Shown: positions 1 through 64,000 of the stretch, piece by piece
Position numbering within the stretch: position 1 is the first letter of the stretch
Layout: every line of letters starts with the position of its first letter
DNA from: Deltaproteobacteria bacterium
GTDB taxonomy: Bacteria > Desulfobacterota_D > UBA1144 > Nemesobacterales > UBA2774
Reading direction: 5' to 3'
Length of the DNA: 64,000 nucleotides
Assembly: GCA_029262275.1 (NCBI GenBank)
Contig: JAJCZS010000037.1
Location: forward strand, 1 to 64,000
Position numbers and translations under genes: made by a program
Notes under the pieces: generated by a model
Databases searched by the model: none
What the model saw: only the letters and a program-made list of their open reading frames with translations
Told to the model about the DNA's origin: nothing

Positions 1-141
1 GAGATGGTAATGCCGGGGGATAACATAAATATGGACGTAGAATTGATCGCACCTGTTGCAATGGAAGAGCAGCTCCGATTTGCAATAAGAGAGGGCGGTA
101 GAACAGTAGGTGCTGGTGTTGTTACTAAAATTACGGAGTAA
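1..141 (+). CDS. tuf: Elongation factor Tu, C-terminal end (partial)
   Basis: The window opens inside an open frame whose last 46 residues match the end of EF-Tu domain III, including the stretch [18 protein letters not shown] and a TAA stop at 139-141. EF-Tu is the GTPase that delivers aminoacyl-tRNA to the ribosomal A site. The gene continues to the left of the window. rpsJ begins 22 bases after the stop, so the str operon runs straight into the S10 operon with no visible terminator, an arrangement known from many bacteria. The 5' part cannot be judged. Confidence 0.97.
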
Positions 142-163
142 AAGGGTCTAGGGTAATTCATAA

Positions 164-484
164 ATGAGTCGTGCTTCTAAAATAAGAATAAAATTAAAAT
201 CGTTCGATCACAGACTGCTTGACCGCTCCTCTGTGGAAATTGTGGATACTGCTAAAAGAACTGGGGCTAGGGTTGCTGGACCTGTTCCGCTGCCTACCCA
301 TATTAGTCGCTATTGCGTGCTAAGGTCTCCACACGTTGATAAAAACTCAAGGGAGCATTTTGAAGTAAGAACCCACAAAAGACTTGTGGACATACTTGAG
401 CCTACTCAGCAGACAATTGATGCTTTGATGAAGCTTGATCTGGCATCGGGTGTTGAGGTCGAAATAAAGTTAACAGGATCTTAA
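164..484 (+). CDS. rpsJ: 30S ribosomal protein S10
   Basis: Encodes a 106-residue S10, the family's usual length. S10 sits in the head of the small subunit and, in the NusB-S10 complex, takes part in transcription antitermination. The frame starts with ATG and carries family signatures such as [15 protein letters not shown] near the N-terminus and [13 protein letters not shown] around residues 65-77. It follows tuf by 22 bases and precedes rplC by 4 bases, so it is the first gene of the S10 block and is probably cotranscribed with tuf. Confidence 0.98.
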
Positions 485-488
485 TAAA

Positions 489-1136
489 ATGATTAACGGA
501 ATAATAGGTAAAAAAATAGGAATGACTGAAATATTCCTCGAGGACGGTACTGTTGTTGTATCAACAGTTATCGAAGCGGGTCCATGTTTCGTCATTCAGA
601 AAAAAACATCTCAAACAGACGGATATGATTCAGTTCAGATCGGTTTTGGGGAAGTAAAGCCACAGAGGGTTACCAAGCCTATGCTGGGGCACTTCAAAAA
701 GGCTGGAGTTCCGCCTTTAAAACATCTTGTGGAATTTGATCCCAATGGAGAAGACTACGGTCTTGGGGATTTAATTGATGCCAACATATTTAATGAAGGC
801 GATACAGTGGATGTTGTTGGCAATAGTAAGGGTAAAGGTTTTTCCGGAGCCATGAAGAGGCATAACTTCAGTGGTCAGCCTGCTTCACACGGTGGTATGG
901 CTCATAGAAGACCTGGTGGTATTGGTCAGGCATCTTATCCCGGAAAAGTTTGGAAGGGAATGAAAATGGCCGGTCAAATGGGTAATGAAAGAGTTACTGT
1001 TCAGGGCCTTAGTGTTGTTAGGGTGGATGCTGAAAAAAACATAGTATTGGTTAAAGGTTCAGTTCCAGGTCCTAACGGAGGTACTGTAATAATTAAGCGT
1101 ACTACAAAAGGGAGAGTAGAAAGTGCCGCAGCTTGA
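489..1136 (+). CDS. rplC: 50S ribosomal protein L3
   Basis: A 215-residue L3, a primary 23S rRNA-binding protein that reaches towards the peptidyl transferase centre. The N-terminal GIIGKKIGMTEIF and the central loop with SHGGMAHRRPGGIGQ near residues 134-148 are diagnostic. The ATG start lies four bases after the rpsJ stop and no strong Shine-Dalgarno sequence precedes it, so translation is probably coupled to rpsJ. The 3' end overlaps the GTG start of rplD by 14 bases. Confidence 0.98.
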   Translation: MINGIIGKKIGMTEIFLEDGTVVVSTVIEAGPCFVIQKKTSQTDGYDSVQIGFGEVKPQRVTKPMLGHFKKAGVPPLKHLVEFDPNGEDYGLGDLIDANIFNEGDTVDVVGNSKGKGFSGAMKRHNFSGQPASHGGMAHRRPGGIGQASYPGKVWKGMKMAGQMGNERVTVQGLSVVRVDAEKNIVLVKGSVPGPNGGTVIIKRTTKGRVESAAA

Positions 1137-1746
1137 TGTTTATGATTTAGAAAAAAGTAAAGTGGGCAACGTAGATCTTGATTCTTCTATTTTTGAAGCC
1201 CCTGTAAAAGAGCATCTGCTCCATGCTGTTGTAAACTGGCAGTTGGCGAAAAGACGCTCAGGTACAGCTTCAACTAAGCAGCGTGGAGAAGTAAGTGGTG
1301 GCGGACGTAAGCCTTGGAAACAAAAACACATGGGTAGAGCTCGTCAAGGAAGTATCAGGGCTCCTCAGTGGAGAAAGGGTGGAATTGTTTTTGGTCCTAA
1401 ACCTAAAGACTGGTCTTATTCAATAAATAAAAAAACTAAAAAGAACGCTTTGATTTGTGCGCTATCTCAAAAGTACTCAGAGGGTGTTCTAATTGCACTA
1501 AACGAATTTAATTTGCCAGAGATAAAAACTAAACAGGTTGCTGCATTTGTTGAGAAATTTGAGCTAAAGTCTGCTTTGATAGTCGTAAGCGGCGAGAATG
1601 ATAACTTGATGAAGTCGGCTAAAAACCTGAAAAATATAAAAGTTATAAATGTAGATGGGCTTAACGTTTATGATGTTCTCAAATTTGAAAACCTTATAGT
1701 AACCCAAGAATCTCTAGCCCGTGCTCAGGAGGTTCTTAAACATTGA
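1123..1746 (+). CDS. rplD: 50S ribosomal protein L4
   Basis: A 207-residue L4, which binds 23S rRNA and lines the polypeptide exit tunnel; in Escherichia coli it also represses its own operon. The basic central loop with GEVSGGGRKPWKQKHMGRAR (about residues 55-74) is the tunnel extension and identifies the family. The start is GTG at 1123, inside the last codons of rplC, with GGGAGAG about five bases upstream serving as ribosome-binding site. I see no dedicated L4-binding leader in front of rpsJ, so autoregulation cannot be inferred. Confidence 0.98.
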   Translation: MPQLDVYDLEKSKVGNVDLDSSIFEAPVKEHLLHAVVNWQLAKRRSGTASTKQRGEVSGGGRKPWKQKHMGRARQGSIRAPQWRKGGIVFGPKPKDWSYSINKKTKKNALICALSQKYSEGVLIALNEFNLPEIKTKQVAAFVEKFELKSALIVVSGENDNLMKSAKNLKNIKVINVDGLNVYDVLKFENLIVTQESLARAQEVLKH

Positions 1747-2030
1747 AAGATCCAAGACAAATAATTAAGAAACCATTGGTAACTGAAAAATCTTCAGATT
1801 CCAGAGAGATTGGCTGGTATGTCTTCTCGGTTGATAAAAGATCTAATAAAGTTGAAATCAGAGACGCTATTGAAAAAATATTCGGCGTTAAAGTTGAAAA
1901 AGTGAGAACCCTAATTACAACTGGTAAGAAAGTAAAGAGAATGGGGCGTATCGCTGGTAAAAGGTCCTCGATTAAGAAAGCTTATGTAAAGCTTAAAGAA
2001 GGGACTATTGAACTTTACGAGGGAGCTTAG
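1743..2030 (+). CDS. rplW: 50S ribosomal protein L23
   Basis: A 95-residue L23, located at the tunnel exit where trigger factor and SRP dock. The beginning [12 protein letters not shown] and the later VNKVRTLIT-like strand (here [19 protein letters not shown]) are typical. The start is TTG at 1743, overlapping the TGA stop of rplD, with AGGAGG a few bases upstream, which points to translational coupling. rplB follows after two bases. Confidence 0.97.
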
Positions 2031-2032
2031 GT

Positions 2033-2875
2033 ATGGGTATTAAGAAATTTAAGCCGGTTACTCCGGGAACGAGATTTAGATCCGGGTCCGATTTTGCAGA
2101 TGTAACAACAGACAAACCCTATAAACCACTTACTGAACCTAATAAGAGAAAAGGTGGCAGGAATGCTCATGGAAGAATTACTGCTTACCAAAGGGGTGGT
2201 GGACATAAACGTCTTTACAGAAAAATTGATTATAAGAGAAATAGGTTTGATATACCTGCAAAAGTTGCCTCTATTGAGTATGACCCAAATCGTTCATCAA
2301 GGATTGCACTATTAAATTATGCAGATGGTTTGAAGAGTTATATTATAGCTCCAGACGGACTTAAAGTTGGGGATACTATAATCTCAGGTGATAATGTTGA
2401 GATATCTGTAGGAAATGCTCTTGCCATTAAGAATATCCCTGTTGGTACGGTTATTCATAATATTGAACTTAAACCAAAAGGTGGGGCCAAACTTTCAAGA
2501 GCTGCTGGAACTTCTGCCCAGATTACTGCTAAAGAGGGCACGTATGCACAAATAAAACTTAGCTCCGGTGAAACTCGCCTTATTCACATAGAATGTATGG
2601 CTACAATTGGAAGAGTAGGAAATACAGAGCATGAACTGGTTGTACTTGGAAAGGCAGGTAGAAAACGTCATTTAGGCAAACGCCCAGTTGTAAGAGGTGT
2701 TGCTATGAATCCTGTTGATCATCCACACGGTGGAGGAGAGGGTAAGGCTGGTAAGGGTAATCCTCATCCTGTTTCACCATGGGGTTGGATCACGATTGGT
2801 TATAAAACAAGAAACAATAAACGTACTGATAAATATATCGTTAAACGTAGAAGAATTGGTTACGGAATGGATTAA
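2033..2875 (+). CDS. rplB: 50S ribosomal protein L2
   Basis: A 280-residue L2, needed for subunit association and peptidyl transferase activity. The highly conserved C-terminal block with [17 protein letters not shown] (about residues 222-238) contains the conserved histidine, and [12 protein letters not shown] lies near the N-terminus. Length is normal for the family. ATG start, two bases after rplW; rpsS follows after a nine-base spacer with an AAGGAG ribosome-binding site. Confidence 0.98.
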
Positions 2876-2884
2876 GGAGAGATT

Positions 2885-3172
2885 ATGCCTAGGTCAAATA
2901 AAAAAGGTCCTTATGTAAACGAAAAATTAGAGAAAAAAGTACAAGCTGAAAAGGCTTCAGGCAATCCCCGTATTATAAAAACGTGGTCTAGGGGTTCAAT
3001 GGTGAGCCCGGATATGATAGGCCTTACTTTTGCAGTTCATAACGGGAGGAAGTTTATTCCGGTTTATGTTACTGAACACATGGTGGGTCATAAGTTGGGA
3101 GAATTCTCCCCTACTCGTACTTTCCATAGCCACGCGGGTGGCGATAAGAAGTCAAAAATGGGTAAGAGATAG
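2885..3172 (+). CDS. rpsS: 30S ribosomal protein S19
   Basis: A 95-residue S19, a protein of the small-subunit head near the A-site tRNA that complexes with S13. It begins [15 protein letters not shown] and contains the family core [22 protein letters not shown] and the ending [17 protein letters not shown] start with an AAGGAGAG ribosome-binding site. Its place between rplB and rplV is the standard order. Confidence 0.98.
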
Positions 3173-3195
3173 AAAATATTTAGAAAAGGTGAATA

Positions 3196-3534
3196 ATGGT
3201 TTCTCAAGCTGTTAAAAAATTCTATAGAGCATCACCGAAGAAAATTTCGGTAGTATTGAACCTTATAAGAGGAGCGGATGTTGAAAATGCATTTGCCATA
3301 CTTTCTTCTGTGAGAAAGCGCTCGGCTCCTGATGTAGCAAAGCTGCTGAAGTCTGCTGTTGCTAATGCTGCTGAGAAAGGACATTCGGATACTGAAAGTT
3401 TATATATAAAAGAAGTTTATTCTGTAAAAGGTCCTACACTTAAAAGGATTAGAGCAAGAGCTCAAGGAAGAGCTAGTGCGAGGAATAAAAGAATGAGTCA
3501 TATAACAATAGTGCTTGAAGAAAGGGGGCTTTAA
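3196..3534 (+). CDS. rplV: 50S ribosomal protein L22
   Basis: A 112-residue L22, which contacts all 23S rRNA domains and whose beta-hairpin narrows the exit tunnel. The frame shows the family signature near the C-terminus, [20 protein letters not shown], and the N-terminal [20 protein letters not shown] start with AAAGGTG upstream. Its stop is one base before the chosen rpsC start. Confidence 0.97.
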
Positions 3535-3535
3535 A

Positions 3536-4183
3536 TTGGGTCAAAAAGTATGCCCTATAGGGCTTAGACTTGGAATTACTAAAACTTGGGATTCTAAATG
3601 GTTTGCCGAGAAGAGAAAGTATACTGACCTCCTTCATGAGGATTTGAGGATCAGAAAGCTTATAAAAACTGAATTTTATCAGGCAGCCATTTCAAAGATA
3701 GAGCTTGAAAGAGCTGCATCTGAAAGAGTCCGCATAATTATTAATTCAGCTAGACCTGGAATGATAATTGGTAGAAAAGGTCAGGAAATAGAGTCCTTAA
3801 GACGCAGACTTGCAGAAATGACAGGGAAAGATATTTATCTTGACATTAGAGAGGTTAAAAGACCCGAGGTCGATGCCCAACTAGTGGCAGAAAACGCTGC
3901 ACTTCAACTAATAAGAAGGGTTGCATACAGAAGGGCCATGAAAAGAGTTATCGCCTCTGCCCTTAGATTAGGCGCATTGGGAATAAAGGTAATGGTATCA
4001 GGTAGGTTAGGTGGGGCGGAAATAGCTAGAAAAGAATGGTACAGAGAGGGAAGAGTTCCTCTTACTACCCTAAGAGCTGACATAGATTATGGTTTTGCCG
4101 AGGCAAAAACCACTTATGGAATTATTGGCATTAAGGTATGGATCTTTAAAGGCGAAGTGCTAGAGAAAAAAGTAAACAAATAG
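3536..4183 (+). CDS. rpsC: 30S ribosomal protein S3
   Basis: S3 lines the mRNA entry site and carries a KH domain. I place the start at TTG 3536, giving 215 residues beginning [18 protein letters not shown], the canonical S3 N-terminus; AAGGGGG about nine bases upstream is the ribosome-binding site. An in-frame TTG at 3515 would add seven residues inside rplV but has no such support. The KH GXXG loop is the IGRKGQEIE stretch near residue 88. The C-terminus has the usual [13 protein letters not shown] motif. Confidence 0.96.
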
Positions 4184-4200
4184 CGTAATGGTGACTAGAG

Positions 4201-4626
4201 ATGTTACAACCTTCAAGAACTAAATATAGAAAAGTATTTAAAGGAAGAATCAGAGGAAAAGCTACCAAGGGAGCCTCAATGGCTTTTGGAGAATATGGAC
4301 TCCAGTCTCTTGAGTGCGGCAAGCTTACTTCAAGACAGATAGAAGCTGCTCGTATAGCAATCACTCGCCACGTCAAACGTGGAGCCAAGCTTTGGATAAG
4401 GGTGTTTCCTCATAAAGCGATAACTAAAAAACCCGCTGAAACCAGAATGGGTAAAGGAAAGGGAGATGTTGATAGTTACGTTGCACCTTTGAAAAGAGGG
4501 ACAATGATCTACGAGATTGCAGGACTTTCCCAAGAATTAGCAAAAGAGGCCTTTAGATTGGCGTCTCATAAGCTCCCAGTTAAAACACGAATGGTTACAA
4601 GGAGTCAAGGGGATATATTAGGATGA
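4201..4626 (+). CDS. rplP: 50S ribosomal protein L16
   Basis: A 141-residue L16, an essential protein next to the A-site tRNA and the peptidyl transferase centre. Signatures seen are the N-terminal [16 protein letters not shown] and the central [20 protein letters not shown]-like stretch ([22 protein letters not shown]). The TAG stop region overlaps the ATG of rpmC by four bases (ATGA), suggesting translational coupling. Confidence 0.98.
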
Positions 4627-4814
4627 AAGCACAAGAAATCAGAGAATTAACAGAAGACGAATTAAATAAAACAGAGACTGAACTCAAGGAAGAGATTTTC
4701 AACCTTAGAATTCAAATAGCGACTCAACAGACAACTAATGTTTCTAGAATAAGGAATCTGAAGAGAGATCTTGCTAGAGTGCATACTATTAAAAAAGAAA
4801 AGGGTCTTAATTAA
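4623..4814 (+). CDS. rpmC: 50S ribosomal protein L29
   Basis: A 63-residue L29, a small two-helix protein at the tunnel exit. It begins [15 protein letters not shown] and ends with the conserved [15 protein letters not shown] helix. The ATG overlaps the rplP stop and AAGGGGATATATTAGG supplies the ribosome-binding site. The family is short, so its identity rests on both sequence and location between rplP and rpsQ, which agree. Confidence 0.97.
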
Positions 4815-4829
4815 GGAGTAGTTCGGAAC

Positions 4830-5132
4830 ATGGCTAGAGGAAAATTTCAATCCAGAGTAGGAACAGTGATCAGCGACAAGATGGATAAAACCGTTATTGT
4901 TGATGTGATACAAATTAAGAAGCATAAAAGATATCAGAAATCTATTAAGAGAAATAGTAAATTTATAGCACATGATGAAAGTGGCCAATGTAGAGTTGGA
5001 GATAAGGTTCTGATACTGGAAGGAAGGCCATATAGTAAGACTAAGAGATGGAAAGTGAGCAAGATTCTAGAACAAGTTAGTCCTGTAGAGGCTGAAGTTT
5101 TAGAGGTTGAAGCTGCAAGTAGTGATAATTAA
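4830..5132 (+). CDS. rpsQ: 30S ribosomal protein S17
   Basis: A 100-residue S17, an early-assembling 16S rRNA-binding protein with an OB fold. The pattern [16 protein letters not shown] is diagnostic, as is [15 protein letters not shown]. The family is usually about 80-90 residues; this one has a short acidic tail after the core ([18 protein letters not shown]), a milder form of the tail on L17 in the same array. ATG start with AAGGAG upstream. Confidence 0.97.
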
Positions 5133-5146
5133 GGAGGCTTTTTAAA

Positions 5147-5515
5147 GTGATTCAATCAACCACTTATTTAGATTCAGCTGATAATACCGGGGCTAAACGT
5201 TTGTTCTGTATTAAAGTGCTGGGCGGATCCGGTAGGAAATATGCGAGACTAGGGGATGTCGTGGTAGTCTCAGTGAAAGAAGCAATTCCGAACGCAAAAG
5301 TAGATAAAGGGTCTGTACATCAGGCTGTTATAGTGCGTACTAGAAAAGAGCAGAGAAGAGGCGACGGATCGTATGTAAGATTCGATAATAATGCTGCAGT
5401 AATTATAAGTAAAGATAATGAACCGATAGGAACCCGTGTTTTTGGCCCTATCGCCCGTGAACTTAGATTAAAAGGTTTTATGAAAATAATATCACTTGCG
5501 CCGGAGGTTGTGTAA
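5147..5515 (+). CDS. rplN: 50S ribosomal protein L14
   Basis: A 122-residue L14, part of the intersubunit bridge and the binding site for the silencing factor RsfS. It begins [19 protein letters not shown] and contains [11 protein letters not shown], both conserved in the family. The start is GTG at 5147 behind an AAGGAGG site nine bases away. First gene of what is the spc operon in Escherichia coli; no promoter separates it from rpsQ here. Confidence 0.98.
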
Positions 5516-5517
5516 AA

Positions 5518-5871
5518 GTGGCAACTCAGATCAACGGCAGTAGAGATAATAGAAAGAAAATGAATGTAAAGAAAGGCGATACAGTTTATGTGGTATCGGG
5601 TAAAGAAAAAGGTAAAACAGGACAGGTATTAAAAGTGCTTAGGTCCAAGGATCAGGTATTGGTTGAAAAGCTTAATATTGTAAAGCGCCACCAAAAACCT
5701 ACTCAGGCTAACCCCACTGGGGGGATAGTTGAGAAAGAGGCTCCACTTCATATCTCTAACTTGATGATATATGATCAAACGGAGAGTAAACCTACTAGGA
5801 TAGGACGCAAAGTTCTGAGCACTGGGGAAAGAGTAAGGATTAGTAAACGCAGTGGTGAGGAGATTAAGTAA
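5518..5871 (+). CDS. rplX: 50S ribosomal protein L24
   Basis: A 117-residue L24, an assembly-initiating 23S rRNA-binding protein with a KOW motif: [20 protein letters not shown] near residues 18-37. The GTG at 5518 is preceded by GGAGG about ten bases upstream and adds about 14 residues ahead of the family's usual first residues; an in-frame ATG at 5560 would give the standard length but lacks a good ribosome-binding site. I keep the GTG with moderate certainty about the exact start. Confidence 0.95.
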
Positions 5872-5873
5872 TA

Positions 5874-6428
5874 ATGGCACCAAGATTAAAAGAATTATAT
5901 AAAGAAAACGTAACAGCGGCTTTGAAAGAGAAATTCTCATACGAGAATCCTATGCAAATTCCCAAGGTAGAGAAAGTTGTGCTCAATATGGGGCTTGGAA
6001 AACTAAGCGACGCTGGAAAAGATAATAAAGTAATAGATGAAGCTGTGGATGAAATTACACGCATAACAGGTCAGAAACCCGTAATTAGAAAAGCAAAGAA
6101 TTCAATTGCAGGGTTTAAATTAAGAGAGGGTGTACCGATTGGTTGCTCCGTTACACTTCGTTCTTCTGTAATGTATGAATTTCTAGACAGGTTAATTAGT
6201 TTAGCCCTTCCTCAGGTAAGAGATTTTAGAGGAGTATCAAGCAAAGCATTCGACGGACGCGGCAACTATACGCTTGGTCTTAGGGACCAGGTGATATTCC
6301 CTGAAATAGATTATAGCAAGGTGCAAACTATGAAGGGTATGAACGTCACTATAGTTACTTCGGCTAAAACAGATGAAGAGGCAAAGGGCTTACTTGAAGA
6401 ATTAGGTATGCCGTTTATAAAAAATTAG
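5874..6428 (+). CDS. rplE: 50S ribosomal protein L5
   Basis: A 184-residue L5, which binds 5S rRNA and forms a bridge to the small subunit head. Clear family blocks are [16 protein letters not shown] near residues 26-41, [19 protein letters not shown], and [19 protein letters not shown] start two bases after rplX, so translation is presumably coupled. rpsN follows 12 bases downstream with GGAGAAAG as ribosome-binding site. Confidence 0.98.
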
Positions 6429-6440
6429 GAGAAAGACTTA

Positions 6441-6626
6441 ATGACTCGTAAAGCACTGGTTATAAAATCACAGAGAGAGCCAAAGTTTAAGGTAAGAAAA
6501 GGAAACAGATGTAAACTATGTGGACGTCCAAGGGGTTATATGCGGAAGTTCGATATGTGTAGACTCTGTTTCAGAAACCTAGCAAGTTTTGGAAGAATAC
6601 CAGGCGTTAGAAAAGCTAGTTGGTAA
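6441..6626 (+). CDS. rpsN: 30S ribosomal protein S14, zinc-binding type (type Z)
   Basis: A 61-residue S14 of the short, zinc-binding class. Two CXXC pairs, CKLCGRP and CRLCFRN, form the zinc ribbon, and the ending [12 protein letters not shown] is typical of type Z proteins. S14 organises the 30S head. Cells with type Z S14 often keep a zinc-free paralogue elsewhere for zinc starvation; none is in this window. A small perfect hairpin (6630-6646) follows before rpsH. Confidence 0.97.
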
Positions 6627-6629
6627 GTG

Positions 6630-6646
6630 TTGTTTGATTGAAACAA
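6630..6646 (+). promoter_or_regulatory. Short perfect hairpin between rpsN and rpsH
   Basis: The spacer between rpsN and rpsH contains TTGTTT, a five-base loop, then AAACAA, a perfect six-pair stem ending 24 bases before the rpsH start. There is no following U-run, so it is not a terminator. It could influence translation or mRNA processing ahead of S8, a known translational regulator of spc operons, but the E. coli S8 target lies elsewhere and no resemblance is claimed. Confidence 0.35.
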
Positions 6647-6670
6647 TAAAATGCTAAGAGGCAATAATAT

Positions 6671-7063
6671 ATGACAGATCCAATAGCAGATATGTTATCA
6701 AGAATTAGAAATGGTTTAATAGCAGGTCACAAAACCGTGTCTATTCCTTCATCTCAGTTTAAGACTGAACTTGCAAGGATATTAAAAGAGCAGGGTTATT
6801 TAGCTGGGGTTAAAATGACTGAGGATTCCGGTTGGAAAGTTATCAATGTTGATCTTGCATATACACCTGATAAAGAAAGCGTAATTAAGGAAATCAAAAG
6901 AATTAGTAAGCCAAGTAGAAGAGTTTATGTAAACAAAGCCGAGATACCAAGAATTAAAGGTGGACTAGGCATTTGTGTGCTATCGACTTCTAAGGGAATC
7001 ATGACCGGGTCTGAGGCCCGTAGTCAGGGTGTGGGCGGCGAGCTTATTTGTTCAATTTTATAA
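6671..7063 (+). CDS. rpsH: 30S ribosomal protein S8
   Basis: A 130-residue S8, a primary binder of the 16S rRNA central domain. It begins MTDPIADMLSRIRNG and ends with GLGICVLSTSKGIMTGSEAR, both conserved. The ATG is preceded by AAGAGG. In Escherichia coli S8 represses spc translation by binding the rplE start region; nothing in this sequence lets me confirm that here. Confidence 0.98.
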   Translation: MTDPIADMLSRIRNGLIAGHKTVSIPSSQFKTELARILKEQGYLAGVKMTEDSGWKVINVDLAYTPDKESVIKEIKRISKPSRRVYVNKAEIPRIKGGLGICVLSTSKGIMTGSEARSQGVGGELICSIL

Positions 7064-7073
7064 GGATATTATA

Positions 7074-7616
7074 ATGTCACGAATTGGTAGAAAACCGATA
7101 CCCGTACCTGAGGGTGTAAAAATTAACTTCAAAGACGGACTTGTTCTTGTTGAAGGCGGGAAGGGAAAGTTATCTTGGGATATTCCCCAAGGAATAGAAG
7201 CAAAGGTAGAGGAAAATAATATCCTCATTGAAAGAGAAAATGATGAGAAACAGCTAAAAGCTCTTCATGGTCTTACGCGTTCCTTGTTGTCCAATATGGT
7301 CACAGGTGTAAGCACTGGATTTAGCATTACTTTAGAAATTACAGGAGTTGGTTACAGGGTTGAGGATAAAGGGAAGGGCTTAACATTTAGTCTAGGCTAT
7401 TCAAACCCTATAGACTACACCTTGCCTGATGGAGTTTCCTCTAAGGTAGAAGAAAGGGGAACCCGTTTAGTACTTGAGGGAATAGATAAACAGTTAGTTG
7501 GTGAGACTGCTGCCAGGATCCGAAAGTTAAGACCCCCAGATGCTTACAAAGGAAAGGGAGTTAGATACGCTGGTGAAATATTAAGATTAAAACCTGGAAA
7601 GGCGGGTGCTAAATAA
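7074..7616 (+). CDS. rplF: 50S ribosomal protein L6
   Basis: A 180-residue L6, which binds near the sarcin-ricin loop and the factor-binding site. I start at ATG 7074, giving [15 protein letters not shown], the standard N-terminus; the frame extends 15 codons further upstream into rpsH but without a family match. The C-terminal signature [21 protein letters not shown] is intact. The AAGGATAT ribosome-binding site lies just before the ATG. Confidence 0.97.
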
Positions 7617-7618
7617 TT

Positions 7619-7990
7619 ATGAAAATAGCAAGCAGAAAAAGTAGAAAAAACTTAAGACACAAAAGAGTAAGAAAACAGATAAACGGAAGTCCTGATAGAC
7701 CAAGGCTCTCCGTATTTAAATCCTCTAAGCATATTTATGCTCAAATTATAGACGATTTAACTATGAACACATTAGTCTCTGCATCTTCTCGAACACCTAA
7801 AGTTGTAGAGGGTTTGGCTAAGGACGGAAAAGGTAAGATAGATACTGCTAGTGCTGTGGGTAAACTCTTGGGAGAGCTTGCAGTTGCAAAAGGTATTAAA
7901 GAAGTGTCTTTTGACCGTGGGGGGTATCCTTTCCACGGCAGAGTGAAATCTCTTGCTGATGCAGCTAGAGAAGCAGGACTTAAATTCTAA
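7619..7990 (+). CDS. rplR: 50S ribosomal protein L18
   Basis: A 123-residue L18, one of the 5S rRNA-binding proteins of the central protuberance. The basic N-terminus with [20 protein letters not shown] and the C-terminal [23 protein letters not shown] are diagnostic. It begins two bases after rplF. rpsE follows after 33 bases with a strong AGGAGG site. Confidence 0.98.
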
Positions 7991-8023
7991 AGAAATCGGA
8001 TAAGTAGTTTTTAGGAGGCATCT

Positions 8024-8548
8024 TTGCAGAAAGAAAAAATTGATCCAAACGATTTTGAGCTCAAGGAAAAGGTTGTAGACATTAGACGAGTTGCTAAAGT
8101 GACTAAGGGTGGAAAAAGGTTTCACTTCACAGCACTTGCAGTTGTTGGTAATGAAGATGGTGTTATCGGCGTTGCCTTGGGTAAATCGAACGAAGTGCCA
8201 GATGCAATTAGAAAAGCTATGGAGAAAGCTAAAAAAAGCCTTGTCAGAGTTCCAAGACAAGGGAGCACAATTCCTCATGAGGTAATTGGTCGACATGTAT
8301 CAAGCAACGTTATGTTGAAACCTGCTTCTCCTGGTACTGGTGTTATTGCTGGCGGTGCAGTAAGGGCAGTAGTGGAGCTCGCCGGTATTCACGATGTGCT
8401 TTCCAAGGTTGTGGGATCTACAAATCCACTCAATGTTGTAATGGCTGCGATCAACGGTTTGTTATTGCTAAGAATGCCTGAAGAAGTTGCCAAGGCTAGA
8501 GGGAAAGAACTTAATGAATTAGATCTTCCCGGATCATTTTTTAATTAG
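8024..8548 (+). CDS. rpsE: 30S ribosomal protein S5
   Basis: A 174-residue S5, which contributes to decoding fidelity and mRNA unwinding. It carries the N-terminal double-stranded-RNA-binding-like part ([19 protein letters not shown]) and the S5 C-terminal domain with [19 protein letters not shown]. The start is TTG at 8024, with AGGAGG at good spacing and no closer ATG. The gene is followed directly by rplO; the rpmD gene that normally lies here is absent. Confidence 0.97.
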
Positions 8549-8612
8549 AAATAATTCTTTGTTATTTGTGTGCAAATTAAAATCGAACTTCAATTTAAGA
8601 AGGTAAAAAATT

Positions 8613-9044
8613 ATGCTTAATAAGTTATCCCCTCAGCCTGGCTCGAAAAAGAATAGAAAAAGAGTAGGGCGAGGATCAGGAAGTACTGGAAAAACGAGCG
8701 GAAAAGGTCATAAAGGACAGAATGCGCGTGCAGGTGGAGGAGTCTCACCTTGGTTTGAAGGTGGTCAAACTCCCCTTAAAATGAGATCACCAAAGCGCGG
8801 ATTTACTAGCCGTAACAAACTTGCGTTCGATCTTGTTCAAGTTAGAGACTTAAGCAAGTTTAGTGAAGGTGATACTGTCACACCTGAAGAATTAATAAAA
8901 GCTGGCCTTGCAAGCGGCAAAAAACCTATCAAGATTCTTGGTAGTGGTGATATGCCTTTTGCTCTTACGGTTCAAGCGGATGCTTTTAGTAAAGGTGCTA
9001 TACAGAAAATTGAAGAAAAAGGTGGGAAGGCAGACACTATATGA
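8613..9044 (+). CDS. rplO: 50S ribosomal protein L15
   Basis: A 143-residue L15, a late-assembling 23S rRNA-binding protein. The Gly-rich N-terminal region with RVGRGSGSTGKTSGKGHKGQ and GFEGGQTPL-like WFEGGQTPLKMR are typical. ATG start with AGAAGG upstream. A 64-base spacer separates it from rpsE, and its last codons overlap the secY start by four bases (ATGA), indicating coupling. Confidence 0.97.
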   Translation: MLNKLSPQPGSKKNRKRVGRGSGSTGKTSGKGHKGQNARAGGGVSPWFEGGQTPLKMRSPKRGFTSRNKLAFDLVQVRDLSKFSEGDTVTPEELIKAGLASGKKPIKILGSGDMPFALTVQADAFSKGAIQKIEEKGGKADTI

Positions 9045-10363
9045 ATAGAAATGTAGGCTCTATTCCCAGAATACCCGAACTTAATAAGCGTCTTTTGTTT
9101 ACTGCGCTTATGCTTATTGTATACAGGCTGGGTGTTTTCGTTCCCATCCCTGGTATTGATCCCGAGCAGATAGTAAAGCTCTTTGAGCAAACTGCAAGTG
9201 GGACGATCTTTGACATCTTAAATATGTTCTCAGGAGGCGCGCTTGAGCGTGCATCTGTTTTTGCATTGGGTGTTATGCCTTTTATCACGTCATCGATTAT
9301 TATGTCGCTATTGGTAAAGGCGTTCCCTACTTTAGAAGCTATGCAAAAAGAGGGAGAAGCTGGACGAAGGAAGATTAACCAGTACTCACGTTATGGAACA
9401 GTTCTGATATGCGTTGTGCAGGGATTGATGTTGGCCATGACACTCGAAGGCGGTTTAGGCCAAGGTGTTCAAGTTGTTCAAGATCCCGGATGGGCCTTTA
9501 GAATTACTACAGTACTTACTCTTACGGCCGGGTCTCTTTTTGTTATGTGGATAGGTGAGCAGATAACTGAGAGAGGGATTGGTAATGGAATATCCTTAAT
9601 AATCATGGCGTCAATCATTGTCGGTCTGCCAGGAGCGTTCTGGGATATATTCAGGCTTGTAAATACTGGTGAGTTGACTGTATTTGGAGTAGCTCTCATC
9701 TTTATTCTCTTGCTTGCGATTGTAGCTTTCATTGTCTATGTGGAGAGATCGTACAGGAAAATACCAGTTCAATATCCAAGACGTGTTGTGGGGAGAAAGG
9801 TTTATGGTGGTCAGTCATCACACTTACCTCTTAAAACCAATACAGCTGGTGTAATTCCGCCGATTTTTGCATCCTCACTCTTAATTTTTCCGGCAACTAT
9901 TCTTACATTTGTAAATGTTCCGTTTTTAAGAGATTTATCTGAAGTATTGTTTCAGAATGCATTTGTATATAACGCAATATTTGCAGCTTTAATAATATTT
10001 TTTGCTTATTTCTATACGGCTGTTATTTATAACCCTGACGATTTAGCAGATAATCTCAGGAAAAACGGTGGTTTTGTCCCTGGAATCAGACCGGGCAAGA
10101 AAACGGCAGAATATATTGATAAGATACTTGGAAGAATTACTTTTATAGGTGCGGTTTATGTTGCTTTTGTTTGTGTGATACCTGCATTTTTAGAGCGTGA
10201 GCCTTTTAATTTACCATTTTATTTTGGAGGCACATCGCTTCTTATTGTAGTTGGAGTAACATTGGATTTCGTACAGCAGGTAGAGTCGTTCTTAATTACT
10301 CATAGTTACGAAGGATTTGTAAAGAAAAAAGGAATGAAGGGACCAAAAAGATATAATGTTTAA
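9041..10363 (+). CDS. secY: Protein translocase subunit SecY
   Basis: A 440-residue SecY, the channel-forming subunit of the SecYEG translocon in the inner membrane. Ten hydrophobic segments are visible. Family signatures include PFITSSIIMSLL near residues 82-93 and the cytoplasmic loops with GQSSHLPLKTNTAGVIPPIFA and NLRKNGGFVPGIRPG. The ATG overlaps the rplO stop. It exports many proteins encoded in this window that have signal peptides, such as TolB and the porins. Confidence 0.98.
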   Translation: MNRNVGSIPRIPELNKRLLFTALMLIVYRLGVFVPIPGIDPEQIVKLFEQTASGTIFDILNMFSGGALERASVFALGVMPFITSSIIMSLLVKAFPTLEAMQKEGEAGRRKINQYSRYGTVLICVVQGLMLAMTLEGGLGQGVQVVQDPGWAFRITTVLTLTAGSLFVMWIGEQITERGIGNGISLIIMASIIVGLPGAFWDIFRLVNTGELTVFGVALIFILLLAIVAFIVYVERSYRKIPVQYPRRVVGRKVYGGQSSHLPLKTNTAGVIPPIFASSLLIFPATILTFVNVPFLRDLSEVLFQNAFVYNAIFAALIIFFAYFYTAVIYNPDDLADNLRKNGGFVPGIRPGKKTAEYIDKILGRITFIGAVYVAFVCVIPAFLEREPFNLPFYFGGTSLLIVVGVTLDFVQQVESFLITHSYEGFVKKKGMKGPKRYNV

Positions 10364-10378
10364 TGAGGTTTTAAGTAA

Positions 10379-10951
10379 ATGAGATTAATATTATTCGGAC
10401 CGCCCGGGGCAGGCAAAGGTACTCAGGCAAATAAAATTTCTGAGAACTATGTGGCTGCACATATTTCAACAGGTGATATGTTAAGGTCCGCAGTTAAGAA
10501 CGGTACTGAATTAGGTACTCTGGCCAAGTCCTTTATGGATAAAGGGGAGCTTGTTCCTGATGATGTGATTATAGGCATTATTAAAGACAGGATAAAAGAG
10601 CAAGATGCAAGAAAGGGATTTATGTTAGATGGCTTTCCCCGAACGATAGCTCAGGCTGAAGCACTGAGTGGCATGCTTCAAGCTGAAAATGAATCAATAG
10701 ATACTGTGGTTTCCATCGAAGTTAAGGATGAGGAAATTATTGGTAGAATATTGGAGAGAGCAAAGATTGAGGGAAGAGAGGATGATACGGAAGATGTTGT
10801 GAAAAATCGCCTCAATGTTTATCGTAACCAGACTGAGCCTTTAAAAGCCTATTATCAGAGTGCGGGTGTTTTGGCTGAGGTAGATGGTATGGGAACTATT
10901 GATGAGGTCTTCGGAAGGATAGAGGCAGTACTTAACAAAGTGGAACAATGA
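10379..10951 (+). CDS. adk: Adenylate kinase
   Basis: A 190-residue adenylate kinase catalysing ATP + AMP to 2 ADP in the cytoplasm. The P-loop GPPGAGKGTQA occupies residues 7-17, the AMP-binding motif ISTGDMLR follows near residue 31, and the DGFPRT motif near residue 82. The LID region is short (GRILERAKIEGREDDTEDVV) and lacks zinc-binding cysteines, so this is the short-LID type. Position between secY and map is standard; it overlaps map by four bases. Confidence 0.97.
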   Translation: MRLILFGPPGAGKGTQANKISENYVAAHISTGDMLRSAVKNGTELGTLAKSFMDKGELVPDDVIIGIIKDRIKEQDARKGFMLDGFPRTIAQAEALSGMLQAENESIDTVVSIEVKDEEIIGRILERAKIEGREDDTEDVVKNRLNVYRNQTEPLKAYYQSAGVLAEVDGMGTIDEVFGRIEAVLNKVEQ

Positions 10952-11706
10952 TTCATTTAAAGAGTAAAGAAGAAATTAATAAGATGCGATCAGCGGGTCA
11001 AATAGTGTTTGAGGCGCTTAGCACTCTTAGGGAAATGGTAGAGCCTGGGGTATCAACCTGGGATCTCGATAAGACTGCTGAGGAAGTGGCGCTTAAAAGA
11101 GGAGGCATACCTGCTTTTAAAGGTTACTCCGATTATCCGGGATCCGTATGTTTTGCAATAAACAGTGAAGTGGTCCACGGTATTCCTTCTAAAAAGAAAA
11201 TTTTAAAGGAAGGAGATATAGTAGGGATCGATTTTGGCGTAATTCTGGATGGATTTTATGGTGATTCTGCAATTACAGTTCCTGTGGGTGAAGTATCATC
11301 TTTGGCTCACAAGTTGCTTCAAGTAACTGAAGAATCTCTTTTAAAAGGTATCCAGGAAGCTTCTCCTGACAATAGTCTTTATGAAGTATCTAAGGCAATT
11401 CAGTCATATGTTGAAGAAACAGGGTTTTCAATAGTTAGATCCTTTGTAGGGCACGGAATTGGTAAGAACTTGCATGAAGATCCGCAAGTTCCGAATTTTG
11501 TTCCTGCTAATGGGAACAGTGAAAACGCAGTAAAGTTAAAGCCCGGCATGGTAATTGCTATTGAACCTATGGTCAATGTTGGAAAGCCTGATATCAAAAT
11601 TTTAAATGACGGATGGACAGCGGTTACAGTTGACGGTACACTTTCCGCTCATTTTGAGCATACCGTAGCAGTTACGGATAGTGGGCCTGTAATTTTAACT
11701 CAGTAA
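10948..11706 (+). CDS. map: Type I methionine aminopeptidase
   Basis: A 252-residue metalloenzyme that removes the initiator methionine from nascent proteins. Metal ligands are recognisable: D in [16 protein letters not shown] (two aspartates), H in [15 protein letters not shown] in AIEPM, and E in AHFEHTVAV. There is no N-terminal extension, as in ordinary bacterial type I enzymes. ATG overlaps the adk stop. Cotranscription with adk and infA is the usual pattern. Confidence 0.98.
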
Positions 11707-11719
11707 GTATAGGGGAGAT

Positions 11720-11947
11720 ATGGCGAAAGAAGAAAGAATAGAGTTTGAAGGTACTGTAATAGAGGCGCTTCCAAACGCCATGTTTAGAGTAGAAATCGAT
11801 GAGGGAAAGGGGCATGAAGTATTAGCATATGTTTCTGGTAAAATGAGAACTCGGTTTATTAGAATTCTTCCGGGAGATAAGGTAAAGCTAGAGCTTTCTC
11901 CTTATGATCTTTCAAAGGGAAGAATTACCTATAGACTAAGAAAATAA
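11720..11947 (+). CDS. infA: Translation initiation factor IF-1
   Basis: A 75-residue IF-1 with an OB fold; it blocks the A site during initiation. The motifs [16 protein letters not shown] and [28 protein letters not shown]-like blocks are clear (for example [14 protein letters not shown]). ATG start behind GGGGAG. It stands between map and rpmJ, the classical order. Confidence 0.98.
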
Positions 11948-11967
11948 GTGTTTGTGAGGTCAAAAAG

Positions 11968-12081
11968 TTGAAAGTCAGAGCTTCGGTAAAGAAAATTTGT
12001 GATAAGTGCAGAATAATTAAGAGAAAAGGTGTTGTAAGAGTTATCTGCACAAATAAAAGACATAAACAAAAGCAAGGGTAG
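11968..12081 (+). CDS. rpmJ: 50S ribosomal protein L36, zinc-binding type
   Basis: A 37-residue frame starting TTG at 11968 behind [26 protein letters not shown], then [17 protein letters not shown]. The CXXC pair, the later Cys and the His form the zinc site of the C+ type of L36. Length and order (infA-rpmJ-rpsM) match the family exactly. Together with S14 type Z, this shows that the ribosome encoded here uses zinc-containing paralogues. Confidence 0.95.
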
Positions 12082-12093
12082 AAGGAGAGAAAT

Positions 12094-12474
12094 ATGCCTA
12101 GAATTGCGGGTGTCGATATTCCACTTGAGAAAAGAATAGAGGTAGGTCTTACCTATATTTATGGAGTGGGGAAAGTAATATCAAAACAAATATTAACAGA
12201 AACAAATATTGATGTAAATACAAAATCAAAAGACCTTACAGATCAAGAAGTCGCAGCTATAAGGGACTTGCTTGAGAATAAATATACTGTAGAGGGAGAC
12301 CTCAGAAAAGAGGTGCAAACCAATATCAGACGTTTAGTTGAAATTGGTTGCTATAGAGGGATTAGGCATAGGAGTGGTCTTCCTACAAGAGGTCAAAAAA
12401 CAAAATCAAATGCTAGAACCCGTAAAGGTCCGCGCGGAACTGCTATAGCTAAGAAGAAGAAGGCCGGCAAATAA
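12094..12474 (+). CDS. rpsM: 30S ribosomal protein S13
   Basis: A 126-residue S13 of the small-subunit head, contacting P-site tRNA and L5. The start [19 protein letters not shown] and the C-terminal [20 protein letters not shown] are diagnostic. ATG start with a strong GAAGGAGAG site. First gene of the alpha-type block rpsM-rpsK-rpsD-rpoA-rplQ. Confidence 0.98.
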
Positions 12475-12494
12475 TCATCTTTTGGAGATAGATA

Positions 12495-12881
12495 ATGGCT
12501 ACTAAAAAAAGTGGTAAAAAGAAAGCTAAAAAATTTGTAGAACAAGGGGTCATTAATATTCAGGCCACCTTTAATAATACTATTATTACTATAAGTGATA
12601 ATGCTGGGAACGTTGTTGCCTGGTCAAGTGGCGGAATGAAAGGTTTTAAGGGCACACGTAAAGGAACCCCATTTGCCGCTCAGATAGCTGCTGAAGATGC
12701 TGCTAAAAAAGCTGCAACTTATGGTATGAAAAGTGCCTCTGTTTTTGTGAAGGGACCTGGTCCCGGTAGAGAGCCGGCAATAAGATCGATACAAGCATCA
12801 GGACTAAAGATAACATTTATTAGAGATATAACTCCAATTCCTCATAATGGCTGTAGACCGCCTGGAAGAAGAAGAGTTTAA
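12495..12881 (+). CDS. rpsK: 30S ribosomal protein S11
   Basis: A 128-residue S11 of the platform, lining the mRNA exit. After a lysine-rich start, [19 protein letters not shown] and the ending [16 protein letters not shown] identify the family. ATG start with TTGGAGAT upstream. A 59-base spacer with a small hairpin separates it from rpsD. Confidence 0.98.
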
Positions 12882-12901
12882 CTATTCGTATGCATGATAT
12901 G

Positions 12902-12920
12902 AATCTGTTAATTGCAGATT
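12902..12920 (+). promoter_or_regulatory. Hairpin just upstream of the rpsD ribosome-binding site
   Basis: AATCTG and CAGATT form a perfect six-pair stem around a seven-base loop. The stem ends two bases before the AAGGAGG that serves rpsD. No U-run follows, so it is not a terminator. In several bacteria S4 represses alpha-operon translation through a leader structure; here the placement is suggestive but the short stem makes this only a possibility. Confidence 0.35.
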
Positions 12921-12940
12921 TTAAGGAGGTTTTTTAAAAT

Positions 12941-13573
12941 ATGGGAAGATATACTGGGCCAACAGATAGAATTTCTAGAAGAGAGGGAGTAAACCTTTTT
13001 CTTAAAGGGGAGAGGAGTTATAACGGTAAGACTGCTATTGAAAAAAGACCGGATTCAGTTCCTGGTGAGCATGGAAAGTTCCGTAGTAAATTCTCCGAGT
13101 TTGGAGTACGACTAAGGGAAAAGCAAAAAGTTAAAAGAATGTACGGTCTTAGGGAAAAACAGTTTAAGAAATATTTTATAAAATCATCTCATATTAAAGG
13201 TGTTACCGGTTTCATACTATTGTCCCTTTTAGAAAGAAGGCTTGATAATGTAGTTTTTCGTCTATGTCTAGGAAGTTCTAGAAATGACGCCAGGCAGCTG
13301 GTTAGCCATAAACACATACTCGTCAATGGCTCGGTAGTGAATATACCTTCTTATATGGTTCAGGAAGGGGATACGATTGAAGTTAGGGAAAAGAGCAAAA
13401 AACTACAAAGAGTTCATGAAGCTCTAGAGTTTAGATCTAGAAGAGGAATACCCGAATGGCTTAGTCTTGATGAAGAGAAATATATAGGCACTGTAACAAA
13501 GCTGCCTGCTAGAGACGACATAACATTCCCAATTGATGAGCAGTTGATTGTTGAGTTCTATTCTAGAGTATAA
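12941..13573 (+). CDS. rpsD: 30S ribosomal protein S4
   Basis: A 210-residue S4, a primary 16S rRNA binder. It begins MGRYTGPTDRISRREGVNLF and has the S4 RNA-binding module with RLDNVVFRLCLGSSRNDARQ around residues 97-116. The N-terminal zinc-finger cysteines of the C+ class are missing, so this is the zinc-free class, in contrast to S14 and L36 here. The ATG follows a strong AAGGAGG site. Confidence 0.97.
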   Translation: MGRYTGPTDRISRREGVNLFLKGERSYNGKTAIEKRPDSVPGEHGKFRSKFSEFGVRLREKQKVKRMYGLREKQFKKYFIKSSHIKGVTGFILLSLLERRLDNVVFRLCLGSSRNDARQLVSHKHILVNGSVVNIPSYMVQEGDTIEVREKSKKLQRVHEALEFRSRRGIPEWLSLDEEKYIGTVTKLPARDDITFPIDEQLIVEFYSRV

Positions 13574-13606
13574 ACAAAGATATTTACTAAAGGGTAAGAG
13601 CAAACT

Positions 13607-13642
13607 ATGGCAAGATTGATAAAATGGAGGAAGAAAAGGTGA
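13607..13642 (+). CDS. Possible 11-codon leader peptide ahead of rpoA
   Basis: An ATG at 13607, preceded by AAAGGGTAAGAG, opens an 11-codon frame reading [11 protein letters not shown] and ending with TGA at 13640-13642. That stop overlaps the GTG at 13639 that I prefer as the rpoA start (GTGA). The arrangement would let ribosomes finishing the leader reinitiate on rpoA. The peptide is very basic and resembles nothing I recognise. It may be a chance frame; only ribosome profiling or conservation could show translation. Confidence 0.35.
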   Translation: MARLIKWRKKR

Positions 13643-14670
13643 AGGACTTTCAAAAGAATTGGCAAGATCTGATTAAACCTAAAAGAATAGAGAGAGAAGA
13701 GAAGAGTTCTACTTCATTTTATGGGAAATTTATCTGTGAACCTCTTGAACGTGGATATGGAGTTACCTTAGGAAATGCATTGAGAAGGGTTCTACTATCT
13801 TCTATTCAGGGACCTGCTATTACCTCCATTAAAATAGATGGTGTTTTACATGAATTCTCTTCACTCCCAGGGGTGAAAGAGGATGTAACTGAGATCATAC
13901 TAAATTTAAAAGGAATAGAGTTAAAAATGCATTCTTATGATACTCAGACTATAACGGTAAGCGCAAGCGGAGACTGTAATATTAAGGCTGGCGATATAAT
14001 TCTCAATCAAAATGTTGAAATATTAAACCCTGACCACCATATAGCTACTTTGGCTGAGGGATCAAAGCTTGAAATGGAAATGACTGTTGAGATGGGAAGA
14101 GGTTACGAGGCAGTTGAGAGAAGAGGGGAGCTGCAAACAACAATAGGGGTTATTCCTATAGATGCATTGTTCTCACCTGTTAGAAAAGTTAACTATGCTG
14201 TTACTAATTCAAGGGTAGGGAGGCGTACTGACTTTCAGAGGCTTACGCTTGAGATATGGACTAATGGTACGATTTTGCCTGAGGATGCTATTGCATACGC
14301 AGCTAAGATTGTGAAGAACCAGCTCACTATCTTTATTAACTTTGACGAGTCAGAAATTGACGAAGTGCCAGAGAGTGAAGAAAAACAGGAAATAAAGGGA
14401 AGTGAAGAGATACTCTTTAATACAATTGAAGAGATGGACCTATCAGCAAGATCTCTTAACTGTTTGAGGAAAGCGGGAATAGAATATGCTGGTGATTTAG
14501 CGCAAAGGACCGAAGAAGATCTTCTTAATTTAGAGAATTTTGGTAAGAGATCTCTATTTGAAATTAGAGAAAGACTTGAAGAGATGGGTCTTGGTCTTGG
14601 ACTTGCTATAGGTGCTGAAGTATTTAATGCTGAGAAAGAAAAGCGTGGCGAGAAGTTAGCTTCTCAATAA
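13639..14670 (+). CDS. rpoA: DNA-directed RNA polymerase subunit alpha
   Basis: Alpha dimerises to nucleate RNA polymerase assembly and its C-terminal domain touches UP elements and activators. I choose GTG 13639 (343 residues, [20 protein letters not shown]) because GGAGG lies eight bases upstream; an in-frame ATG at 13624 would add five residues but includes this site and has none of its own. The N-terminal domain (to about residue 235) contains [18 protein letters not shown]; the C-terminal domain has [20 protein letters not shown]. Confidence 0.96.
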
Positions 14671-14698
14671 TTATCTGCGGACAAATTGGAGATTAGAA

Positions 14699-15496
14699 AT
14701 GAGACATAAAAGAGTAGGACGGAAACTAGGAGTAACGACTAAACATAGAAAATCTATGCTTCGCAACATGGTTACCGATTTGTTCCGTAATGACAAATTA
14801 AAAACAACTGATACTAGAGCAAAAGAGATCAGAAGGGTTGCTGAGAAGGTAATAACCATTGCTAAAGATGGAACACTTCACAAAAGACGGCAAGCTGCAG
14901 CATATGTAAGGGATAAAGAAGTTCTAAAAAAGCTTTTTGATGAAATTGCAGAGAAATTTAAAGATCGTCCAGGTGGTTATACCAGAATAACCAAGCTAGG
15001 ATTTAGAAAGGGTGACAATACTCCAATCTCAATCATAGAGCTTGTGGAAGAAGAGTATAAACCTAAGAAGAAAAAGAAAGCTAAAGCTGCCCCTAAGAAA
15101 AAAACTACAGCTAAGACAGAGAGTGATTCAGCTAAGACTAAGAGTTCCAAGAAAGAGTCTGCTGAGGAGCTTGGATTAATTGAAGAAGAGGCTAAGGCTA
15201 AGGAAACCTTGGCTGCTGAAGCGGTTGCTGTTGCTGAAGCTGTTGAAGAGGTAAAAGAAGCTACTGAGCCAGAGGTAAAAGAGGCTCCAGTTGAAGATAC
15301 TGAAGTTGAAGCAAAAGAAGAAGCTGCTGAGCCGGAGGCGAAAGTCCAAGAAGAAACTCCTGAAGAAAAAGTAGAGGAGCCAGCTGCGGAACCTGAAGCA
15401 GAAATAGAAGCAAAAGCAGAAGAAGCTTCAGAGGGAGAGCCTCAAGATAGCCCAGATGCAGAGGATGAAAAAGAGGCTGAGAAGAAAGAAGACTAA
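14699..15496 (+). CDS. rplQ: 50S ribosomal protein L17 with long charged C-terminal tail
   Basis: Residues 1-120 are an ordinary L17 ([20 protein letters not shown]; later [16 protein letters not shown]). The family is usually about 115-130 residues, but this frame continues to 265. The tail starts with a lysine-rich run (about 121-155), then becomes Glu/Ala-rich with recurring AEAVEE-, EVKEA- and PEAE-like units, and ends in an acidic stretch. It is predicted to be disordered and lies on the ribosome near the tunnel exit. The coding is uninterrupted and a terminator follows, so the tail is not a frameshift product. Confidence 0.95.
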
Positions 15497-15569
15497 TAAA
15501 TTATAAAGAACTAAGAAGACTTACAACAATTTGTAAACTATATTTGTATAATAAATTTGCTTATCAACG

Positions 15570-15599
15570 GGCGGCCCAATGGGTCGCCTTTGTTTTTTT
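15570..15599 (+). terminator. Rho-independent terminator of the ribosomal protein array
   Basis: GGCGGCCC, a three-base loop AAT, and GGGTCGCC form an eight-pair stem with one G-U pair, followed by TTTGTTTTTTT. It ends the tuf-to-rplQ transcription unit 74 bases after rplQ and is the first convincing terminator in the window. Confidence 0.92.
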
Positions 15600-15643
15600 A
15601 AGGCAACTAAAGTTATAATTAAGCTTTGGGATGGATTAGATAA

Positions 15644-16660
15644 GTGAAACCAGTAGGACTAATTTTAGATGGAAATAACATTTCAGATCTTGTCTCTTTA
15701 GCTAAACAGGCTGAAGATGCAAATTTCAACTCTGTCTGGGCCACAGAGCTCTATAGAACTAGCTTCCAACAACTCTCAGCAGTAGCATCCTCAACTCAGA
15801 ATATCAAGCTTGGTACAGCAGTCGCACTAGCTTTTGTACGAAGTCCTTTAATTACCTCTCTTACCTCACTAGATCTGGATGAAATATCTAATGGAAGATT
15901 AATTCTAGGCTTAGGCACTGGTGCAAAACGTACCAATGAGATGTGGCATGGTATTAGCCACGGCAAACCCGTTAGCAGGATCAAAGAGTGTATAAAACTA
16001 ATTAAGCTTCTGAGCTCAGGAGTTCATAAAGGCGATCCATTGTCATATGAAGGGGAGTATTATCATATCTCTACTAAAGGCTATCACAGAGCATTTAAGC
16101 CTCTTAGAGAAAACTTCCCGATATATCTAGCAGGTGTGGGAAGTAATATGGTTAAGGCGTCTGCTGAGGTTGCAGACGGGTATCTGGGGCATGTGGTATG
16201 TTCGCTCAGATACATAAAAGAAGTGGTCAATAAAAATATTCTATCGGGGTTAAAAGAATCCAGCAGGTCTAAAGAGAACTTTAAGGTTTGCTCTATTATG
16301 ACTTGCGCTATATCTGAGAACAAAAAAGAGGCGCTTGAGGCCGCAAGAGCTACCATAGCATTCTATGCCACAGTGAGAACATATGAACCACCTTTTAAGC
16401 TTCACGGATTTACCAATGAAACAGAGAAAGTAAGGGACTCCTTCTTTAAACGTGATATAAAGAAAATGATTGAGTCTGTAACTGACGATATGGTAAACAC
16501 TTTTGCTATAGTCGGAACAGCATCAGAATGTAGAGAAAAGGTAGACGAGTACCGAGAGTACATAGATCTACCGATCCTAAGTGCACCCCATTACTATCTT
16601 GATTTCGAGGAAGTTAAGCATTACCAAAATGCTATTTTAGATACTTTTTCCCAAGATTAA
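15644..16660 (+). CDS. LLM-class (luciferase-like) flavin/F420-dependent oxidoreductase
   Basis: A 338-residue TIM-barrel protein of the luciferase-like monooxygenase superfamily, which uses FMN or coenzyme F420. Visible features are the N-terminal VKQAEDANFNSVWATEL-like strand-helix (LAKQAEDANFNSVWATELY), LGTAVALAFVRSPL near residue 57, and the glycine motif LILGLGTGAKR near residue 85. The start is GTG at 15644. It follows the terminator of the ribosomal array and probably forms its own unit. Substrate and cofactor cannot be assigned; absence or presence of F420 biosynthesis genes elsewhere would help. Confidence 0.82.
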   Translation: MKPVGLILDGNNISDLVSLAKQAEDANFNSVWATELYRTSFQQLSAVASSTQNIKLGTAVALAFVRSPLITSLTSLDLDEISNGRLILGLGTGAKRTNEMWHGISHGKPVSRIKECIKLIKLLSSGVHKGDPLSYEGEYYHISTKGYHRAFKPLRENFPIYLAGVGSNMVKASAEVADGYLGHVVCSLRYIKEVVNKNILSGLKESSRSKENFKVCSIMTCAISENKKEALEAARATIAFYATVRTYEPPFKLHGFTNETEKVRDSFFKRDIKKMIESVTDDMVNTFAIVGTASECREKVDEYREYIDLPILSAPHYYLDFEEVKHYQNAILDTFSQD

Positions 16661-16703
16661 AGTATTTCTTAAATTCCTCTCTGTGCTATTCTTATTCCAT
16701 ATC

Positions 16704-17609
16704 ATGTCAAAAACTGTACTAATCTCAGGAGCTGCTGGCTTCATCGGCACTCATTTAATCGAGCTTCTTGTTGAAAGTGGCTACAAAGTAAAAATACTAA
16801 CGAGATCGTCACGGGTCTCCAGGGAAAATATTGTTTATTGGAGCCCTGAGAAAGGAAAGGTTCCTATTGATGAGCTTGAAGACCTATATGCTGTAGTTCA
16901 TCTTGCCGGAGAAAACATTGCAGGTAGATGGACGGATCAGAAAAAAGCTAGCATAGAGCGTAGCAGGGTGGAGGGTACGAGACTTATCTCAGAATCACTT
17001 GCCAAGCTGGATAAAAAACCAGAAGTTTTAATAGCTGCCTCAGCAATAGGATTTTATGGTAACAGAGGGGATGAAATTTTAACTGAAGCAAGCACCCATG
17101 GGGATGGATTTCTGGCAGAAGTAGGAGTTAAGTGGGAAAATGCTACTAAAGCTGCTAAAGAGGCTGGAATCAGAGTTTGCAACCTTCGCATAGGTTTAGT
17201 TCTAGGTGCGGATGGGGGGGCACTTCAAAAGATGCTAATGCCCTTTAAGTTAGGGTTGGGTGGTAAGATAGGTGACGGTAAACAATACTGGAGCTGGATT
17301 ACTATTGATGACCTTGTGGGAATAATTTATTATCTTCTAAATAATAATATCGAAGGGCCTGTAAATGCCGTGGCTCCCAATTCTGTTACAAACAATGAGT
17401 TTGCTTCAGCTCTTGGCAGAGCGCTAAATCGTCCTTCCATATTTCCATTACCTGCTTTTGCAGCTCGTGCTATATTGGGAAAAATGGCTGATGAGACAAT
17501 GCTGTCGAGCACACGAGTAGTACCGCAGAAATTGCTGGATTTAGGATATGAATTTAAACACACTCATTTAGAAGAAGCCTTGGCCGGTATATTAAAAACA
17601 AATATATGA
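16704..17609 (+). CDS. TIGR01777-type NAD(P)-binding epimerase (YfcH-like)
   Basis: A 301-residue extended SDR protein. The Rossmann motif SGAAGFIGTHLIE is at residues 8-20, and VHLAGENIAGRWT and the later LRIGLVLGADGGALQKML are hallmarks of the YfcH/SDR39U1 family. Family function is not firmly known; members are annotated as nucleoside-diphosphate-sugar epimerases. I start at ATG 16704, since the earlier GTG at 16683 only adds a poorly supported extension. The 3' end overlaps pdxH by four bases, so the two are cotranscribed. Confidence 0.88.
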   Translation: MSKTVLISGAAGFIGTHLIELLVESGYKVKILTRSSRVSRENIVYWSPEKGKVPIDELEDLYAVVHLAGENIAGRWTDQKKASIERSRVEGTRLISESLAKLDKKPEVLIAASAIGFYGNRGDEILTEASTHGDGFLAEVGVKWENATKAAKEAGIRVCNLRIGLVLGADGGALQKMLMPFKLGLGGKIGDGKQYWSWITIDDLVGIIYYLLNNNIEGPVNAVAPNSVTNNEFASALGRALNRPSIFPLPAFAARAILGKMADETMLSSTRVVPQKLLDLGYEFKHTHLEEALAGILKTNI

Positions 17610-18250
17610 CTAATTCTAAAGATACTCTTAACAAACAATTTGGGTTATTTGAGCTGGATCAAAAGGATATGAATTCAAGTCCGATTAGACAGTTTGGTGT
17701 TTGGTATGAACAGGCACTTAGGGCTGATTTAATTCACCCAAATGCATTTACGCTTGCCACCTCGACAACTGACGGTAAATCTTCTGCAAGGGTACTACTA
17801 TTAAAAGATTTTGATCAAAACGGCTTTGTTTTCTACACCAACTCACTAAGCAAGAAGGGTAGCGATCTTTCTCATAATCCTTATGCAGCTTTATGTTTTT
17901 GGTGGGGCAAACTTGAGAGGCAGGTAAGAATTGAAGGCGAGATTGAAAAAGTGTCCTCAGATGAGGCTGATGAATATTTTGCAAGCAGACCCAGAGGCAG
18001 TCAGATAGGTGCATGGGCATCAGAGCAGAGCAGTGTGATAAACAGTAGGGAAATACTGGATCAAAGATATGCAGAGTTTGAAAACAAATTCAAAGACCAA
18101 GCGGTACCAAGACCACCCTATTGGAATGGTTACAGGTTAATTCCTAATGCAATAGAGTTTTGGCAGGGTAGGGATAACAGGCTTCATGACAGGATAAGGT
18201 ATACGTTAAAAGCACAAGGGGATTGGGTTGTAGAACGCCTAGCTCCATAA
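17606..18250 (+). CDS. pdxH: Pyridoxamine 5'-phosphate oxidase
   Basis: A 214-residue FMN enzyme that oxidises pyridoxine or pyridoxamine 5'-phosphate to pyridoxal 5'-phosphate. The family blocks SSARVLLLKDFDQNGFVFYTN (split here as SSARVLLLKDFD), FWWGKLERQVRIEG, FASRPRGSQIGAWAS and the C-terminal FWQGRDNRLHDRIRY are all present, so the FMN and PLP sites look intact. It overlaps the preceding epimerase. PLP made here would serve, for example, HisC encoded nearby. Confidence 0.96.
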   Translation: MTNSKDTLNKQFGLFELDQKDMNSSPIRQFGVWYEQALRADLIHPNAFTLATSTTDGKSSARVLLLKDFDQNGFVFYTNSLSKKGSDLSHNPYAALCFWWGKLERQVRIEGEIEKVSSDEADEYFASRPRGSQIGAWASEQSSVINSREILDQRYAEFENKFKDQAVPRPPYWNGYRLIPNAIEFWQGRDNRLHDRIRYTLKAQGDWVVERLAP

Positions 18251-18264
18251 ACATCTTAAGTCAT

Positions 18265-18936
18265 TCATTTTTTGATACCTGTATAAATAATTACAGTTCC
18301 GATCATTAGCTCTACGGATTCTTGCGGCATAAATTGAGCTTCCTTCAATATCTTTAAAAACTTTTCTCTCTGAGGAAATTCTGAAGTTGAGTCGGAGAGA
18401 TATTTGTACTCTTTCTTATTTCCAAAGAATGATCCAATAAAGGGAAGAAACTTTTTGAAATAAAATAAGTAAACAGGTGCAAATACTTTGTTTTTAGGAA
18501 TTGTGAATTCAAGTATAGCAACCTTGCCGCCTGGTTTTAACACTCTATTCATTTCTCTAAGGGACTCAAGTGGATTAACAGTATTTCTTATTCCAAAAGC
18601 AATAGTAATTGCATCAAATTCATCGTTTCTGAAAGGAAGATTTTCTGCATATCCCTGCACCAAAGTAATTTTTTTTATAGATTCACATTTTTTCTTAGCA
18701 AATCTGAGCATTTGACCGCTTGGATCAATCCCAATTACCTCAGAATTTTGCAGCTTTTTAACCGTCTCCAAAGCTACCTCTCCGGTACCTGTAGCTATAT
18801 CTAAAATAAGACTAGATCCCCTGATTTGTTCAACAAGTTTCTTCCTCCAAATCTTATCCATTCCAAAACTAAAGAATGTGTTTAGAGAGTCGTAGTGCTT
18901 TGCTATCTTATTAAAAAGAGAGGTGGTTTCAGGCAT
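18265..18936 (-). CDS. ubiE: UbiE/MenG-type quinone C-methyltransferase
   Basis: A 223-residue SAM-dependent methyltransferase that methylates the ring of demethylmenaquinone or a ubiquinone precursor. Motif I is LDIATGTGEVALE at residues 44-56; IAFGIRNTVNPLESLREMNRVL follows near residue 110 and GGKVAILEF near residue 141, all typical of the UbiE family. It converges on pdxH with only 14 bases between stops. Whether it serves menaquinone or ubiquinone cannot be read from this window; the symbol is given for the family. Confidence 0.88.
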   Translation of the reverse strand: MPETTSLFNKIAKHYDSLNTFFSFGMDKIWRKKLVEQIRGSSLILDIATGTGEVALETVKKLQNSEVIGIDPSGQMLRFAKKKCESIKKITLVQGYAENLPFRNDEFDAITIAFGIRNTVNPLESLREMNRVLKPGGKVAILEFTIPKNKVFAPVYLFYFKKFLPFIGSFFGNKKEYKYLSDSTSEFPQREKFLKILKEAQFMPQESVELMIGTVIIYTGIKK

Positions 18937-18977
18937 TTGAAGTTAATTGTAACTGACTCAGAGTAAAGAGTTCTCTA

Positions 18978-19877
18978 TCATCTAAGTTTTTGCAGGTCTC
19001 CTGACAAAGCCTCCATTATCCTTATCATGTGGGTCGACTTGTTGAGTACGTAGAAGTGAATTCCTGGAACTCCACTTGAAAGAAGTTCTCTTGATTGTTC
19101 TATGCATTGCTCAATTCCTATATCACGTGCCTTATTGTCATCATCGGCTGCAGTGTCCAGTTTTTCCCTTAGTGCATCAGGAATGGTTGTGCCGCACATA
19201 GATGTGATTCTCTTAATTTGCTTAGCTGAGAGTATAGGCATGATCCCCGGAACTACAGGCACTGTTATCCCTATTTCTCTTACCTTTCTAACAAAATCAA
19301 AATAATAGTCATTATTAAAAAAAAGCTGTGTAAAAATAACATCAGCCCCGGCGTCAACCTTTCTTTTAAGATTGGCCAGGTCCATATCAAATTCGGAGGC
19401 TTCGATATGTTTTTCGGGGTAGCCTGCTACTGCTACTCCAAAATGGTTTTGTTTACCAATGCTTTTTTCAAAATTCCTTATATGTTCTACCAACTGATTG
19501 CCGTATGCAAATCCGTCTTCAGGAGGTATAAAGTTGCTCTCGCCTTCAGGAGGGTCTCCCCTGAGTGCGACTATATTTCTAACCCCTGCGTCATATATTT
19601 TCTGAAGCATAGAGTCTAGTTCTTTCTTTGTAGCGCCGACACAGGTTAAATGGCACGCAGATTCAATGCCAAAGTGGTTTTGAATGAGGGATGCTATATC
19701 CAAGGTCCTTTCTCTTGTAGTGCCCATTGCTCCGTAGGTTACTGTGATAAAATCCGGTGCAAGAGTAGAAAGTAGGGATAGCTCGAATTGTAAGTTGTCG
19801 AACCCTTTTTCTGTCTTGGGCGGAAAAATCTCAAATGATATAATTGGTTTGTTGTCTGAATAATCGGAAAAAAGCAT
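18978..19877 (-). CDS. metF: Methylenetetrahydrofolate reductase
   Basis: A 299-residue FAD-dependent enzyme reducing 5,10-methylene- to 5-methyl-tetrahydrofolate for methionine synthesis. It begins with the ISFEIFPPKTEKG motif and contains FITVTYGAMGTTRERT and VALRGDPP near residue 103, plus FTQLFFNNDYYFDFV. These are complete family signatures. It lies 41 bases upstream of ubiE on the minus strand and may be cotranscribed with it. I found no riboswitch-like structure in its 137-base upstream region. Confidence 0.96.
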   Translation of the reverse strand: MLFSDYSDNKPIISFEIFPPKTEKGFDNLQFELSLLSTLAPDFITVTYGAMGTTRERTLDIASLIQNHFGIESACHLTCVGATKKELDSMLQKIYDAGVRNIVALRGDPPEGESNFIPPEDGFAYGNQLVEHIRNFEKSIGKQNHFGVAVAGYPEKHIEASEFDMDLANLKRKVDAGADVIFTQLFFNNDYYFDFVRKVREIGITVPVVPGIMPILSAKQIKRITSMCGTTIPDALREKLDTAADDDNKARDIGIEQCIEQSRELLSSGVPGIHFYVLNKSTHMIRIMEALSGDLQKLR

Positions 19878-20014
19878 AAATGCACCCTGTTAAAATTTTT
19901 AAACCAGTAAATTCTTTCACTTCAATAGGACTTTGTCAAATATAGCTACTCTAAAAGCAACCGAATATACATTAATTTTACTTAAGATATTTATTTGCTA
20001 TATTTTGATATGTA

Positions 20015-20653
20015 ATGAGTAATCAACTTAGAAGAAATAAGATATTTGCGGTATTGGCATTGTTGGTCTTTATTTTTAGTATCTCCTGCCAGCAGACTAA
20101 AGAGATTCCAGGACAAATTGCTGAAGATGTTCCTAACCCGGTTGATGACTTTACTCAGAAGGATAGATATAAGCTCGGGCTCAGATGGTATCAGCAGGGT
20201 CAGTATGATATTGCAAGGAAAATGTGGAAGCCAATGGCAAGAAGTGGTGACTGTGATGCTGAATATGCATTGGGGCTGCTTTATTTCAACGGTTTGAGTG
20301 TTAGGAGAAATCATGATACTGCTCTCACATGGTGGAGTAGGGCTGCTAAGCAGGCCCAACCACAGGCGTTAAATAGCCTTGGGATTGTCTATGCGCACAT
20401 GAGGGTGCCTTACACCACTCTCGACTGCAGAAAAGGCTGTGGAGAGCCTAAAAACCTCCAAGAAGCCTATAAATGGTTTAGTTTGGCAGAGAAATATGGA
20501 CCCCCAAGAGAGGTTAGCTTTGCACAGGAATCTATAAGCCGCATAAGTTCTGAGATGAGCACCTCTCAGATTAAAGAAGCAAAGGGTATGGTAGAGCTTT
20601 GGCAGCCAGAACCCGCCAAGTGTAAATCGCGCAACTTATTTATTGTGAATTAA
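20015..20653 (+). CDS. Sel1-repeat lipoprotein
   Basis: A 212-residue protein with a basic N-terminus, a hydrophobic stretch (residues 10-24) and a lipobox ending at Cys25 (FSISCQQ), so it is probably a lipoprotein. From about residue 50 it has Sel1-like tetratricopeptide-type repeats: YKLGLRWYQQGQYDIARKMW, then AEYALGLLYFNG with TALTWWSRAAKQ, then QALNSLGIVYAH, and a last partial unit with EAYKWFSLAEKYGP. Such proteins act as interaction scaffolds. A Cys pair (CRKGC) lies in the third repeat. Divergent from metF; no strong ribosome-binding site was seen. Confidence 0.78.
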   Translation: MSNQLRRNKIFAVLALLVFIFSISCQQTKEIPGQIAEDVPNPVDDFTQKDRYKLGLRWYQQGQYDIARKMWKPMARSGDCDAEYALGLLYFNGLSVRRNHDTALTWWSRAAKQAQPQALNSLGIVYAHMRVPYTTLDCRKGCGEPKNLQEAYKWFSLAEKYGPPREVSFAQESISRISSEMSTSQIKEAKGMVELWQPEPAKCKSRNLFIVN

Positions 20654-20704
20654 ACATTCTTATTCAGACTTTCATCCCATAAATGATTATTTTTTAATTT
20701 TCTC

Positions 20705-20732
20705 TTGACAGAAAAGATATATCTTGTATTAT
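20705..20732 (+). promoter_or_regulatory. Sigma70-type promoter of the small Cys-rich gene
   Basis: A perfect -35 TTGACA (20705-20710) and a -10 TATTAT (20727-20732, five of six) are separated by 16 bases. A Fur-box-like sequence begins on the next base. The small Cys-rich gene starts 90 bases downstream. Confidence 0.7.
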
Positions 20733-20751
20733 GATAATGAGAATGAAATTC
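20733..20751 (+). promoter_or_regulatory. Fur-box-like operator
   Basis: GATAATGAGAATGAAATTC agrees with the 19-base Fur consensus at 14 positions by my count and lies directly after the -10 element, where a bound repressor would block transcription. A second, weaker match sits in the same position relative to the downstream porin promoter, which strengthens both. Confidence 0.6.
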
Positions 20752-20822
20752 AATATTATAAATAGAGTTTGAATTTCGCTCAAGTAGTTTATAGGGAAAT
20801 AAATTTTCTAGGAGGTTTATAA

Positions 20823-21062
20823 ATGGGATTTTTATGCAAAGATAATAGGCCATTAGCACTTTCCTCGTCAAACATTGGCAGTATTTCACAGTGTTCTTGT
20901 TGTGAATCTTTTCACGTAACTATAGGAAATATAACACTCAGAATGGAAAGGAAGCACTTGATAAACCTTACTGAAATGGTCATTGAAGCTTTAGAAGTTA
21001 AGGCGGTATCAGAAAATACTTACCCCGATTTGTATATCAGGAACCAGGCACAAGATGCATAA
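20823..21062 (+). CDS. Small Cys-rich protein of unknown function, probably iron-regulated
   Basis: A 79-residue protein with no signal peptide or membrane segment. Its centre, ISQCSCCESFHVTIGNITLR (residues 21-40), has a CXCC cluster followed by a His four residues on, and Cys5 lies near the N-terminus, so metal or iron-sulfur binding is possible. I do not recognise the family with certainty; small proteins with a similar CXCC-H core and GNITLRM-like strand are known to me only as uncharacterised. The ATG follows a strong AGGAGG. It has its own promoter with a Fur-like box and its own terminator. Confidence 0.75.
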   Translation: MGFLCKDNRPLALSSSNIGSISQCSCCESFHVTIGNITLRMERKHLINLTEMVIEALEVKAVSENTYPDLYIRNQAQDA

Positions 21063-21092
21063 TTTTTGTCAATTGTCATAATTGCTATGAAG

Positions 21093-21161
21093 AGGGGCGG
21101 CATTCCTAATTAGTTATATATGCCTTTTTAACCTTAGCCAGCCGCCTCTCTTCTTTTTTTT
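21093..21161 (+). terminator. Terminator after the small Cys-rich gene
   Basis: AGGGGCGGC (21093-21101) pairs with GCCGCCTCT (21141-21149), with one G-U pair, and a T-rich run CTTCTTTTTTTT follows. The loop is unusually long (39 bases), so the fold may be more complex than a simple hairpin, but the stem and U-run are clear. Confidence 0.7.
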
Positions 21162-21187
21162 GTCCAGGCTAATTTCGACCAAGTGAA

Positions 21188-21205
21188 CCATAATTATGAT
21201 TATGG
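21188..21205. promoter_or_regulatory. Palindrome upstream of the porin promoter
   Basis: CCATAAT, four bases, ATTATGG: a perfect seven-base inverted repeat lying 12 bases upstream of the predicted -35 of the porin operon. The position fits an activator or second Fur-type site. AT-rich composition makes chance palindromes easier, so confidence is limited. Confidence 0.45.
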
Positions 21206-21216
21206 ATTTCAATTTG

Positions 21217-21269
21217 TTGACAATGGATAAGGGTCTGGTAGATTGATTTTGAAAACGAATATCAATATT
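21217..21269 (+). promoter_or_regulatory. Promoter and Fur-box-like operator of the porin operon
   Basis: TTGACA (21217-21222), 16 bases, TAGATT (21239-21244), then GAAAACGAATATCAATATT (21251-21269), which matches the 19-base Fur consensus at 13 positions by my count. The layout (promoter, then Fur-like site, then strong ribosome-binding site) copies that of the small Cys-rich gene 500 bases upstream. Confidence 0.6.
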
Positions 21270-21291
21270 AACTAAAGGAGGTTTGTACAGG

Positions 21292-22875
21292 ATGAGTAGA
21301 TTAGTAAGATTGCTAGGTGTTAGTTTAGTTTCCAAAGTTATTATTTCGTTTTTGTTGGTTTTTTTAATAGGATTTCCAATCGACGGCTTTTCCAAAGAAT
21401 TAAATCAAAACCAAAAGGAGTTCTCGAATTCTATAGATACATACAACAAAGTCAGAGCTCAGCAAATGGTTAAACAAGCTAAATACGAAGAAGTAAAGAA
21501 ATCTCAGAACATAGAAGTTGCTCAAAGGTTAAGTGATGATGAAACTGAGACTCAAGATGAAAGGATCAGGCAACTTGAGAATAAGCTTCAAAATGTAACA
21601 ACTGAATTACAAGAGCTTAAGAGCTCGGGTATGACGGATGACAGATTGCAATCAATAGAAGATAAGATAAGTGTTTTAGCTGAGGAAATAGATAATATAA
21701 AATCCGCATCAGTTGTCTCTGATCCGACCTATGAGCAGGTTTACGGAGCTGCTCCTGCGGCCTCAAAGGTATATCTTAAAGACAAGGGGTTATCGATCGG
21801 TGGTTATGGAGAGCTTCTTGTTGGTCAGGTTAGACAAGACGAAGATAATGTAGTCGATGCCCAAAGAGTTGTTCTCTATTTTGGATACAAATTCACTGAC
21901 AGAATAATTTTCAACTCTGAGATAGAGTTTGAGCATGGGACCACTTCTTCGAATCAAGATGATCGTTCAGGTTCGGTCTCGGCAGAATTTGCTTTACTCG
22001 ATTTTCTGCTCTGGCCAGAACTCAACCTAAGGGGTGGATTGCTACTTGCACCTTTTGGAATAGTAAATGAAATTCATGAGCCGACTACTTTCTTTGGAGT
22101 ATTCAGACCTTCAGTTGAGAGGTTTATTATTCCAACAACTTGGAGAGAAAACGGACTTGGTGTATTCGGAGACTTTGATTTAGGTGCTGCAGGATCAATT
22201 AACTACAGAGCTTATGTTATGAATAGTTTTGATGCCAGAGGATTTAGGGCAGTCAACAATAGAAACCTGCGTATAAAGGGTAACCGCGCACTATTTAATG
22301 ACGTGGCTTTTGTAAGCAGGGTCCAATACCAACCAGTTCCCTATGTGACAATAGGTGGTTCCATATTTCTTGGAAATACCGGGCAGGATCAGAAGATCAA
22401 TGATCCCGAGTCACCATTTAACGGGGATAAATTTGATGGTTTTTTCCAGATGTATGAGGCTGATATACAGCTACAGTATGCAGGATTTGAAGGAAGGGCG
22501 CTTGTTACGTATACAAGTCTCGACGATGTTGCAAGGATAAATGCTTTGAATGATTTTGAAGGCGATGAGTCTGTTGGAAGTGAGCAGTGGGGTTATTATG
22601 TAGTAGGTGCATATAATGTGCTGTCACTCGCTGATTTTACAAACCAGTATGCTCAGTATTTAGCACCTTTTGTTAGATGGGAGCAGTATGATACTCAAGC
22701 TAAAGTGCCGACAGGATTCTTTAGAAACCCAGCTAATAACAGGAGCGACCTTACAATTGGGTTAAATTATAAGCCAATACCAAACGTAGTAGTTAAAGCG
22801 GAATATCAGTATCTAGAAAATAATGCAAATGAATCTGAGAATCAATTTAATTTCGGACTTGGATATGTGTTCTAA
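21292..22875 (+). CDS. Outer-membrane porin with N-terminal coiled coil
   Basis: A 527-residue exported protein. I start at ATG 21292, ten bases after AAAGGAGG; the TTG at 21283 is too close to that site. A signal peptide (about residues 1-32) is followed by a polar Gln/Glu/Lys-rich coiled coil to about residue 135 with heptad-like leucines (IRQLENKLQNVTTELQELKS). The rest is rich in alternating aromatic strands (GYGELLVGQVRQD, FILFWPEL-like LLWPELNLRGGLLLAPFGI) and ends in Phe (NFGLGYVF), as in phosphate-selective-porin-like barrels. The coiled coil may trimerise or span the periplasm. First gene of an iron-regulated-looking operon. Confidence 0.85.
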   Translation: MSRLVRLLGVSLVSKVIISFLLVFLIGFPIDGFSKELNQNQKEFSNSIDTYNKVRAQQMVKQAKYEEVKKSQNIEVAQRLSDDETETQDERIRQLENKLQNVTTELQELKSSGMTDDRLQSIEDKISVLAEEIDNIKSASVVSDPTYEQVYGAAPAASKVYLKDKGLSIGGYGELLVGQVRQDEDNVVDAQRVVLYFGYKFTDRIIFNSEIEFEHGTTSSNQDDRSGSVSAEFALLDFLLWPELNLRGGLLLAPFGIVNEIHEPTTFFGVFRPSVERFIIPTTWRENGLGVFGDFDLGAAGSINYRAYVMNSFDARGFRAVNNRNLRIKGNRALFNDVAFVSRVQYQPVPYVTIGGSIFLGNTGQDQKINDPESPFNGDKFDGFFQMYEADIQLQYAGFEGRALVTYTSLDDVARINALNDFEGDESVGSEQWGYYVVGAYNVLSLADFTNQYAQYLAPFVRWEQYDTQAKVPTGFFRNPANNRSDLTIGLNYKPIPNVVVKAEYQYLENNANESENQFNFGLGYVF

Positions 22876-22901
22876 GTCTGGTTTAATATAAGCCAATTGT
22901 T

Positions 22902-22940
22902 TGGGCGTAGAAACTAGTTTTCTGCGCCCATTTTATTTTA
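22902..22940 (+). terminator. Terminator or attenuator after the porin
   Basis: TGGGCGTAGAAA pairs with TTTCTGCGCCCA around a short loop, one mismatch-type G-U/C pair in the stem, and a TTTTATTTTA run follows. It lies between the porin and the FMN-binding gene only 19 bases further on, so it probably reduces rather than abolishes downstream expression, giving more porin than reductase. Confidence 0.75.
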
Positions 22941-22958
22941 TGAGGATATTTTCAAATC

Positions 22959-23510
22959 ATGCGACAGACTAATTTGTTCATATTATTTATAATCCTATCT
23001 TTTGGTTTTGTTTCTTCTCTGGAAGCCAAAGTTTTCATGAAGCGGGATGAAGCTCTTAGTACCGCTTTCCCTGATGCTGCAGAGATTGAAAAGAATGAAA
23101 TATTTTTATCATCTGATCAATCCAAGGCCATTGAGTCTTTAGCCAGAGCTAAGAATGAATCTAAACTATATATAATTTATGAGGCTAAAAACGGCGAGAA
23201 AACTCTAGGTTATGCTATAATAGATACCCATAGCCTTAGGACCAAGACTGAAACTGTGATGTTTGTAATAAACCCAGATGGTACCTTGAAGCAGACTGAG
23301 GTGCTGGCGTTTTTTGAGCCCCAGGATTATCAAGCAGGTGGAAATTGGATGGAACTGTTTGAAGGGAAAAACTCAGATGACAGTTTAAAAGTGGGTAAGG
23401 ATATTCCGAACATTACTGGAGCTACAATAACTGCAAATTCTTTATCTCAGGCGACAAGGAGAATACTTGCAGTATTTAAAGTAGCATCGGAGCAAGGACA
23501 GTTAAACTAG
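22959..23510 (+). CDS. Exported FMN-binding domain protein
   Basis: A 183-residue protein with a signal peptide or N-terminal anchor (residues 5-23, ending LEAKV). The C-terminal half is an FMN-binding domain (PF04205 type): TLGYAIIDTHSLR near residue 82, MFVINPDGTLKQTEVLAFFE, and the flavin-attachment-like motif NITGATITANSLSQATRR at 151-168. In NqrC and RnfG a Thr of the related SGAT motif carries covalent FMN; here T156 is the candidate. Members move electrons in the periplasm. It stands between a porin and a membrane protein with paired histidines, so I infer an envelope electron-transfer role. Confidence 0.85.
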   Translation: MRQTNLFILFIILSFGFVSSLEAKVFMKRDEALSTAFPDAAEIEKNEIFLSSDQSKAIESLARAKNESKLYIIYEAKNGEKTLGYAIIDTHSLRTKTETVMFVINPDGTLKQTEVLAFFEPQDYQAGGNWMELFEGKNSDDSLKVGKDIPNITGATITANSLSQATRRILAVFKVASEQGQLN

Positions 23511-23527
23511 TATAGGATCAAAGACAC

Positions 23528-24022
23528 GTGCGCTTTTTCATTTCATCTGATATAACTAAAAATACGCTTTTAAAAATGATTGTTGCCTTTACGGTACTCT
23601 TTTTCCTTTTTCTATGGATTACTAATCTTCTTTTGTATCTCCAAATAGGTTTTAGCTATGATTCAGTGGTTCAATATTATCTCGGTTCTGAGGCGGATTT
23701 TAGGCCTCCCAGGAGCTATTTGGGAATGCTTGAAGAGGCTCATTTTCACTTCTTTGCAATGGCCATAATTCTTGTAACACTAAATCACCTAATCTTATTT
23801 ACAAAGATCAGCAATTTCTGGAAGTTAGTCTTAATTTTGTCATCTTTCTTATCTGCTTTGGGTGATATAGCTGGGGGATGGCTGATTCGTTATGTAAGCC
23901 CTGAGTTTGCGTACCTAAAGATAGCATCCTTAATCGTTCTACAGGTCTCACTGGCAGCACTTATGATAATAGTGATATGGTATCTCTATGGCTACGGTGA
24001 CAAGAAAGGGGGTTATGGTTAA
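23528..24022 (+). CDS. Four-helix membrane protein with paired histidines
   Basis: A 164-residue integral membrane protein with hydrophobic segments at about 15-40, 70-92, 99-121 and 127-153. The second helix begins EEAHFHFFAMAI with H72 and H74, and H87 lies about four helical turns later, a spacing that could serve haem or metal. Such proteins are sometimes found beside FMN-binding proteins, which would make this the membrane electron donor, but I cannot name a family. The start is GTG 23528, 17 bases after the FMN gene. It converges on the next gene with a four-base overlap. Confidence 0.7.
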   Translation: MRFFISSDITKNTLLKMIVAFTVLFFLFLWITNLLLYLQIGFSYDSVVQYYLGSEADFRPPRSYLGMLEEAHFHFFAMAIILVTLNHLILFTKISNFWKLVLILSSFLSALGDIAGGWLIRYVSPEFAYLKIASLIVLQVSLAALMIIVIWYLYGYGDKKGGYG

Positions 24023-25305
24023 TTTAGCTTCAATTTCTTTCTAAGTTTACCTACATCATAATAAGGCTCACCAAGTTTTTTAGCATGCTCATATATTGTT
24101 TCAAGCTCATCTATCATCGATATTAACTTCAACTTCCCTTCTTTACTTTTTAAAGCTTCTTTAGGAGACTTGCCCCCTAGGATTTCAAGTGGGTTATCTA
24201 TCCATTTATCGTAATGATTATCGAGCTCCAAATCGAGCTCCTTTTTGTTTTTAACTCCAAGCGGGAGTTTCTTTAACTTCTTAGACTCACTTTTAGATCT
24301 ATCAAGAAAAGTATCGAGCTCTTTAGTGCTATCTTCTATGTGTGTGATGGATTCCCCACACTGTTTTTCTATCTTTTCTTTTGCTTTTGCTAGCATTTCC
24401 AATGAATAGCATTCGAGCCGCAATTTTGATTCTTCTACTTCTAGCGTGCCTGTAATCTGATTTCTTCCTATTTTTTCCCACGAGAAAACTCTAAGTTCCT
24501 CAGCTTCGTTACTGATTTCTTTTAAAGATTTAACCTTCTCTATACTTTTTATGCAGCCCTTGTAATCATCAACTCTATAATTCGCTGTAGATAGAACAAA
24601 TTCATCACCTTCGGGAGTAAGAAAATGAGGGTGACTGGCAACATCTTCGATATATGAGCCAATCTGATATCCCCAATCTTTTAGGTATTGCTTCTTGTTT
24701 CTCTCAACCCCATGGAGATTCTGATATTCCTTAAATTCCTGATCAAAAAATTCAACTATGAGATTCTTGAAAGTAGGGGGATATAGCGACACGACTCCTG
24801 AGAAGTAAGTTTGGGTACCAATTTTAAGAGGCCTTGCTGCTATTATATCGGTACGTCTGATTTGTTTGGATGATGCTTTATCTACAACTTCAAAAGTTCT
24901 TCCGGTAAAAATATCCTTTATTATGTAAATACCACCATCTAAAACTTCTTGCACTTCAAAAAAGCTGTGAATGCTCCTAATCCAATCTTTAATGAGTTTC
25001 TTCTCGGCACCTGACAGGTCTGACCTTTCATCTAAATAGAACTTTTCTATAACTCTCTCTTCAGAGTCAAAAACCTTAAAGTCATATAAGAACCAATCAT
25101 AGAACTTCTCAAATGTTAGTTCATCTATTTGATCCTCTTCTAGATTCTCGCTAGTAAAATTAGGATCATTCTTCCAGATGTAAAAAGCCTCTCCCAATTG
25201 TGACTGGATTTCCTCGCGCTCGGAGTAATCCACCAACTTTGTCTTCAGCTCTTTTTCAGACTGGTCTAACTTGTGTTGTGATATATCCACTACGGAATCT
25301 GTCAT
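24019..25305 (-). CDS. Unrecognised 428-residue cytoplasmic protein
   Basis: A soluble, charged protein without signal peptide or membrane segments. I do not recognise the first 370 residues. A middle part (FEVQEVLDGGIYIIKDIFTGRTFEV, near 115-140, in shorter pieces VLDGGIYIIKDIFTG) looks like a small beta domain. The end, HYDKWIDNPLEILGGKSPKEA then about 20 residues to an acidic helix, resembles the W-x-D-x-P-L-x-x-L-G-G-x-T/S-P-x-E-A tail seen in some SEC-C and zinc-finger proteins, but there is no SEC-C cysteine motif. Monocistronic. No function is proposed. Confidence 0.7.
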   Translation of the reverse strand: MTDSVVDISQHKLDQSEKELKTKLVDYSEREEIQSQLGEAFYIWKNDPNFTSENLEEDQIDELTFEKFYDWFLYDFKVFDSEERVIEKFYLDERSDLSGAEKKLIKDWIRSIHSFFEVQEVLDGGIYIIKDIFTGRTFEVVDKASSKQIRRTDIIAARPLKIGTQTYFSGVVSLYPPTFKNLIVEFFDQEFKEYQNLHGVERNKKQYLKDWGYQIGSYIEDVASHPHFLTPEGDEFVLSTANYRVDDYKGCIKSIEKVKSLKEISNEAEELRVFSWEKIGRNQITGTLEVEESKLRLECYSLEMLAKAKEKIEKQCGESITHIEDSTKELDTFLDRSKSESKKLKKLPLGVKNKKELDLELDNHYDKWIDNPLEILGGKSPKEALKSKEGKLKLISMIDELETIYEHAKKLGEPYYDVGKLRKKLKLN

Positions 25306-25366
25306 TGTCTATTTAACCATGCCTATTATGAATTTATTAACGCATTGGGAATTATCAATGAATATC

Positions 25367-25831
25367 TTAGCTTATACTACCAAACACCTTTTCTAAATAC
25401 TCTGATCTAAACTTGAAAATTTCGTTGAGCTGTTTTTTAACAATCAACTCGTTTGCTATTCGTCCCAAGGGATCTAGTGGGAGCGCATAATGGACAAGGT
25501 CCATTGCCTCTACGCCACCCTTGATCTCTTTGAACCTATGCTCATGATGCCAGAATTTATATGGCCCAAATCTCTGCTCGTCAATGAAAAAATTGGGCTC
25601 TTCCACGTGGGTTATTTCCGTAACCCATGTCATTGGAATATTTAATATCGGAGCCACGGTGTATGTGATAATCATACCTGTATACATTGTTTCGGGAAGA
25701 TTAGATGTAATGTTCAAATTAAGTGAGGGAGGAGTTATTAAGGGCAAGTTGTTAGGATTAGAAAAGAAATCCCATGCATCCTCTATATTCATTGCAATAT
25801 TTTGTTTTCTTTCCAGAGTATAAATTTTCAT
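25367..25831 (-). CDS. SRPBCC (START/Bet v1-like) family protein
   Basis: A 154-residue protein with the SRPBCC helix-grip pattern: an N-terminal strand with I(x)A(x)DAWDFFSNPNNLPLITPPSL-type helix (seen as EDAWDFFSNPNNLPLITPP), then WVTEITHVEEPNFFIDEQRFGPYKFWHHEHRF-like strands, and a C-terminal helix. Closest in flavour to cyclase/dehydrase or ligand-binding members of unknown function that occur next to epimerases. ATG start with AAAGGAGAT upstream. Divergent from hisD across 138 bases in which I see no clear operator. Confidence 0.8.
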   Translation of the reverse strand: MKIYTLERKQNIAMNIEDAWDFFSNPNNLPLITPPSLNLNITSNLPETMYTGMIITYTVAPILNIPMTWVTEITHVEEPNFFIDEQRFGPYKFWHHEHRFKEIKGGVEAMDLVHYALPLDPLGRIANELIVKKQLNEIFKFRSEYLEKVFGSIS

Positions 25832-25969
25832 ATCTATATCTCCTTTTGAGATTTAGTTTACCGGATATTACTAAAAGTAGGGGGGTCTATAAACCACAAC
25901 TTCAACCTTAGTTGCTGACAACATATAACTTTCTAACATCGATTTTCCTATGTATAATCCTTCTCCGTT

Positions 25970-27253
25970 ATGAAAATTGTTAAAATTAATACGAAAAATA
26001 TACAGAGACACCTAAAGGGTCTTAGGAGAAGTTCTTCTCTGTCAGACCCAAAGCTTGAATCAACTACAAAAAAAATTGTGGATGATGTCAAAAAAAATGG
26101 AGACAAAGCGCTTTTTAAATATACAAAGAGGTTTGATAAAGTCTCCCTCACTAAGAGAACTATCAAAGTGACTGCAAAAGAGATAGAGCATGCACAATCT
26201 CAGGTTAGTAGAAAACTTAGAGCAGATCTCAATACTGCTGCAAGAAGAATACGGGAATTCCATAAACATAAGCTTCCTCATGAGAGTATGTATAAAGACA
26301 AGCTTGGCAACGAGCTTGGATGGTTAATACGACCTGTTGAGAGAGCAGGGCTATATGTCCCCGGTGGAAAGGCTGCTTATCCATCAACTGTTCTTATGAC
26401 AGCTATCCCAGCTAAGGTAGCAGGTGTTGAAGAGCTTGTTTTGGTAACCCCTTGCCCAAATGGGGAGTTAAATCCTGCTGTATTAGTGGCAGCTTCGATA
26501 GCTGGAGTGGACTCTATTTATAAAGTAGGCGGAGCACAGGCAGTGGCCGCGCTTGCTTATGGGACTGAGTCGGTTCCCAAAGTAGATACGATTGTAGGTC
26601 CAGGGAATATTTATGTAACGATTGCTAAAAAGCTCGTATTTGGCGAAGTGGATATAGATATGATAGCAGGACCAAGTGAGGTCCTCATTGTGTCTGATGC
26701 AAGCACACCTGCAAGCTGGGTAGCTGCTGATCTTCTAGCTCAGGCGGAGCACGATGAAATGGCTGTACCGCTTCTTGTCACCACTTCACTTGATTTTGGC
26801 AAAGAGGTTTCGAAAGAAGTATCTAAGCAACTAGCTCTACTTAGCAGAAAAAAAATTGCAGGTGAGGCTGTGAAGAGTCAGGGACGTATATTTGTTGTGC
26901 GGGATATTAACCAGGCAGTAGATTTGGCAAATGCACTTGCTCCTGAGCACTTAGAGCTATGTATTAAAAATCCTAAAGCAATTCTTAAAAAGATTAAAAA
27001 TGCGGGGGCTATATTCTTAGGCGGAATGTCCACAGAATCGTTCGGTGATTATATGGCTGGACCAAGTCATGTTCTTCCTACAGGCGGGGCCGCTAGGTTT
27101 TCTTCACCTCTTAGCGTGTATGATTTTCTGAGGATGCCGAGCGTAATATCAATCTCTAAGAAGGGTTTTGATCAGTTAAGCGACTCTGTGATGAATCTTG
27201 CCTACAGTGAAGAGTTAGAGGCTCATGCGCTTTCCGTTAAAGTAAGAAAATAG
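25970..27253 (+). CDS. hisD: Histidinol dehydrogenase
   Basis: A 427-residue zinc enzyme performing the last two oxidations of histidine biosynthesis with NAD. The signature with TIVGPGNIYVTIAKKLVFGEV, the zinc-site stretch AQAEHDEMA, LAPEHLELC, and the C-terminal SFGDYMAGPSHVLPTGG are all intact. hisC follows 27 bases later. No other his genes are in the window, so the pathway is split across the chromosome. Confidence 0.98.
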   Translation: MKIVKINTKNIQRHLKGLRRSSSLSDPKLESTTKKIVDDVKKNGDKALFKYTKRFDKVSLTKRTIKVTAKEIEHAQSQVSRKLRADLNTAARRIREFHKHKLPHESMYKDKLGNELGWLIRPVERAGLYVPGGKAAYPSTVLMTAIPAKVAGVEELVLVTPCPNGELNPAVLVAASIAGVDSIYKVGGAQAVAALAYGTESVPKVDTIVGPGNIYVTIAKKLVFGEVDIDMIAGPSEVLIVSDASTPASWVAADLLAQAEHDEMAVPLLVTTSLDFGKEVSKEVSKQLALLSRKKIAGEAVKSQGRIFVVRDINQAVDLANALAPEHLELCIKNPKAILKKIKNAGAIFLGGMSTESFGDYMAGPSHVLPTGGAARFSSPLSVYDFLRMPSVISISKKGFDQLSDSVMNLAYSEELEAHALSVKVRK

Positions 27254-27280
27254 GTATTTTTTTCTTGAGAACCTAAGAAA

Positions 27281-28381
27281 ATGACTTCTAAAGATAAAAA
27301 ATCACAATCTACAAACCCCGGTATTGTGGAATCACGAATAAGTAAGGTCATACGGGACATCTCCCCTTATTCGGTTCCCGATATTGACTGCAGGATTAAA
27401 CTCGATGGCAATGAGAGCCCTTTTGGCTTGCCAGAACAGGTCCAGGTTAAGGTTGATGATGCTTTAAAGAAACTCTCTATAAATAGATACCCCGATCCCG
27501 AGGCTAAGAAATTAATTGAATTAATATCTAAAGTCTCGGAATTTCCTGAAGAAGGAATTCTTTTGGGAAATGGGTCTGATGAACTTATCGGAATGCTTAT
27601 CACTACTTTGACTAGCGGTACAGGCAAGATCCTATGTCCTGCACCTACTTTTTCTATGTACAAGCTTACAGGCTTGGCAATGGGTGGGCAGGTTATAGAG
27701 GTTCCTTTAGATGAGAATTTTGATATAGATTTAGATAGCACGCTTTCAATAATTGAAGAGAATGACCCTGACTTAATTTTCCTGGCTTCTCCTAATAATC
27801 CGACCGGTAATATGTACAACGCAGGCAAGATTGCAGAGATTATAAGTGTTGCAAAAGGGATTGTAGTTGTTGATGAGGCATATTCAGATTTCAGCGGTTA
27901 TACCTTTTTACCTTTAATTAAAGAGTGTGAGAATCTAATTATTCTAAGAACTTTATCTAAAGTAGGTTTTGCGGGACTCAGGCTGGGTATGTTGTTCGCT
28001 AGAGAAAATCTTGTTGCTGAGATAAATAAAGTTAGATACCCCTATAATATAAATTCCCTAAGCCAATGTGTTGCTGAGGTAGTTTTGGATAACCACGAGT
28101 TTGTAGTGGAAAACATTCAGCTAATAATAAGAGAGAGGGCGCGCGTGTTTAATGTTATGTCCTCCTTAGATCGCATAGCTGTGTATCCAAGTGATGCCAA
28201 TTTCATATTTTTTAAGGCAGAGAATGCGGACTCTTTATTTAGTCAGTTAGTACAAAAAGATATACTTATCAGGAATTTTAATAAACCAGGAAGGCTTGAG
28301 AACTGTATGCGTGTTACGATTGGGACGCCAGAGGAAAACGACGCTTTCTTAGCTGCCTTAACTGAAATCCTTTCCTCTTAG
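27281..28381 (+). CDS. hisC: Histidinol-phosphate aminotransferase
   Basis: A 366-residue fold-type I PLP enzyme transaminating imidazole-acetol phosphate with glutamate. The core shows LDGNESPFGLP near residue 41, SPNNPTGN near 170, VVDEAYSDFSG near 196, and the PLP-binding lysine K227 within RTLSKVGFAGLRLG. The N-terminal 20 residues (Ser/Lys-rich) go a little beyond the usual start; a later in-frame start cannot be excluded. The 3' end overlaps that of lnt on the other strand by 24 bases. Confidence 0.96.
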   Translation: MTSKDKKSQSTNPGIVESRISKVIRDISPYSVPDIDCRIKLDGNESPFGLPEQVQVKVDDALKKLSINRYPDPEAKKLIELISKVSEFPEEGILLGNGSDELIGMLITTLTSGTGKILCPAPTFSMYKLTGLAMGGQVIEVPLDENFDIDLDSTLSIIEENDPDLIFLASPNNPTGNMYNAGKIAEIISVAKGIVVVDEAYSDFSGYTFLPLIKECENLIILRTLSKVGFAGLRLGMLFARENLVAEINKVRYPYNINSLSQCVAEVVLDNHEFVVENIQLIIRERARVFNVMSSLDRIAVYPSDANFIFFKAENADSLFSQLVQKDILIRNFNKPGRLENCMRVTIGTPEENDAFLAALTEILSS

Positions 28382-29920
28382 TTTAACTACGGCTATAAAT
28401 CCAACCCAAAAAACTAGTGTCGCAATAGGAAAGACATCACCTATTTTAGTATAGAGAGTTTTAGGTCCGTTCATAAGAGCAACTTCCCCTTGCAGGTTCG
28501 TCTGGACAAAGTTACCTGTTTGTGCAACGACTCTTCCCACAGGGTCTATAATTGCGCTTATGCCTGTGTTGGTTGATCTCAGCATATATTTTCTGGTCTC
28601 CACAGCCCTCGGGATTGAAATAAGTAAGTGTTGGTAAGGAGCTATAGTTTTACCAAACCAGGCGTCGTTTGTGATATTGACTATTAGGTTTGCCCCTTTA
28701 TCTACAAATTGACGGCTAAATGAGGGGATAATGTCCTCATAGCATATAATAGGGGCTATCTTTGCACCCTTTTCTGGTATTACAAACAGATCCAACTCAT
28801 CTCCGGGAGTGAAGTCCCCTGAGGCTGGGCTTACTTGTTTTATTGCAGGGAAATATTGTGCAAATGGTAGGTACTCACCGAATAGTAGAAGCTTAATCTT
28901 ATGATATCTATTTAGTATTATTCCATTTGAGTCGGTTAAAAAAGCAGTGTTGTACTTGATTATGTTCTCATCTGTTATGACTTCAGTCTCTGGGTCCTTA
29001 GGGGTAAAGGACATGCCGCCTACGATAAAGTATTTCCCCTCCATCTTAGGAACCCCAAGTTCGTCTCTAACGATCAAATAATTAGACTCGTTTGAGAACC
29101 AAGCTTGAATAGAAGTCTCAGGCCAGATGATTAAATCAACTTCTTCAAGCTCTTGTGACATCTCTTTGTGTTTGTCAGTAACAGTCTTCTCTTGGTTCTC
29201 AGTTTTTGCCAGGAAATCAAAATTGGCTTGCACCATTCCTACTTTGAGTTTTGGGGCTTTTCTCATTTCTCCCTCAACCTGAAATATCCTGAGATATCCA
29301 TATGAAAGAGCTAAGAAAATCAAAGCGAATGAAAGTATGAGCTCTGGAGCAGGAAGAAGAGCATTAAGTTTAAATCTCTTTATTATTCTAAGCAGCGTTA
29401 CGTTTACTACTACGATAAGAAAGCTCAGTGCGTAGATGCCAAATAGATCATACATCTGAATGATGGTCAGGAAATTACCCTGTGAGTTGGTAATACCGTA
29501 CGGGAACAGGAACGGGAATAGATACTCGATAGATGTCCAGATAGAAGCAATAAGTAGAACCGATAGAACTCCCGGTCTTCGAAATAGACCAAGTCTTGTG
29601 GTTATGTATGAAAATATTGCGAATGCAAGCCCAGCATATGCACTTAAGAAGATAATAAATACGAAGCTCACTGCTATAGGGAATCCGCCAAATCTTGTGA
29701 GTGTACCTACTAGCCAGTAGGTTCCTATGAAATTAGCTATTGTTCCAGAGAGAAGACCTAGCTTAAATGCATCTCCAGGAGTTCTTTTAACAATCGACCA
29801 AAAGAGTGGGATCAACAAAATCCAGGCTAGGATTCCTAAATAGGGAACCATAAATGCAAGTGGATATAAAACACCTGTGAGCGATGCGAGAACAATATCT
29901 CTAGTCTTAATTTTAGACAT
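28358..29920 (-). CDS. lnt: Apolipoprotein N-acyltransferase
   Basis: A 520-residue inner-membrane enzyme that N-acylates the lipobox cysteine of outer-membrane lipoproteins. The N-terminal half has about seven or eight hydrophobic segments; the periplasmic nitrilase-like domain holds the catalytic triad: Glu in IWPETSIQAWF, Lys in RYHKIKLLLFGEYLPF, and Cys in PIICYEDIIPSF. Presence of Lnt supports a diderm host. It is the last gene of a minus-strand operon with lgt and a small membrane protein, 42 bases after lgt. Confidence 0.96.
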   Translation of the reverse strand: MSKIKTRDIVLASLTGVLYPLAFMVPYLGILAWILLIPLFWSIVKRTPGDAFKLGLLSGTIANFIGTYWLVGTLTRFGGFPIAVSFVFIIFLSAYAGLAFAIFSYITTRLGLFRRPGVLSVLLIASIWTSIEYLFPFLFPYGITNSQGNFLTIIQMYDLFGIYALSFLIVVVNVTLLRIIKRFKLNALLPAPELILSFALIFLALSYGYLRIFQVEGEMRKAPKLKVGMVQANFDFLAKTENQEKTVTDKHKEMSQELEEVDLIIWPETSIQAWFSNESNYLIVRDELGVPKMEGKYFIVGGMSFTPKDPETEVITDENIIKYNTAFLTDSNGIILNRYHKIKLLLFGEYLPFAQYFPAIKQVSPASGDFTPGDELDLFVIPEKGAKIAPIICYEDIIPSFSRQFVDKGANLIVNITNDAWFGKTIAPYQHLLISIPRAVETRKYMLRSTNTGISAIIDPVGRVVAQTGNFVQTNLQGEVALMNGPKTLYTKIGDVFPIATLVFWVGFIAVVKLRGKDFS

Positions 29921-29962
29921 GGTGGTTAAAGATACCCAAGAGCCTGGAATTGCAAAGGGAGT

Positions 29963-30766
29963 TTAAGCCTTTCTTTTTTTAGCTGATTTCTTTGGGGGTT
30001 CGGGTTCCGGAGTAATCTCTCCTGATGATCTGAGCGTGTATAACTTAACCGCACCCACAACTATTAAACCAAGTGCCATTACTTGTGCCACAGATAGACC
30101 AGGAATCGGGCTTTCCGTAGTGTTTCTAAGAAATTCTACAAAGAACCTCTCGAACCCTGCGATAATAAGATAGATTGAAAATAGCCAACCTGCAGGCCTT
30201 ATTTTAGTTCTAATTTTCCAGATGTATAAAAATGCAATGAACATTATTACTATTTCGTATATTTGTGTTGGGTGGACGGTTTCATCAGTAGGCGGCAACC
30301 CTAGTGGAAACGCCATTCCCCATGGAAGATCGGTTGGAATACCGTAATCATCTCCTACTAACAGGCATCCAATCCTTCCTATGGAATAAGCAAGAGCAAG
30401 CGCTGGGGCCGCTAAATCTCCAACGGTCCACATGCTTATCTTGTTTCTATTGGCGATTATCCATACTAATACTATAGCTCCTATAAAGCCACCGTAGAAT
30501 GTGAGGCCCCCTCGGGATAGAAGGTGGTCTATAGGGTGTCTTATTAAATCACCAAGAGGTACATTCTCAAATAAATAAAGCAGCTTTGCTCCTACAATTC
30601 CACCTATCATAGTTGCAAGGAACATATTGCTAACAACTGATTCGTTTAATTTCTTTCTCTTTGCTTCAAGAGAAATCAACCAATAACCTGCCAAAAAGCA
30701 AAGTGCTATCATTACTCCAAAAGAAGAAATTGCAAAGTCGCCTACTTTTAAAAGTTCTGGATACAT
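29963..30766 (-). CDS. lgt: Prolipoprotein diacylglyceryl transferase
   Basis: A 267-residue polytopic membrane enzyme that adds diacylglycerol to the lipobox cysteine, the first step of lipoprotein maturation. Family motifs seen are GGLTFYGGFIGAI near residue 84, the signature SIGRIGCLLVGDDYG near 128 and HPTQIYE near 165. A short Pro/Lys-rich tail (PEPEPPKKSAKKRKA) extends the C-terminus. Its ATG directly follows the stop of the 50-residue membrane protein (TAAATG), and lnt follows, so the first and last lipoprotein-processing steps share an operon. Confidence 0.97.
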   Translation of the reverse strand: MYPELLKVGDFAISSFGVMIALCFLAGYWLISLEAKRKKLNESVVSNMFLATMIGGIVGAKLLYLFENVPLGDLIRHPIDHLLSRGGLTFYGGFIGAIVLVWIIANRNKISMWTVGDLAAPALALAYSIGRIGCLLVGDDYGIPTDLPWGMAFPLGLPPTDETVHPTQIYEIVIMFIAFLYIWKIRTKIRPAGWLFSIYLIIAGFERFFVEFLRNTTESPIPGLSVAQVMALGLIVVGAVKLYTLRSSGEITPEPEPPKKSAKKRKA

Positions 30767-30919
30767 TTAGTCCCCGTTTTGTTTATTATCTGAATTTTCT
30801 ATCTTTGAGTCTATTTCTTTCTTCAGCTCTGCATTTTTAGCCATAAAATAAAAAAGAAATCCGAAAAGAGCTGCGCAAAGAAGAATTTGGATTATTAAAG
30901 CTGTCGATAAGCTGTTCAA
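30767..30919 (-). CDS. 50-residue single-pass membrane protein upstream of lgt
   Basis: A short frame starting TTG at 30919-30917, four bases behind GAGGGAGATAT, ending TAA immediately before the lgt ATG. The peptide has one hydrophobic helix (residues 5-27: STALIIQILLCAALFGFLFY, then FM) with Cys15, followed by a charged helix (KNAELKKEIDSKIE) and a polar tail. The ribosome-binding site, zero-gap coupling to lgt and membrane-helix composition argue that it is real. It could be a partner or regulator of Lgt. No family is recognised. Confidence 0.65.
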   Translation of the reverse strand: MNSLSTALIIQILLCAALFGFLFYFMAKNAELKKEIDSKIENSDNKQNGD

Positions 30920-31066
30920 AATTATATCTCCCTCTTAATATTGACCCATTAAGTTATAACTCAATATTTAGCGTTTTCAAGGTTGTAAAACCTAGTAACT
31001 CTTAACAAAACATTAATATGGCTTTACTTGAATTATAATAAAGAATAGGTAGATTCACTATACTAG

Positions 31067-31666
31067 ATGCTAACATCTCCCGTTCTGGTTCTGAATCGTT
31101 ATTTTGTACCCGTAACTATTACAAGTGTCAGAAGGGCTTTTGTCATGTTGTATGGTGGTATAGCAAAGGCCGTAGACACTGAATACAACACCTTTGACTT
31201 TGATTCCTGGTCGCAAATATCCAACTTTAAAGATCAAGACGATGTTATTCGTACGGTAAACTCTGTTATAAAGACCCCGCGCGTTATAATATTGGTAAGA
31301 TATGAGGGTGTAATCAGGAAAGAAGCTAAATTTAACCGCCTAAATATATTCAGAAGAGACTCAGGGACTTGTCAGTACTGCTGTAAACAGTTCTCCAGAT
31401 CTGAGCTAACAATAGATCATGTTGTACCCCGCTCACAGGGTGGACGCAGTGTCTGGGATAACGTAGTCTGCTGCTGTATAGATTGTAATCGCAAAAAAGG
31501 CGGACGTACTCCACAGCAGGCAAGAATGAAGCTCAAAACTATTCCTAAAAAGCCGCTTTGGGATCCGTTCTCTAATATCTACATTAAAGCTATCAGGTAT
31601 AAAGAGTGGGAGCCGTTTTTAAATTTTGTGGACATATCATATTGGAATGTAGAGCTTGAAGAATAG
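31067..31666 (+). CDS. HNH endonuclease domain protein
   Basis: A 199-residue protein of a widespread bacterial HNH family. The N-terminal VLVLNRYFVPVTITSVRRAF motif and a short linker precede the HNH core: CQYC at 102-105, IDHVVPRSQGG at 116-126 (catalytic His118), WDNVVCC at 130-136 and CIDCN at 137-141. The two Cys pairs would bind structural zinc. Despite the nuclease fold, these stand-alone chromosomal members have no settled role and no restriction or phage genes are nearby. An ATG start without a clear ribosome-binding site; TATAAT lies at 31034-31039. Confidence 0.88.
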   Translation: MLTSPVLVLNRYFVPVTITSVRRAFVMLYGGIAKAVDTEYNTFDFDSWSQISNFKDQDDVIRTVNSVIKTPRVIILVRYEGVIRKEAKFNRLNIFRRDSGTCQYCCKQFSRSELTIDHVVPRSQGGRSVWDNVVCCCIDCNRKKGGRTPQQARMKLKTIPKKPLWDPFSNIYIKAIRYKEWEPFLNFVDISYWNVELEE

Positions 31667-31711
31667 AATAGACACGTACCGATTAATTCATAAAATAGAT
31701 TTTTGCTAGTT

Positions 31712-31733
31712 TTTAGCTTATCCATAAGCTAAA
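31712..31733. repeat. Perfect inverted repeat between the HNH gene and tolB
   Basis: TTTAGCTTA, loop TCCA, TAAGCTAAA: nine perfectly paired bases, followed on the plus strand by TTTATTC. The stem is AT-rich and the T-run short, so it is either a weak terminator for the HNH gene or an operator for tolB, whose start lies 65 bases downstream. Confidence 0.5.
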
Positions 31734-31797
31734 TTTATTCTGAATACAGGCATCTAATTAATTCGTTCAAACTGAGTATTTACACGGAGGGTTTATA

Positions 31798-33057
31798 ATG
31801 GTTTATAGAATATTTTTCCTAACAATTGCTTTATTCTTAGGTTTTAATGCAACTTCATATTCACAGATCAAATTGCCGGATGTTACGAGCCCGATAGTAC
31901 AAAGGATTCCTGTATATATACCAGAGCTTTCAAGTTTAGGATCTGGCAACTCAAAAGGAAAAGAATTTACCGAAGTGTTGAGAAAAGACCTAAACAATGC
32001 AGCGCTTTTTCAAGTTAGTACTGGCGGCGCTTTAGCAGGCAGTCTTGATAACATTAACTTCCAGTCTATTTTTGATAGTGGTTCAGATTATTTAATTGCT
32101 GGCCAATATCAGATTGAGGGTGGGAAAATTAAGATTGCAGTTCAGCTCTATAATGTTAAAGAAGAAAGACCTATCTTGGGAAGAACATATGTTGCAACCC
32201 CTGGGAAAGTTAGAGAAGCTGCTCACAAGTTTGCAGATCTGGCTATGAAGCAGATGACAGGAAAGGATGGATTCTTTACATCCAAAATCGCTTTTGTTCT
32301 GGGAAATAAAAGCAAGAGAAACCTCTTTATTATGGATTATGATGGTGCTAACAAGAGACAGCTAACAAAGCATAATGCACTTGTTATGTCACCAGATTGC
32401 TCCCCTAATGGAAAACAAATAATATTTAACTCTGACAAGGTTTGGGATCAGGATCTATATATCATTACTTTGGGCCAGAGAATAACTGAGAAAAGATTAA
32501 CTAAGGCCTTTAAGCTTGAACAGAGCCCTGAGTGGTCTCCAAGCGGAACGCAACTTGCCTTTAGTGCAAATGGAGACATATTCGTTTCCAATGTTAGTGG
32601 TAAGGGTGCTAGAAACTTAACACGTTCTGGTTCTATTGATGTATCACCAACCTGGTCGCCTGATGGGAGTAAGATAGCTTTTGTTTCCGATAGAAGCGGA
32701 AATCCTCAGATATACGTGATGAATTCCAATGGCAGTGGTCTTAGGAGAATCACATCAAGTGGATATAACACAGACCCATCTTGGTCACCCAACCCAGATG
32801 TGAATAAGATCGCTTTTGTAAGAGTAGAGGGTGGGGCCAATGTCTATACTATTGATCCGAGTGGCGGTGGACAGCAAAGACTTACGTTCGGCGGTGGACG
32901 GAATGAAAATCCTGTCTGGTCTCCTGATGGATACTACCTAGCATTTACATCCACAAGACAGGGGGCAAGGGATATCTACCTAATGTATGCAAATGGAGAA
33001 AATCAGATTCGTTTAAGCCAGGGCGGCGGCAAAAGATTTCCTACCTGGTGCAAATAA
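31798..33057 (+). CDS. tolB: Tol-Pal system protein TolB
   Basis: A 419-residue periplasmic protein. A signal peptide (about 1-22, ending ATSYSQ) leads to the N-terminal alpha/beta domain (VYIPELSSLGSG, FQVSTGGAL, LIAGQYQIEGGKIKI) and then a six-bladed propeller with recurrent SP-W/D-SPDG-I-F blocks (SPEWSPSGTQLAFSANGD, VSPTWSPDGSKIAFVSDRSG, and NPVWSPDGYYLAFTSTRQG). TolB links Pal with the TolQRA motor during outer-membrane constriction. tolQ, tolR, tolA and pal are not adjacent, which is unusual. ATG start with CGGAGGG. Confidence 0.94.
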   Translation: MVYRIFFLTIALFLGFNATSYSQIKLPDVTSPIVQRIPVYIPELSSLGSGNSKGKEFTEVLRKDLNNAALFQVSTGGALAGSLDNINFQSIFDSGSDYLIAGQYQIEGGKIKIAVQLYNVKEERPILGRTYVATPGKVREAAHKFADLAMKQMTGKDGFFTSKIAFVLGNKSKRNLFIMDYDGANKRQLTKHNALVMSPDCSPNGKQIIFNSDKVWDQDLYIITLGQRITEKRLTKAFKLEQSPEWSPSGTQLAFSANGDIFVSNVSGKGARNLTRSGSIDVSPTWSPDGSKIAFVSDRSGNPQIYVMNSNGSGLRRITSSGYNTDPSWSPNPDVNKIAFVRVEGGANVYTIDPSGGGQQRLTFGGGRNENPVWSPDGYYLAFTSTRQGARDIYLMYANGENQIRLSQGGGKRFPTWCK

Positions 33058-33099
33058 TCTCTAAGAGCGTAGAACTTGCAGCTCTCAGGGTTAAAATAG

Positions 33100-33636
33100 A
33101 TGAGACTTTTTATCGCAGCTTTAATGCCTGATTATATTCAATATAAGCTGGCGAATTATATCCATTCTCTTAGAAATAATATCGATGGGGTTAAGTGGGA
33201 GAGGTCACAGAAGCTCCACGTTACACTTAAATTTCTAGGGGATGTTAAAGAGCCGGATCTGAATGAGATTTCAAATTTGGTTGAGAAAGTAGTTGAGCCG
33301 TACTCTCCATTTAAGATGAGTATCTCAGATTTCGGTAGTTTCCCTAGTCTTCAAAATCCCAGAGTGCTTTATGTTGGTTTATCTAAGAACAAAGAACTCT
33401 CCAAGTTCCAGAATAAGTTAGATGATGGTCTGTCTCAAATCGGTTTTGAGAAAGAGGAACGCAAATTTGTCCCTCATATTACTATAGGCCGTGTCAAACA
33501 GAGAATGAGCATAAAAGATGTTCCTCGCATTTCTAAGGCTGCTTTCGACATAAATCAAATAGGAATTATAAAGAGTGAGCTTAAACCAGAAGGATCATTG
33601 TATACACCTTTGAAATTGTTCACGCTTAATAACTAG
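33100..33636 (+). CDS. thpR: RNA 2',3'-cyclic phosphodiesterase
   Basis: A 178-residue 2H phosphoesterase. It begins MRLFIAALMPD and carries the two catalytic HXT motifs: H40-V-T42 in KLHVTLKFLGDV and H126-I-T128 in FVPHITIGRVKQ. Length is normal. Family members hydrolyse 2',3'-cyclic phosphate ends; the physiological substrate is uncertain. It follows tolB by 42 bases and may share its transcript. Confidence 0.94.
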   Translation: MRLFIAALMPDYIQYKLANYIHSLRNNIDGVKWERSQKLHVTLKFLGDVKEPDLNEISNLVEKVVEPYSPFKMSISDFGSFPSLQNPRVLYVGLSKNKELSKFQNKLDDGLSQIGFEKEERKFVPHITIGRVKQRMSIKDVPRISKAAFDINQIGIIKSELKPEGSLYTPLKLFTLNN

Positions 33637-33641
33637 CTGCT

Positions 33642-34232
33642 ATGAATAATCCTATGGGACAAAGAAAAATAATAGGCGGGACGATTCTCTGGTTTCTACT
33701 GGCGCTAATTTTAGGAGCCTCTGGCCTAACCTTAAAATTGGTTCCTCCATTTCCACAAATAGTTCTATTTGGGCTTGTCCTATTTTTGCTCTTGCTCTTC
33801 TGGTTCTCTTGTGGTTTTAGAAGATCCATTCTCAATGTGGATATTAGGGTTTTGGTTGGAGTTCATTTAACTAGGGTTGTTGGTTTTTACTTTCTATATC
33901 TATACTCTCTGAACCTGCTCCCATATGATTTTGCGGTCTTGGGAGGTTGGGGTGATATCATTGTAGCGGCAGTAGCGCTCGTTCTTATTATATTTGTTCC
34001 TGTCTCTTCCAATAAAGGTCCGCTAACATATTTTCTTTGGAATCTAGTCGGATTAATTGATATTCTTTTTGTTGTGGTAACTGCAACAAGGCTTGCAATC
34101 GCAAACCCGGAGTCAATGAGAGAGCTACTTAAGCTTCCTTTGAGCCTCTTACCAACTTTTTTAGTCCCAATAATAATTTTTACTCATATTGTTATCTTTA
34201 TTAAACTCTATAATATTCTGAGAAGAGCATAG
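33642..34232 (+). CDS. Polytopic membrane protein of unknown function
   Basis: A 196-residue protein with six hydrophobic segments (about 12-34, 38-58, 69-93, 96-118, 127-147, 163-190). Polar landmarks are VHLTRVVGFYF in the third segment and GGWGDIIVA at the start of the fourth, with Asp within the membrane, so transport or a membrane-bound catalytic role is possible. I do not recognise a named family. Starts six bases after thpR and is probably cotranscribed. Confidence 0.75.
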   Translation: MNNPMGQRKIIGGTILWFLLALILGASGLTLKLVPPFPQIVLFGLVLFLLLLFWFSCGFRRSILNVDIRVLVGVHLTRVVGFYFLYLYSLNLLPYDFAVLGGWGDIIVAAVALVLIIFVPVSSNKGPLTYFLWNLVGLIDILFVVVTATRLAIANPESMRELLKLPLSLLPTFLVPIIIFTHIVIFIKLYNILRRA

Positions 34233-34278
34233 TACTATGGAGCTTATAGATTTATTCTTACTATAGGAGATTAGGAAA

Positions 34279-34974
34279 ATGGGCAATGAAATTAACTTCA
34301 AGGGATTTTCAAAAGCAACATTTAAATTTTTTAAAGATCTAGAGAATAATAATACGCGAGAATGGTTCGAGGATAATAGGAAGACCTTTGAGAAAAACGT
34401 AATGGAGCCTGCCCAGGAGTTTGTTATGGAAATGGGCGAATTGCTTAAACCAGTATGCCCTAAGATTGTAGCAATTCCTAAGATAGATAAATCGATTTTC
34501 AGGATTTATAGGGACGTCAGATTCAGCAAAGACAAGACTCCATATAAAACGCATCTGGGCATTTTCCTTTGGGAGGGGCCGAGAAAGAAATTAGGAAATC
34601 CTGGTTTTTACTTTCAACTAGACAAAGCATCTATTTTAATTGCAGGTGGTCAATATTCGTTTCCTGACGATTTATTAAAATCGTATCGGGATGTTGTAAG
34701 TAATAAAAAGAAAGGTGCTGAAGTTTCTAGAATATTAAAAAAAATATCCAAAAACCCTTCTTACAAGCTAGGCGGGGCTCATTATAAGAAAGTCCCAAGG
34801 GGCTACGATAAAGAAAATCCAAATGCAGAGCTTCTTCTTCACAACGGATTATATATTTACTATGAAGGACCTATACCAAAAGAAGTAACCTCTAGGGAAT
34901 TTCTAGATTATTCTTATAATATATTTATGGAGATATTCCCACTTCATAAATGGCTAAGAGATAATATGAAATAA
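34279..34974 (+). CDS. DUF2461 (TIGR02453) family protein
   Basis: A 231-residue cytoplasmic protein. The conserved family blocks are FKFFKDLENNNTREWFEDNR near residue 14, IFRIYRDVRFSKDKTPYKTH near residue 75, and GFYFQLDK with LIAGGQY near 110-125. The biochemical role of DUF2461 is not established. ATG behind AGGAGATTAGGA. It converges on the HxlR regulator. Confidence 0.9.
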   Translation: MGNEINFKGFSKATFKFFKDLENNNTREWFEDNRKTFEKNVMEPAQEFVMEMGELLKPVCPKIVAIPKIDKSIFRIYRDVRFSKDKTPYKTHLGIFLWEGPRKKLGNPGFYFQLDKASILIAGGQYSFPDDLLKSYRDVVSNKKKGAEVSRILKKISKNPSYKLGGAHYKKVPRGYDKENPNAELLLHNGLYIYYEGPIPKEVTSREFLDYSYNIFMEIFPLHKWLRDNMK

Positions 34975-34983
34975 TATATTGCA

Positions 34984-35349
34984 CTATTTGTTTGCTTCTC
35001 TGTAATTATTTCTTGCATCGTCTACCTTTTTAATATTTTTTTGAGTCCACTTTTCTAGTTGTTTGAATATTGGGATTAGTGTATTACCCAAATCCGTCAT
35101 TGAATAAACAACTCTAGGAGGTATTTCCAAATATTGTTTCCTGTTTATGACTCCGTCACGCTCTAATTCTCGGAGTTGCTGCGTTAACATTCTTTGTGTT
35201 ACAGCTGGAATTAGTCTTTTTAATTCGTTAAAACGCCTAGGGCTTAAGTTAATGAAATAAAGTATCTCAGGTTTCCATTTACCTCCAAATATATTAATTG
35301 AACTTGCAATCGGACAGGCTTTAATCTCTGCTTTATCGCTTTCAGACAT
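34984..35349 (-). CDS. HxlR-family transcriptional regulator
   Basis: A 121-residue winged-helix regulator. CPIASSINIFGGKWKPEIL near residue 12 with the conserved Cys12, RRFNELKRLIPAVTQRMLTQ near 37, and LRELERDGVINR near 56 are standard HxlR features. In related regulators (HypR, YodB) the N-terminal Cys senses disulfide stress or electrophiles, so a redox or quinone signal is plausible. It is divergent from an NTF2-like gene; three copies of an octamer in the shared 132-base spacer look like its operators. Confidence 0.92.
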   Translation of the reverse strand: MSESDKAEIKACPIASSINIFGGKWKPEILYFINLSPRRFNELKRLIPAVTQRMLTQQLRELERDGVINRKQYLEIPPRVVYSMTDLGNTLIPIFKQLEKWTQKNIKKVDDARNNYREANK

Positions 35350-35372
35350 TACATGATTCTCCTATATAACTA

Positions 35373-35443
35373 TTAGTATACATTTCAGTACTATATAACA
35401 TAAATGTACCTAGTTGAAAATATATACTAAATCATTATACTAA
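35373..35443. promoter_or_regulatory. Putative HxlR operator region with three octamer copies
   Basis: The octamer TATACTAA occurs at 35423-35430 and 35436-35443 and, inverted as TTAGTATA, at 35373-35380. The inverted copy begins a TAGTA-N10-TACTA dyad (35374-35393). All lie between the divergent HxlR and NTF2-like genes, the usual place for autoregulatory HxlR binding. Copy spacing of 13 bases approximates a helical turn plus. AT-richness lowers specificity, but three exact copies in 71 bases are unlikely to be trivial. Confidence 0.55.
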
Positions 35444-35481
35444 AATTTGACTTACTTATCACTAAGTATGGAGGTGTTACA

Positions 35482-35853
35482 GTGACCGACAATGAGAGAA
35501 AATCTGTAGCTAGTGAATATTTAAAAGGATTAGATACAGGCAAGGATATTTTTCATTTGTTTGACGAAGATGCAGAAGTATTTTTCCCCAACTGGGGAGT
35601 TGCCAGAGGTTCTGAGGAATATAAAAAACTGTTTTCAGATCTCGGTGCAATGGTGGAGGATTTTAAGCATCATCATGCATACATTAACTGGATAATCCAG
35701 GGAGACATGGTAGTTGCTGAGGGTTCTAGCGAAGGAAAGCTCAAATCTGGAGAAACCTGGTCAGACAGTAAATGGTGCGATGTGTTTGAGATAAGAGATG
35801 GAAATATTAAAAGACTATACATCTATCTTGACCCTGATTATTCTAGGTATTGA
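35482..35853 (+). CDS. SnoaL/NTF2-like family protein
   Basis: A 123-residue protein with the NTF2-like cone fold pattern: an N-terminal helix, FDEDAEVFFPNWGVARGSEEY near 27-47, a central HHHAYINWIIQGDMVVAEG region and a C-terminal strand DVFEIRDGNIKRLYIYLDP. Members range from isomerases to binding proteins, so the substrate is open. The start is GTG 35482 behind GGAGGTG. Divergent expression with the HxlR regulator suggests it is the regulated gene. Confidence 0.82.
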   Translation: MTDNERKSVASEYLKGLDTGKDIFHLFDEDAEVFFPNWGVARGSEEYKKLFSDLGAMVEDFKHHHAYINWIIQGDMVVAEGSSEGKLKSGETWSDSKWCDVFEIRDGNIKRLYIYLDPDYSRY

Positions 35854-35937
35854 TAATGATTAATAAAATTTAGTACAAAAACGTTGAATTATTTCCTACA
35901 CTCAAATTAATGCATGATTACAGAGGAGCTCGTTAAT

Positions 35938-36846
35938 ATGGCCGATAGTACAATTTTTCCTCCGCTCCCAATTGAAGAATGGGAAGATACAAAAAACACT
36001 TTGCACTTATATTTTCAAATAGTTGGGAAGATCCGTCTGACTTTATTTCCTAAAATGAACCATTGGTGGCATGTAACCCTATACTTATCGCCAAGGGGAA
36101 TGACAACAAGGCCTATTCCATATAAGGATTTAGTATTTCAGATAGATTTCGATTTCTTCGACCACATTTTATTAATACAAACCAGTTCTGGAGAGCAGAG
36201 ATCTTTTAGTTTGAAGAATATTTCTGTCTCTGATTTTTATCTCAGGCTCTTGGATAATCTAGAAGCCCTAGGCATTGAAGTAAAAATCAAAGCTAATCCC
36301 TATGACGTTCCTTTCAGTAAAGAACCTTTTGAATCTGACAAAGACCATTCTGATTATGATGGCGATTATGTGAACAGATATTGGCGAATCCTTACACAAG
36401 TGAACTCTGTATTTGAAGAATTTCGAGGTAAATTTATTGGAAAGAGTACCCCTGTACATCTATACTGGCACCATGCTGACTTAGCCGTTACAAGATTCTC
36501 TGGAAGAAAAGCACCCGATTTTGAAGGTGGTACTGCAGCTGACAAAGAGGCTTATTCTCATGAGGTAATTAGTTTTGGATTTTGGGCAGGTGATGATACG
36601 GTAAGAGCCCCAGCGTTTTACTCATATACCTATCCAGAGCCTGATGGCTTGTCTGAACAACCCCTTACGCCTAAGGAAGCATTTTGGAATACTGAAAATG
36701 GAGCAATGGCTGTGTTAATGTATGATGATCTAAGAAAGAAAAAGAATCCGAAACAAGCATTACTGGATTATCTAGGAAGCGCATATGAGGCAGGAGCTAA
36801 GTGTGCGGGTTGGAATACAGATGAGTTTGAATTAATGATTCCTTAA
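35938..36846 (+). CDS. DUF5996 family protein
   Basis: A 302-residue protein starting at ATG 35938, behind GAGGAGC; the ATG at 35914 adds eight residues without a ribosome-binding site. The series LPIEEWEDTKNTLHLYFQIV, NHWWHVTLYLSPRGMTTRPI, PVHLYWHHADLAVTRFSGR and HEVISFGFWAGDD is what I associate with DUF5996. No catalytic function is established. The many conserved Trp, His and Asp residues suggest an enzyme. It follows the NTF2-like gene by 84 bases. Confidence 0.85.
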   Translation: MADSTIFPPLPIEEWEDTKNTLHLYFQIVGKIRLTLFPKMNHWWHVTLYLSPRGMTTRPIPYKDLVFQIDFDFFDHILLIQTSSGEQRSFSLKNISVSDFYLRLLDNLEALGIEVKIKANPYDVPFSKEPFESDKDHSDYDGDYVNRYWRILTQVNSVFEEFRGKFIGKSTPVHLYWHHADLAVTRFSGRKAPDFEGGTAADKEAYSHEVISFGFWAGDDTVRAPAFYSYTYPEPDGLSEQPLTPKEAFWNTENGAMAVLMYDDLRKKKNPKQALLDYLGSAYEAGAKCAGWNTDEFELMIP

Positions 36847-36889
36847 TAGTGATTTATACTATTTTTTAATAATCTTCATGGAGGATAAT

Positions 36890-37534
36890 ATGAGTAATCG
36901 TTCAGACAATAATATTATAATAGAAATTATGGAGGACGGGCCGCTTATAGTTAAGGGGCTTGGAACATTAAAGAACTCTAAGGGTGATGAGCTTGAGATA
37001 GATAAAGTAGTGGCTCTATGCAGATGTGGAGATTCTTCAAATAAACCCTTTTGTGATGGTACTCATAAAAAAGTTAGTTTTTCAGGCAAGAGAGAGATTG
37101 ATAAACCTCTGAATAAAGAAAGAGAATATGAAGGAGCTGAAATAGACGTTTATGATAACCGTGTTATTTGTTCACACGCAGGAGAATGTGTTAGCAATCT
37201 ACCCTCAGTATTCCGTCTGGGTGAGCGCCCCTGGATAGCTCCAGATAATGCAGGCGTTGATGAAGTTGTCTCTGTAGTTAAGAAATGTCCTTCAGGTGCC
37301 CTGAGTTACTCCATTGAAGGTAAGCACGAAAGAGATTTTGATCACTCACCTCAAATTTCAATAGCAAAAAACGGCCCCTATAATGTAGCTGGGAATATTG
37401 AAATAAAAATTGAAGAGAGCTTGCAGCCACCCTCAAAGGAGCACTTCGCTCTTTGCCGCTGTGGGGCTTCTAAAAATAAACCATACTGTGACGGCTCGCA
37501 CTCGGATGCTGGTTTTAAAGACGAAGATAACTGA
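36890..37534 (+). CDS. CDGSH-Fer4_19-CDGSH iron-sulfur protein
   Basis: A 214-residue protein with three iron-sulfur modules. The first CDGSH motif has C44, C46, C55 and H59 (CRCGDSSNKPFCDGTH), the last has C189, C191, C200 and H204 (CRCGASKNKPYCDGSH), each fitting a 3Cys-1His [2Fe-2S] cluster. Between them, C94, C100 and C133 (ICSHAGEC and KKCPSGALSY) belong to a divergent single-cluster domain of the Fer4_19 kind. Start at ATG 36890, since the earlier in-frame ATG at 36878 is part of its GGAGG site. It probably acts in electron transfer or cluster storage. Confidence 0.92.
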   Translation: MSNRSDNNIIIEIMEDGPLIVKGLGTLKNSKGDELEIDKVVALCRCGDSSNKPFCDGTHKKVSFSGKREIDKPLNKEREYEGAEIDVYDNRVICSHAGECVSNLPSVFRLGERPWIAPDNAGVDEVVSVVKKCPSGALSYSIEGKHERDFDHSPQISIAKNGPYNVAGNIEIKIEESLQPPSKEHFALCRCGASKNKPYCDGSHSDAGFKDEDN

Positions 37535-37589
37535 CTTAGTTTCAATTGTATTTTTTGAATCCTAACCCCTTGTTTTTCCAACTAAATAG

Positions 37590-37618
37590 TTGACACAAAC
37601 TATTAAAAATCTGATATT
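37590..37618 (+). promoter_or_regulatory. Promoter of the GST gene
   Basis: TTGACA (37590-37595), exactly 17 bases, GATATT (37613-37618). The -35 is perfect and the -10 matches at four of six positions. The GST start is about 50 bases downstream. ACAAAC and GTTTGT flank the spacer-to-minus-10 region as an interrupted inverted repeat. Confidence 0.6.
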
Positions 37619-37630
37619 GTTTGTACTGGG

Positions 37631-37645
37631 GCATATAGAATATGC
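37631..37645. promoter_or_regulatory. Perfect palindrome in the GST leader
   Basis: GCATAT, AGA, ATATGC: a six-base perfect inverted repeat with a three-base centre, about 12 bases beyond the -10 of the GST promoter. The location near the expected transcription start fits an operator. No regulator gene is adjacent, so the cognate factor is unknown. Confidence 0.5.
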
Positions 37646-37669
37646 TCTATAAAAAACGGAGAACTAAAT

Positions 37670-38335
37670 ATGATTGATCTATACACATCTACAACACCGA
37701 ATGGACGGAAAGCCTCTATTATGCTTGAAGAAACAGGACTTTCTTATAATGTGAATCATTTGAAACTTGGCAAAATGGAGCAAAAAGAGGATTGGTACAT
37801 GGAATTAAATCCAAATGGCAGAATTCCTACTATAGTAGACCATGATAATGACGATTTTGCTGTGTTTGAGTCGGGTGCAATATTAAATTATCTAGCTGAA
37901 AAGACCGGCCAGTTCATACCCTCTGATTTAAAAGGACGCTCAACAGTTATACAGTGGCTAATGTTTCAGAAGGCTGGTATTGGCCCCATGCAGGGCCAGG
38001 CAAACGTGTTTTTCAGGTATACCGATGAGAAAATTGAGTATGCAATTAATCGTTATCAGAAAGAGACTAGAAGGCTTTATGAGGTGCTCAATAAGAGACT
38101 TAAGGATAATGAATATCTAGCAGGGGACTCATACTCGATTGCAGATATTGCTACATATCCTTGGATCCACGTTCATGATTGGGCGGGGATCAATATTGAT
38201 GATCTGGATAGTTTAAAGAGATGGATAGAGACTGTTGGGGATAGACCAGCTGTTAAACGTGGAATGGACGTACCAAGACCTCCAGTAATGGATGAGAAAG
38301 CAGCTGAGAGAGGGGCACAACTTTTAATTAAGTAA
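37670..38335 (+). CDS. Glutathione S-transferase, nu-class-like (YfcG-type)
   Basis: A 221-residue GST. The N-terminal thioredoxin-like domain begins with [15 protein letters not shown] (residues 6-20); the T-P-N motif is that of nu-class enzymes such as YfcG and YghU, which have disulfide-bond reductase activity and lack a conserved Tyr/Ser/Cys nucleophile. The glutathione-binding [11 protein letters not shown] and [14 protein letters not shown] follow. The helical domain starts around residue 90 and contains [13 protein letters not shown]. It has its own promoter and leads a run with the lipoamide-dehydrogenase-like gene 25 bases downstream. Confidence 0.92.
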
Positions 38336-38360
38336 GTCTAATACTGCTAAGGAGTCTAAA

Positions 38361-39806
38361 TTGAAAGAGATTAAAGTTGATGTGGCTGTTATTGGTGGTG
38401 GAACTGCTGGAATGGTTGCGTATCGTAAGGCAAAAGAGAACGCCAAAGATGTAGTCCTGATCGAAGGTGGTCAGTATGGGACTACGTGTGCTAGGGTAGG
38501 GTGTATGCCAAGTAAGCTTCTAATATCTGCAGCAGACGCTGTTCATTCAATTGAAGAGGCCTCTGGTTTTGGCATAATTCCTAGTGGTAAGCCCAAAATA
38601 GACGGTGTTAAAGTAATGCAGAGGGTCCGCAGTGAAAGAGACCGTTTTGTAGGGTTTGTGTTAGATACGATCGAATCAATTCCGACTGAGACTAAGATTG
38701 AAGGTTATGCAAAATTTGTTGATAACAAGACGCTTCAAGTAGATGACCATACAACTGTAGAAGCTAAATCAATTGTTATAGCGACCGGTTCATCTCCATC
38801 TATTCTTCCTATGTTTGAGGCGGCTGGTGATCGTCTTCTCGTCAACGATGATGTTTTTTATTGGGAAGATCTGCCTGAATCAGTAGTGGTATTCGGGGCC
38901 GGGATAATAGGACTTGAGATTGGTCAGGCGCTTCACCGCCTTGGAGTAAGAACGAAAATTCTAAGCAAATTTGGATTAGTTGGACCGCTCAATCATCCTG
39001 AGATAATAGAATATGCAGATCGTACTTTTAGAGATGAGTTCTATCTTGATACAGATGCCGATACTTTAGACATTCAAAAAGCTGGTGATCAGGTTGAGAT
39101 TACGTTTAAGAATCTAGACGGCGAGGAGCAAATTGAAAAGTTTGATTATCTCCTTGCGGCAACAGGTAGAACACCAAATGTAGGAAACTTGGGATTAGAA
39201 AATACAACCTTAGAACTCAACGAGAGAGGGATTCCTCTCTTTGATAGGTTTACACTTCAATGTGGAAATAGCTCAATATTTATTGCCGGTGATGCCGATA
39301 ACGATTTGCCACTCTTACATGAAGCTGCAGCTGAGGGGCGTATAGCAGGAGAGAATGCAGCAAGGTTTCCAGAAGTTCATGCGGGGCTCAGGACTGTGCC
39401 GCTTACTGCAGTGTTCACAGATCCCCAAATAGCACTTGTGGGAAATAGTTATAATCAGTTATTAGAGACTCCAAATAGGTGTTTTGTAACTGGCAAGGTT
39501 TCTTTTGAGAATCAGGGGCGAAGCAGGGTTATGCTTAAGAATAAGGGCATGCTTTATATCTATGCAGAGTATGGCTCTGGGCTCTTTTTAGGAGCTGAAA
39601 TGTTTGGCCCTCGTGCAGAGCACATTGCGCATTTACTTGCTTGGGCACATCAGAAAAGAATGTGTATTCCAGAGATGCTCCAAATGCCATTTTATCACCC
39701 GGTGATAGAAGAAGGTGTAAGGACTGCTCTTAGAGATGCAAACGAAAAACTACACATTGGGCCTGGGTTAGATGAAACCAGCATGGAATGTGGACCCGGA
39801 ATTTAA
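38361..39806 (+). CDS. Dihydrolipoamide dehydrogenase-family flavoprotein
   Basis: A 481-residue class I pyridine nucleotide-disulfide oxidoreductase. FAD is bound by AVIGGGTAGMVAYRKA (9-24), the redox pair is C43/C48 in CARVGCMPSKLL, NAD(P) by VVVFGAGIIGLEIGQAL near residue 177, and the C-terminal dimer interface supplies the His-Glu dyad in YHPVIEEGVRTAL. No 2-oxoacid dehydrogenase E1/E2 or glycine-cleavage genes are nearby, so its partner is open; the adjacent nu-class GST suggests a disulfide-reduction role. TTG start 38361 behind AAGGAGT. Confidence 0.9.
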   Translation: MKEIKVDVAVIGGGTAGMVAYRKAKENAKDVVLIEGGQYGTTCARVGCMPSKLLISAADAVHSIEEASGFGIIPSGKPKIDGVKVMQRVRSERDRFVGFVLDTIESIPTETKIEGYAKFVDNKTLQVDDHTTVEAKSIVIATGSSPSILPMFEAAGDRLLVNDDVFYWEDLPESVVVFGAGIIGLEIGQALHRLGVRTKILSKFGLVGPLNHPEIIEYADRTFRDEFYLDTDADTLDIQKAGDQVEITFKNLDGEEQIEKFDYLLAATGRTPNVGNLGLENTTLELNERGIPLFDRFTLQCGNSSIFIAGDADNDLPLLHEAAAEGRIAGENAARFPEVHAGLRTVPLTAVFTDPQIALVGNSYNQLLETPNRCFVTGKVSFENQGRSRVMLKNKGMLYIYAEYGSGLFLGAEMFGPRAEHIAHLLAWAHQKRMCIPEMLQMPFYHPVIEEGVRTALRDANEKLHIGPGLDETSMECGPGI

Positions 39807-39875
39807 TTTGTTTTAACTTGGCACACTAATTAGACTATAAATCATATAAATTTTGAAACTTGGGAGGAAAGGGTT

Positions 39876-40637
39876 ATGAGACTAGAGGGTAAAACTGCAT
39901 TAATAACTGGCGGAGGAGATGGGATTGGGCGGGCAACTGCACTTTTATTTTGTGAGGAAGGGGCAAAAGTAGGAATAATGGGGAGGACTGAGGCCAGACT
40001 ACATGACACTGTGAGTGAAGCTAAAGGGCCTGGAGAAATTACTGCATATCAAGGTGATGTTTCCAAAGAAGAAGACGTGAAAAGAGTAGTAAATGATTTA
40101 TACAAGAAATACGGAAAGATTGATATTCTATTTAATAATGCAGGTATTTACGAGGCTGGAAGCGTGGTTACGACCTCAATGGATGTTTGGGACAGAACTA
40201 TTAATATAAATGTAAAAGGGGTTTTTCTTGTCAGTAAACATGTGATTCCTATAATGGCCAAAGGCGGTGGAGGAGCGGTTATAAACAACTCTTCCGTGTT
40301 AGGGATTGTCGGTATGGAAGACTGTGTTGCATACAACGCATCTAAGGGAGCAGTTAGGCAAATTACTAAAAGTATGGCCCTTGATCATGCTGGAGATAAC
40401 ATAAGAGTAAATTCAGTTTGCCCTGGATACATAAAAACCAAAATGGATCCTGAGTTTATGGGAAACCCACCTGATGCTGATGAGCAACTGGATAAGATAG
40501 CAGCTGATATGATCCCTCTTGTAAGACGCGCCGATGCAGTAGAGGTGGGGCACGCAGTATTATATCTTGCAAGTGATGAGGCAAGATATGTGACAGGTTC
40601 AGATTTAGTAATTGACGGCGGTTGGACAACTGTTTAA
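39876..40637 (+). CDS. Short-chain dehydrogenase/reductase
   Basis: A 253-residue classical SDR. The cofactor motif TGGGDGIGRATAL is at residues 11-23, NNAG follows near 87, and the catalytic Ser-Tyr-Lys set is visible in NNSSVLGIVG and YNASKGAV, with ICPGYIKT-like VCPGYIKTKMD after it. The last strand YVTGSDLVIDGGWT is typical. Substrate is unknown. ATG behind GGGAGGAAAGG. It follows the flavoprotein by 69 bases. Confidence 0.93.
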   Translation: MRLEGKTALITGGGDGIGRATALLFCEEGAKVGIMGRTEARLHDTVSEAKGPGEITAYQGDVSKEEDVKRVVNDLYKKYGKIDILFNNAGIYEAGSVVTTSMDVWDRTININVKGVFLVSKHVIPIMAKGGGGAVINNSSVLGIVGMEDCVAYNASKGAVRQITKSMALDHAGDNIRVNSVCPGYIKTKMDPEFMGNPPDADEQLDKIAADMIPLVRRADAVEVGHAVLYLASDEARYVTGSDLVIDGGWTTV

Positions 40638-40699
40638 TTCAATCTGTGCTAAACTTAATTGCCTAAACTTCTAAAACAGATATTAAATAAGGATATTAT

Positions 40700-41740
40700 A
40701 TGGACCCTGTAAGCCAGGGATTAGTTGGATCTGTTTTACCCGGGAGCGTTTCTAATAAAAAGGAAATAAGACTTGCTGTATTAATAGGATTCTTAGCAGG
40801 TCTACTTGCTGACATCGATGTAATAATACGCTCTTCAACTGATCCACTCTTATTTATTGAATATCATCGCCAATTCACTCATTCTCTGATTTTTATTCCT
40901 ATTGGTGGACTTATAGCAGCAGCATTCTGCTGGCTGTTCTTAAGAAAACGTCTTAACTTCTGGAAGATATACTTCTATGCAGCTCTCGGATATGGAACCC
41001 ATTGCCTTCTCGATGCTTGCACAAATTATGGAACGGAGCTTCTTTGGCCTTTCTCAGATATAAAAGTTGCATGGAACATAGTGTCTATTATTGACCCCAT
41101 ATTTACTTTAACTTTATTACTCTTGGTGATTATAGCTGTAATCAAAAAATCACCATTAATAGCAAGAATAGGACTCGTATTCGCAGTTTGTTATCTACTA
41201 TTCGGTTTCTATCAGAGGGAACAGGCGAAAGATGCTCTATTCGTTTTGGCCGAGAGTAGGGGGCACATAGTTGAGAGAGTCGAGGTTCATCCCTCAATTG
41301 GCAATTTATTTCTTTGGAGAGCAGTTTATGAGTCAGATGGTCAATACAATGTTGATGCTATTCGCATAAGTCCCCTCTCAGAAACTAAGATCTATAATGG
41401 AGACTCAATTGAAGTCTTTGATACAGATCAAAAGTTATCAAATTTAGATAAAGATTCAGTTCTTTATCATGATGTTGAGCGGTTTAGACATTTTGCTAGA
41501 GACTTTCTTGTAGTTCATCCTGATTATCCTGATATTATTGGTGATTTGAGAATGGGAATATTGCCAAACAGTATAGTGCCTCTGTGGGGTATTAAATTTG
41601 ATCCCGAGAATCAGAACGAACATGTTTCAATGGAAAATTATGATAGATCTCTAGATGATGGGAAAATCCAGAAATTTATATCCATGCTAATGGGAAAAGA
41701 TTTGCCAAATGGAAATCAACCCAGTAAACAAAAGAATTAG
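40700..41740 (+). CDS. YdjM/YbcI-type membrane-bound metal-dependent hydrolase family protein
   Basis: A 346-residue inner-membrane protein. The N-terminal half has four to six hydrophobic segments with the family's polar signature residues: MDPVSQGLVGSVLPG, GLLADIDVIIR near 34-44, and EYHRQFTHSLIFIPIGG near 55-71, plus GYGTHCLLDACTNYGTEL. The His and Asp residues are the reason for the putative hydrolase name (PF04307). The C-terminal part (about 190-346) is soluble and beta-rich. The biological function is unknown. Confidence 0.85.
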   Translation: MDPVSQGLVGSVLPGSVSNKKEIRLAVLIGFLAGLLADIDVIIRSSTDPLLFIEYHRQFTHSLIFIPIGGLIAAAFCWLFLRKRLNFWKIYFYAALGYGTHCLLDACTNYGTELLWPFSDIKVAWNIVSIIDPIFTLTLLLLVIIAVIKKSPLIARIGLVFAVCYLLFGFYQREQAKDALFVLAESRGHIVERVEVHPSIGNLFLWRAVYESDGQYNVDAIRISPLSETKIYNGDSIEVFDTDQKLSNLDKDSVLYHDVERFRHFARDFLVVHPDYPDIIGDLRMGILPNSIVPLWGIKFDPENQNEHVSMENYDRSLDDGKIQKFISMLMGKDLPNGNQPSKQKN

Positions 41741-41805
41741 CTTGCAACTTTTATTCAAATGTATTATCAAATAAAGAGTGTAAACAAATATAAGGAGGGT
41801 CAATT

Positions 41806-42552
41806 ATGGAATTAAATGAAAAGCAATTACAGATGTGTGAGAATAGCAAGTGGGATTTTTCTGATCTTAAAGCCTTAATTTTAAATTGTACTTTAAAGAA
41901 GTCTCCCGAGAAATCTCATACTGAAGGTCTTATAACAATATCTAAAACTATTATGGAGAAAAACGGGATCTCGGTCGAACTACTTCGTCCGATTGACTAT
42001 GAAATTGCTACAGGTGTTTATCCCGATATGACCGAGCATGGCTGGGATAAAGATGACTGGCCCATGATATATGAAAAAGTTAAAGCTGCCAATATATTAA
42101 TTGTTGGCTCATCAATCTGGCTTGGTGAAAAAACATCTGTTGCTACACAAGTGGTTGAAAGGCTCTATGCTAACTCCCACCTTCTTAACGAACACGGTCA
42201 GTACGCTGACTATGGTAAGGTAGGAGGCTGTCTCATTACAGGTAACGAAGATGGTGCCAAGCACTGCTCGATGAATTTGTTGTATTCACTGCAGCACTTG
42301 GGTTATACAATCCCCCCTCAGGCCGATGCTGCATGGCTTGGAGAGGCGGGACCGGGACCTTCATACCTTGATCCAGGTTCAGGTGGCCCAGAGAATGACT
42401 TTACTAATCGTAATACTACTTTTATGACCTGGAATCTGATGCATATTGCAAGGATGCTCAAAGATGCTGGCGGAATCCCTGCTCATGGTAACCAGCGCTC
42501 TGAATGGGACGCAGGATGTCGCTTTGACTATGAAAACCCAGAGCATAGGTAG
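41806..42552 (+). CDS. Flavodoxin-fold NAD(P)H-dependent reductase-like protein
   Basis: A 248-residue protein with the flavodoxin-like fold. After a short N-terminal extension, LKALILNCTLKKSPEKSHTE (24-43) is the phosphate-binding loop, KAANILIVGSSIWLGEKTSV near 96-115 the second FMN loop, and GGCLITGNEDGAKHCSMNLL the third. The family includes FMN-dependent NAD(P)H reductases and quinone reductases. ATG with AAGGAGG upstream. It is nine bases upstream of the OprB-like porin, with which it is probably cotranscribed. Confidence 0.85.
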   Translation: MELNEKQLQMCENSKWDFSDLKALILNCTLKKSPEKSHTEGLITISKTIMEKNGISVELLRPIDYEIATGVYPDMTEHGWDKDDWPMIYEKVKAANILIVGSSIWLGEKTSVATQVVERLYANSHLLNEHGQYADYGKVGGCLITGNEDGAKHCSMNLLYSLQHLGYTIPPQADAAWLGEAGPGPSYLDPGSGGPENDFTNRNTTFMTWNLMHIARMLKDAGGIPAHGNQRSEWDAGCRFDYENPEHR

Positions 42553-42561
42553 TTCTTAGAA

Positions 42562-43824
42562 TTGTTGCACATACTAAGGCTCTGCTTTGTTTTGCTCATA
42601 TTGGTCTCACCTTCTTTTGCGCAGGATGCTGGCTTTAATTTTTCTTATAATAAAGACTTAAGCTACTATCAAGTCTATGACTCTAAGAATTATTTAACCG
42701 GCGACTGGGGTGGATTTAGGAGTAAACTTAAAGAATTAGGCATCATTCCTACCGCGAGATACTACACCACTGCCCTAGGCAATCCTGTAGGCGGTGAAAG
42801 TAAGGGAGTTCAATATGCCGGTTTGTTGAATGCCTACCTGATATTTGATCTAGAGAAGCTCGTGGGCATTAAAAGAACTAGGTTTGTAATATCAGGATCG
42901 TGGGCTTCTGGTAGGAGTTTAAGTGAAGAAAATATAGGAAATTTCTTTACCGCCTCTGAAGTGTTTAGTGGCAGGACTGTCAGATTATATCAACTCTTTT
43001 TAGAATCAGAAATTATAGAGAATGTCCTCAGAGCTGCAGTCGGGAGAATCGCAGTGGGTGATGAATTTGCTACCTCTCCTCTATTCTACAATTATGTTAA
43101 CACCTCCATAGATGGAAACCCTATAAGTATTCCTATAAATGACAAGGGCTTTTTAATAATCCCGGATGCGGGCTGGGGGGCTCGCGTACATACTGCACCT
43201 ATTGAAGAATTCTATATAAAAGCAGGCGTGTATAACTCAAACCCTTCTGTTGGAGACGATGGTAATAATGGATTCGACTTCTCCTTTCGAAAGGGCGTAA
43301 TCCTCATTAGTGAAATTGGTTACTTGCATAATCAAAACAAATCTAGAGGAGGGCTTCCTGGAAGGTATACGTTTGGAGCTTTTTACGATACAAGAGAGTT
43401 CAAGAAATTATCAGACGAGACCAAAAAACAAAACGGCAACTATAGCTTTTATTGGATTCTTGAGCAGATGGTCTATCGTGAAAATGCCGTTGACGATCAG
43501 GGGCTTACTCCTTGGACATCGTTTACAGTATCACCTGATGAAAGCATAAATACTTTTCCATTCTTTGTCTCAGGGGGACTTGTATATAAAGGACTGCTTC
43601 CAAATAGAAATTATGATAAGGCAGCTTTTGGTTTTGCATACGGCAAAATTAGTGAAGATGTATTAGATAAGGACTATGAGTTGATGTTTGAGATTACATA
43701 TCTGATACAGATGAAAAGGTGGCTTGAGATTCAACCTGATATTCAATGGATAGTAAATCCTGGAGGGAACTCTGATACACCTAATGCATTGGTTATAGGA
43801 ATGCAAATGGTTATAGACATTTGA
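42562..43824 (+). CDS. OprB-like carbohydrate-selective porin
   Basis: A 420-residue outer-membrane protein with a signal peptide (residues 1-20, cut after SPSFA). YLTGDWGGFRSKLKELGIIP near 45-64 is the classic OprB-family N-terminal motif, followed by alternating barrel strands and a C-terminal strand ending VIGMQMVIDI. The start is one of two consecutive TTG codons at 42562 and 42565, with no strong ribosome-binding site, so coupling to the flavodoxin-like gene is likely. Substrate specificity cannot be told. Confidence 0.87.
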   Translation: MLHILRLCFVLLILVSPSFAQDAGFNFSYNKDLSYYQVYDSKNYLTGDWGGFRSKLKELGIIPTARYYTTALGNPVGGESKGVQYAGLLNAYLIFDLEKLVGIKRTRFVISGSWASGRSLSEENIGNFFTASEVFSGRTVRLYQLFLESEIIENVLRAAVGRIAVGDEFATSPLFYNYVNTSIDGNPISIPINDKGFLIIPDAGWGARVHTAPIEEFYIKAGVYNSNPSVGDDGNNGFDFSFRKGVILISEIGYLHNQNKSRGGLPGRYTFGAFYDTREFKKLSDETKKQNGNYSFYWILEQMVYRENAVDDQGLTPWTSFTVSPDESINTFPFFVSGGLVYKGLLPNRNYDKAAFGFAYGKISEDVLDKDYELMFEITYLIQMKRWLEIQPDIQWIVNPGGNSDTPNALVIGMQMVIDI

Positions 43825-43840
43825 AACTAAAAAATATCTA

Positions 43841-43876
43841 AAAGAAAAAGCGGAGAAAGTCTTTGACTCTCTCCGC
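43841..43876 (-). terminator. Terminator of the dienelactone hydrolase gene
   Basis: Read on the minus strand, GCGGAGAGAGTC and GACTTTCTCCGC form a 12-pair stem with one G-U pair around a three-base loop, followed by TTTTTCTTT. It lies between the convergent porin and dienelactone hydrolase genes. On the plus strand the stem has one mismatch and lacks a U-run, so it serves mainly the minus strand. Confidence 0.85.
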
Positions 43877-43890
43877 GATATCAATTTGTT

Positions 43891-44691
43891 TTAATTGTTT
43901 TCAGGCTGGAAAATTCTTTTTAAGAAAGCCTGAGTTTGTTCCCAAGATTTCTTATCTGCATCCGCATCGTATACAAGTGGAAGTTCAAATTTCTTTCCAT
44001 ACTCGTCTGCTGCTGGATTTGTAAAACTATGCTGAACGCCAGGGTATACAACTAATTCATAGTTAGCATCCGTGTCCTGCATAATTTTCTTGAATTTATC
44101 AAACTGTTCTTTTGGAACAAACGGATCATCCCCACCATGGAAAACTACTATATCAGCTGTAGGTTTTGCTCCGTCTGGGGCTTCCTGTGGAAGAATTCCA
44201 TGAAAACTTGCAACTCCGTCTAAATCCACACCTCTAAGAGCCATATTTAAAACCACAGCTCCACCAAAACAATATCCGATTGCCGCTATGTATTCAGGAT
44301 TTACACTTTTCTGCTCCTCAAGGAACTTCATTGCAGCTGTAAACCTTGCTTCAGCAACGTCAAGGTTGCCAAGAACTGAACCTGCAAGCTCTCCTGCTTT
44401 CTCGGGGTGATCTGCATTCTGAGCGTCCCCGTACATATCTACAGCAAGAGCGGTGTAACCAAGCTCTGCAAGTGTATTTGCTCTAGCTCTTGCATAATCG
44501 TTATGACCCCACCATTCGTGAACAACTAAAACTCCGGGTCTTTCACCTTTAACACTGTCATCATAGGCTAGGTACCCTTTTAGGGTTGTGCCATCTGATT
44601 TATATTCAACATCTTTTCCTACTACCTTGGCTGATGCTGAAATAGATAGGAACGTAAATACTAATACTAGAAATATGCTCAAAATTCTCAT
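43891..44691 (-). CDS. Exported dienelactone hydrolase family protein
   Basis: A 266-residue alpha/beta hydrolase with a signal peptide (1-21, SISASA). The DLH family motif VLVVHEWWGHNDYARARA is near residue 55, the nucleophile C141 is in IGYCFGG, and the Asp (188/189) in FHGGDDPFVP and H221 in PGVQHSF complete the triad. Start at minus-strand ATG 44691, with GGAGGC eight bases upstream; the in-frame ATG at 44706 is formed by this site. The natural substrate is unknown; periplasmic location departs from the cytoplasmic chlorocatechol enzymes. Confidence 0.92.
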   Translation of the reverse strand: MRILSIFLVLVFTFLSISASAKVVGKDVEYKSDGTTLKGYLAYDDSVKGERPGVLVVHEWWGHNDYARARANTLAELGYTALAVDMYGDAQNADHPEKAGELAGSVLGNLDVAEARFTAAMKFLEEQKSVNPEYIAAIGYCFGGAVVLNMALRGVDLDGVASFHGILPQEAPDGAKPTADIVVFHGGDDPFVPKEQFDKFKKIMQDTDANYELVVYPGVQHSFTNPAADEYGKKFELPLVYDADADKKSWEQTQAFLKRIFQPENN

Positions 44692-44814
44692 GCTAAATGC
44701 CTCCATGTGTGTTATCTTAGATTATTCAGTGATATATAGTTTTATAGCGTAAATCAAGAATATCATAGACTAATCCTATTATACTAGGATATCACATATT
44801 GAGAAAAAGATTCA

Positions 44815-46344
44815 ATGACACGTAAGCAGATACTCACTTTCTTTGCAATGGGACTGGGAATATTTGCAGTCGCTGTAGATATAACTGCCATAAATGTTGC
44901 TATTCCTGCCATTGAGAAAGCCTTTAAAGCCGATGTTGATACCATACAGTGGTTAGTTAATGGCTACATACTGTCGTTTGGCGTTTTGATGGTAACTTTC
45001 GGAAGACTCGCGGATATCTTTGGACGTAAAAAAATATTTTTTATGGGACTGTTGGTTTTTGGATTATCTTCTCTTGCGGGAGCCTTATCAACTAGTGCAG
45101 CTATGATAATTGCAGCTAGGGTTGTTCAAGGGGTAGGGGGAGCAATGCTATGGCCATGTATCATTGGAATTCTTTATTCTACAGTTGATGATGATAAAAA
45201 GAGTTTAGCTGGTGGATTACTAATGGCCATCGCTGGTCTAGGTAATGCCGCAGGTCCATTGATTGGCGGAGCTTTAACAGAATTTGCATCTTGGCGTTGG
45301 GTGCTATTTATTAATGTTCCCATTTGTATTATTGCTGGAATTATTACTTATCTAGAGGTTGGAAAGCAAGAAGTTCAAGAAGGAAAGAGTGATGTAGATT
45401 ATTTTGGGATTGTTGCGATCTCAGTATCTTTAGTAGCCCTTCTATATGCTTTAAATGTCTCCCCTTCTTGGGGCTGGGCTTCATATAAGACAATCTCGCT
45501 CATGGTTATATTTGTTGCATTTATGGCTTTCTTTTTGATCATTGAGACAAGAAAGGATGATGGATTAATACCAAAGGACGTGCTAGGGAATTTTCAATTC
45601 ATGATCGCAGGCACCATAATGTTTACTTTTATACCCGGATTCTTTGCGATTCTCCTATACGTTACTCAGTATTTAGAAAAGTTCCTAAATTACACCCCAC
45701 TTGAGGCGGGAGCTGTTCTTGTTCCAATGCTTGTAGTTTTTTCTGCAACCTCTGCGATGTCTGCCAAAATATACAACATGATGGGGGCAAGATTATCTAT
45801 CTTTATTGGAATGTTGCTTAGCACCATAGGAATTGTTTTAGTAGTTCTGTTCGGTTTTGGCTCCAGTTCCAGCTTCTATGGATTACTCCCTGGTTTCTTG
45901 GTAAGTGGCGTAGGGATAGGACTTGTGGTTCCTTCGATTACTACTGCTGGAATCAGCGCAGTAAGTGAATCAAGGGGTAGTTTGGCTGGTGGTATCATCT
46001 ATATGTTCCAACTGGTTGGTGGTGCATTTGGTCTAGCCGTTGTGACAACAATTTTTACCGATTTTGCTAAAGACGATTTATTAACAAGGTTGCAAGATTC
46101 AAGCTTGAAATTGTCTAATACCGAACTCTCAGAAGTTGTTAATTTTGTTATAGGTAGCGGAAGTAGTAAGTCTATTTTAAATAGTCTAGGTCAGCAAGAG
46201 TACAATACTGTTTTCAATCATATACACCATGCCTACGTAACTGGCGTAAGCAGCGGGCTCATATTTACAGCGATCTTTTGCGGCCTTGGAGCATTACTAA
46301 CAATATTGTTTGTTAAGAATAAAGGCGCTCATAGTAACCCTTAA
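44815..46344 (+). CDS. MFS drug transporter, DHA2 family (EmrB-like)
   Basis: A 509-residue transporter with about 14 hydrophobic segments, the DHA2 layout. Motif A is FGRLADIFGRKK near residues 62-73; the family's DITAINVAIPAIEKAF near the N-terminus and the motif-C-like GNAAGPLIGGALTEFASWRWVLFINVP are clear. It would use the proton gradient to expel drugs or other compounds. No membrane-fusion partner (EmrA) is adjacent. It is divergent from the dienelactone hydrolase gene over 108-123 bases. Confidence 0.93.
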   Translation: MTRKQILTFFAMGLGIFAVAVDITAINVAIPAIEKAFKADVDTIQWLVNGYILSFGVLMVTFGRLADIFGRKKIFFMGLLVFGLSSLAGALSTSAAMIIAARVVQGVGGAMLWPCIIGILYSTVDDDKKSLAGGLLMAIAGLGNAAGPLIGGALTEFASWRWVLFINVPICIIAGIITYLEVGKQEVQEGKSDVDYFGIVAISVSLVALLYALNVSPSWGWASYKTISLMVIFVAFMAFFLIIETRKDDGLIPKDVLGNFQFMIAGTIMFTFIPGFFAILLYVTQYLEKFLNYTPLEAGAVLVPMLVVFSATSAMSAKIYNMMGARLSIFIGMLLSTIGIVLVVLFGFGSSSSFYGLLPGFLVSGVGIGLVVPSITTAGISAVSESRGSLAGGIIYMFQLVGGAFGLAVVTTIFTDFAKDDLLTRLQDSSLKLSNTELSEVVNFVIGSGSSKSILNSLGQQEYNTVFNHIHHAYVTGVSSGLIFTAIFCGLGALLTILFVKNKGAHSNP

Positions 46345-46479
46345 AGATTGCAAGGACAGCAAAAATTGATTGTGGAACGCACTTGAGTGAGTTACCATTA
46401 TCCCTACAATTCAAATGGCGAATAAACATAAGTTTTATAAGACCTTACTTTATAAATATGAGCTAATTAGGTATTGCAT

Positions 46480-49400
46480 GTGAGAAAAGTTAAAAAGTTC
46501 TCTGTTTGGTTATCGGTATCTCTTGGAATTCTGATAATTCTAATAGGCGTGGCCTTTTATATAGCATCCAATCTAATACAGAAAGATTCTGTAAAAGAGA
46601 AGATTCATAATTTGATATCAAAAAAAGTTGGTGGGGATGTTAATTATGAAAGCATGAATCTTTACTTCTTTCATTGGCCTCATGTGGCAATAAAAAAAGC
46701 TGAGATCTCGATACCTGGAAAAGTTGAAGGCAGTTTTGATTCTATACTCGTATACCCTAAAATACTCCCTCTCCTATATGGAAATGTAGAAGTTTCGGAA
46801 TTAAGATTCAATAGACCTCAAGTCACCCTTAACATTCCGGAAAAATCTGATGAAGAGAAGCCGGCAGATGCGGAGCCTTTTTCTTTTGATGAGCATAAAG
46901 AGCAATTAGTCAAAATCTTAGATTATCTGAATTCTAATTGGAAAGGGTTTGATGCCAGGATTGATTACGGTAATTTAATTATTAAGAAATCAGGGGAAGA
47001 CTTTCTTAATTTTAACAACCTAAATGCTGTTATTGATTTTCCAAGCAACTCTCTGAATTACAGAGTTTATGCAAATTCAAATATAAGCCAAACCATAAAC
47101 CTTAAGGGTGCAATAAATACAAAGGCTTATGATGCCAAAGGTCTAATTACTCTGAACAGATTTAAACCCCATATGCTTCTTCAATATCTGTCTCCAGATA
47201 ATAAGTTAGTCTCAAAATCCAACATTGATTTAGACCTCAATTATAAATCCAAGGCATTAGACACATTGCAAGGCAATCTTGTAGTTTCAAATTCTGAGAT
47301 AACTATAAGCAAAGGCAAGGAAGAGTTTCAGATTAGTGGTAACAAGATTGATACAGATATCCACCTCGATGAAAATGAGGCGATTTTTAATATCAACAAC
47401 ATTCATCTTTTTCATCCAGATGTGAAAGCAACTGGTAAACATAGGTTTGATAGAAAAAATAATAGAGTTGAATTAAATCTATATGGGAATGATATAGATG
47501 TAGAATCCTCTAGGGATGCGGTTCTATTTGTGGTGGGAGGAGACCGTATCGTAGACCTTATTTTTAATATAGTAAGGGGAGGTACTATTCCACAAATAAG
47601 TCTTCAGGCTAGCGGAGAAGACTTCAAGGATATGTGGAAGGGGGACAACTTCAAGATTAAGGGCAATATGACTAATGGTCGTATATTTATACCATATGGA
47701 GATTTCGATTTAACAGATGTTTCGGGGGATGCATTGATCGGGGGTGGCGAGCTTAAGGGAACAAATCTAAGGGCTAAATCAGGCAATTCAAGCGGTCATG
47801 ACGGCACTTTTATAATTGGACTAGAGGGCCCGATAGGCCCTTTACACCTGGACATTTCAGTAGATGCGGATGCATCAGAGATACCCTCAATAATAAAGAA
47901 ATTTGTTGATGACCAAGGATTCTTATACGAGCTCAGTTTAATTGAAAACTTAAAAGGTACTGCTAGTGGTAAATTAAATATTGGAGAGATGAAGAAGTCA
48001 CCCAAAGTTGGTGTTTATGTATCAGAGCTAGACATTGTTGGCGATTATAAAAGGGTCCCGGAGCCTGTAAGTATTAAAGGGAATGAGTTTCAATTTATTG
48101 ATAAATCTATAGATTTTAAAGATCTCAATATCAAGATTGGCAACTTTGCCTCCCCACAAACCACAGGTTTTTATCATTGGAAAAATGAGAAGTTTATAGA
48201 ACTTAACACTAAGCAGGCAAACATCGATCTTGGTGTTTTATTTCCTTGGCTTAACTCTTTTGGAATCATTAAGCCGCATTTAAGACACATCGAGTCTATG
48301 GCAGGTTCAGCATTCTTCTCCGCAATTGGTTTTACCGGTCCAGTATCACAGTCTGATGAGTGGGAAATAAATGCTACGGGTAATGTTAAGGAAATTGATG
48401 TAAATTTAGAGGGTTTTGGCAGTGTAATGACTATCTCAAAAGCCGAAATTCAGTCTTCATTGCAAGAGATGACCTTGTCCAATGCGGCTATTAAGATTAA
48501 GGACAGTGTTATTAGTGCAGGAGCAGTATTAAATGATTATTTCAGAGATAATCTGAAATTTACTTTGGATTTTTATGGTGACATGCTTGCAGACGAGGCA
48601 GAACTTTTTTCTAATTACTTTAGTGTCCCCGAGTCTCTCACTTTCAAGAGTCCCATTTCAGTTACTGATTCAAGTTTAGTTGTACAAAAAATTCCCAGTT
48701 CTACGTCTCCTACGCTTAGTGATCCCAATATTTCTAAAACAGGAAATATAACTAAAGAACTTGATATCAATATGAATGTTGTAGCAGAATCATTGGAGTG
48801 GGCAGATTCAAAACCTGCTAATGATCAAGAAAGTGTAGAGGTAGGAGAATTAACTAATGAAAGTAAAGAAAACAAGGGACGGACATCTTTAAACGGCAAA
48901 GTTTTGGTAAAGTCAGATAATTTTCTTTATAAAGGATTTAACTGGGATACCGTAGGGGCAGAAGTGGCTTTTTTAGGAGACAAAATCGATGTGAATATTA
49001 GTGAGGCTAATCTCTGCGGTGTTGCTACTCCAGGTTTGTTAGAGATAACTTCACCAACTATAAAACTACAATTTGAAACTTTGTCAGAAAATGAAAGTTT
49101 AGCTGACGCAGTTCAGTGTTTATTCGATAAAGCAGGAATAATTGCTGGGGATTTTGATTTAGGAGGCACTATAAATTCAAATAGTGATATTGTCGATGTT
49201 ATGACAGCACTTGAAGGAGAGTTAGAGTTAACTTCTAATGGCGGTAGAGTTAGTAAGTACGGTGGCCTTGCCAGGTTCTTCTCAGTGCTTAATTTTGGTG
49301 AAATTTTTAGGGGTAACAATATCGACTATGAGGATGAGGGTTTTCCTTATGATTTTATAACTGCAAGCGCTTATCTAGAAGAAGGCAAGTTAATGATTAA

Positions 49401-49791
49401 GGAAGCTGCTATGGATGGACCGTCTTTAAAAGTAGTATGTGATGGGTCCATTGATTTGATAAACGAACAATACGATCTGAAAGTGCTAGTGATTCCAGTT
49501 CTGGCTGTTGATTCTGTAATAGAGAAGATCCCTTTGATAGGAGCACTCTTAGGTAAGGATGTAGTTTCAATACCTATAAAAATAACAGGAGACTTCTCAG
49601 ATCCTCAAATTAGCCAGCTATCCCCTCATACAATAGGGGCGGGGCTTCTTGGAATAGTGAAACAAACACTAAATATCCCTGTGACACTAGTAAAGCCCCT
49701 CGACTCTGGCAAAAAAAAGAAAAAAGCGGAGTCAGAAACTACTGAAGAATCTGTTGCAGAGAATCTTGATGAAAAGACTCCTGAAGAATAA
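46480..49791 (+). CDS. AsmA-family envelope protein
   Basis: A 1103-residue protein with one N-terminal membrane anchor (about residues 9-31) and a long periplasmic region of beta-strand repeats. The start of the domain (ISKKVGGDVNYESMNLYFFHW, shorter pieces GGDVNYESMNLYF) and the C-terminal AsmA block with GGRVSKYGGLARFFSVLNFG and IPLIGALLGKDVVSIPIKITG are recognisable. AsmA-like proteins are implicated in phospholipid transport to the outer membrane. A low-complexity Ser/Glu-rich insert (about 750-810) and a Lys/Glu tail are notable. GTG 46480 is preferred; TTG 46474 is possible. Confidence 0.88.
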   Translation: MRKVKKFSVWLSVSLGILIILIGVAFYIASNLIQKDSVKEKIHNLISKKVGGDVNYESMNLYFFHWPHVAIKKAEISIPGKVEGSFDSILVYPKILPLLYGNVEVSELRFNRPQVTLNIPEKSDEEKPADAEPFSFDEHKEQLVKILDYLNSNWKGFDARIDYGNLIIKKSGEDFLNFNNLNAVIDFPSNSLNYRVYANSNISQTINLKGAINTKAYDAKGLITLNRFKPHMLLQYLSPDNKLVSKSNIDLDLNYKSKALDTLQGNLVVSNSEITISKGKEEFQISGNKIDTDIHLDENEAIFNINNIHLFHPDVKATGKHRFDRKNNRVELNLYGNDIDVESSRDAVLFVVGGDRIVDLIFNIVRGGTIPQISLQASGEDFKDMWKGDNFKIKGNMTNGRIFIPYGDFDLTDVSGDALIGGGELKGTNLRAKSGNSSGHDGTFIIGLEGPIGPLHLDISVDADASEIPSIIKKFVDDQGFLYELSLIENLKGTASGKLNIGEMKKSPKVGVYVSELDIVGDYKRVPEPVSIKGNEFQFIDKSIDFKDLNIKIGNFASPQTTGFYHWKNEKFIELNTKQANIDLGVLFPWLNSFGIIKPHLRHIESMAGSAFFSAIGFTGPVSQSDEWEINATGNVKEIDVNLEGFGSVMTISKAEIQSSLQEMTLSNAAIKIKDSVISAGAVLNDYFRDNLKFTLDFYGDMLADEAELFSNYFSVPESLTFKSPISVTDSSLVVQKIPSSTSPTLSDPNISKTGNITKELDINMNVVAESLEWADSKPANDQESVEVGELTNESKENKGRTSLNGKVLVKSDNFLYKGFNWDTVGAEVAFLGDKIDVNISEANLCGVATPGLLEITSPTIKLQFETLSENESLADAVQCLFDKAGIIAGDFDLGGTINSNSDIVDVMTALEGELELTSNGGRVSKYGGLARFFSVLNFGEIFRGNNIDYEDEGFPYDFITASAYLEEGKLMIKEAAMDGPSLKVVCDGSIDLINEQYDLKVLVIPVLAVDSVIEKIPLIGALLGKDVVSIPIKITGDFSDPQISQLSPHTIGAGLLGIVKQTLNIPVTLVKPLDSGKKKKKAESETTEESVAENLDEKTPEE

Positions 49792-49808
49792 AAGCTTATT
49801 AACTTCAG

Positions 49809-50237
49809 TTATCTATTTTTTAGAAGATCTCTGATTTCAGTCAGTAGTGTCTCTTCTTTTGAAGGTTCTGGCGGTGCAGCCGGTGCCTCTTCCTCTTTTC
49901 TCTTCATGTTGTTAATACTTCTTATTAAAAGAAATACCGCAAAAGCAACAATGAGGAAACTAATTATAGTATTTACAAACAGACCATAGTTTATAGTTAC
50001 AGCCCCGGCCTCTTGTGCCTCAAGAAGAGCAGCATAAGGCCCAGCAGGCGTACCTTCTTTTAAGACACTAAACAGATTAGAAAAATCAACGTCCCCAAGG
50101 GCCAATCCGATAGGGGGCATTATTACATCAGATACTAGAGATTTGATAATAGTACCAAAAGCGGCACCGATTATAATACCTACGGCCATATCTACAACAT
50201 TGCCGCGCATTGCAAACTCTTTGAATTCTTTAAACAT
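49809..50237 (-). CDS. mscL: Large-conductance mechanosensitive channel
   Basis: A 142-residue MscL, which opens under membrane tension on hypo-osmotic shock. The N-terminal [20 protein letters not shown] and [22 protein letters not shown] are diagnostic of helix one; the second helix follows at about 78-100 and a C-terminal charged bundle ([15 protein letters not shown]) ends it. Minus-strand ATG 50237 lies behind GGAGGACAGG; the ATG four codons earlier is part of that site. Confidence 0.96.
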
Positions 50238-50385
50238 CCTGTCCTCCATTTAATAAATTTTTAAATTAAGTCGATTATCTCATACACTGGGTCTGAGTTC
50301 AATAGAAATTTTAAATGTACGTTTGTATTAGACTGGATAGGGACTGACTGATAAAATATTAAGTATTATTATATAAGAGGTTAAC

Positions 50386-50664
50386 TTGAAGATGAGTAAT
50401 AAGTTAGAAATCATTTATTGTAAAAAGTGCAACTGGCTTATGCGCTCCTCTTGGATTGCCCAGGAGGTTTTATCTTCATTTGATGAGGAGCTCTCGGAAG
50501 TCTCCCCTATTCCTGGAACAGGCGGTATCTTTGAAATTAAATTAAATCACAAACTGATATGGTCTCTAAGTGATGAGAGAAGGTTCCCTGATATTAAAGA
50601 GCTCAAAAAACTTATAAGAGACCAGATTGCACCAGAGAAGTCTTTAGGCCATACCGATAGGTAG
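50386..50664 (+). CDS. SelT/SelW/SelH (Rdx) family redox protein
   Basis: A 92-residue thioredoxin-like Rdx protein. IIYCKKCNWLMRSSWIAQEVL (here C12 and C15) is the SelW motif, with Cys in place of the selenocysteine of animal homologues, so no selenium is needed. The GTGGIFEI strand and RRFPDIKELKKLIRDQI helix complete the family pattern. Function is presumed thiol redox but is not established in bacteria. The start may be TTG 50386 or ATG 50392. It is 31 bases before aat. Confidence 0.92.
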   Translation: MKMSNKLEIIYCKKCNWLMRSSWIAQEVLSSFDEELSEVSPIPGTGGIFEIKLNHKLIWSLSDERRFPDIKELKKLIRDQIAPEKSLGHTDR

Positions 50665-50695
50665 AGTTTGACAGAGATAAAGAAGATCCGATCTT

Positions 50696-51376
50696 ATGAC
50701 AGTATATTTACTTGATGATACATTGATATTCCCTAATCCTGAGAATGCCGAACCTAATGGACTTCTTGCGGTCGGAGGTGATCTTAGCTCTGAGAGGCTC
50801 CTATTGGCTTATAGGAATGGTATTTTCCCCTGGTATTCCAAAGGCGACCCAATTATGTGGTTCTCTCCAGATCCACGGTTGATTATTCTACTAGATGACT
50901 TATATGTTTCCACCAAGTTAAAGAAGGTAATAAGATCAAATATGTTTGAGGTCAGGTTCGATAGTTGTTTTGAAGATGTTATTAAACACTGCTCTGAGAA
51001 GGACCGAAGGGGGCAAGATGGAACTTGGATCACAGATGAGATGGTCGATGCTTATATCTCCTTATATGAAAAGGGTTATGCGCACTCTGTTGAAACTTTT
51101 CATGATGGAGAGCTTGTGGGAGGCCTTTATGGAGTGTCTTTGGGAGGCTCCTTCTTTGGAGAATCTATGTTCTTTGAGGCGAGCAATGCTTCAAAAGTAG
51201 CTCTGTATCATCTTGTTGAAAAGCTAAAATCATGGAACTTTGATTTTATAGACTCCCAAGTTCCAAATGATCACATGAAAAGTATGGGTGGTAAGGAACT
51301 TGCTAGGGAAGACTTTCTTCACCTTCTTGAGAAATCATTAACAAAGCAGACTAAAGTAGGTAACTGGGGGCTGTGA
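50696..51376 (+). CDS. aat: Leucyl/phenylalanyl-tRNA--protein transferase
   Basis: A 226-residue enzyme that adds Leu or Phe to proteins with N-terminal Arg or Lys, marking them for ClpS-ClpAP. The conserved LLAVGGDLSSERLLLAYRNG, IFPWY and MWFSPDPRLII blocks and GLYGVSLGGSFFGESMF are complete. Length is normal. It follows the Rdx gene with 31 bases between and may be cotranscribed. The clp genes are not in this window. Confidence 0.96.
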   Translation: MTVYLLDDTLIFPNPENAEPNGLLAVGGDLSSERLLLAYRNGIFPWYSKGDPIMWFSPDPRLIILLDDLYVSTKLKKVIRSNMFEVRFDSCFEDVIKHCSEKDRRGQDGTWITDEMVDAYISLYEKGYAHSVETFHDGELVGGLYGVSLGGSFFGESMFFEASNASKVALYHLVEKLKSWNFDFIDSQVPNDHMKSMGGKELAREDFLHLLEKSLTKQTKVGNWGL

Positions 51377-51522
51377 AACTCAAATTGAAAAATGAATACA
51401 TACTGGTATAATCTGACCTTCATTTAAGTTGGATGATTGACGGTGTAGTGGTAAGCCTTTTTATGTAAATCCTGCAATATCCATTGAATTTAATCTAAAA
51501 TTATAATGAAAGGAGACTATTA

Positions 51523-51981
51523 ATGAGCGAATGGACAGTTACAAACCATGGACATCCTGATATTAAACCTGAGAGCCACAAGAGAGCTATTTTTATAGGA
51601 AGATATCAGCCGTATCACGTAGGTCATTTGAGCTTGGTTAAACAAAAGTTAGATAAAGGCGTTCCTTGTCTGATTATGGTAAGAGATATTCCACCTGATG
51701 AGAAAAACCCTTTTACCACTGAGCAAACAGTAGATATGATCAGGAAATATCATGAGAGTAAAGGCGATGATGTTGTAGTAATGATCATCCCTGATATTGA
51801 ATCAGTAAACTGGGGCAGAGGGGTTGGTTATGAGATGAATGAATTCTTCCCTCCTGAAAACATAGGCTGGGTTTCTGCTACTAAGATAAGGGCTTCGATA
51901 GGTGAGGGGAACGATGAGTGGAGAGAGCTAGTAGATGAATCCATTCAAGAAGATGTTGTTAAATATCTTAAAGGCGAGTAA
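51523..51981 (+). CDS. Nicotinamide-nucleotide adenylyltransferase-like nucleotidyltransferase
   Basis: A 152-residue cytidylyltransferase-fold protein. GRYQPYHVGHLSLV (26-39) holds the HXGH signature with H32 and H35, and the C-terminal WVSATKIRASIGEG matches the ISXTXIR element. Overall it resembles archaeal-type NadM enzymes that make NAD from NMN and ATP, but related proteins adenylylate or cytidylylate other substrates. Asp-rich insertion (RDIPPDEKNPF) follows the first motif. ATG behind AAAGGAG, and a strong terminator follows. Confidence 0.78.
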   Translation: MSEWTVTNHGHPDIKPESHKRAIFIGRYQPYHVGHLSLVKQKLDKGVPCLIMVRDIPPDEKNPFTTEQTVDMIRKYHESKGDDVVVMIIPDIESVNWGRGVGYEMNEFFPPENIGWVSATKIRASIGEGNDEWRELVDESIQEDVVKYLKGE

Positions 51982-52007
51982 TTAATTCTAATAAAGATAA
52001 TATCAAA

Positions 52008-52044
52008 AATAGAGACGGCGACATGTCGTCTCTATTCCTTTTTT
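52008..52044 (+). terminator. Terminator after the nucleotidyltransferase gene
   Basis: AATAGAGACGGC and GTCGTCTCTATT form a 12-pair stem with one G-U pair around a five-base loop, followed by CCTTTTTT. It isolates the nucleotidyltransferase from the glutamine amidotransferase gene. Confidence 0.9.
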
Positions 52045-52137
52045 AACCTAACGATTATTCTATAAACTCTAATTACTGGGTACAATCTATTTTCTTTTTA
52101 TTAAAATTCATATTACCAAACTAGGTGTCTATAGAGA

Positions 52138-52884
52138 ATGCCAAGATTACTTGTTTTTCAACATGTTGCCCATGAAATCTTAGGAACACTCGATCCGCTA
52201 CTTAGGGACGCAGGTTTTAGAATCAAATATGTGAATTTTGAGCGCCACCCTGATGCAGAGCCCAATCTTGAGGGTTATGATGGGTTAATAGTTTTAGGGG
52301 GTCCTATGAATGTAGATGAGGTCGAGAGCTATCCCAATCTTAAGACAGAAGTAGACCTTATTAAGCTTGCTATAGAAAAAGAGATGCCTGTTTTGGGAGT
52401 ATGTTTGGGATCTCAGCTTCTGGCAAAGGCTCTTGGGGCCAAAGTGACAACAAATTCTGAGAAAGAAATCGGTTGGTATGATGTTTCTCCTACTGGTGAG
52501 GGTCTTGAGGACTCACTTCTTTCAAATTTTATGCAAACTGAGAAGATTTTTCAGTGGCATGGCGATACCTTTGATCTGCCTAAGGGGGCAAAGCTTCTAG
52601 CTTCTTCCCCACTTTGTAAAAACCAGGCGTTTAGATATGGTGATAAGGTTTATGGGTTTCAGTTTCACCTAGAGGTAGATAAACCTATGATCGAGCGTTG
52701 GCTTCGGGTGCCTGAAAACAAAAAAGAAATAGAGGACTTAAAGGGCAAGATTGATCCTGAGCAGATAAAAGCCGATACACCTGAGCATATCTCTCGTCTC
52801 AACGATCTTAGCAACTTGGTATTCAGCGATTTTCTAGAATTATTTGGTTATAACAAAAAACGGCAAACGTTGCCTTCAAGATAA
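52138..52884 (+). CDS. Class I glutamine amidotransferase-like protein
   Basis: A 248-residue GATase1 protein. The nucleophile C89 lies in VLGVCLGSQLLAKALG, and H177 and E179 of the triad are in GFQFHLEVD. It is a stand-alone amidotransferase of the GMP-synthase-like group, without a synthetase domain. The natural acceptor is unknown; family members include gamma-glutamyl amine hydrolases. It converges on the LonB-type protease gene with three bases between stops. Confidence 0.9.
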   Translation: MPRLLVFQHVAHEILGTLDPLLRDAGFRIKYVNFERHPDAEPNLEGYDGLIVLGGPMNVDEVESYPNLKTEVDLIKLAIEKEMPVLGVCLGSQLLAKALGAKVTTNSEKEIGWYDVSPTGEGLEDSLLSNFMQTEKIFQWHGDTFDLPKGAKLLASSPLCKNQAFRYGDKVYGFQFHLEVDKPMIERWLRVPENKKEIEDLKGKIDPEQIKADTPEHISRLNDLSNLVFSDFLELFGYNKKRQTLPSR

Positions 52885-52887
52885 TCT

Positions 52888-55338
52888 TTAAGCCGAACCA
52901 TTTCCCTTTTTATTGGTAGTGTTTTGTCTTCCAAATTTGCGGTAATCCTCTGCAAACTCTCTTAGCTTTTTATCTACTAAATAATTAACGCTACCAGTTT
53001 TAAATTTGCCTGTGCTGCCTCTTGTACCAGCTTCCTTTCCTGTAAGAAGCTCTATCGCTTGATCTACTGATTCCACTGGATATACATGGAATATTTTATC
53101 TTTCACAGCTTGAACAACTTCTTTTTTTAACATTAGATTCTTAACATTTTGGTGAGGTATGATTACTCCCTGCTCACCAGTCAGTCCTTTGGCCTTACAC
53201 ACATCATAAAAGCCCTCTACTTTTTCGTTCACTCCACCTATGGGTTGTATCTGTCCTTTCTGGTTGACCGATCCCGTAATTGCAAAACTCTGCTTAATAG
53301 GCACCCCGGATAGACTTGATAAAAGTACTACTAATTCAGCAGTTGAGGCGCTGTCACCGTCAATAACCTCGTAGCTTTGCTCAAACCCTATACTCCCTGA
53401 TAGGCTCAGGGGTTTGTTTTGAGCATATTTTGTCCCTATGTAGCCGCTTAGTATCATGACCCCTTTATCATGAATGTTGCCACTTAGTTTCGCCCTACGG
53501 TCAATGTTTATAAGTCCCTCAGTGCCCATATATGTTTCACAGGTGATTCTAGATGGCTTGCCAAAGGCATAGTCACCTATGTTATAGACTGCAAGGCCAT
53601 TAATTTGTCCAACGACAAGGCCTTGCGTATCCACCAAGATGATTCCCTTAGCAATCATCTCCTGGATCTTCTCTTCAATCATGTTGGATCTATATATTTT
53701 TTCCTCTATAGCTTTTTCTACATGAGCTCTCTTTATTGATTTACTGTTGTTGTCTAGCTTTGCCCAGTAGTTAGACTCATGTAGGATTTTTGTAATTGAT
53801 CCCAACTGAACTGATAGTTTGTTTTGATCTCCAGCAAGTCTGGAGGAGTATTCAATAACTGTCTCAACGCCACCTCTATCAAATTTAGTAAGCCCGTCTC
53901 TATCACAAGCTGACTTTATGTAGCATGCATATTGAGAGAGAATGTTGTCCTCTCTATCCACTATATAGTCGAAATCAGCTTTTGCTTTAAACAGTTTTCG
54001 GAAGTCCTCATCGTATGCGTAGAGCATATGGTAGAGCTGAGAGTTTCCAGCAATTATTACTTTTATGTCCAGTTTTACTGGTTCTGGTCTGATCCCCACA
54101 GTGCTTGAAAAACCATATTGCTGATATACGTCCTCGATCCTTAGCTCTTGGTTTTCAAGAGCCTTTTTCAGAGAGTCCCAAACAAATGGGTACTTAAATA
54201 AATCGAGTGCATCTATTACCAAATATCCACCGCTTGCCTTGGCCATAGACCCTGGTCTGATCATAGTAAAATCTGTCACCAATGCTCCAAACCTTGCTTC
54301 TTTCTCTATTGACCCAAATAAATTTGTATAGGTAGGGTGTGTTTCAAAGATTACGGGAGCACCCTGGGTGTTTGAATTATCAATAAATGCATTCACCTTG
54401 TATTCCGTAAATGTGGGTTCTTGCTGAGGCATTCTAAATGGCATTGGAGCTCCAACAGGCCCCCCGGCCCCAGCAGGTGTTCCTTTGGCGGGGAGAAAAT
54501 TGTCTATGTTTTCTAGAATGTGTTTTTGGAGCTGATCAAAATGGTCAATTACCTCATCATAATCTTTATATTTTTCTCTTATGCTATCAATGAGACCGCG
54601 TACTGAAAATAGAGCAACCTTCTTTTCAAGCTCCTTTACCTTTTCTCCAGCTTCCTTTTCGAGTTTACGTGCAATTTTTAGCACTTCGGCAACTTCTATA
54701 TCAACTTTTTCTTTTCTGGCTTTAATTCTATTCCTAGTTTCTTCGTCCAGCGAGTTGTAATTTTCCTGTGTTGCCGGTTTTCCCTCGACAATGGGTATTG
54801 TCATTATCCCCGTTGGTGAAAACTGAACCTGTATCTCACGCTCTTTCGCCTTTTTTTGAAGCTCTTCAAAGAGATCGTTTTTCTCTCTCTGAACTTTGTT
54901 CATTGTATTTTGTTTTTGTTCTTCAAACTCCTTACCCTCAAAAGCTCTTGGAATATCCATCTTGAGATCCTGAAGGAAATCTTCCATGTCGTCTCTAAGC
55001 TCTTTTCCTTTACCCTTAGGAAGTTTAATTGCTCTTGGTTCATTAGGGTCATTAAAGTTAAATACGTAGCACCAGTCGGGAGGATTCGGCTTATTCTTGG
55101 CAATTGAAGCAAGTATGTTCTCGATTGTCGTAGTTTTGCCCACACCCATAGGTCCTGAGAGATATAAATTGTATCCCGCAAATTCCATTCCCAGGCCAAA
55201 ATGAATTGCCTCTACAGCTCTTTCTTGTCCAATATAGTCTGTACAGGGAGTTAAATCATCGGTGGTTTTAAACTTAAGAGATCTTAAATCGCAAGTCTTA
55301 TAAACTTGAGCTGGTTTTAGTTCTTTTACTTTTCTCAT
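52888..55338 (-). CDS. LonB-type ATP-dependent protease
   Basis: An 816-residue AAA+ protease of the Lon-related PF13654 group. Walker A GPMGVGKT is at residues 62-69. A long insert (about 150-330) with coiled-coil-like charged helices and a Pro/Gly patch follows. Near the end, DGDSASTAELVVLLSSLSG carries the catalytic S663 and GGVNEKVEG the catalytic K706; their spacing of 43 equals the S679-K722 spacing of Escherichia coli Lon. There is no N-terminal Lon substrate domain. It is divergent from the alcohol dehydrogenase gene, with a 187-base spacer. Confidence 0.93.
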   Translation of the reverse strand: MRKVKELKPAQVYKTCDLRSLKFKTTDDLTPCTDYIGQERAVEAIHFGLGMEFAGYNLYLSGPMGVGKTTTIENILASIAKNKPNPPDWCYVFNFNDPNEPRAIKLPKGKGKELRDDMEDFLQDLKMDIPRAFEGKEFEEQKQNTMNKVQREKNDLFEELQKKAKEREIQVQFSPTGIMTIPIVEGKPATQENYNSLDEETRNRIKARKEKVDIEVAEVLKIARKLEKEAGEKVKELEKKVALFSVRGLIDSIREKYKDYDEVIDHFDQLQKHILENIDNFLPAKGTPAGAGGPVGAPMPFRMPQQEPTFTEYKVNAFIDNSNTQGAPVIFETHPTYTNLFGSIEKEARFGALVTDFTMIRPGSMAKASGGYLVIDALDLFKYPFVWDSLKKALENQELRIEDVYQQYGFSSTVGIRPEPVKLDIKVIIAGNSQLYHMLYAYDEDFRKLFKAKADFDYIVDREDNILSQYACYIKSACDRDGLTKFDRGGVETVIEYSSRLAGDQNKLSVQLGSITKILHESNYWAKLDNNSKSIKRAHVEKAIEEKIYRSNMIEEKIQEMIAKGIILVDTQGLVVGQINGLAVYNIGDYAFGKPSRITCETYMGTEGLINIDRRAKLSGNIHDKGVMILSGYIGTKYAQNKPLSLSGSIGFEQSYEVIDGDSASTAELVVLLSSLSGVPIKQSFAITGSVNQKGQIQPIGGVNEKVEGFYDVCKAKGLTGEQGVIIPHQNVKNLMLKKEVVQAVKDKIFHVYPVESVDQAIELLTGKEAGTRGSTGKFKTGSVNYLVDKKLREFAEDYRKFGRQNTTNKKGNGSA

Positions 55339-55476
55339 TAATTTTCCTCACAATTTTATAACTTTATTATTGCAGGTAATAAAGAACATACTACCATTTA
55401 GTAAAAAGCTATTAAAGAGAAATACCCTGTTTTAGCAGGAGCTAATATATTAATATTGATTGGAATTAGCTAGACT

Positions 55477-55482
55477 TATAAT
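55477..55482 (+). promoter_or_regulatory. Consensus -10 element upstream of the alcohol dehydrogenase gene
   Basis: A perfect TATAAT 44 bases before the ATG of the alcohol dehydrogenase. The sequence 17 bases further upstream (TATTGA) is a poor -35, so the promoter may depend on an extended -10 or an activator. The 187-base spacer it lies in (55339-55525) shows no other clear signal. Confidence 0.4.
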
Positions 55483-55525
55483 ATATTTAAATTCTAAGCA
55501 GAAATAAGATTGAGAGGAGATATAC

Positions 55526-56587
55526 ATGAAAGCTACTGTTTATCATGGATTAAAAAGCGTAAGTGTTGATGAAGTTCCTGATCCGGTTATTGAGAATCCA
55601 ACTGATGTAATAGTAAAAGTTACTAAGGGTGCAATATGTGGCTCAGACCTTCATATTTATAGAGGCCATTTTCCTTTAAATGATGGAGATACTGTTGGAC
55701 ACGAATTTGTGGGACGTATTGAGGAAGTAGGCAGTGAGGTCAGCTCACTCAAAAAAGGTGATAAAGTAATCGGACCATTTTGGGTAGGCTGTGGACATTG
55801 TCATTACTGTCAAAAGGGTCTTCATACTTCCTGTACACGACAGGGTGGAGGGTGCTTTGGATTTGGAGACTTGCTCGGAGGACACCCAGGGTGTCAGGCA
55901 GAATACATCAAGGTTTCACACGCTGACGCAACCCTGGTAAAACCACCAGATAGTCTTTCAGATGACAGTCAGGATGAGAAGACTTTATTTTTGGGAGATA
56001 ATATTTGTACTGGTTATCATGGGGCGAAGAATGGAAATATAGAATCTGGAGATGTAGTAGTAGTATATGGCGACGGGGCTGTAGGTTTGTTTGCTACCTA
56101 TGCCGCAACTATCTTTAATCCTTCACAAGTAATTACAATTGGTCATCATGATTACAGACTTGATATTGCCAAAAAGTACGGAGCTACAACTGTCATTAAC
56201 TCAAAAAATGAAGATCCAAATGAACTAGTAAAGGAATTAAGTGATGGACATGGGGCAAATGTTGTAATTGAGTGCGTAGGTAACACAGATTCTCTGCAAT
56301 CCTCACTTGATATGTCTCGACCTGGGGGAACTGTCTCTATAACAGGGCTCTTCTGGGAACCGTTTCCTCTTAATATGACAGATTTTTTCCTTAGGAATCT
56401 GAATTTACGAGGAGGCGTAGCCCCTACTAGGAGTTACATTCCTGAGCTTATCTCGCACGTAGAGGATGGCAGATTAGATCCTACTCATGTTATATCTCAC
56501 AGACTACCTTTGGATGAATGCCCAAGGGGTTATGAGTTGATGGATCAGAGAATAGATAATGCGATTAAAGTCGTAATAGAGCCGTAA
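55526..56587 (+). CDS. Zinc-dependent alcohol dehydrogenase family protein
   Basis: A 353-residue medium-chain dehydrogenase. Catalytic zinc ligands are the Cys in GAICGSDLHIYRG (about residue 38) and His in VGHEFVGRIEEVG; a structural zinc site is present in GCGHCHYCQKGLHTSC. NAD binding shows as VVVYGDGAVGLFATYAA near residue 175, with an Asp in place of the second Gly of GXGXXG. Substrate unknown; glutathione-dependent or plain alcohol dehydrogenases are the closest look-alikes. ATG behind GAGAGGAGA. Confidence 0.92.
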   Translation: MKATVYHGLKSVSVDEVPDPVIENPTDVIVKVTKGAICGSDLHIYRGHFPLNDGDTVGHEFVGRIEEVGSEVSSLKKGDKVIGPFWVGCGHCHYCQKGLHTSCTRQGGGCFGFGDLLGGHPGCQAEYIKVSHADATLVKPPDSLSDDSQDEKTLFLGDNICTGYHGAKNGNIESGDVVVVYGDGAVGLFATYAATIFNPSQVITIGHHDYRLDIAKKYGATTVINSKNEDPNELVKELSDGHGANVVIECVGNTDSLQSSLDMSRPGGTVSITGLFWEPFPLNMTDFFLRNLNLRGGVAPTRSYIPELISHVEDGRLDPTHVISHRLPLDECPRGYELMDQRIDNAIKVVIEP

Positions 56588-56614
56588 TTAACTGCAAATA
56601 AAAAATAATTTAGA

Positions 56615-56654
56615 GCTCGGTGTCTGTTTGCATCTGATATCGGGCCTTTTTTAT
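56615..56654 (+). terminator. Terminator after the alcohol dehydrogenase gene
   Basis: GCTCGGTGTCTG pairs imperfectly (several G-U pairs, one mismatch) with CTGATATCGGGC around a short loop, followed by CTTTTTTATTT. The next minus-strand gene ends directly beside it, so it may work on both strands. Confidence 0.6.
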
Positions 56655-57404
56655 TTAACTCAACCGATGTTGGCTATAGATTTCGCGAACCCACTTAATT
56701 GATGGGCGGTTTTTCCAAGATTCAATGTCCTCAACCATTAGTGGTGGAAGTTTATTGAACTCATAGACCGGATGTTCGTTGGGAACCGTAAGAGGTGCAA
56801 GCAAGCTAGCTGCTGTTATGTCAGCGCGTGAGAACTTATCCCCTACAAGATATGTCCTCCCATCAGAGAGCAGACCATCCATCCAGTCAAGCTCACCCAA
56901 GACAATTTCTCTTGATTCCAAGCGTTGATCTGGTCCCAAATCCATAAACTCTATCATTCTTCTTTGTATAACACCCCACATTACATAAAAAATCATCTTC
57001 CTCACAAATGGCAGATCTTTTGAATAAACTGCTCGCACAGACTTTGGATACTCAACAAGAGATTCTGAGTAAAAGTACCTACGCACATGTACTCCAGCAA
57101 TATCATCGATCCGTTTCTCGATTTCATGGCAGTCCTCTATATTCTCTGGGGTCAAGCACCTAGACTCTTCTTTTTTTTTGGCCTCTGCCCAGTCAAAGAT
57201 TTTTTCTGAACCTTGCAGAAGTTCACCGTCGGCTACCAATATGGGGAGAGACGTGCCAGGGGCCCCTAGTTTTTTAGCTACCTGCATATGTATGCCCGGT
57301 TGCAGATATTGGACGTCATAGTCGAAACCATGATGATCGAGTGTCCAGCGAGCCTTCTCGCAAAAGTGTGATATAGAAAATATATACAGAATCGGTTTTG
57401 ACAT
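56655..57404 (-). CDS. Glutathione S-transferase family protein
   Basis: A 249-residue GST. The N-terminal domain has ISHFCEKARWTLDHHGFDY (10-28), with Ser11 or Cys14 in the active-site region, TSLPILVADGELLQGSEKIFDWAE as the glutathione-contacting strand, and a helical domain from about 90 with SRADITAASLLAPLT. It differs clearly from the nu-class GST at 37.7 kb and resembles the large group of unspecified GSTs. No signal peptide. It is separated from the WG-repeat gene by a 160-base divergent region. Confidence 0.88.
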   Translation of the reverse strand: MSKPILYIFSISHFCEKARWTLDHHGFDYDVQYLQPGIHMQVAKKLGAPGTSLPILVADGELLQGSEKIFDWAEAKKKEESRCLTPENIEDCHEIEKRIDDIAGVHVRRYFYSESLVEYPKSVRAVYSKDLPFVRKMIFYVMWGVIQRRMIEFMDLGPDQRLESREIVLGELDWMDGLLSDGRTYLVGDKFSRADITAASLLAPLTVPNEHPVYEFNKLPPLMVEDIESWKNRPSIKWVREIYSQHRLS

Positions 57405-57564
57405 TGTGTGATCTCTTGTTCTTTATGTTAAAGATAGCATAGACAAAAGGATGTTGGATGAATTTTGACGATTTTTCTTTAGAAAGACTCTTTAAAATAT
57501 CATTATTTTGATTAAGATTATTCCTTCAAACTTATTCTTTATAAAATGTGGAAGGAAGATTATC

Positions 57565-58560
57565 TTGAAAGTTGCTCAAATTTTTTATGTCCTATTTTTA
57601 CTATTAGTCCTCTCATGCGCAGGACCTTCGGCAACAAATGTTGCAAATAAGGAAATGGGCACACTCTTTCCTATTGCAGAGGATAATAATTGGGGATATA
57701 TAAATAAGCAGGGTGATGTGGTTATTCCGCTTAAGTATGAGGGTGCAGTGGATTTCTCGGAGGGTAGGGCCCTTGTTAAAAAGAACGGAAAGTGGGGCTA
57801 CATAAACGAGTGGGATATATTGGTAATTACACCTCAATACGAAGAGGCTCGCAAGTTTTCGGACGGTCTTGCTTATGTAAAAGTCGATGGTGCTTATGGA
57901 TATATAAATAGTTTAGGCAAAATGGTAATAGAACCTAGGTTTGAAAAGGCTACCCCATTCTCAGAGGGCCTTGCAAGTGTGAAATACAATGGCCAGTGGG
58001 GATATATAAATAAAGCCGGAGAAACCGTTGTAGAGCCGCAGTATGATAATGCATTTGCTTTCTCCGAAGGAAGAGCTCTTGTCATGAAAGATGGTCTCGG
58101 AGGATACATTAAAAAAAGTGGTAAGGTTTTCATAAAGCCCCAGTTCCCATATGCTGAAGGGTATTCTGAGGGGCTCGCAAGTGTTCAAAAAAATGGTAGG
58201 TATGTGTACCTAGATAGATTCGGTGAGGTTAAACTGAAAACAGATTTTGAATCTGCACGGCACTTTAGCGAAGGAGTGGCTGCAGTGTCACGCGGTGGAA
58301 AGTTTGGGTTTATAAATAAAACCGGGCTACTCGTTGTACAACCAGAATTTGATCAAGTGGGCAATTTCTCTGAAGGTATAGCATCAATCAAAATAGACAA
58401 TAAATGGGGATATGTGAACAAAAGGGGAAAGGTGGTAATTGAGCCACAGTTTGCGAGTGCTATTAGTTTTTCTGGCGGTCTTGCAATTGTAGAGCTAGGC
58501 GGAGGAAAGTGGGCTTATATTGATAAAAAAGGTAATTTTATTTGGAAATCATTTGAGTAA
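57565..58560 (+). CDS. WG-repeat lipoprotein
   Basis: A 331-residue protein. I start at TTG 57565 behind GGAAGGA, giving a signal peptide with a lipobox ending at Cys18 (VLSCAGPS); a longer reading from 57508 would put about 19 residues ahead of it. The mature part consists of about eight 34-40-residue WG repeats with the pattern W/Y-G-Y-I-N, G, I-P/E-P-Q-Y/F, FSEG-A-V, and a ninth partial repeat. WG-repeat proteins bind partners and, in bacteria, often lie in the envelope. Cognate partner unknown. Confidence 0.88.
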   Translation: MKVAQIFYVLFLLLVLSCAGPSATNVANKEMGTLFPIAEDNNWGYINKQGDVVIPLKYEGAVDFSEGRALVKKNGKWGYINEWDILVITPQYEEARKFSDGLAYVKVDGAYGYINSLGKMVIEPRFEKATPFSEGLASVKYNGQWGYINKAGETVVEPQYDNAFAFSEGRALVMKDGLGGYIKKSGKVFIKPQFPYAEGYSEGLASVQKNGRYVYLDRFGEVKLKTDFESARHFSEGVAAVSRGGKFGFINKTGLLVVQPEFDQVGNFSEGIASIKIDNKWGYVNKRGKVVIEPQFASAISFSGGLAIVELGGGKWAYIDKKGNFIWKSFE

Positions 58561-58586
58561 ACAGCACTTTAGATAAACAAATATTC

Positions 58587-59531
58587 TTAAGTTATAGACT
58601 CCTTCTTTTTAAGATTATGCTCAAGGATTTTACTTTCAGGCTTAGACTTCTTCTTACCAATTAGCCATCCTGTAGAGGCTAGTATGAATATCATTCCGAT
58701 TATAGTTGTAGGACTAAAGACATAATGCCAGATTAGTAAATCATAGCCAGCAGAGAAACCCACTTTAATAAAACTTGCAGAAGCCACACTTGGCGCCTCA
58801 CCAACTGAAAATGCTTTTGTCATGGCAAGCTGGCCTATTGTTCCAAAGACCCCAACTCCAAGAAGCATAAAAATGATATTTGTATTGTTAATTACCGATA
58901 GATCAACCTCACCACGAACAGAAAACAGAGTGATTAGTGTAATGATCGTTGCAGTTCCCGAGAAGTGAGTGACAATAACTCTAGGGTCTAAATCCTTTAA
59001 TTTTCTTAAGCAGATCATAACTACCGCTCCACCTATTGCCGCATAGACTGCCATTAGACTTGCAAAATTCTGCTCCATAATTCTTGGGTGCTCAACTAGA
59101 ATTACACCTACCATACCAAAAATTATTGAAAGCCATATTTTCTTGCCCGTTGTTTCTCCTAGTATGTATCCCGCCACTAATGCTACCCATATGGGTCTTG
59201 TTTCTGTGATAATTGCGATCTCGGATATTGGCAGTTTGGTAAGAGCATAAAATGTTGCCAGCATAGCGGAGCTTCCAACAAAGCTTCTGAGCCATAGTGT
59301 TCGGTTATTTAAGACAAATGGGTTGATTCCTGCAGCTCTTGCAAGACCAAAGGTTATAACAAAAGAGATAAGCATTCTAAAAAATGCTATTATCAGCCAG
59401 TCGCAGTGTTTGCCGAGCTCATGGGTAAGAGCACCCATAGTGGCGAACGCAAATCCTCCGAAAACCATCCAAAGGATGCCTTTGTTGTTGGATGTGAATT
59501 GAAGACGCGAAGCTATGCTCTTATTTATCAT
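58587..59531 (-). CDS. DMT-superfamily (EamA) transporter
   Basis: A 314-residue protein with about ten hydrophobic segments in two EamA halves. GGFAFATMGALTHELGKHC near residue 26, LTKLPISEIAIITETRPIWVALVA near 98 and the start of the second repeat (ASLMAVYAAIGGAVVMICLRKL) fit the family of drug/metabolite exporters. Substrate unknown. The stop is 26 bases from the WG-repeat gene's stop on the other strand, and a 139-base spacer separates it from the upstream phosphatase gene. Confidence 0.9.
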   Translation of the reverse strand: MINKSIASRLQFTSNNKGILWMVFGGFAFATMGALTHELGKHCDWLIIAFFRMLISFVITFGLARAAGINPFVLNNRTLWLRSFVGSSAMLATFYALTKLPISEIAIITETRPIWVALVAGYILGETTGKKIWLSIIFGMVGVILVEHPRIMEQNFASLMAVYAAIGGAVVMICLRKLKDLDPRVIVTHFSGTATIITLITLFSVRGEVDLSVINNTNIIFMLLGVGVFGTIGQLAMTKAFSVGEAPSVASASFIKVGFSAGYDLLIWHYVFSPTTIIGMIFILASTGWLIGKKKSKPESKILEHNLKKKESIT

Positions 59532-59670
59532 AATTAATGACTATTCCCAATAGCTCTTTATTTTTCCTTTAATTGTATAGAGTTGATGCTCTAAGTAATT
59601 CTTGTTAGGAGAAATGTTAGGACCTAATAATAGTTTACCTAATAAAAATTTAGGTGTTGTTGTTTGTAGC

Positions 59671-60471
59671 CTACATATCACTTAGTATGTCTTGCAAACG
59701 ATATATAGCATAGTCAGGTTTGATGTCGGAGTTAACTAGCTCCTCTTCAGTAATTGGGTCGGATAGGACTAATATAGTTGATACACCAGCGTTTTTACCG
59801 CCTAGTATATCTGTATCTAGGTGGTCTCCTATAATAACTGTCCTTTCTCTTTCATGATCATGCTGGTCAAGCGCTATATCGAACATTAAGTTTTCAGGTT
59901 TGCCGGCAGTTATTGCTCTTTTGCCGGAGGCAACTTCAATTGAAGCTAGCATAGCTCCTGTGGCAGGAATATGCCCTTCAATTGTTGGGTATACCATATC
60001 ACGATTTGTGGCAAAGAAATGTGCGCCATTTGCAATTGCAAGAGTTGCGAGCTTCATTTCATCATAGTGAAATTCCGGATGACCTCCAAAGACCAAGAAA
60101 TCAGCCTTCTTAGCTTCTTCGCCCTCAACAAGGCTTAACCCAATAGATTCAATCTCTTTTTTAAGAGAGCTGCTTCCAATAACAAACGCTTTTTTAAGTT
60201 CTAGATCGCTATATGTAAATTTAATATGACGAGCTAGGGCAGTGGCCGAGGTGATAATATTGAGGGAAGCTCCCTCAATGCCCATCTGATTAAGTTTATC
60301 TGAGTACTCAGAAATGTTATGTCTTGGGTTGTTAGTTAAAAATATGACAGTCTTGTTGTTATTTAGTAAATATTTGATAGTTTCTACAGAACCCGGAACA
60401 GCGGAGTCCCCTATATATACTACTCCGTCTAAATCTATAAGAAAGCAATCAAATAAGTCTACTAATCTCAT
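59671..60471 (-). CDS. HAD-IIA family phosphatase (NagD-like)
   Basis: A 266-residue HAD hydrolase. The nucleophile and acid/base aspartates are D13 and D15 in FLIDLDGVVYIGD, FLTNNPRHN near residue 44 is motif II, the C2A cap is in the middle, the motif III Lys is in ITAGKPENLMFDIA, and the DDD-type motif IV is IGDHLDTDILGGKNAG. NagD-like enzymes dephosphorylate nucleotides and sugars. Located 69 bases downstream of the unknown 107-residue gene and possibly cotranscribed with it. Confidence 0.93.
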   Translation of the reverse strand: MRLVDLFDCFLIDLDGVVYIGDSAVPGSVETIKYLLNNNKTVIFLTNNPRHNISEYSDKLNQMGIEGASLNIITSATALARHIKFTYSDLELKKAFVIGSSSLKKEIESIGLSLVEGEEAKKADFLVFGGHPEFHYDEMKLATLAIANGAHFFATNRDMVYPTIEGHIPATGAMLASIEVASGKRAITAGKPENLMFDIALDQHDHERERTVIIGDHLDTDILGGKNAGVSTILVLSDPITEEELVNSDIKPDYAIYRLQDILSDM

Positions 60472-60540
60472 ATTGTTTTTGGTGGGAAATGTTTTTGCAG
60501 GTATATCAACAACTTGGGTATATTTAGTTAAGGTAATACA

Positions 60541-60864
60541 TTAACCCCAAATATGCTGTTTTAATTCTTCCTGTTTATCGTCTTCATTCTCTCTATAGAC
60601 CAGAGATATGACTCGCATTTCATCATCTTGTACTATCTCAACCTCTAGTAGGCTTAAAATTTCTACTGCCGCATCGCGGTAACCCTCATAGTACTCTTCT
60701 TCTTTCCCTGAAGCTTTGATAGTTCTAGAGTCTAAATGCAAAGCTAAAGCTGCATATGCAATTGGCACTTTTTCATCAAGCTCAAGCTGATAATCCTCTA
60801 GCTCACCATTAAGCAAGTGGTTTTTCCATCCATCAATTACTCTATCTACAATCTCTTTTTTCAT
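60541..60864 (-). CDS. Hypothetical 107-residue protein
   Basis: A small, acidic, apparently helical cytoplasmic protein, beginning MKKEIVDRVIDGWKNHLLN and ending ELKQHIWG. I do not recognise a family. The middle has HLDSRTIKASGKEEEYYEGY and AAVEILSLLEVEIVQDD. It stands 97 bases downstream of the EIIA gene, in the place where some deltaproteobacteria-like clusters encode HPr, but it lacks the HPr active-site pattern, so it is not HPr. ATG start with a weak site (AAGGTAGAA). Confidence 0.65.
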   Translation of the reverse strand: MKKEIVDRVIDGWKNHLLNGELEDYQLELDEKVPIAYAALALHLDSRTIKASGKEEEYYEGYRDAAVEILSLLEVEIVQDDEMRVISLVYRENEDDKQEELKQHIWG

Positions 60865-60961
60865 TTGTTCTACCTTATTTGTTATTTACTTTTATTCTTG
60901 GAGACTAAAATAGTATACTTAATTGGCATTATTTCAAAAGTTTCTAAGGTTGATTCTCTTA

Positions 60962-61372
60962 TTACTCTCTGCCTTGAAGCAACTTACTTGCCACAATAAT
61001 ATTATCCCTTCCAGCAGTCTCTGCTATCTTTATTGCCTCATCAAGAGTGACTTTGTTGGAAAGGGTCGCAAGCTTTAAAAGCATCGGAAGGTTCACTCCT
61101 GATATGACTTCAACTTTATTTTCCTCTAAGAAAGTCAAACTTATATTAGATGGTGTACCGCCAAACATATCTGTTACTAGTAGTGTTCCATCTTTAGCTT
61201 TAACTTTTTTTATAGCATTTTTAATATCCTGCTTAAAAGATTCGAACTCTTGATCTGGGTCTAGACATACGCTGCTGATTTTTACAGATGGTTTTGAGGA
61301 TAGTACAAAATTTACGACAGATATAAGTTCTTTTGCAAGCTCACCATGTGTTACTAAAACTATCCCAACCAT
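60962..61372 (-). CDS. PTS EIIA domain protein, mannose family
   Basis: A 136-residue EIIA-Man-like protein. It begins MVGIVLVTHGELAKELISVV; H9 is the phosphorylation site. LLVTDMFGGTPSN near residue 64 and SGVNLPMLLKLA near residue 92 are family motifs. No sugar permease subunits (IIB, IIC, IID) are adjacent, so the role is probably regulatory, in line with the nitrogen-PTS genes upstream. It follows rapZ by ten bases. Confidence 0.93.
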   Translation of the reverse strand: MVGIVLVTHGELAKELISVVNFVLSSKPSVKISSVCLDPDQEFESFKQDIKNAIKKVKAKDGTLLVTDMFGGTPSNISLTFLEENKVEVISGVNLPMLLKLATLSNKVTLDEAIKIAETAGRDNIIVASKLLQGRE

Positions 61373-61382
61373 TTATGCCTCC

Positions 61383-62234
61383 TTAATGCTTCGATATGTC
61401 CCTGTGCCTAGTTATTGGGGACAGATGTTTGAAATGCTCTGCTAACTTATCAGTAATTGCCACTGATCGGTGTTTGCCTCCAGTGCATCCTATGGCAATA
61501 GTTAAGTAGGATTTTCCTTCCTTTTCATAATTAGGAACTAAATAATCTAGAAATTCAGTCATCTTCTCTACAAATATTATGGCTTCTTCTTTATTCATAA
61601 TATAGTCTACGACTTCATTGTCAGTACCATTTAAGTCTTTTAAGCCCTCAATAAAATGAGGATTGGGTAGAAACCTCACATCAAATATCATATCTGCATC
61701 ATTAGGTATACCATGTTTGAAGCCAAAAGAAATTATGTTTAATAAAATATTCTGGGAGTTGGTTTTGTTAAATTTGTTTTTGATAATTTCACTTAATTCA
61801 TGAACATTTAGCTCTGAAGTATCTATAGTATAGTTTGAGAGTTCTTTTAGTTTTCCAAGCATCTCTCTTTCCTTGGTAATTCCCTCTAAAATATTTCCAT
61901 CATCTGAAAGAGGGTGTTTCCTTCTGGTTTCTTTGTATCTCTTTATAAGTGTTTGATCGGATGATTCTAGAAATATCATATCAACCGGGTAACCCCTTTT
62001 CTTAAATTCTTCAATCACAGTGGGTGCACTGTTAAAAGAAACCCGCTCGCGTATGTCGATTACCAATGCCACATTATTTATATCTTTGCCTGAATTCTCG
62101 CAGAGCTCTATGAAAGTTGGTAGAAGTGTCGGTGGGATGTTATCTACACAATAATATCCTAAGTCCTCAAGCACGTTTACCGCTGTGCTCTTGCCCGAGC
62201 CTGAGAGCCCGCTGATGATAACCAAATTTGTCAT
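61383..62234 (-). CDS. rapZ: RNase adapter RapZ family ATPase
   Basis: A 283-residue P-loop protein (YvcJ/RapZ family). Walker A GLSGSGKST is at 9-17, DNIPPTLLPTFIEL follows near 32, and the C-terminal domain has SFGFKHGIPNDADMIFDVR, LPNPHFI and IGCTGGKHRSVAI. In enterobacteria RapZ senses glucosamine 6-phosphate and guides RNase E; in others the role is less clear. Its ATG overlaps the hprK stop by four bases. Confidence 0.95.
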   Translation of the reverse strand: MTNLVIISGLSGSGKSTAVNVLEDLGYYCVDNIPPTLLPTFIELCENSGKDINNVALVIDIRERVSFNSAPTVIEEFKKRGYPVDMIFLESSDQTLIKRYKETRRKHPLSDDGNILEGITKEREMLGKLKELSNYTIDTSELNVHELSEIIKNKFNKTNSQNILLNIISFGFKHGIPNDADMIFDVRFLPNPHFIEGLKDLNGTDNEVVDYIMNKEEAIIFVEKMTEFLDYLVPNYEKEGKSYLTIAIGCTGGKHRSVAITDKLAEHFKHLSPITRHRDISKH

Positions 62235-62800
62235 TTTATGTCTGCAGCTGTCTTCACATTCTCGAGTTGGTCTAAAATTCTTTCTTTAGCCTCTGAGTCA
62301 GATGATTTTAGTAACTGATTGAGCGCAGCTACTTCTAAGATCGTAGCAATGTTTCTACCAGGATTTACAGGAATTAGTAGATAAGGCAAATCTACCTCCA
62401 TTATGTTGTAGTTTTTCTCTTCAATTCCCAGTCTATCATACTCGGTATTAGAATCCCACTTGGTAATCTCTATCACTATGTCTATCTGTTTTTCATTCAT
62501 TACAGAATCAGCCCCATATAAATCCTTAATGTTTATTATGCCAAGTCCTCTTATTTCTATAAGGTGTTTCGTTCTATTGGGGGAGGTGCCTATTAATTTA
62601 TCGGAACTTGATTTTGTTACTATAACTACGTCATCGGATATGAGTTTTGAACCCCTTGATATTAGATCAAGGGCAGTATCACTTTTTCCGGCCCCGCTTT
62701 TTCCAATAATGAGAACTCCAAGTCCGCGAATCTCAAGCAAAACGCCGTGAGCTGTTGTAGCTAGAAGACAATCCTTTTTATTTGAGGTTTTTTCAGGCAT
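62231..62800 (-). CDS. hprK: HPr kinase/phosphorylase, kinase domain only
   Basis: A 189-residue protein containing just the catalytic domain. Walker A GKSGAGKS is at 33-40, DDVVIV follows near 56, IEIRGLGIINIKDLYG is the family signature region, and the C-terminal VNPGRNIATILEVAALN is typical. Full-length HprK has about 310 residues with an N-terminal domain; that is absent here, and the frame begins cleanly at ATG behind a possible GAGAT. Short HprK occurs in alphaproteobacteria. It would phosphorylate an HPr-type protein, none of which is encoded in this window. Confidence 0.9.
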   Translation of the reverse strand: MPEKTSNKKDCLLATTAHGVLLEIRGLGVLIIGKSGAGKSDTALDLISRGSKLISDDVVIVTKSSSDKLIGTSPNRTKHLIEIRGLGIINIKDLYGADSVMNEKQIDIVIEITKWDSNTEYDRLGIEEKNYNIMEVDLPYLLIPVNPGRNIATILEVAALNQLLKSSDSEAKERILDQLENVKTAADIK

Positions 62801-62817
62801 TGGAGATGTTTACAGTT

Positions 62818-63279
62818 CTAATACTTTTCGTCTTCGGTAATGATTGACTCAAATATTTCCTCACCAGTCTCATACTTCATTAATCTGGATCTAAATTCTG
62901 GTTCTTTAAAGATTTTTGATATTCTTGCTAAAAGCTGAATATGTGCTCCTGCTACCTCTTCGGGTGCAATGAGTGCAATGAAAAAGTGAGTGGGTTTTTT
63001 GTCCAATGATTCAAAAGCTATTCCCTCAAGGCTTCTTCCGAACCCTATCACTATATCGTTGATACCACTTAGCTTTGCATGAGGTACTGCAACTCCGAAA
63101 TCTACCGCGGTGCTGCACAGTTTCTCTCTCTCCATTAGGACTTCAACTAGTCTTTCATGGTTTATATTGGTATGTGTGTTTGATATGTTCTCAGAAAGCT
63201 CATTGATAACATCTTCTTTGCTATTTGAATTCAGCTTGGGTATTACAGTTGCTTCTTCTAAAAAATCTGCAAGTTTCAT
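62818..63279 (-). CDS. ptsN: PTS IIA-Ntr (nitrogen regulatory) protein
   Basis: A 153-residue EIIA of the fructose/nitrogen type. The phosphorylatable H67 is in FGVAVPHAKLSG, and FFIALIAPEEVAGAHIQLLARI near residue 102 is typical. EIIA-Ntr connects phosphate flow with potassium transport and nitrogen regulation. It is 14 bases downstream of hpf and 17 bases upstream of hprK, in one minus-strand operon. Confidence 0.95.
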   Translation of the reverse strand: MKLADFLEEATVIPKLNSNSKEDVINELSENISNTHTNINHERLVEVLMEREKLCSTAVDFGVAVPHAKLSGINDIVIGFGRSLEGIAFESLDKKPTHFFIALIAPEEVAGAHIQLLARISKIFKEPEFRSRLMKYETGEEIFESIITEDEKY

Positions 63280-63293
63280 AGTGAGTTATAGGG

Positions 63294-63845
63294 TTAAGGT
63301 TCAATCAAGATCTTCTGACCTCTTCGGCTTAGATAGATGACATTCATCAATCCGTTCTCGCTGTTTCTAAATGCTACAAAATTTGCATCAGAGACTTTAA
63401 GTTGAAGAGAGGCCTCTTCTATCGACATTGGTTTTGGGGGCAGTTTATGAATTTTCAAATCTCTCAGTTCGTCACTTTCCGTATCTAACGATAGAGCGGA
63501 TTCTACTAAGTCTTCTTTAGACTTAGCTCCTATTCTTCTTTTCTCTTTAGTTCGTTTCTCAGTCTGCTTTTTTAGTTGTTTTACAATTGTGTCTACAACA
63601 TCATCAATAGCTGCATACATATCATTGCTTTCAACTGAGCTTGTGGCTTTAATATTTCCAGAGCTTAAAATAATCTCAGCTTTATCTCTGAATTTCTCAG
63701 AGGACAATATGAATCTTAAATCTGAAGGATCTTTCTCAGAGTTTACGTATCTTTCAATCCTCTTAGTTTTCTTAAGAGCGTATGATTTAATCTTCTCTGA
63801 GGTTTTTGTGTCTTTTATGTGTCTAGTCGTTACCGTTACTTTCAT
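63294..63845 (-). CDS. hpf: Ribosome hibernation promoting factor, long form
   Basis: A 183-residue HPF. The N-terminal domain (1-100: MKVTVTTRHIKDTKTSEKIK, then DLRFILSSEKFRDKAEIILS) binds the decoding site, and after an about 20-residue linker the C-terminal domain (EEASLQLKVSDANFVAFRNS, MNVIYLSRRGQKILIEP) mediates 100S dimer formation, so this is the long form. Its ATG lies inside rpoN, with a 23-base overlap, which suggests coupled expression with sigma54. Confidence 0.95.
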   Translation of the reverse strand: MKVTVTTRHIKDTKTSEKIKSYALKKTKRIERYVNSEKDPSDLRFILSSEKFRDKAEIILSSGNIKATSSVESNDMYAAIDDVVDTIVKQLKKQTEKRTKEKRRIGAKSKEDLVESALSLDTESDELRDLKIHKLPPKPMSIEEASLQLKVSDANFVAFRNSENGLMNVIYLSRRGQKILIEP

Positions 63846-64000
63846 TTTTGTTTTCCTTGTATTGTCTGGATCTTACAGAAGAAGAAGGTATTTTAAGTAT
63901 TTTTCTGTATTTTGCAACAGTTCTTCTTGCAACTTTAATATTTCTTCTTTCGAACATTTTAGATATATCCTCATCAGAATAAGGACTTTCAGGCATCTCA
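63823..64000 (-). CDS. rpoN: RNA polymerase sigma-54 factor, C-terminal end (partial)
   Basis: The last 58 codons of rpoN, read from the right edge of the window to a TAG at 63825-63823. The RpoN box ARRTVAKYR, which contacts the -24 promoter element, is intact, preceded by SDEDISKMFERRNIKV and followed by KILKIPSSSVRS. The tail after the box (about 18 residues, Lys/Asn-rich) is longer than in many RpoN proteins. The gene continues beyond the window. Confidence 0.96.
   Translation of the reverse strand, partial: EMPESPYSDEDISKMFERRNIKVARRTVAKYRKILKIPSSSVRSRQYKENKNESNGND

Follow-up and report, generated by a model that had tools for sequence, protein, structure and literature searches.

A candidate Fur-regulated cassette of porin, FMN-binding protein and histidine-bearing membrane protein for reductive iron uptake in Dadabacteria

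What function could bring a porin, an exported flavoprotein and a small histidine-bearing membrane protein together in adjacent genes? The question is raised by a locus in the window, by which we mean the whole 64-kb stretch of DNA that was analysed, a part of contig C37 in a 2.48-Mb genome that is 97% complete and has Candidatus Dadabacteria MAGs as its nearest named relatives. The explanation that we hold to be probable is a Fur-repressed, ApbE-flavinylated system of reductive iron uptake coupled to the permease FTR1, in which the membrane protein would serve as electron donor.

Gene layout, porin and conservation

Four genes were located where the first-pass annotation had placed them, all on the + strand, to which all window coordinates refer: gene A (20823-21062), encoding a 79-aa soluble CxxC protein; gene B (21292-22875), an outer-membrane porin; gene C (22959-23510), an exported FMN_bind protein similar to RnfG/NqrC; and gene D (23528-24022), a protein with four transmembrane helices. 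The promoter of A (20705-20732) is of the sigma70 type, TTGACA-16-TATTAT, and scored 11/12 in the consensus scan, while that of B-C-D (21217-21244), TTGACA-16-TAGATT with a TG extension, scored 10/12; no other + strand site in this region fits the promoter consensus better than these two. A strong hairpin followed by a T-run, predicted as an intrinsic terminator at about 21089-21153 from the fold of 21063-21170, lies 3' of A and argues for separate transcription units. The earlier description of two adjacent units, each with a Fur-box-like site directly past the -10, was confirmed in its positions. Folding also predicts a terminator- or attenuator-like hairpin between B and C (22902-22930); a stem occurs there in nearly all tested relatives, with a different sequence in other families, and may allow a higher dose of the porin.

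Conservation in relatives had been set beforehand as one of the points on which the proposal could fail, and B-C-D proved to be kept phylum-wide. Among 58 Dadabacteria genomes, 42 have D, which also occurs in contigs labelled Gammaproteobacteria and Deltaproteobacteria. The order B-C-D holds in nearly all examined loci, even where all other neighbours differ, and is retained in the streamlined, approximately 1-Mb genomes of family f8 (0.8-1.1 Mb). Co-occurrence of the four genes stands for B-C-D; A is confined to f1 and some members of f2. A is a remote relative of DUF6686 (E 1.3e-4; 22.4 bits, just below the curated cut-off of 23.9), on which no paper was found in the open-licence literature. 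Of the CXCC motif originally read in A, only the outer pair of cysteines (CxxC) is conserved; the full motif is not kept in relatives.

An AlphaFold2 model of B, of low confidence (mean pLDDT 63.5), places N-terminal helices at residues 33-80, 88-111 and 116-140, predicted as a periplasmic coiled coil, ahead of a barrel of 16 strands, and Foldseek matched the fold to OmpC/OmpF/OmpM1-type porins, down to E 3e-12. The stalk and barrel of this modest model, together with the porin matches, bear out the reading of B as a porin with a coiled coil. OmpM1 carries a periplasmic helical stalk. The barrel of B matches OmpM1-type coiled-coil porins (Veillonella; PDB 8bys) at E 1e-10, but OmpC/OmpF-type barrels match it equally well, and, in contrast to OmpM1, B showed no domain for cell-wall binding in the Pfam search.

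Fur boxes and the link to FTR1

The Fur box of gene A consists of three overlapping 19-mers in 6-bp phase (20727-20757; starts 20727, 20733 and 20739; consensus 14/19), and that of B-C-D, found by consensus and matrix, of two (21245-21269; starts 21245 and 21251); a weaker Fur-like 19-mer lies near the B-C-D promoter at 21192-21210. By plain consensus within 130 bp upstream these sites are modest (14/19, p 0.019 for A; 13/19, p 0.06 for B). Because this count is insufficient, we turned to relatives and to a genome-wide scan for the main argument. In relatives the boxes stand at the same places and are stronger, reaching 17/19 before A and 16/19 before B. A matrix was built from the relatives' orthologous promoters, leaving out the window sites and the FTR1 sites. 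Four overlapping 19-mers of the window rank 1-4 in the 64 kb by this matrix (18.6, 18.3, 16.5 and 14.4), where a score of 16 is reached by chance about once per Mb, a rank owed in part to shared ancestry. Two promoters outside the matrix set give support that is independent of it, those of the fur gene on contig C29 (box score 23.5) and of the FTR1 gene on contig C14 of the same genome (21.7). For the genome-wide scan we used a degenerate Fur pattern, relaxed to admit the window sites: it gave six matches, of which the four outside genes lie before fur, FTR1, A and B, and its reversed control gave one. The other two matches, C14:101134 and C29:75759, fall within coding sequence and were dismissed as chance. 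The FTR1 box was found in 9/9 tested f1/f2 relatives (matrix scores 14.4-23.8) and, with the window genome, in 10/10.

These results, a box at both promoters that is kept in orthologues and recurs before fur and FTR1, agree with the proposed control by Fur, and iron regulation of the cassette is well supported at the level of sequence. A clear Fur box was not found at the cassette in locus L073 or in families f4, f7 and f8, where it is absent or replaced; together with a motif change in f8 described below, this counts against the explanation that we prefer. A palindrome, ATTATGGATAT-NNN-ATATCCATAAT, was observed in f4, f7 and f8 as a putative regulator site. The window genome holds three Fur-family genes (PF01475; best E 5e-36), a number that leaves room for a regulator of the Zur or Mur type and, with it, for a redox system, dissimilatory or detoxifying, that acts on another metal. 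We regard this as very improbable, since the sites agree with the Fur box in its classical form, and fur and the iron permease FTR1 are preceded by this box too.

FTR1 adjoins the cassette in f7 and in several f8 genomes (G048, G049, G053 and G054), and the window genome encodes it as a fusion with a cytochrome c domain. Some f8 genomes with the cassette had no detected FTR1, a further point against reductive uptake through this permease, and association of D with FTR1 by presence and absence was not significant (p 0.066). The argument therefore uses adjacency and the common Fur box, on which the link of the cassette to FTR1 is well supported. The original proposal of a system that reduces or imports iron is upheld in part: FTR1 adjacency and the Fur box speak for it, and its redox steps keep the standing of inference. 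It did not yet include ApbE and FTR1, which are now counted as partners of the system. Membership in the P19 type of system was considered and rejected, with no P19 (PF10634) in the window genome and a single case among the 58 genomes of the phylum.

Flavin protein C, membrane protein D and a route for electrons

C scored 25.8 bits against FMN_bind (PF04205), above the curated cut-off of 22, and a signal peptide is evident in its sequence. Its profile aligns with RnfG (E 5e-8) with the flavinylation motif included. This motif, TGAT at residues 153-156 (23415-23426), has Thr156 as the predicted acceptor; T/S-G-A-T is found in most members from f1-f7, and in f8 it is altered (SNST, AGST or SGST) with the Thr kept. 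The domain score and the motif sustain the annotation of C as an exported FMN-binding protein. C is the sole FMN_bind gene found in the window genome, which also has one detected ApbE, whose start carries a lipobox-like CISC. Elsewhere ApbE lies within or next to the cassette, in f2, f4, f7 and f8: the order is A-ApbE-B-C-D in L044 and L047 and B-C-ApbE-D in L073, a convergent ApbE accompanies B-C-D in L048 and L050, and ApbE is near the cassette in L065, L066 and L070. Among 58 genomes, ApbE was present in 40 of the 42 with D and in 3 of the 16 without it (40/2/3/13), and at genus level the counts were 17/0/1/4. Covalent flavinylation of C by ApbE would be consistent with this pattern. In the window genome, apbE is located away from the cassette and is approximately 33% identical to the f2 cassette ApbEs, and a Fur box was looked for upstream of the stand-alone apbE in this genome's genus and not found. 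Position, missing box and low identity all count against our preferred explanation; this apbE may belong to a different ApbE lineage.

D has helices at residues 13-40, 64-89, 96-122 and 125-154, and H72, H74 and H87, with codons on TM2 at 23741-23788 by sequence and alignment, are invariant in 19 sequences, in agreement with its first description as a four-helix protein with these three histidines; E69 and W118 are also invariant in the cassette family. H72 and H74 would lie close to the periplasmic end, judged by the positive-inside rule. Searches of D against Pfam (E up to 1) and NCBIfam gave no match, and those against the PDB, by sequence and by fold, nothing significant. Two-haem b cytochromes have axial histidine pairs at about 13-14 residues in one helix. 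H74 and H87, both on TM2, are 13 residues apart, and a second pair would need a dimer; D could be a homodimeric b-type cytochrome with four ligands supplied by the dimer. Haem sites formed by homodimerisation have been proposed for FezC, a small ferrosome membrane protein (PMC11334425). The likeness is one of analogy only, D belonging to an envelope cassette and not to a ferrosome cluster.

Remote homologues of D were found in 33 of 399 genomes sampled from the phylum to which the genome of the Gammaproteobacteria contig belongs (profile comparison with D, E 2.7e-11). Those read have a CxxCH haem-c segment inserted between TM1 and TM2, keep H72/H74 and W118 but not E69 and H87, and are frequently beside cytochrome c genes. 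These haem-c-bearing proteins beside cytochromes c are the strongest hint of electron transfer by D, a candidate for a class of membrane electron carriers, although their loss of H87 counts against D as the donor with a haem on H74/H87.

Two other readings were weighed against this evidence. In one, E69 and H72 (an ExxH pair), H74 and H87 would form a conduit passing ferrous iron while C keeps the iron reduced; the invariance of all four residues in the cassette family and the place of D in an iron-system operon would suit it. We consider it unlikely, as FTR1 is already the permease in these genomes, and the remote homologues lack E69 and H87 and bear a haem-c motif beside cytochromes c. In the other, C and D would replace a haem or FeS carrier of the periplasm in an iron-sparing respiration, the porin having a general nutrient role and no iron being handled. 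Flavin carriers can stand in for iron proteins, and D homologues beside cytochromes c would fit such a respiratory role. This is less probable still: two families have FTR1 next to the cassette and further ones have it in the same Fur regulon, the porin gene is always first in the operon, and a haem-bearing D would save no iron.

Reductive uptake, the preferred explanation, would run as follows. At low iron, Fur would leave both promoters. Iron in weak chelates would cross the outer membrane through porin B, with its periplasmic coiled-coil stalk, and no TonB receptor would be involved. C would be exported and have its flavin attached covalently by the lipoprotein ApbE. D, probably a homodimeric b-type cytochrome with H74/H87 (and H72), would draw electrons from the membrane quinol pool and hand them on to C, whose flavin would reduce Fe(III). 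FTR1 would import the iron, possibly after re-oxidation at the permease by its fused cytochrome c domain. Gene A would encode an accessory, probably cytosolic, protein. The sequences establish the gene content and its conservation, the Fur sites and the ties to ApbE and FTR1; we infer the covalent flavin on C, the haem of D, the direction of the electrons and iron as substrate of B and C.

Comparison with known systems

No paper describing the cassette and no name for it were found in the open-licence literature, in line with the initial impression that no named system has this gene set. Flavinylation is tied to iron assimilation elsewhere, including in P19/FTR1 clusters with FMN_bind genes and in PepSY clusters under Fur repression (PMC8238504); membrane cytochromes beside ApbE are also known (PMC11334425). 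P19/FTR1 (FetMP-like) clusters resemble the cassette in Fur control, FTR1, an extracytosolic FMN_bind or thioredoxin redox protein and the lack of a dedicated TonB receptor (PMC8238504, PMC6083913), and their outer-membrane step is given as unidentified (PMC6083913). The cassette differs in having a dedicated porin and D, and 57 of 58 Dadabacteria genomes lack P19; in the loci read, neither thioredoxin nor ABC genes were found next to the cassette. With flavinylation systems the cassette shares the set of ApbE, FMN_bind protein and membrane protein, and several of these systems have conserved histidines and iron ties (PMC8238504, PMC11334425). In contrast, D, with its four helices and three histidines, has no Pfam match to NapH, MsrQ, PepSY, DsbD, the NQR/RNF-like proteins or DUF4405/FezC, and a porin is not mentioned in either of these two papers. 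C shares the FMN_bind fold and the aligned flavinylation motif with RnfG/NqrC, but other Rnf/Nqr subunits are missing from the cassette.

By sequence, then, the cassette is of the flavinylation/FTR1 iron kind, differing in its missing P19, in a D unlike the described partners and in its fixed porin. A more specific version, in which we place rather less than even confidence, is an unnamed reductive system where C and D would act as a split flavocytochrome behind their own porin, the cytochrome c-FTR1 fusion would re-oxidise and import the iron, and D would represent a new class of flavinylation-associated carrier. Such a system would be comparable to the yeast Fre and Fet3/Ftr1 pathway, in which reduction is followed by re-oxidation at the permease. 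Dadabacteria are widespread and uncultured; since the window genome has a single TonB-receptor plug domain, the porin and flavin route may be a main access to iron. The ApbE and FMN_bind proteins of Dadabacteria would thereby receive a concrete proposed role, and the cassette would add an outer-membrane porin to FTR1 uptake.

Putative regulatory elements of the cassette

A palindrome, ATTATGGATAT-NNN-ATATCCATAAT, is conserved upstream of the porin gene B in three families of relatives (f4, f7 and f8), where it lies directly past the –10 element in place of the Fur box (L040, position 3937; L045, 3929; L050, 3927; L067, 5276; L065, 9564, among other loci), often with ATATCTA on its 3' side. The arrangement suggests that control of the cassette in these families has passed to a different regulator, perhaps one of the Rrf2 type. 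The gap between B and the FMN gene C contains a stable hairpin (window 22902-22930). A hairpin is found at this site in nearly all of the tested relatives and its sequence differs between families, as if it were being maintained in the manner of an attenuator or an mRNA-stability element.

Neighbours and possible iron-transport partners

The gene for a 428-aa protein adjoining the cassette (window 24019-25305, minus strand) is a neighbour conserved in many relatives. The protein matched no Pfam family; its f2 versions carry an N-terminal CxCGSGKK...CC stretch resembling the SEC-C motif. In f8, a small exported protein of 116-130 aa adjoins the cassette (L065, 9647-10039; L066, 9830-10201; L070, 6723-7073) and in L070 also adjoins the iron permease FTR1, and is a candidate periplasmic iron carrier. 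On contig C14 of the window genome, FTR1 is fused to a cytochrome c domain (L092, 4066-6276, minus strand), and a strong Fur box precedes the fusion gene.

Remote homologues of D and the ApbE lineages

Remote homologues of the membrane protein D, encoded by genes of about 250 aa (L118-L141) in genomes from the phylum of the Gammaproteobacteria-labelled contig, contain an inserted c-haem motif and matched no Pfam family above the cut-off. Their neighbours often include small and multihaem cytochromes c.

The lone ApbE of family f1 (L081, 6411-7418; also those of g7 and g11) shares only about 33% identity with the cassette ApbEs compared (L044, 2878-3885; L047, 2748-3740), whereas its identity to other lone ApbEs is 48-73%. 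From these identities, therefore, the same cassette seems to be served by two lineages of the flavin-attaching enzyme.
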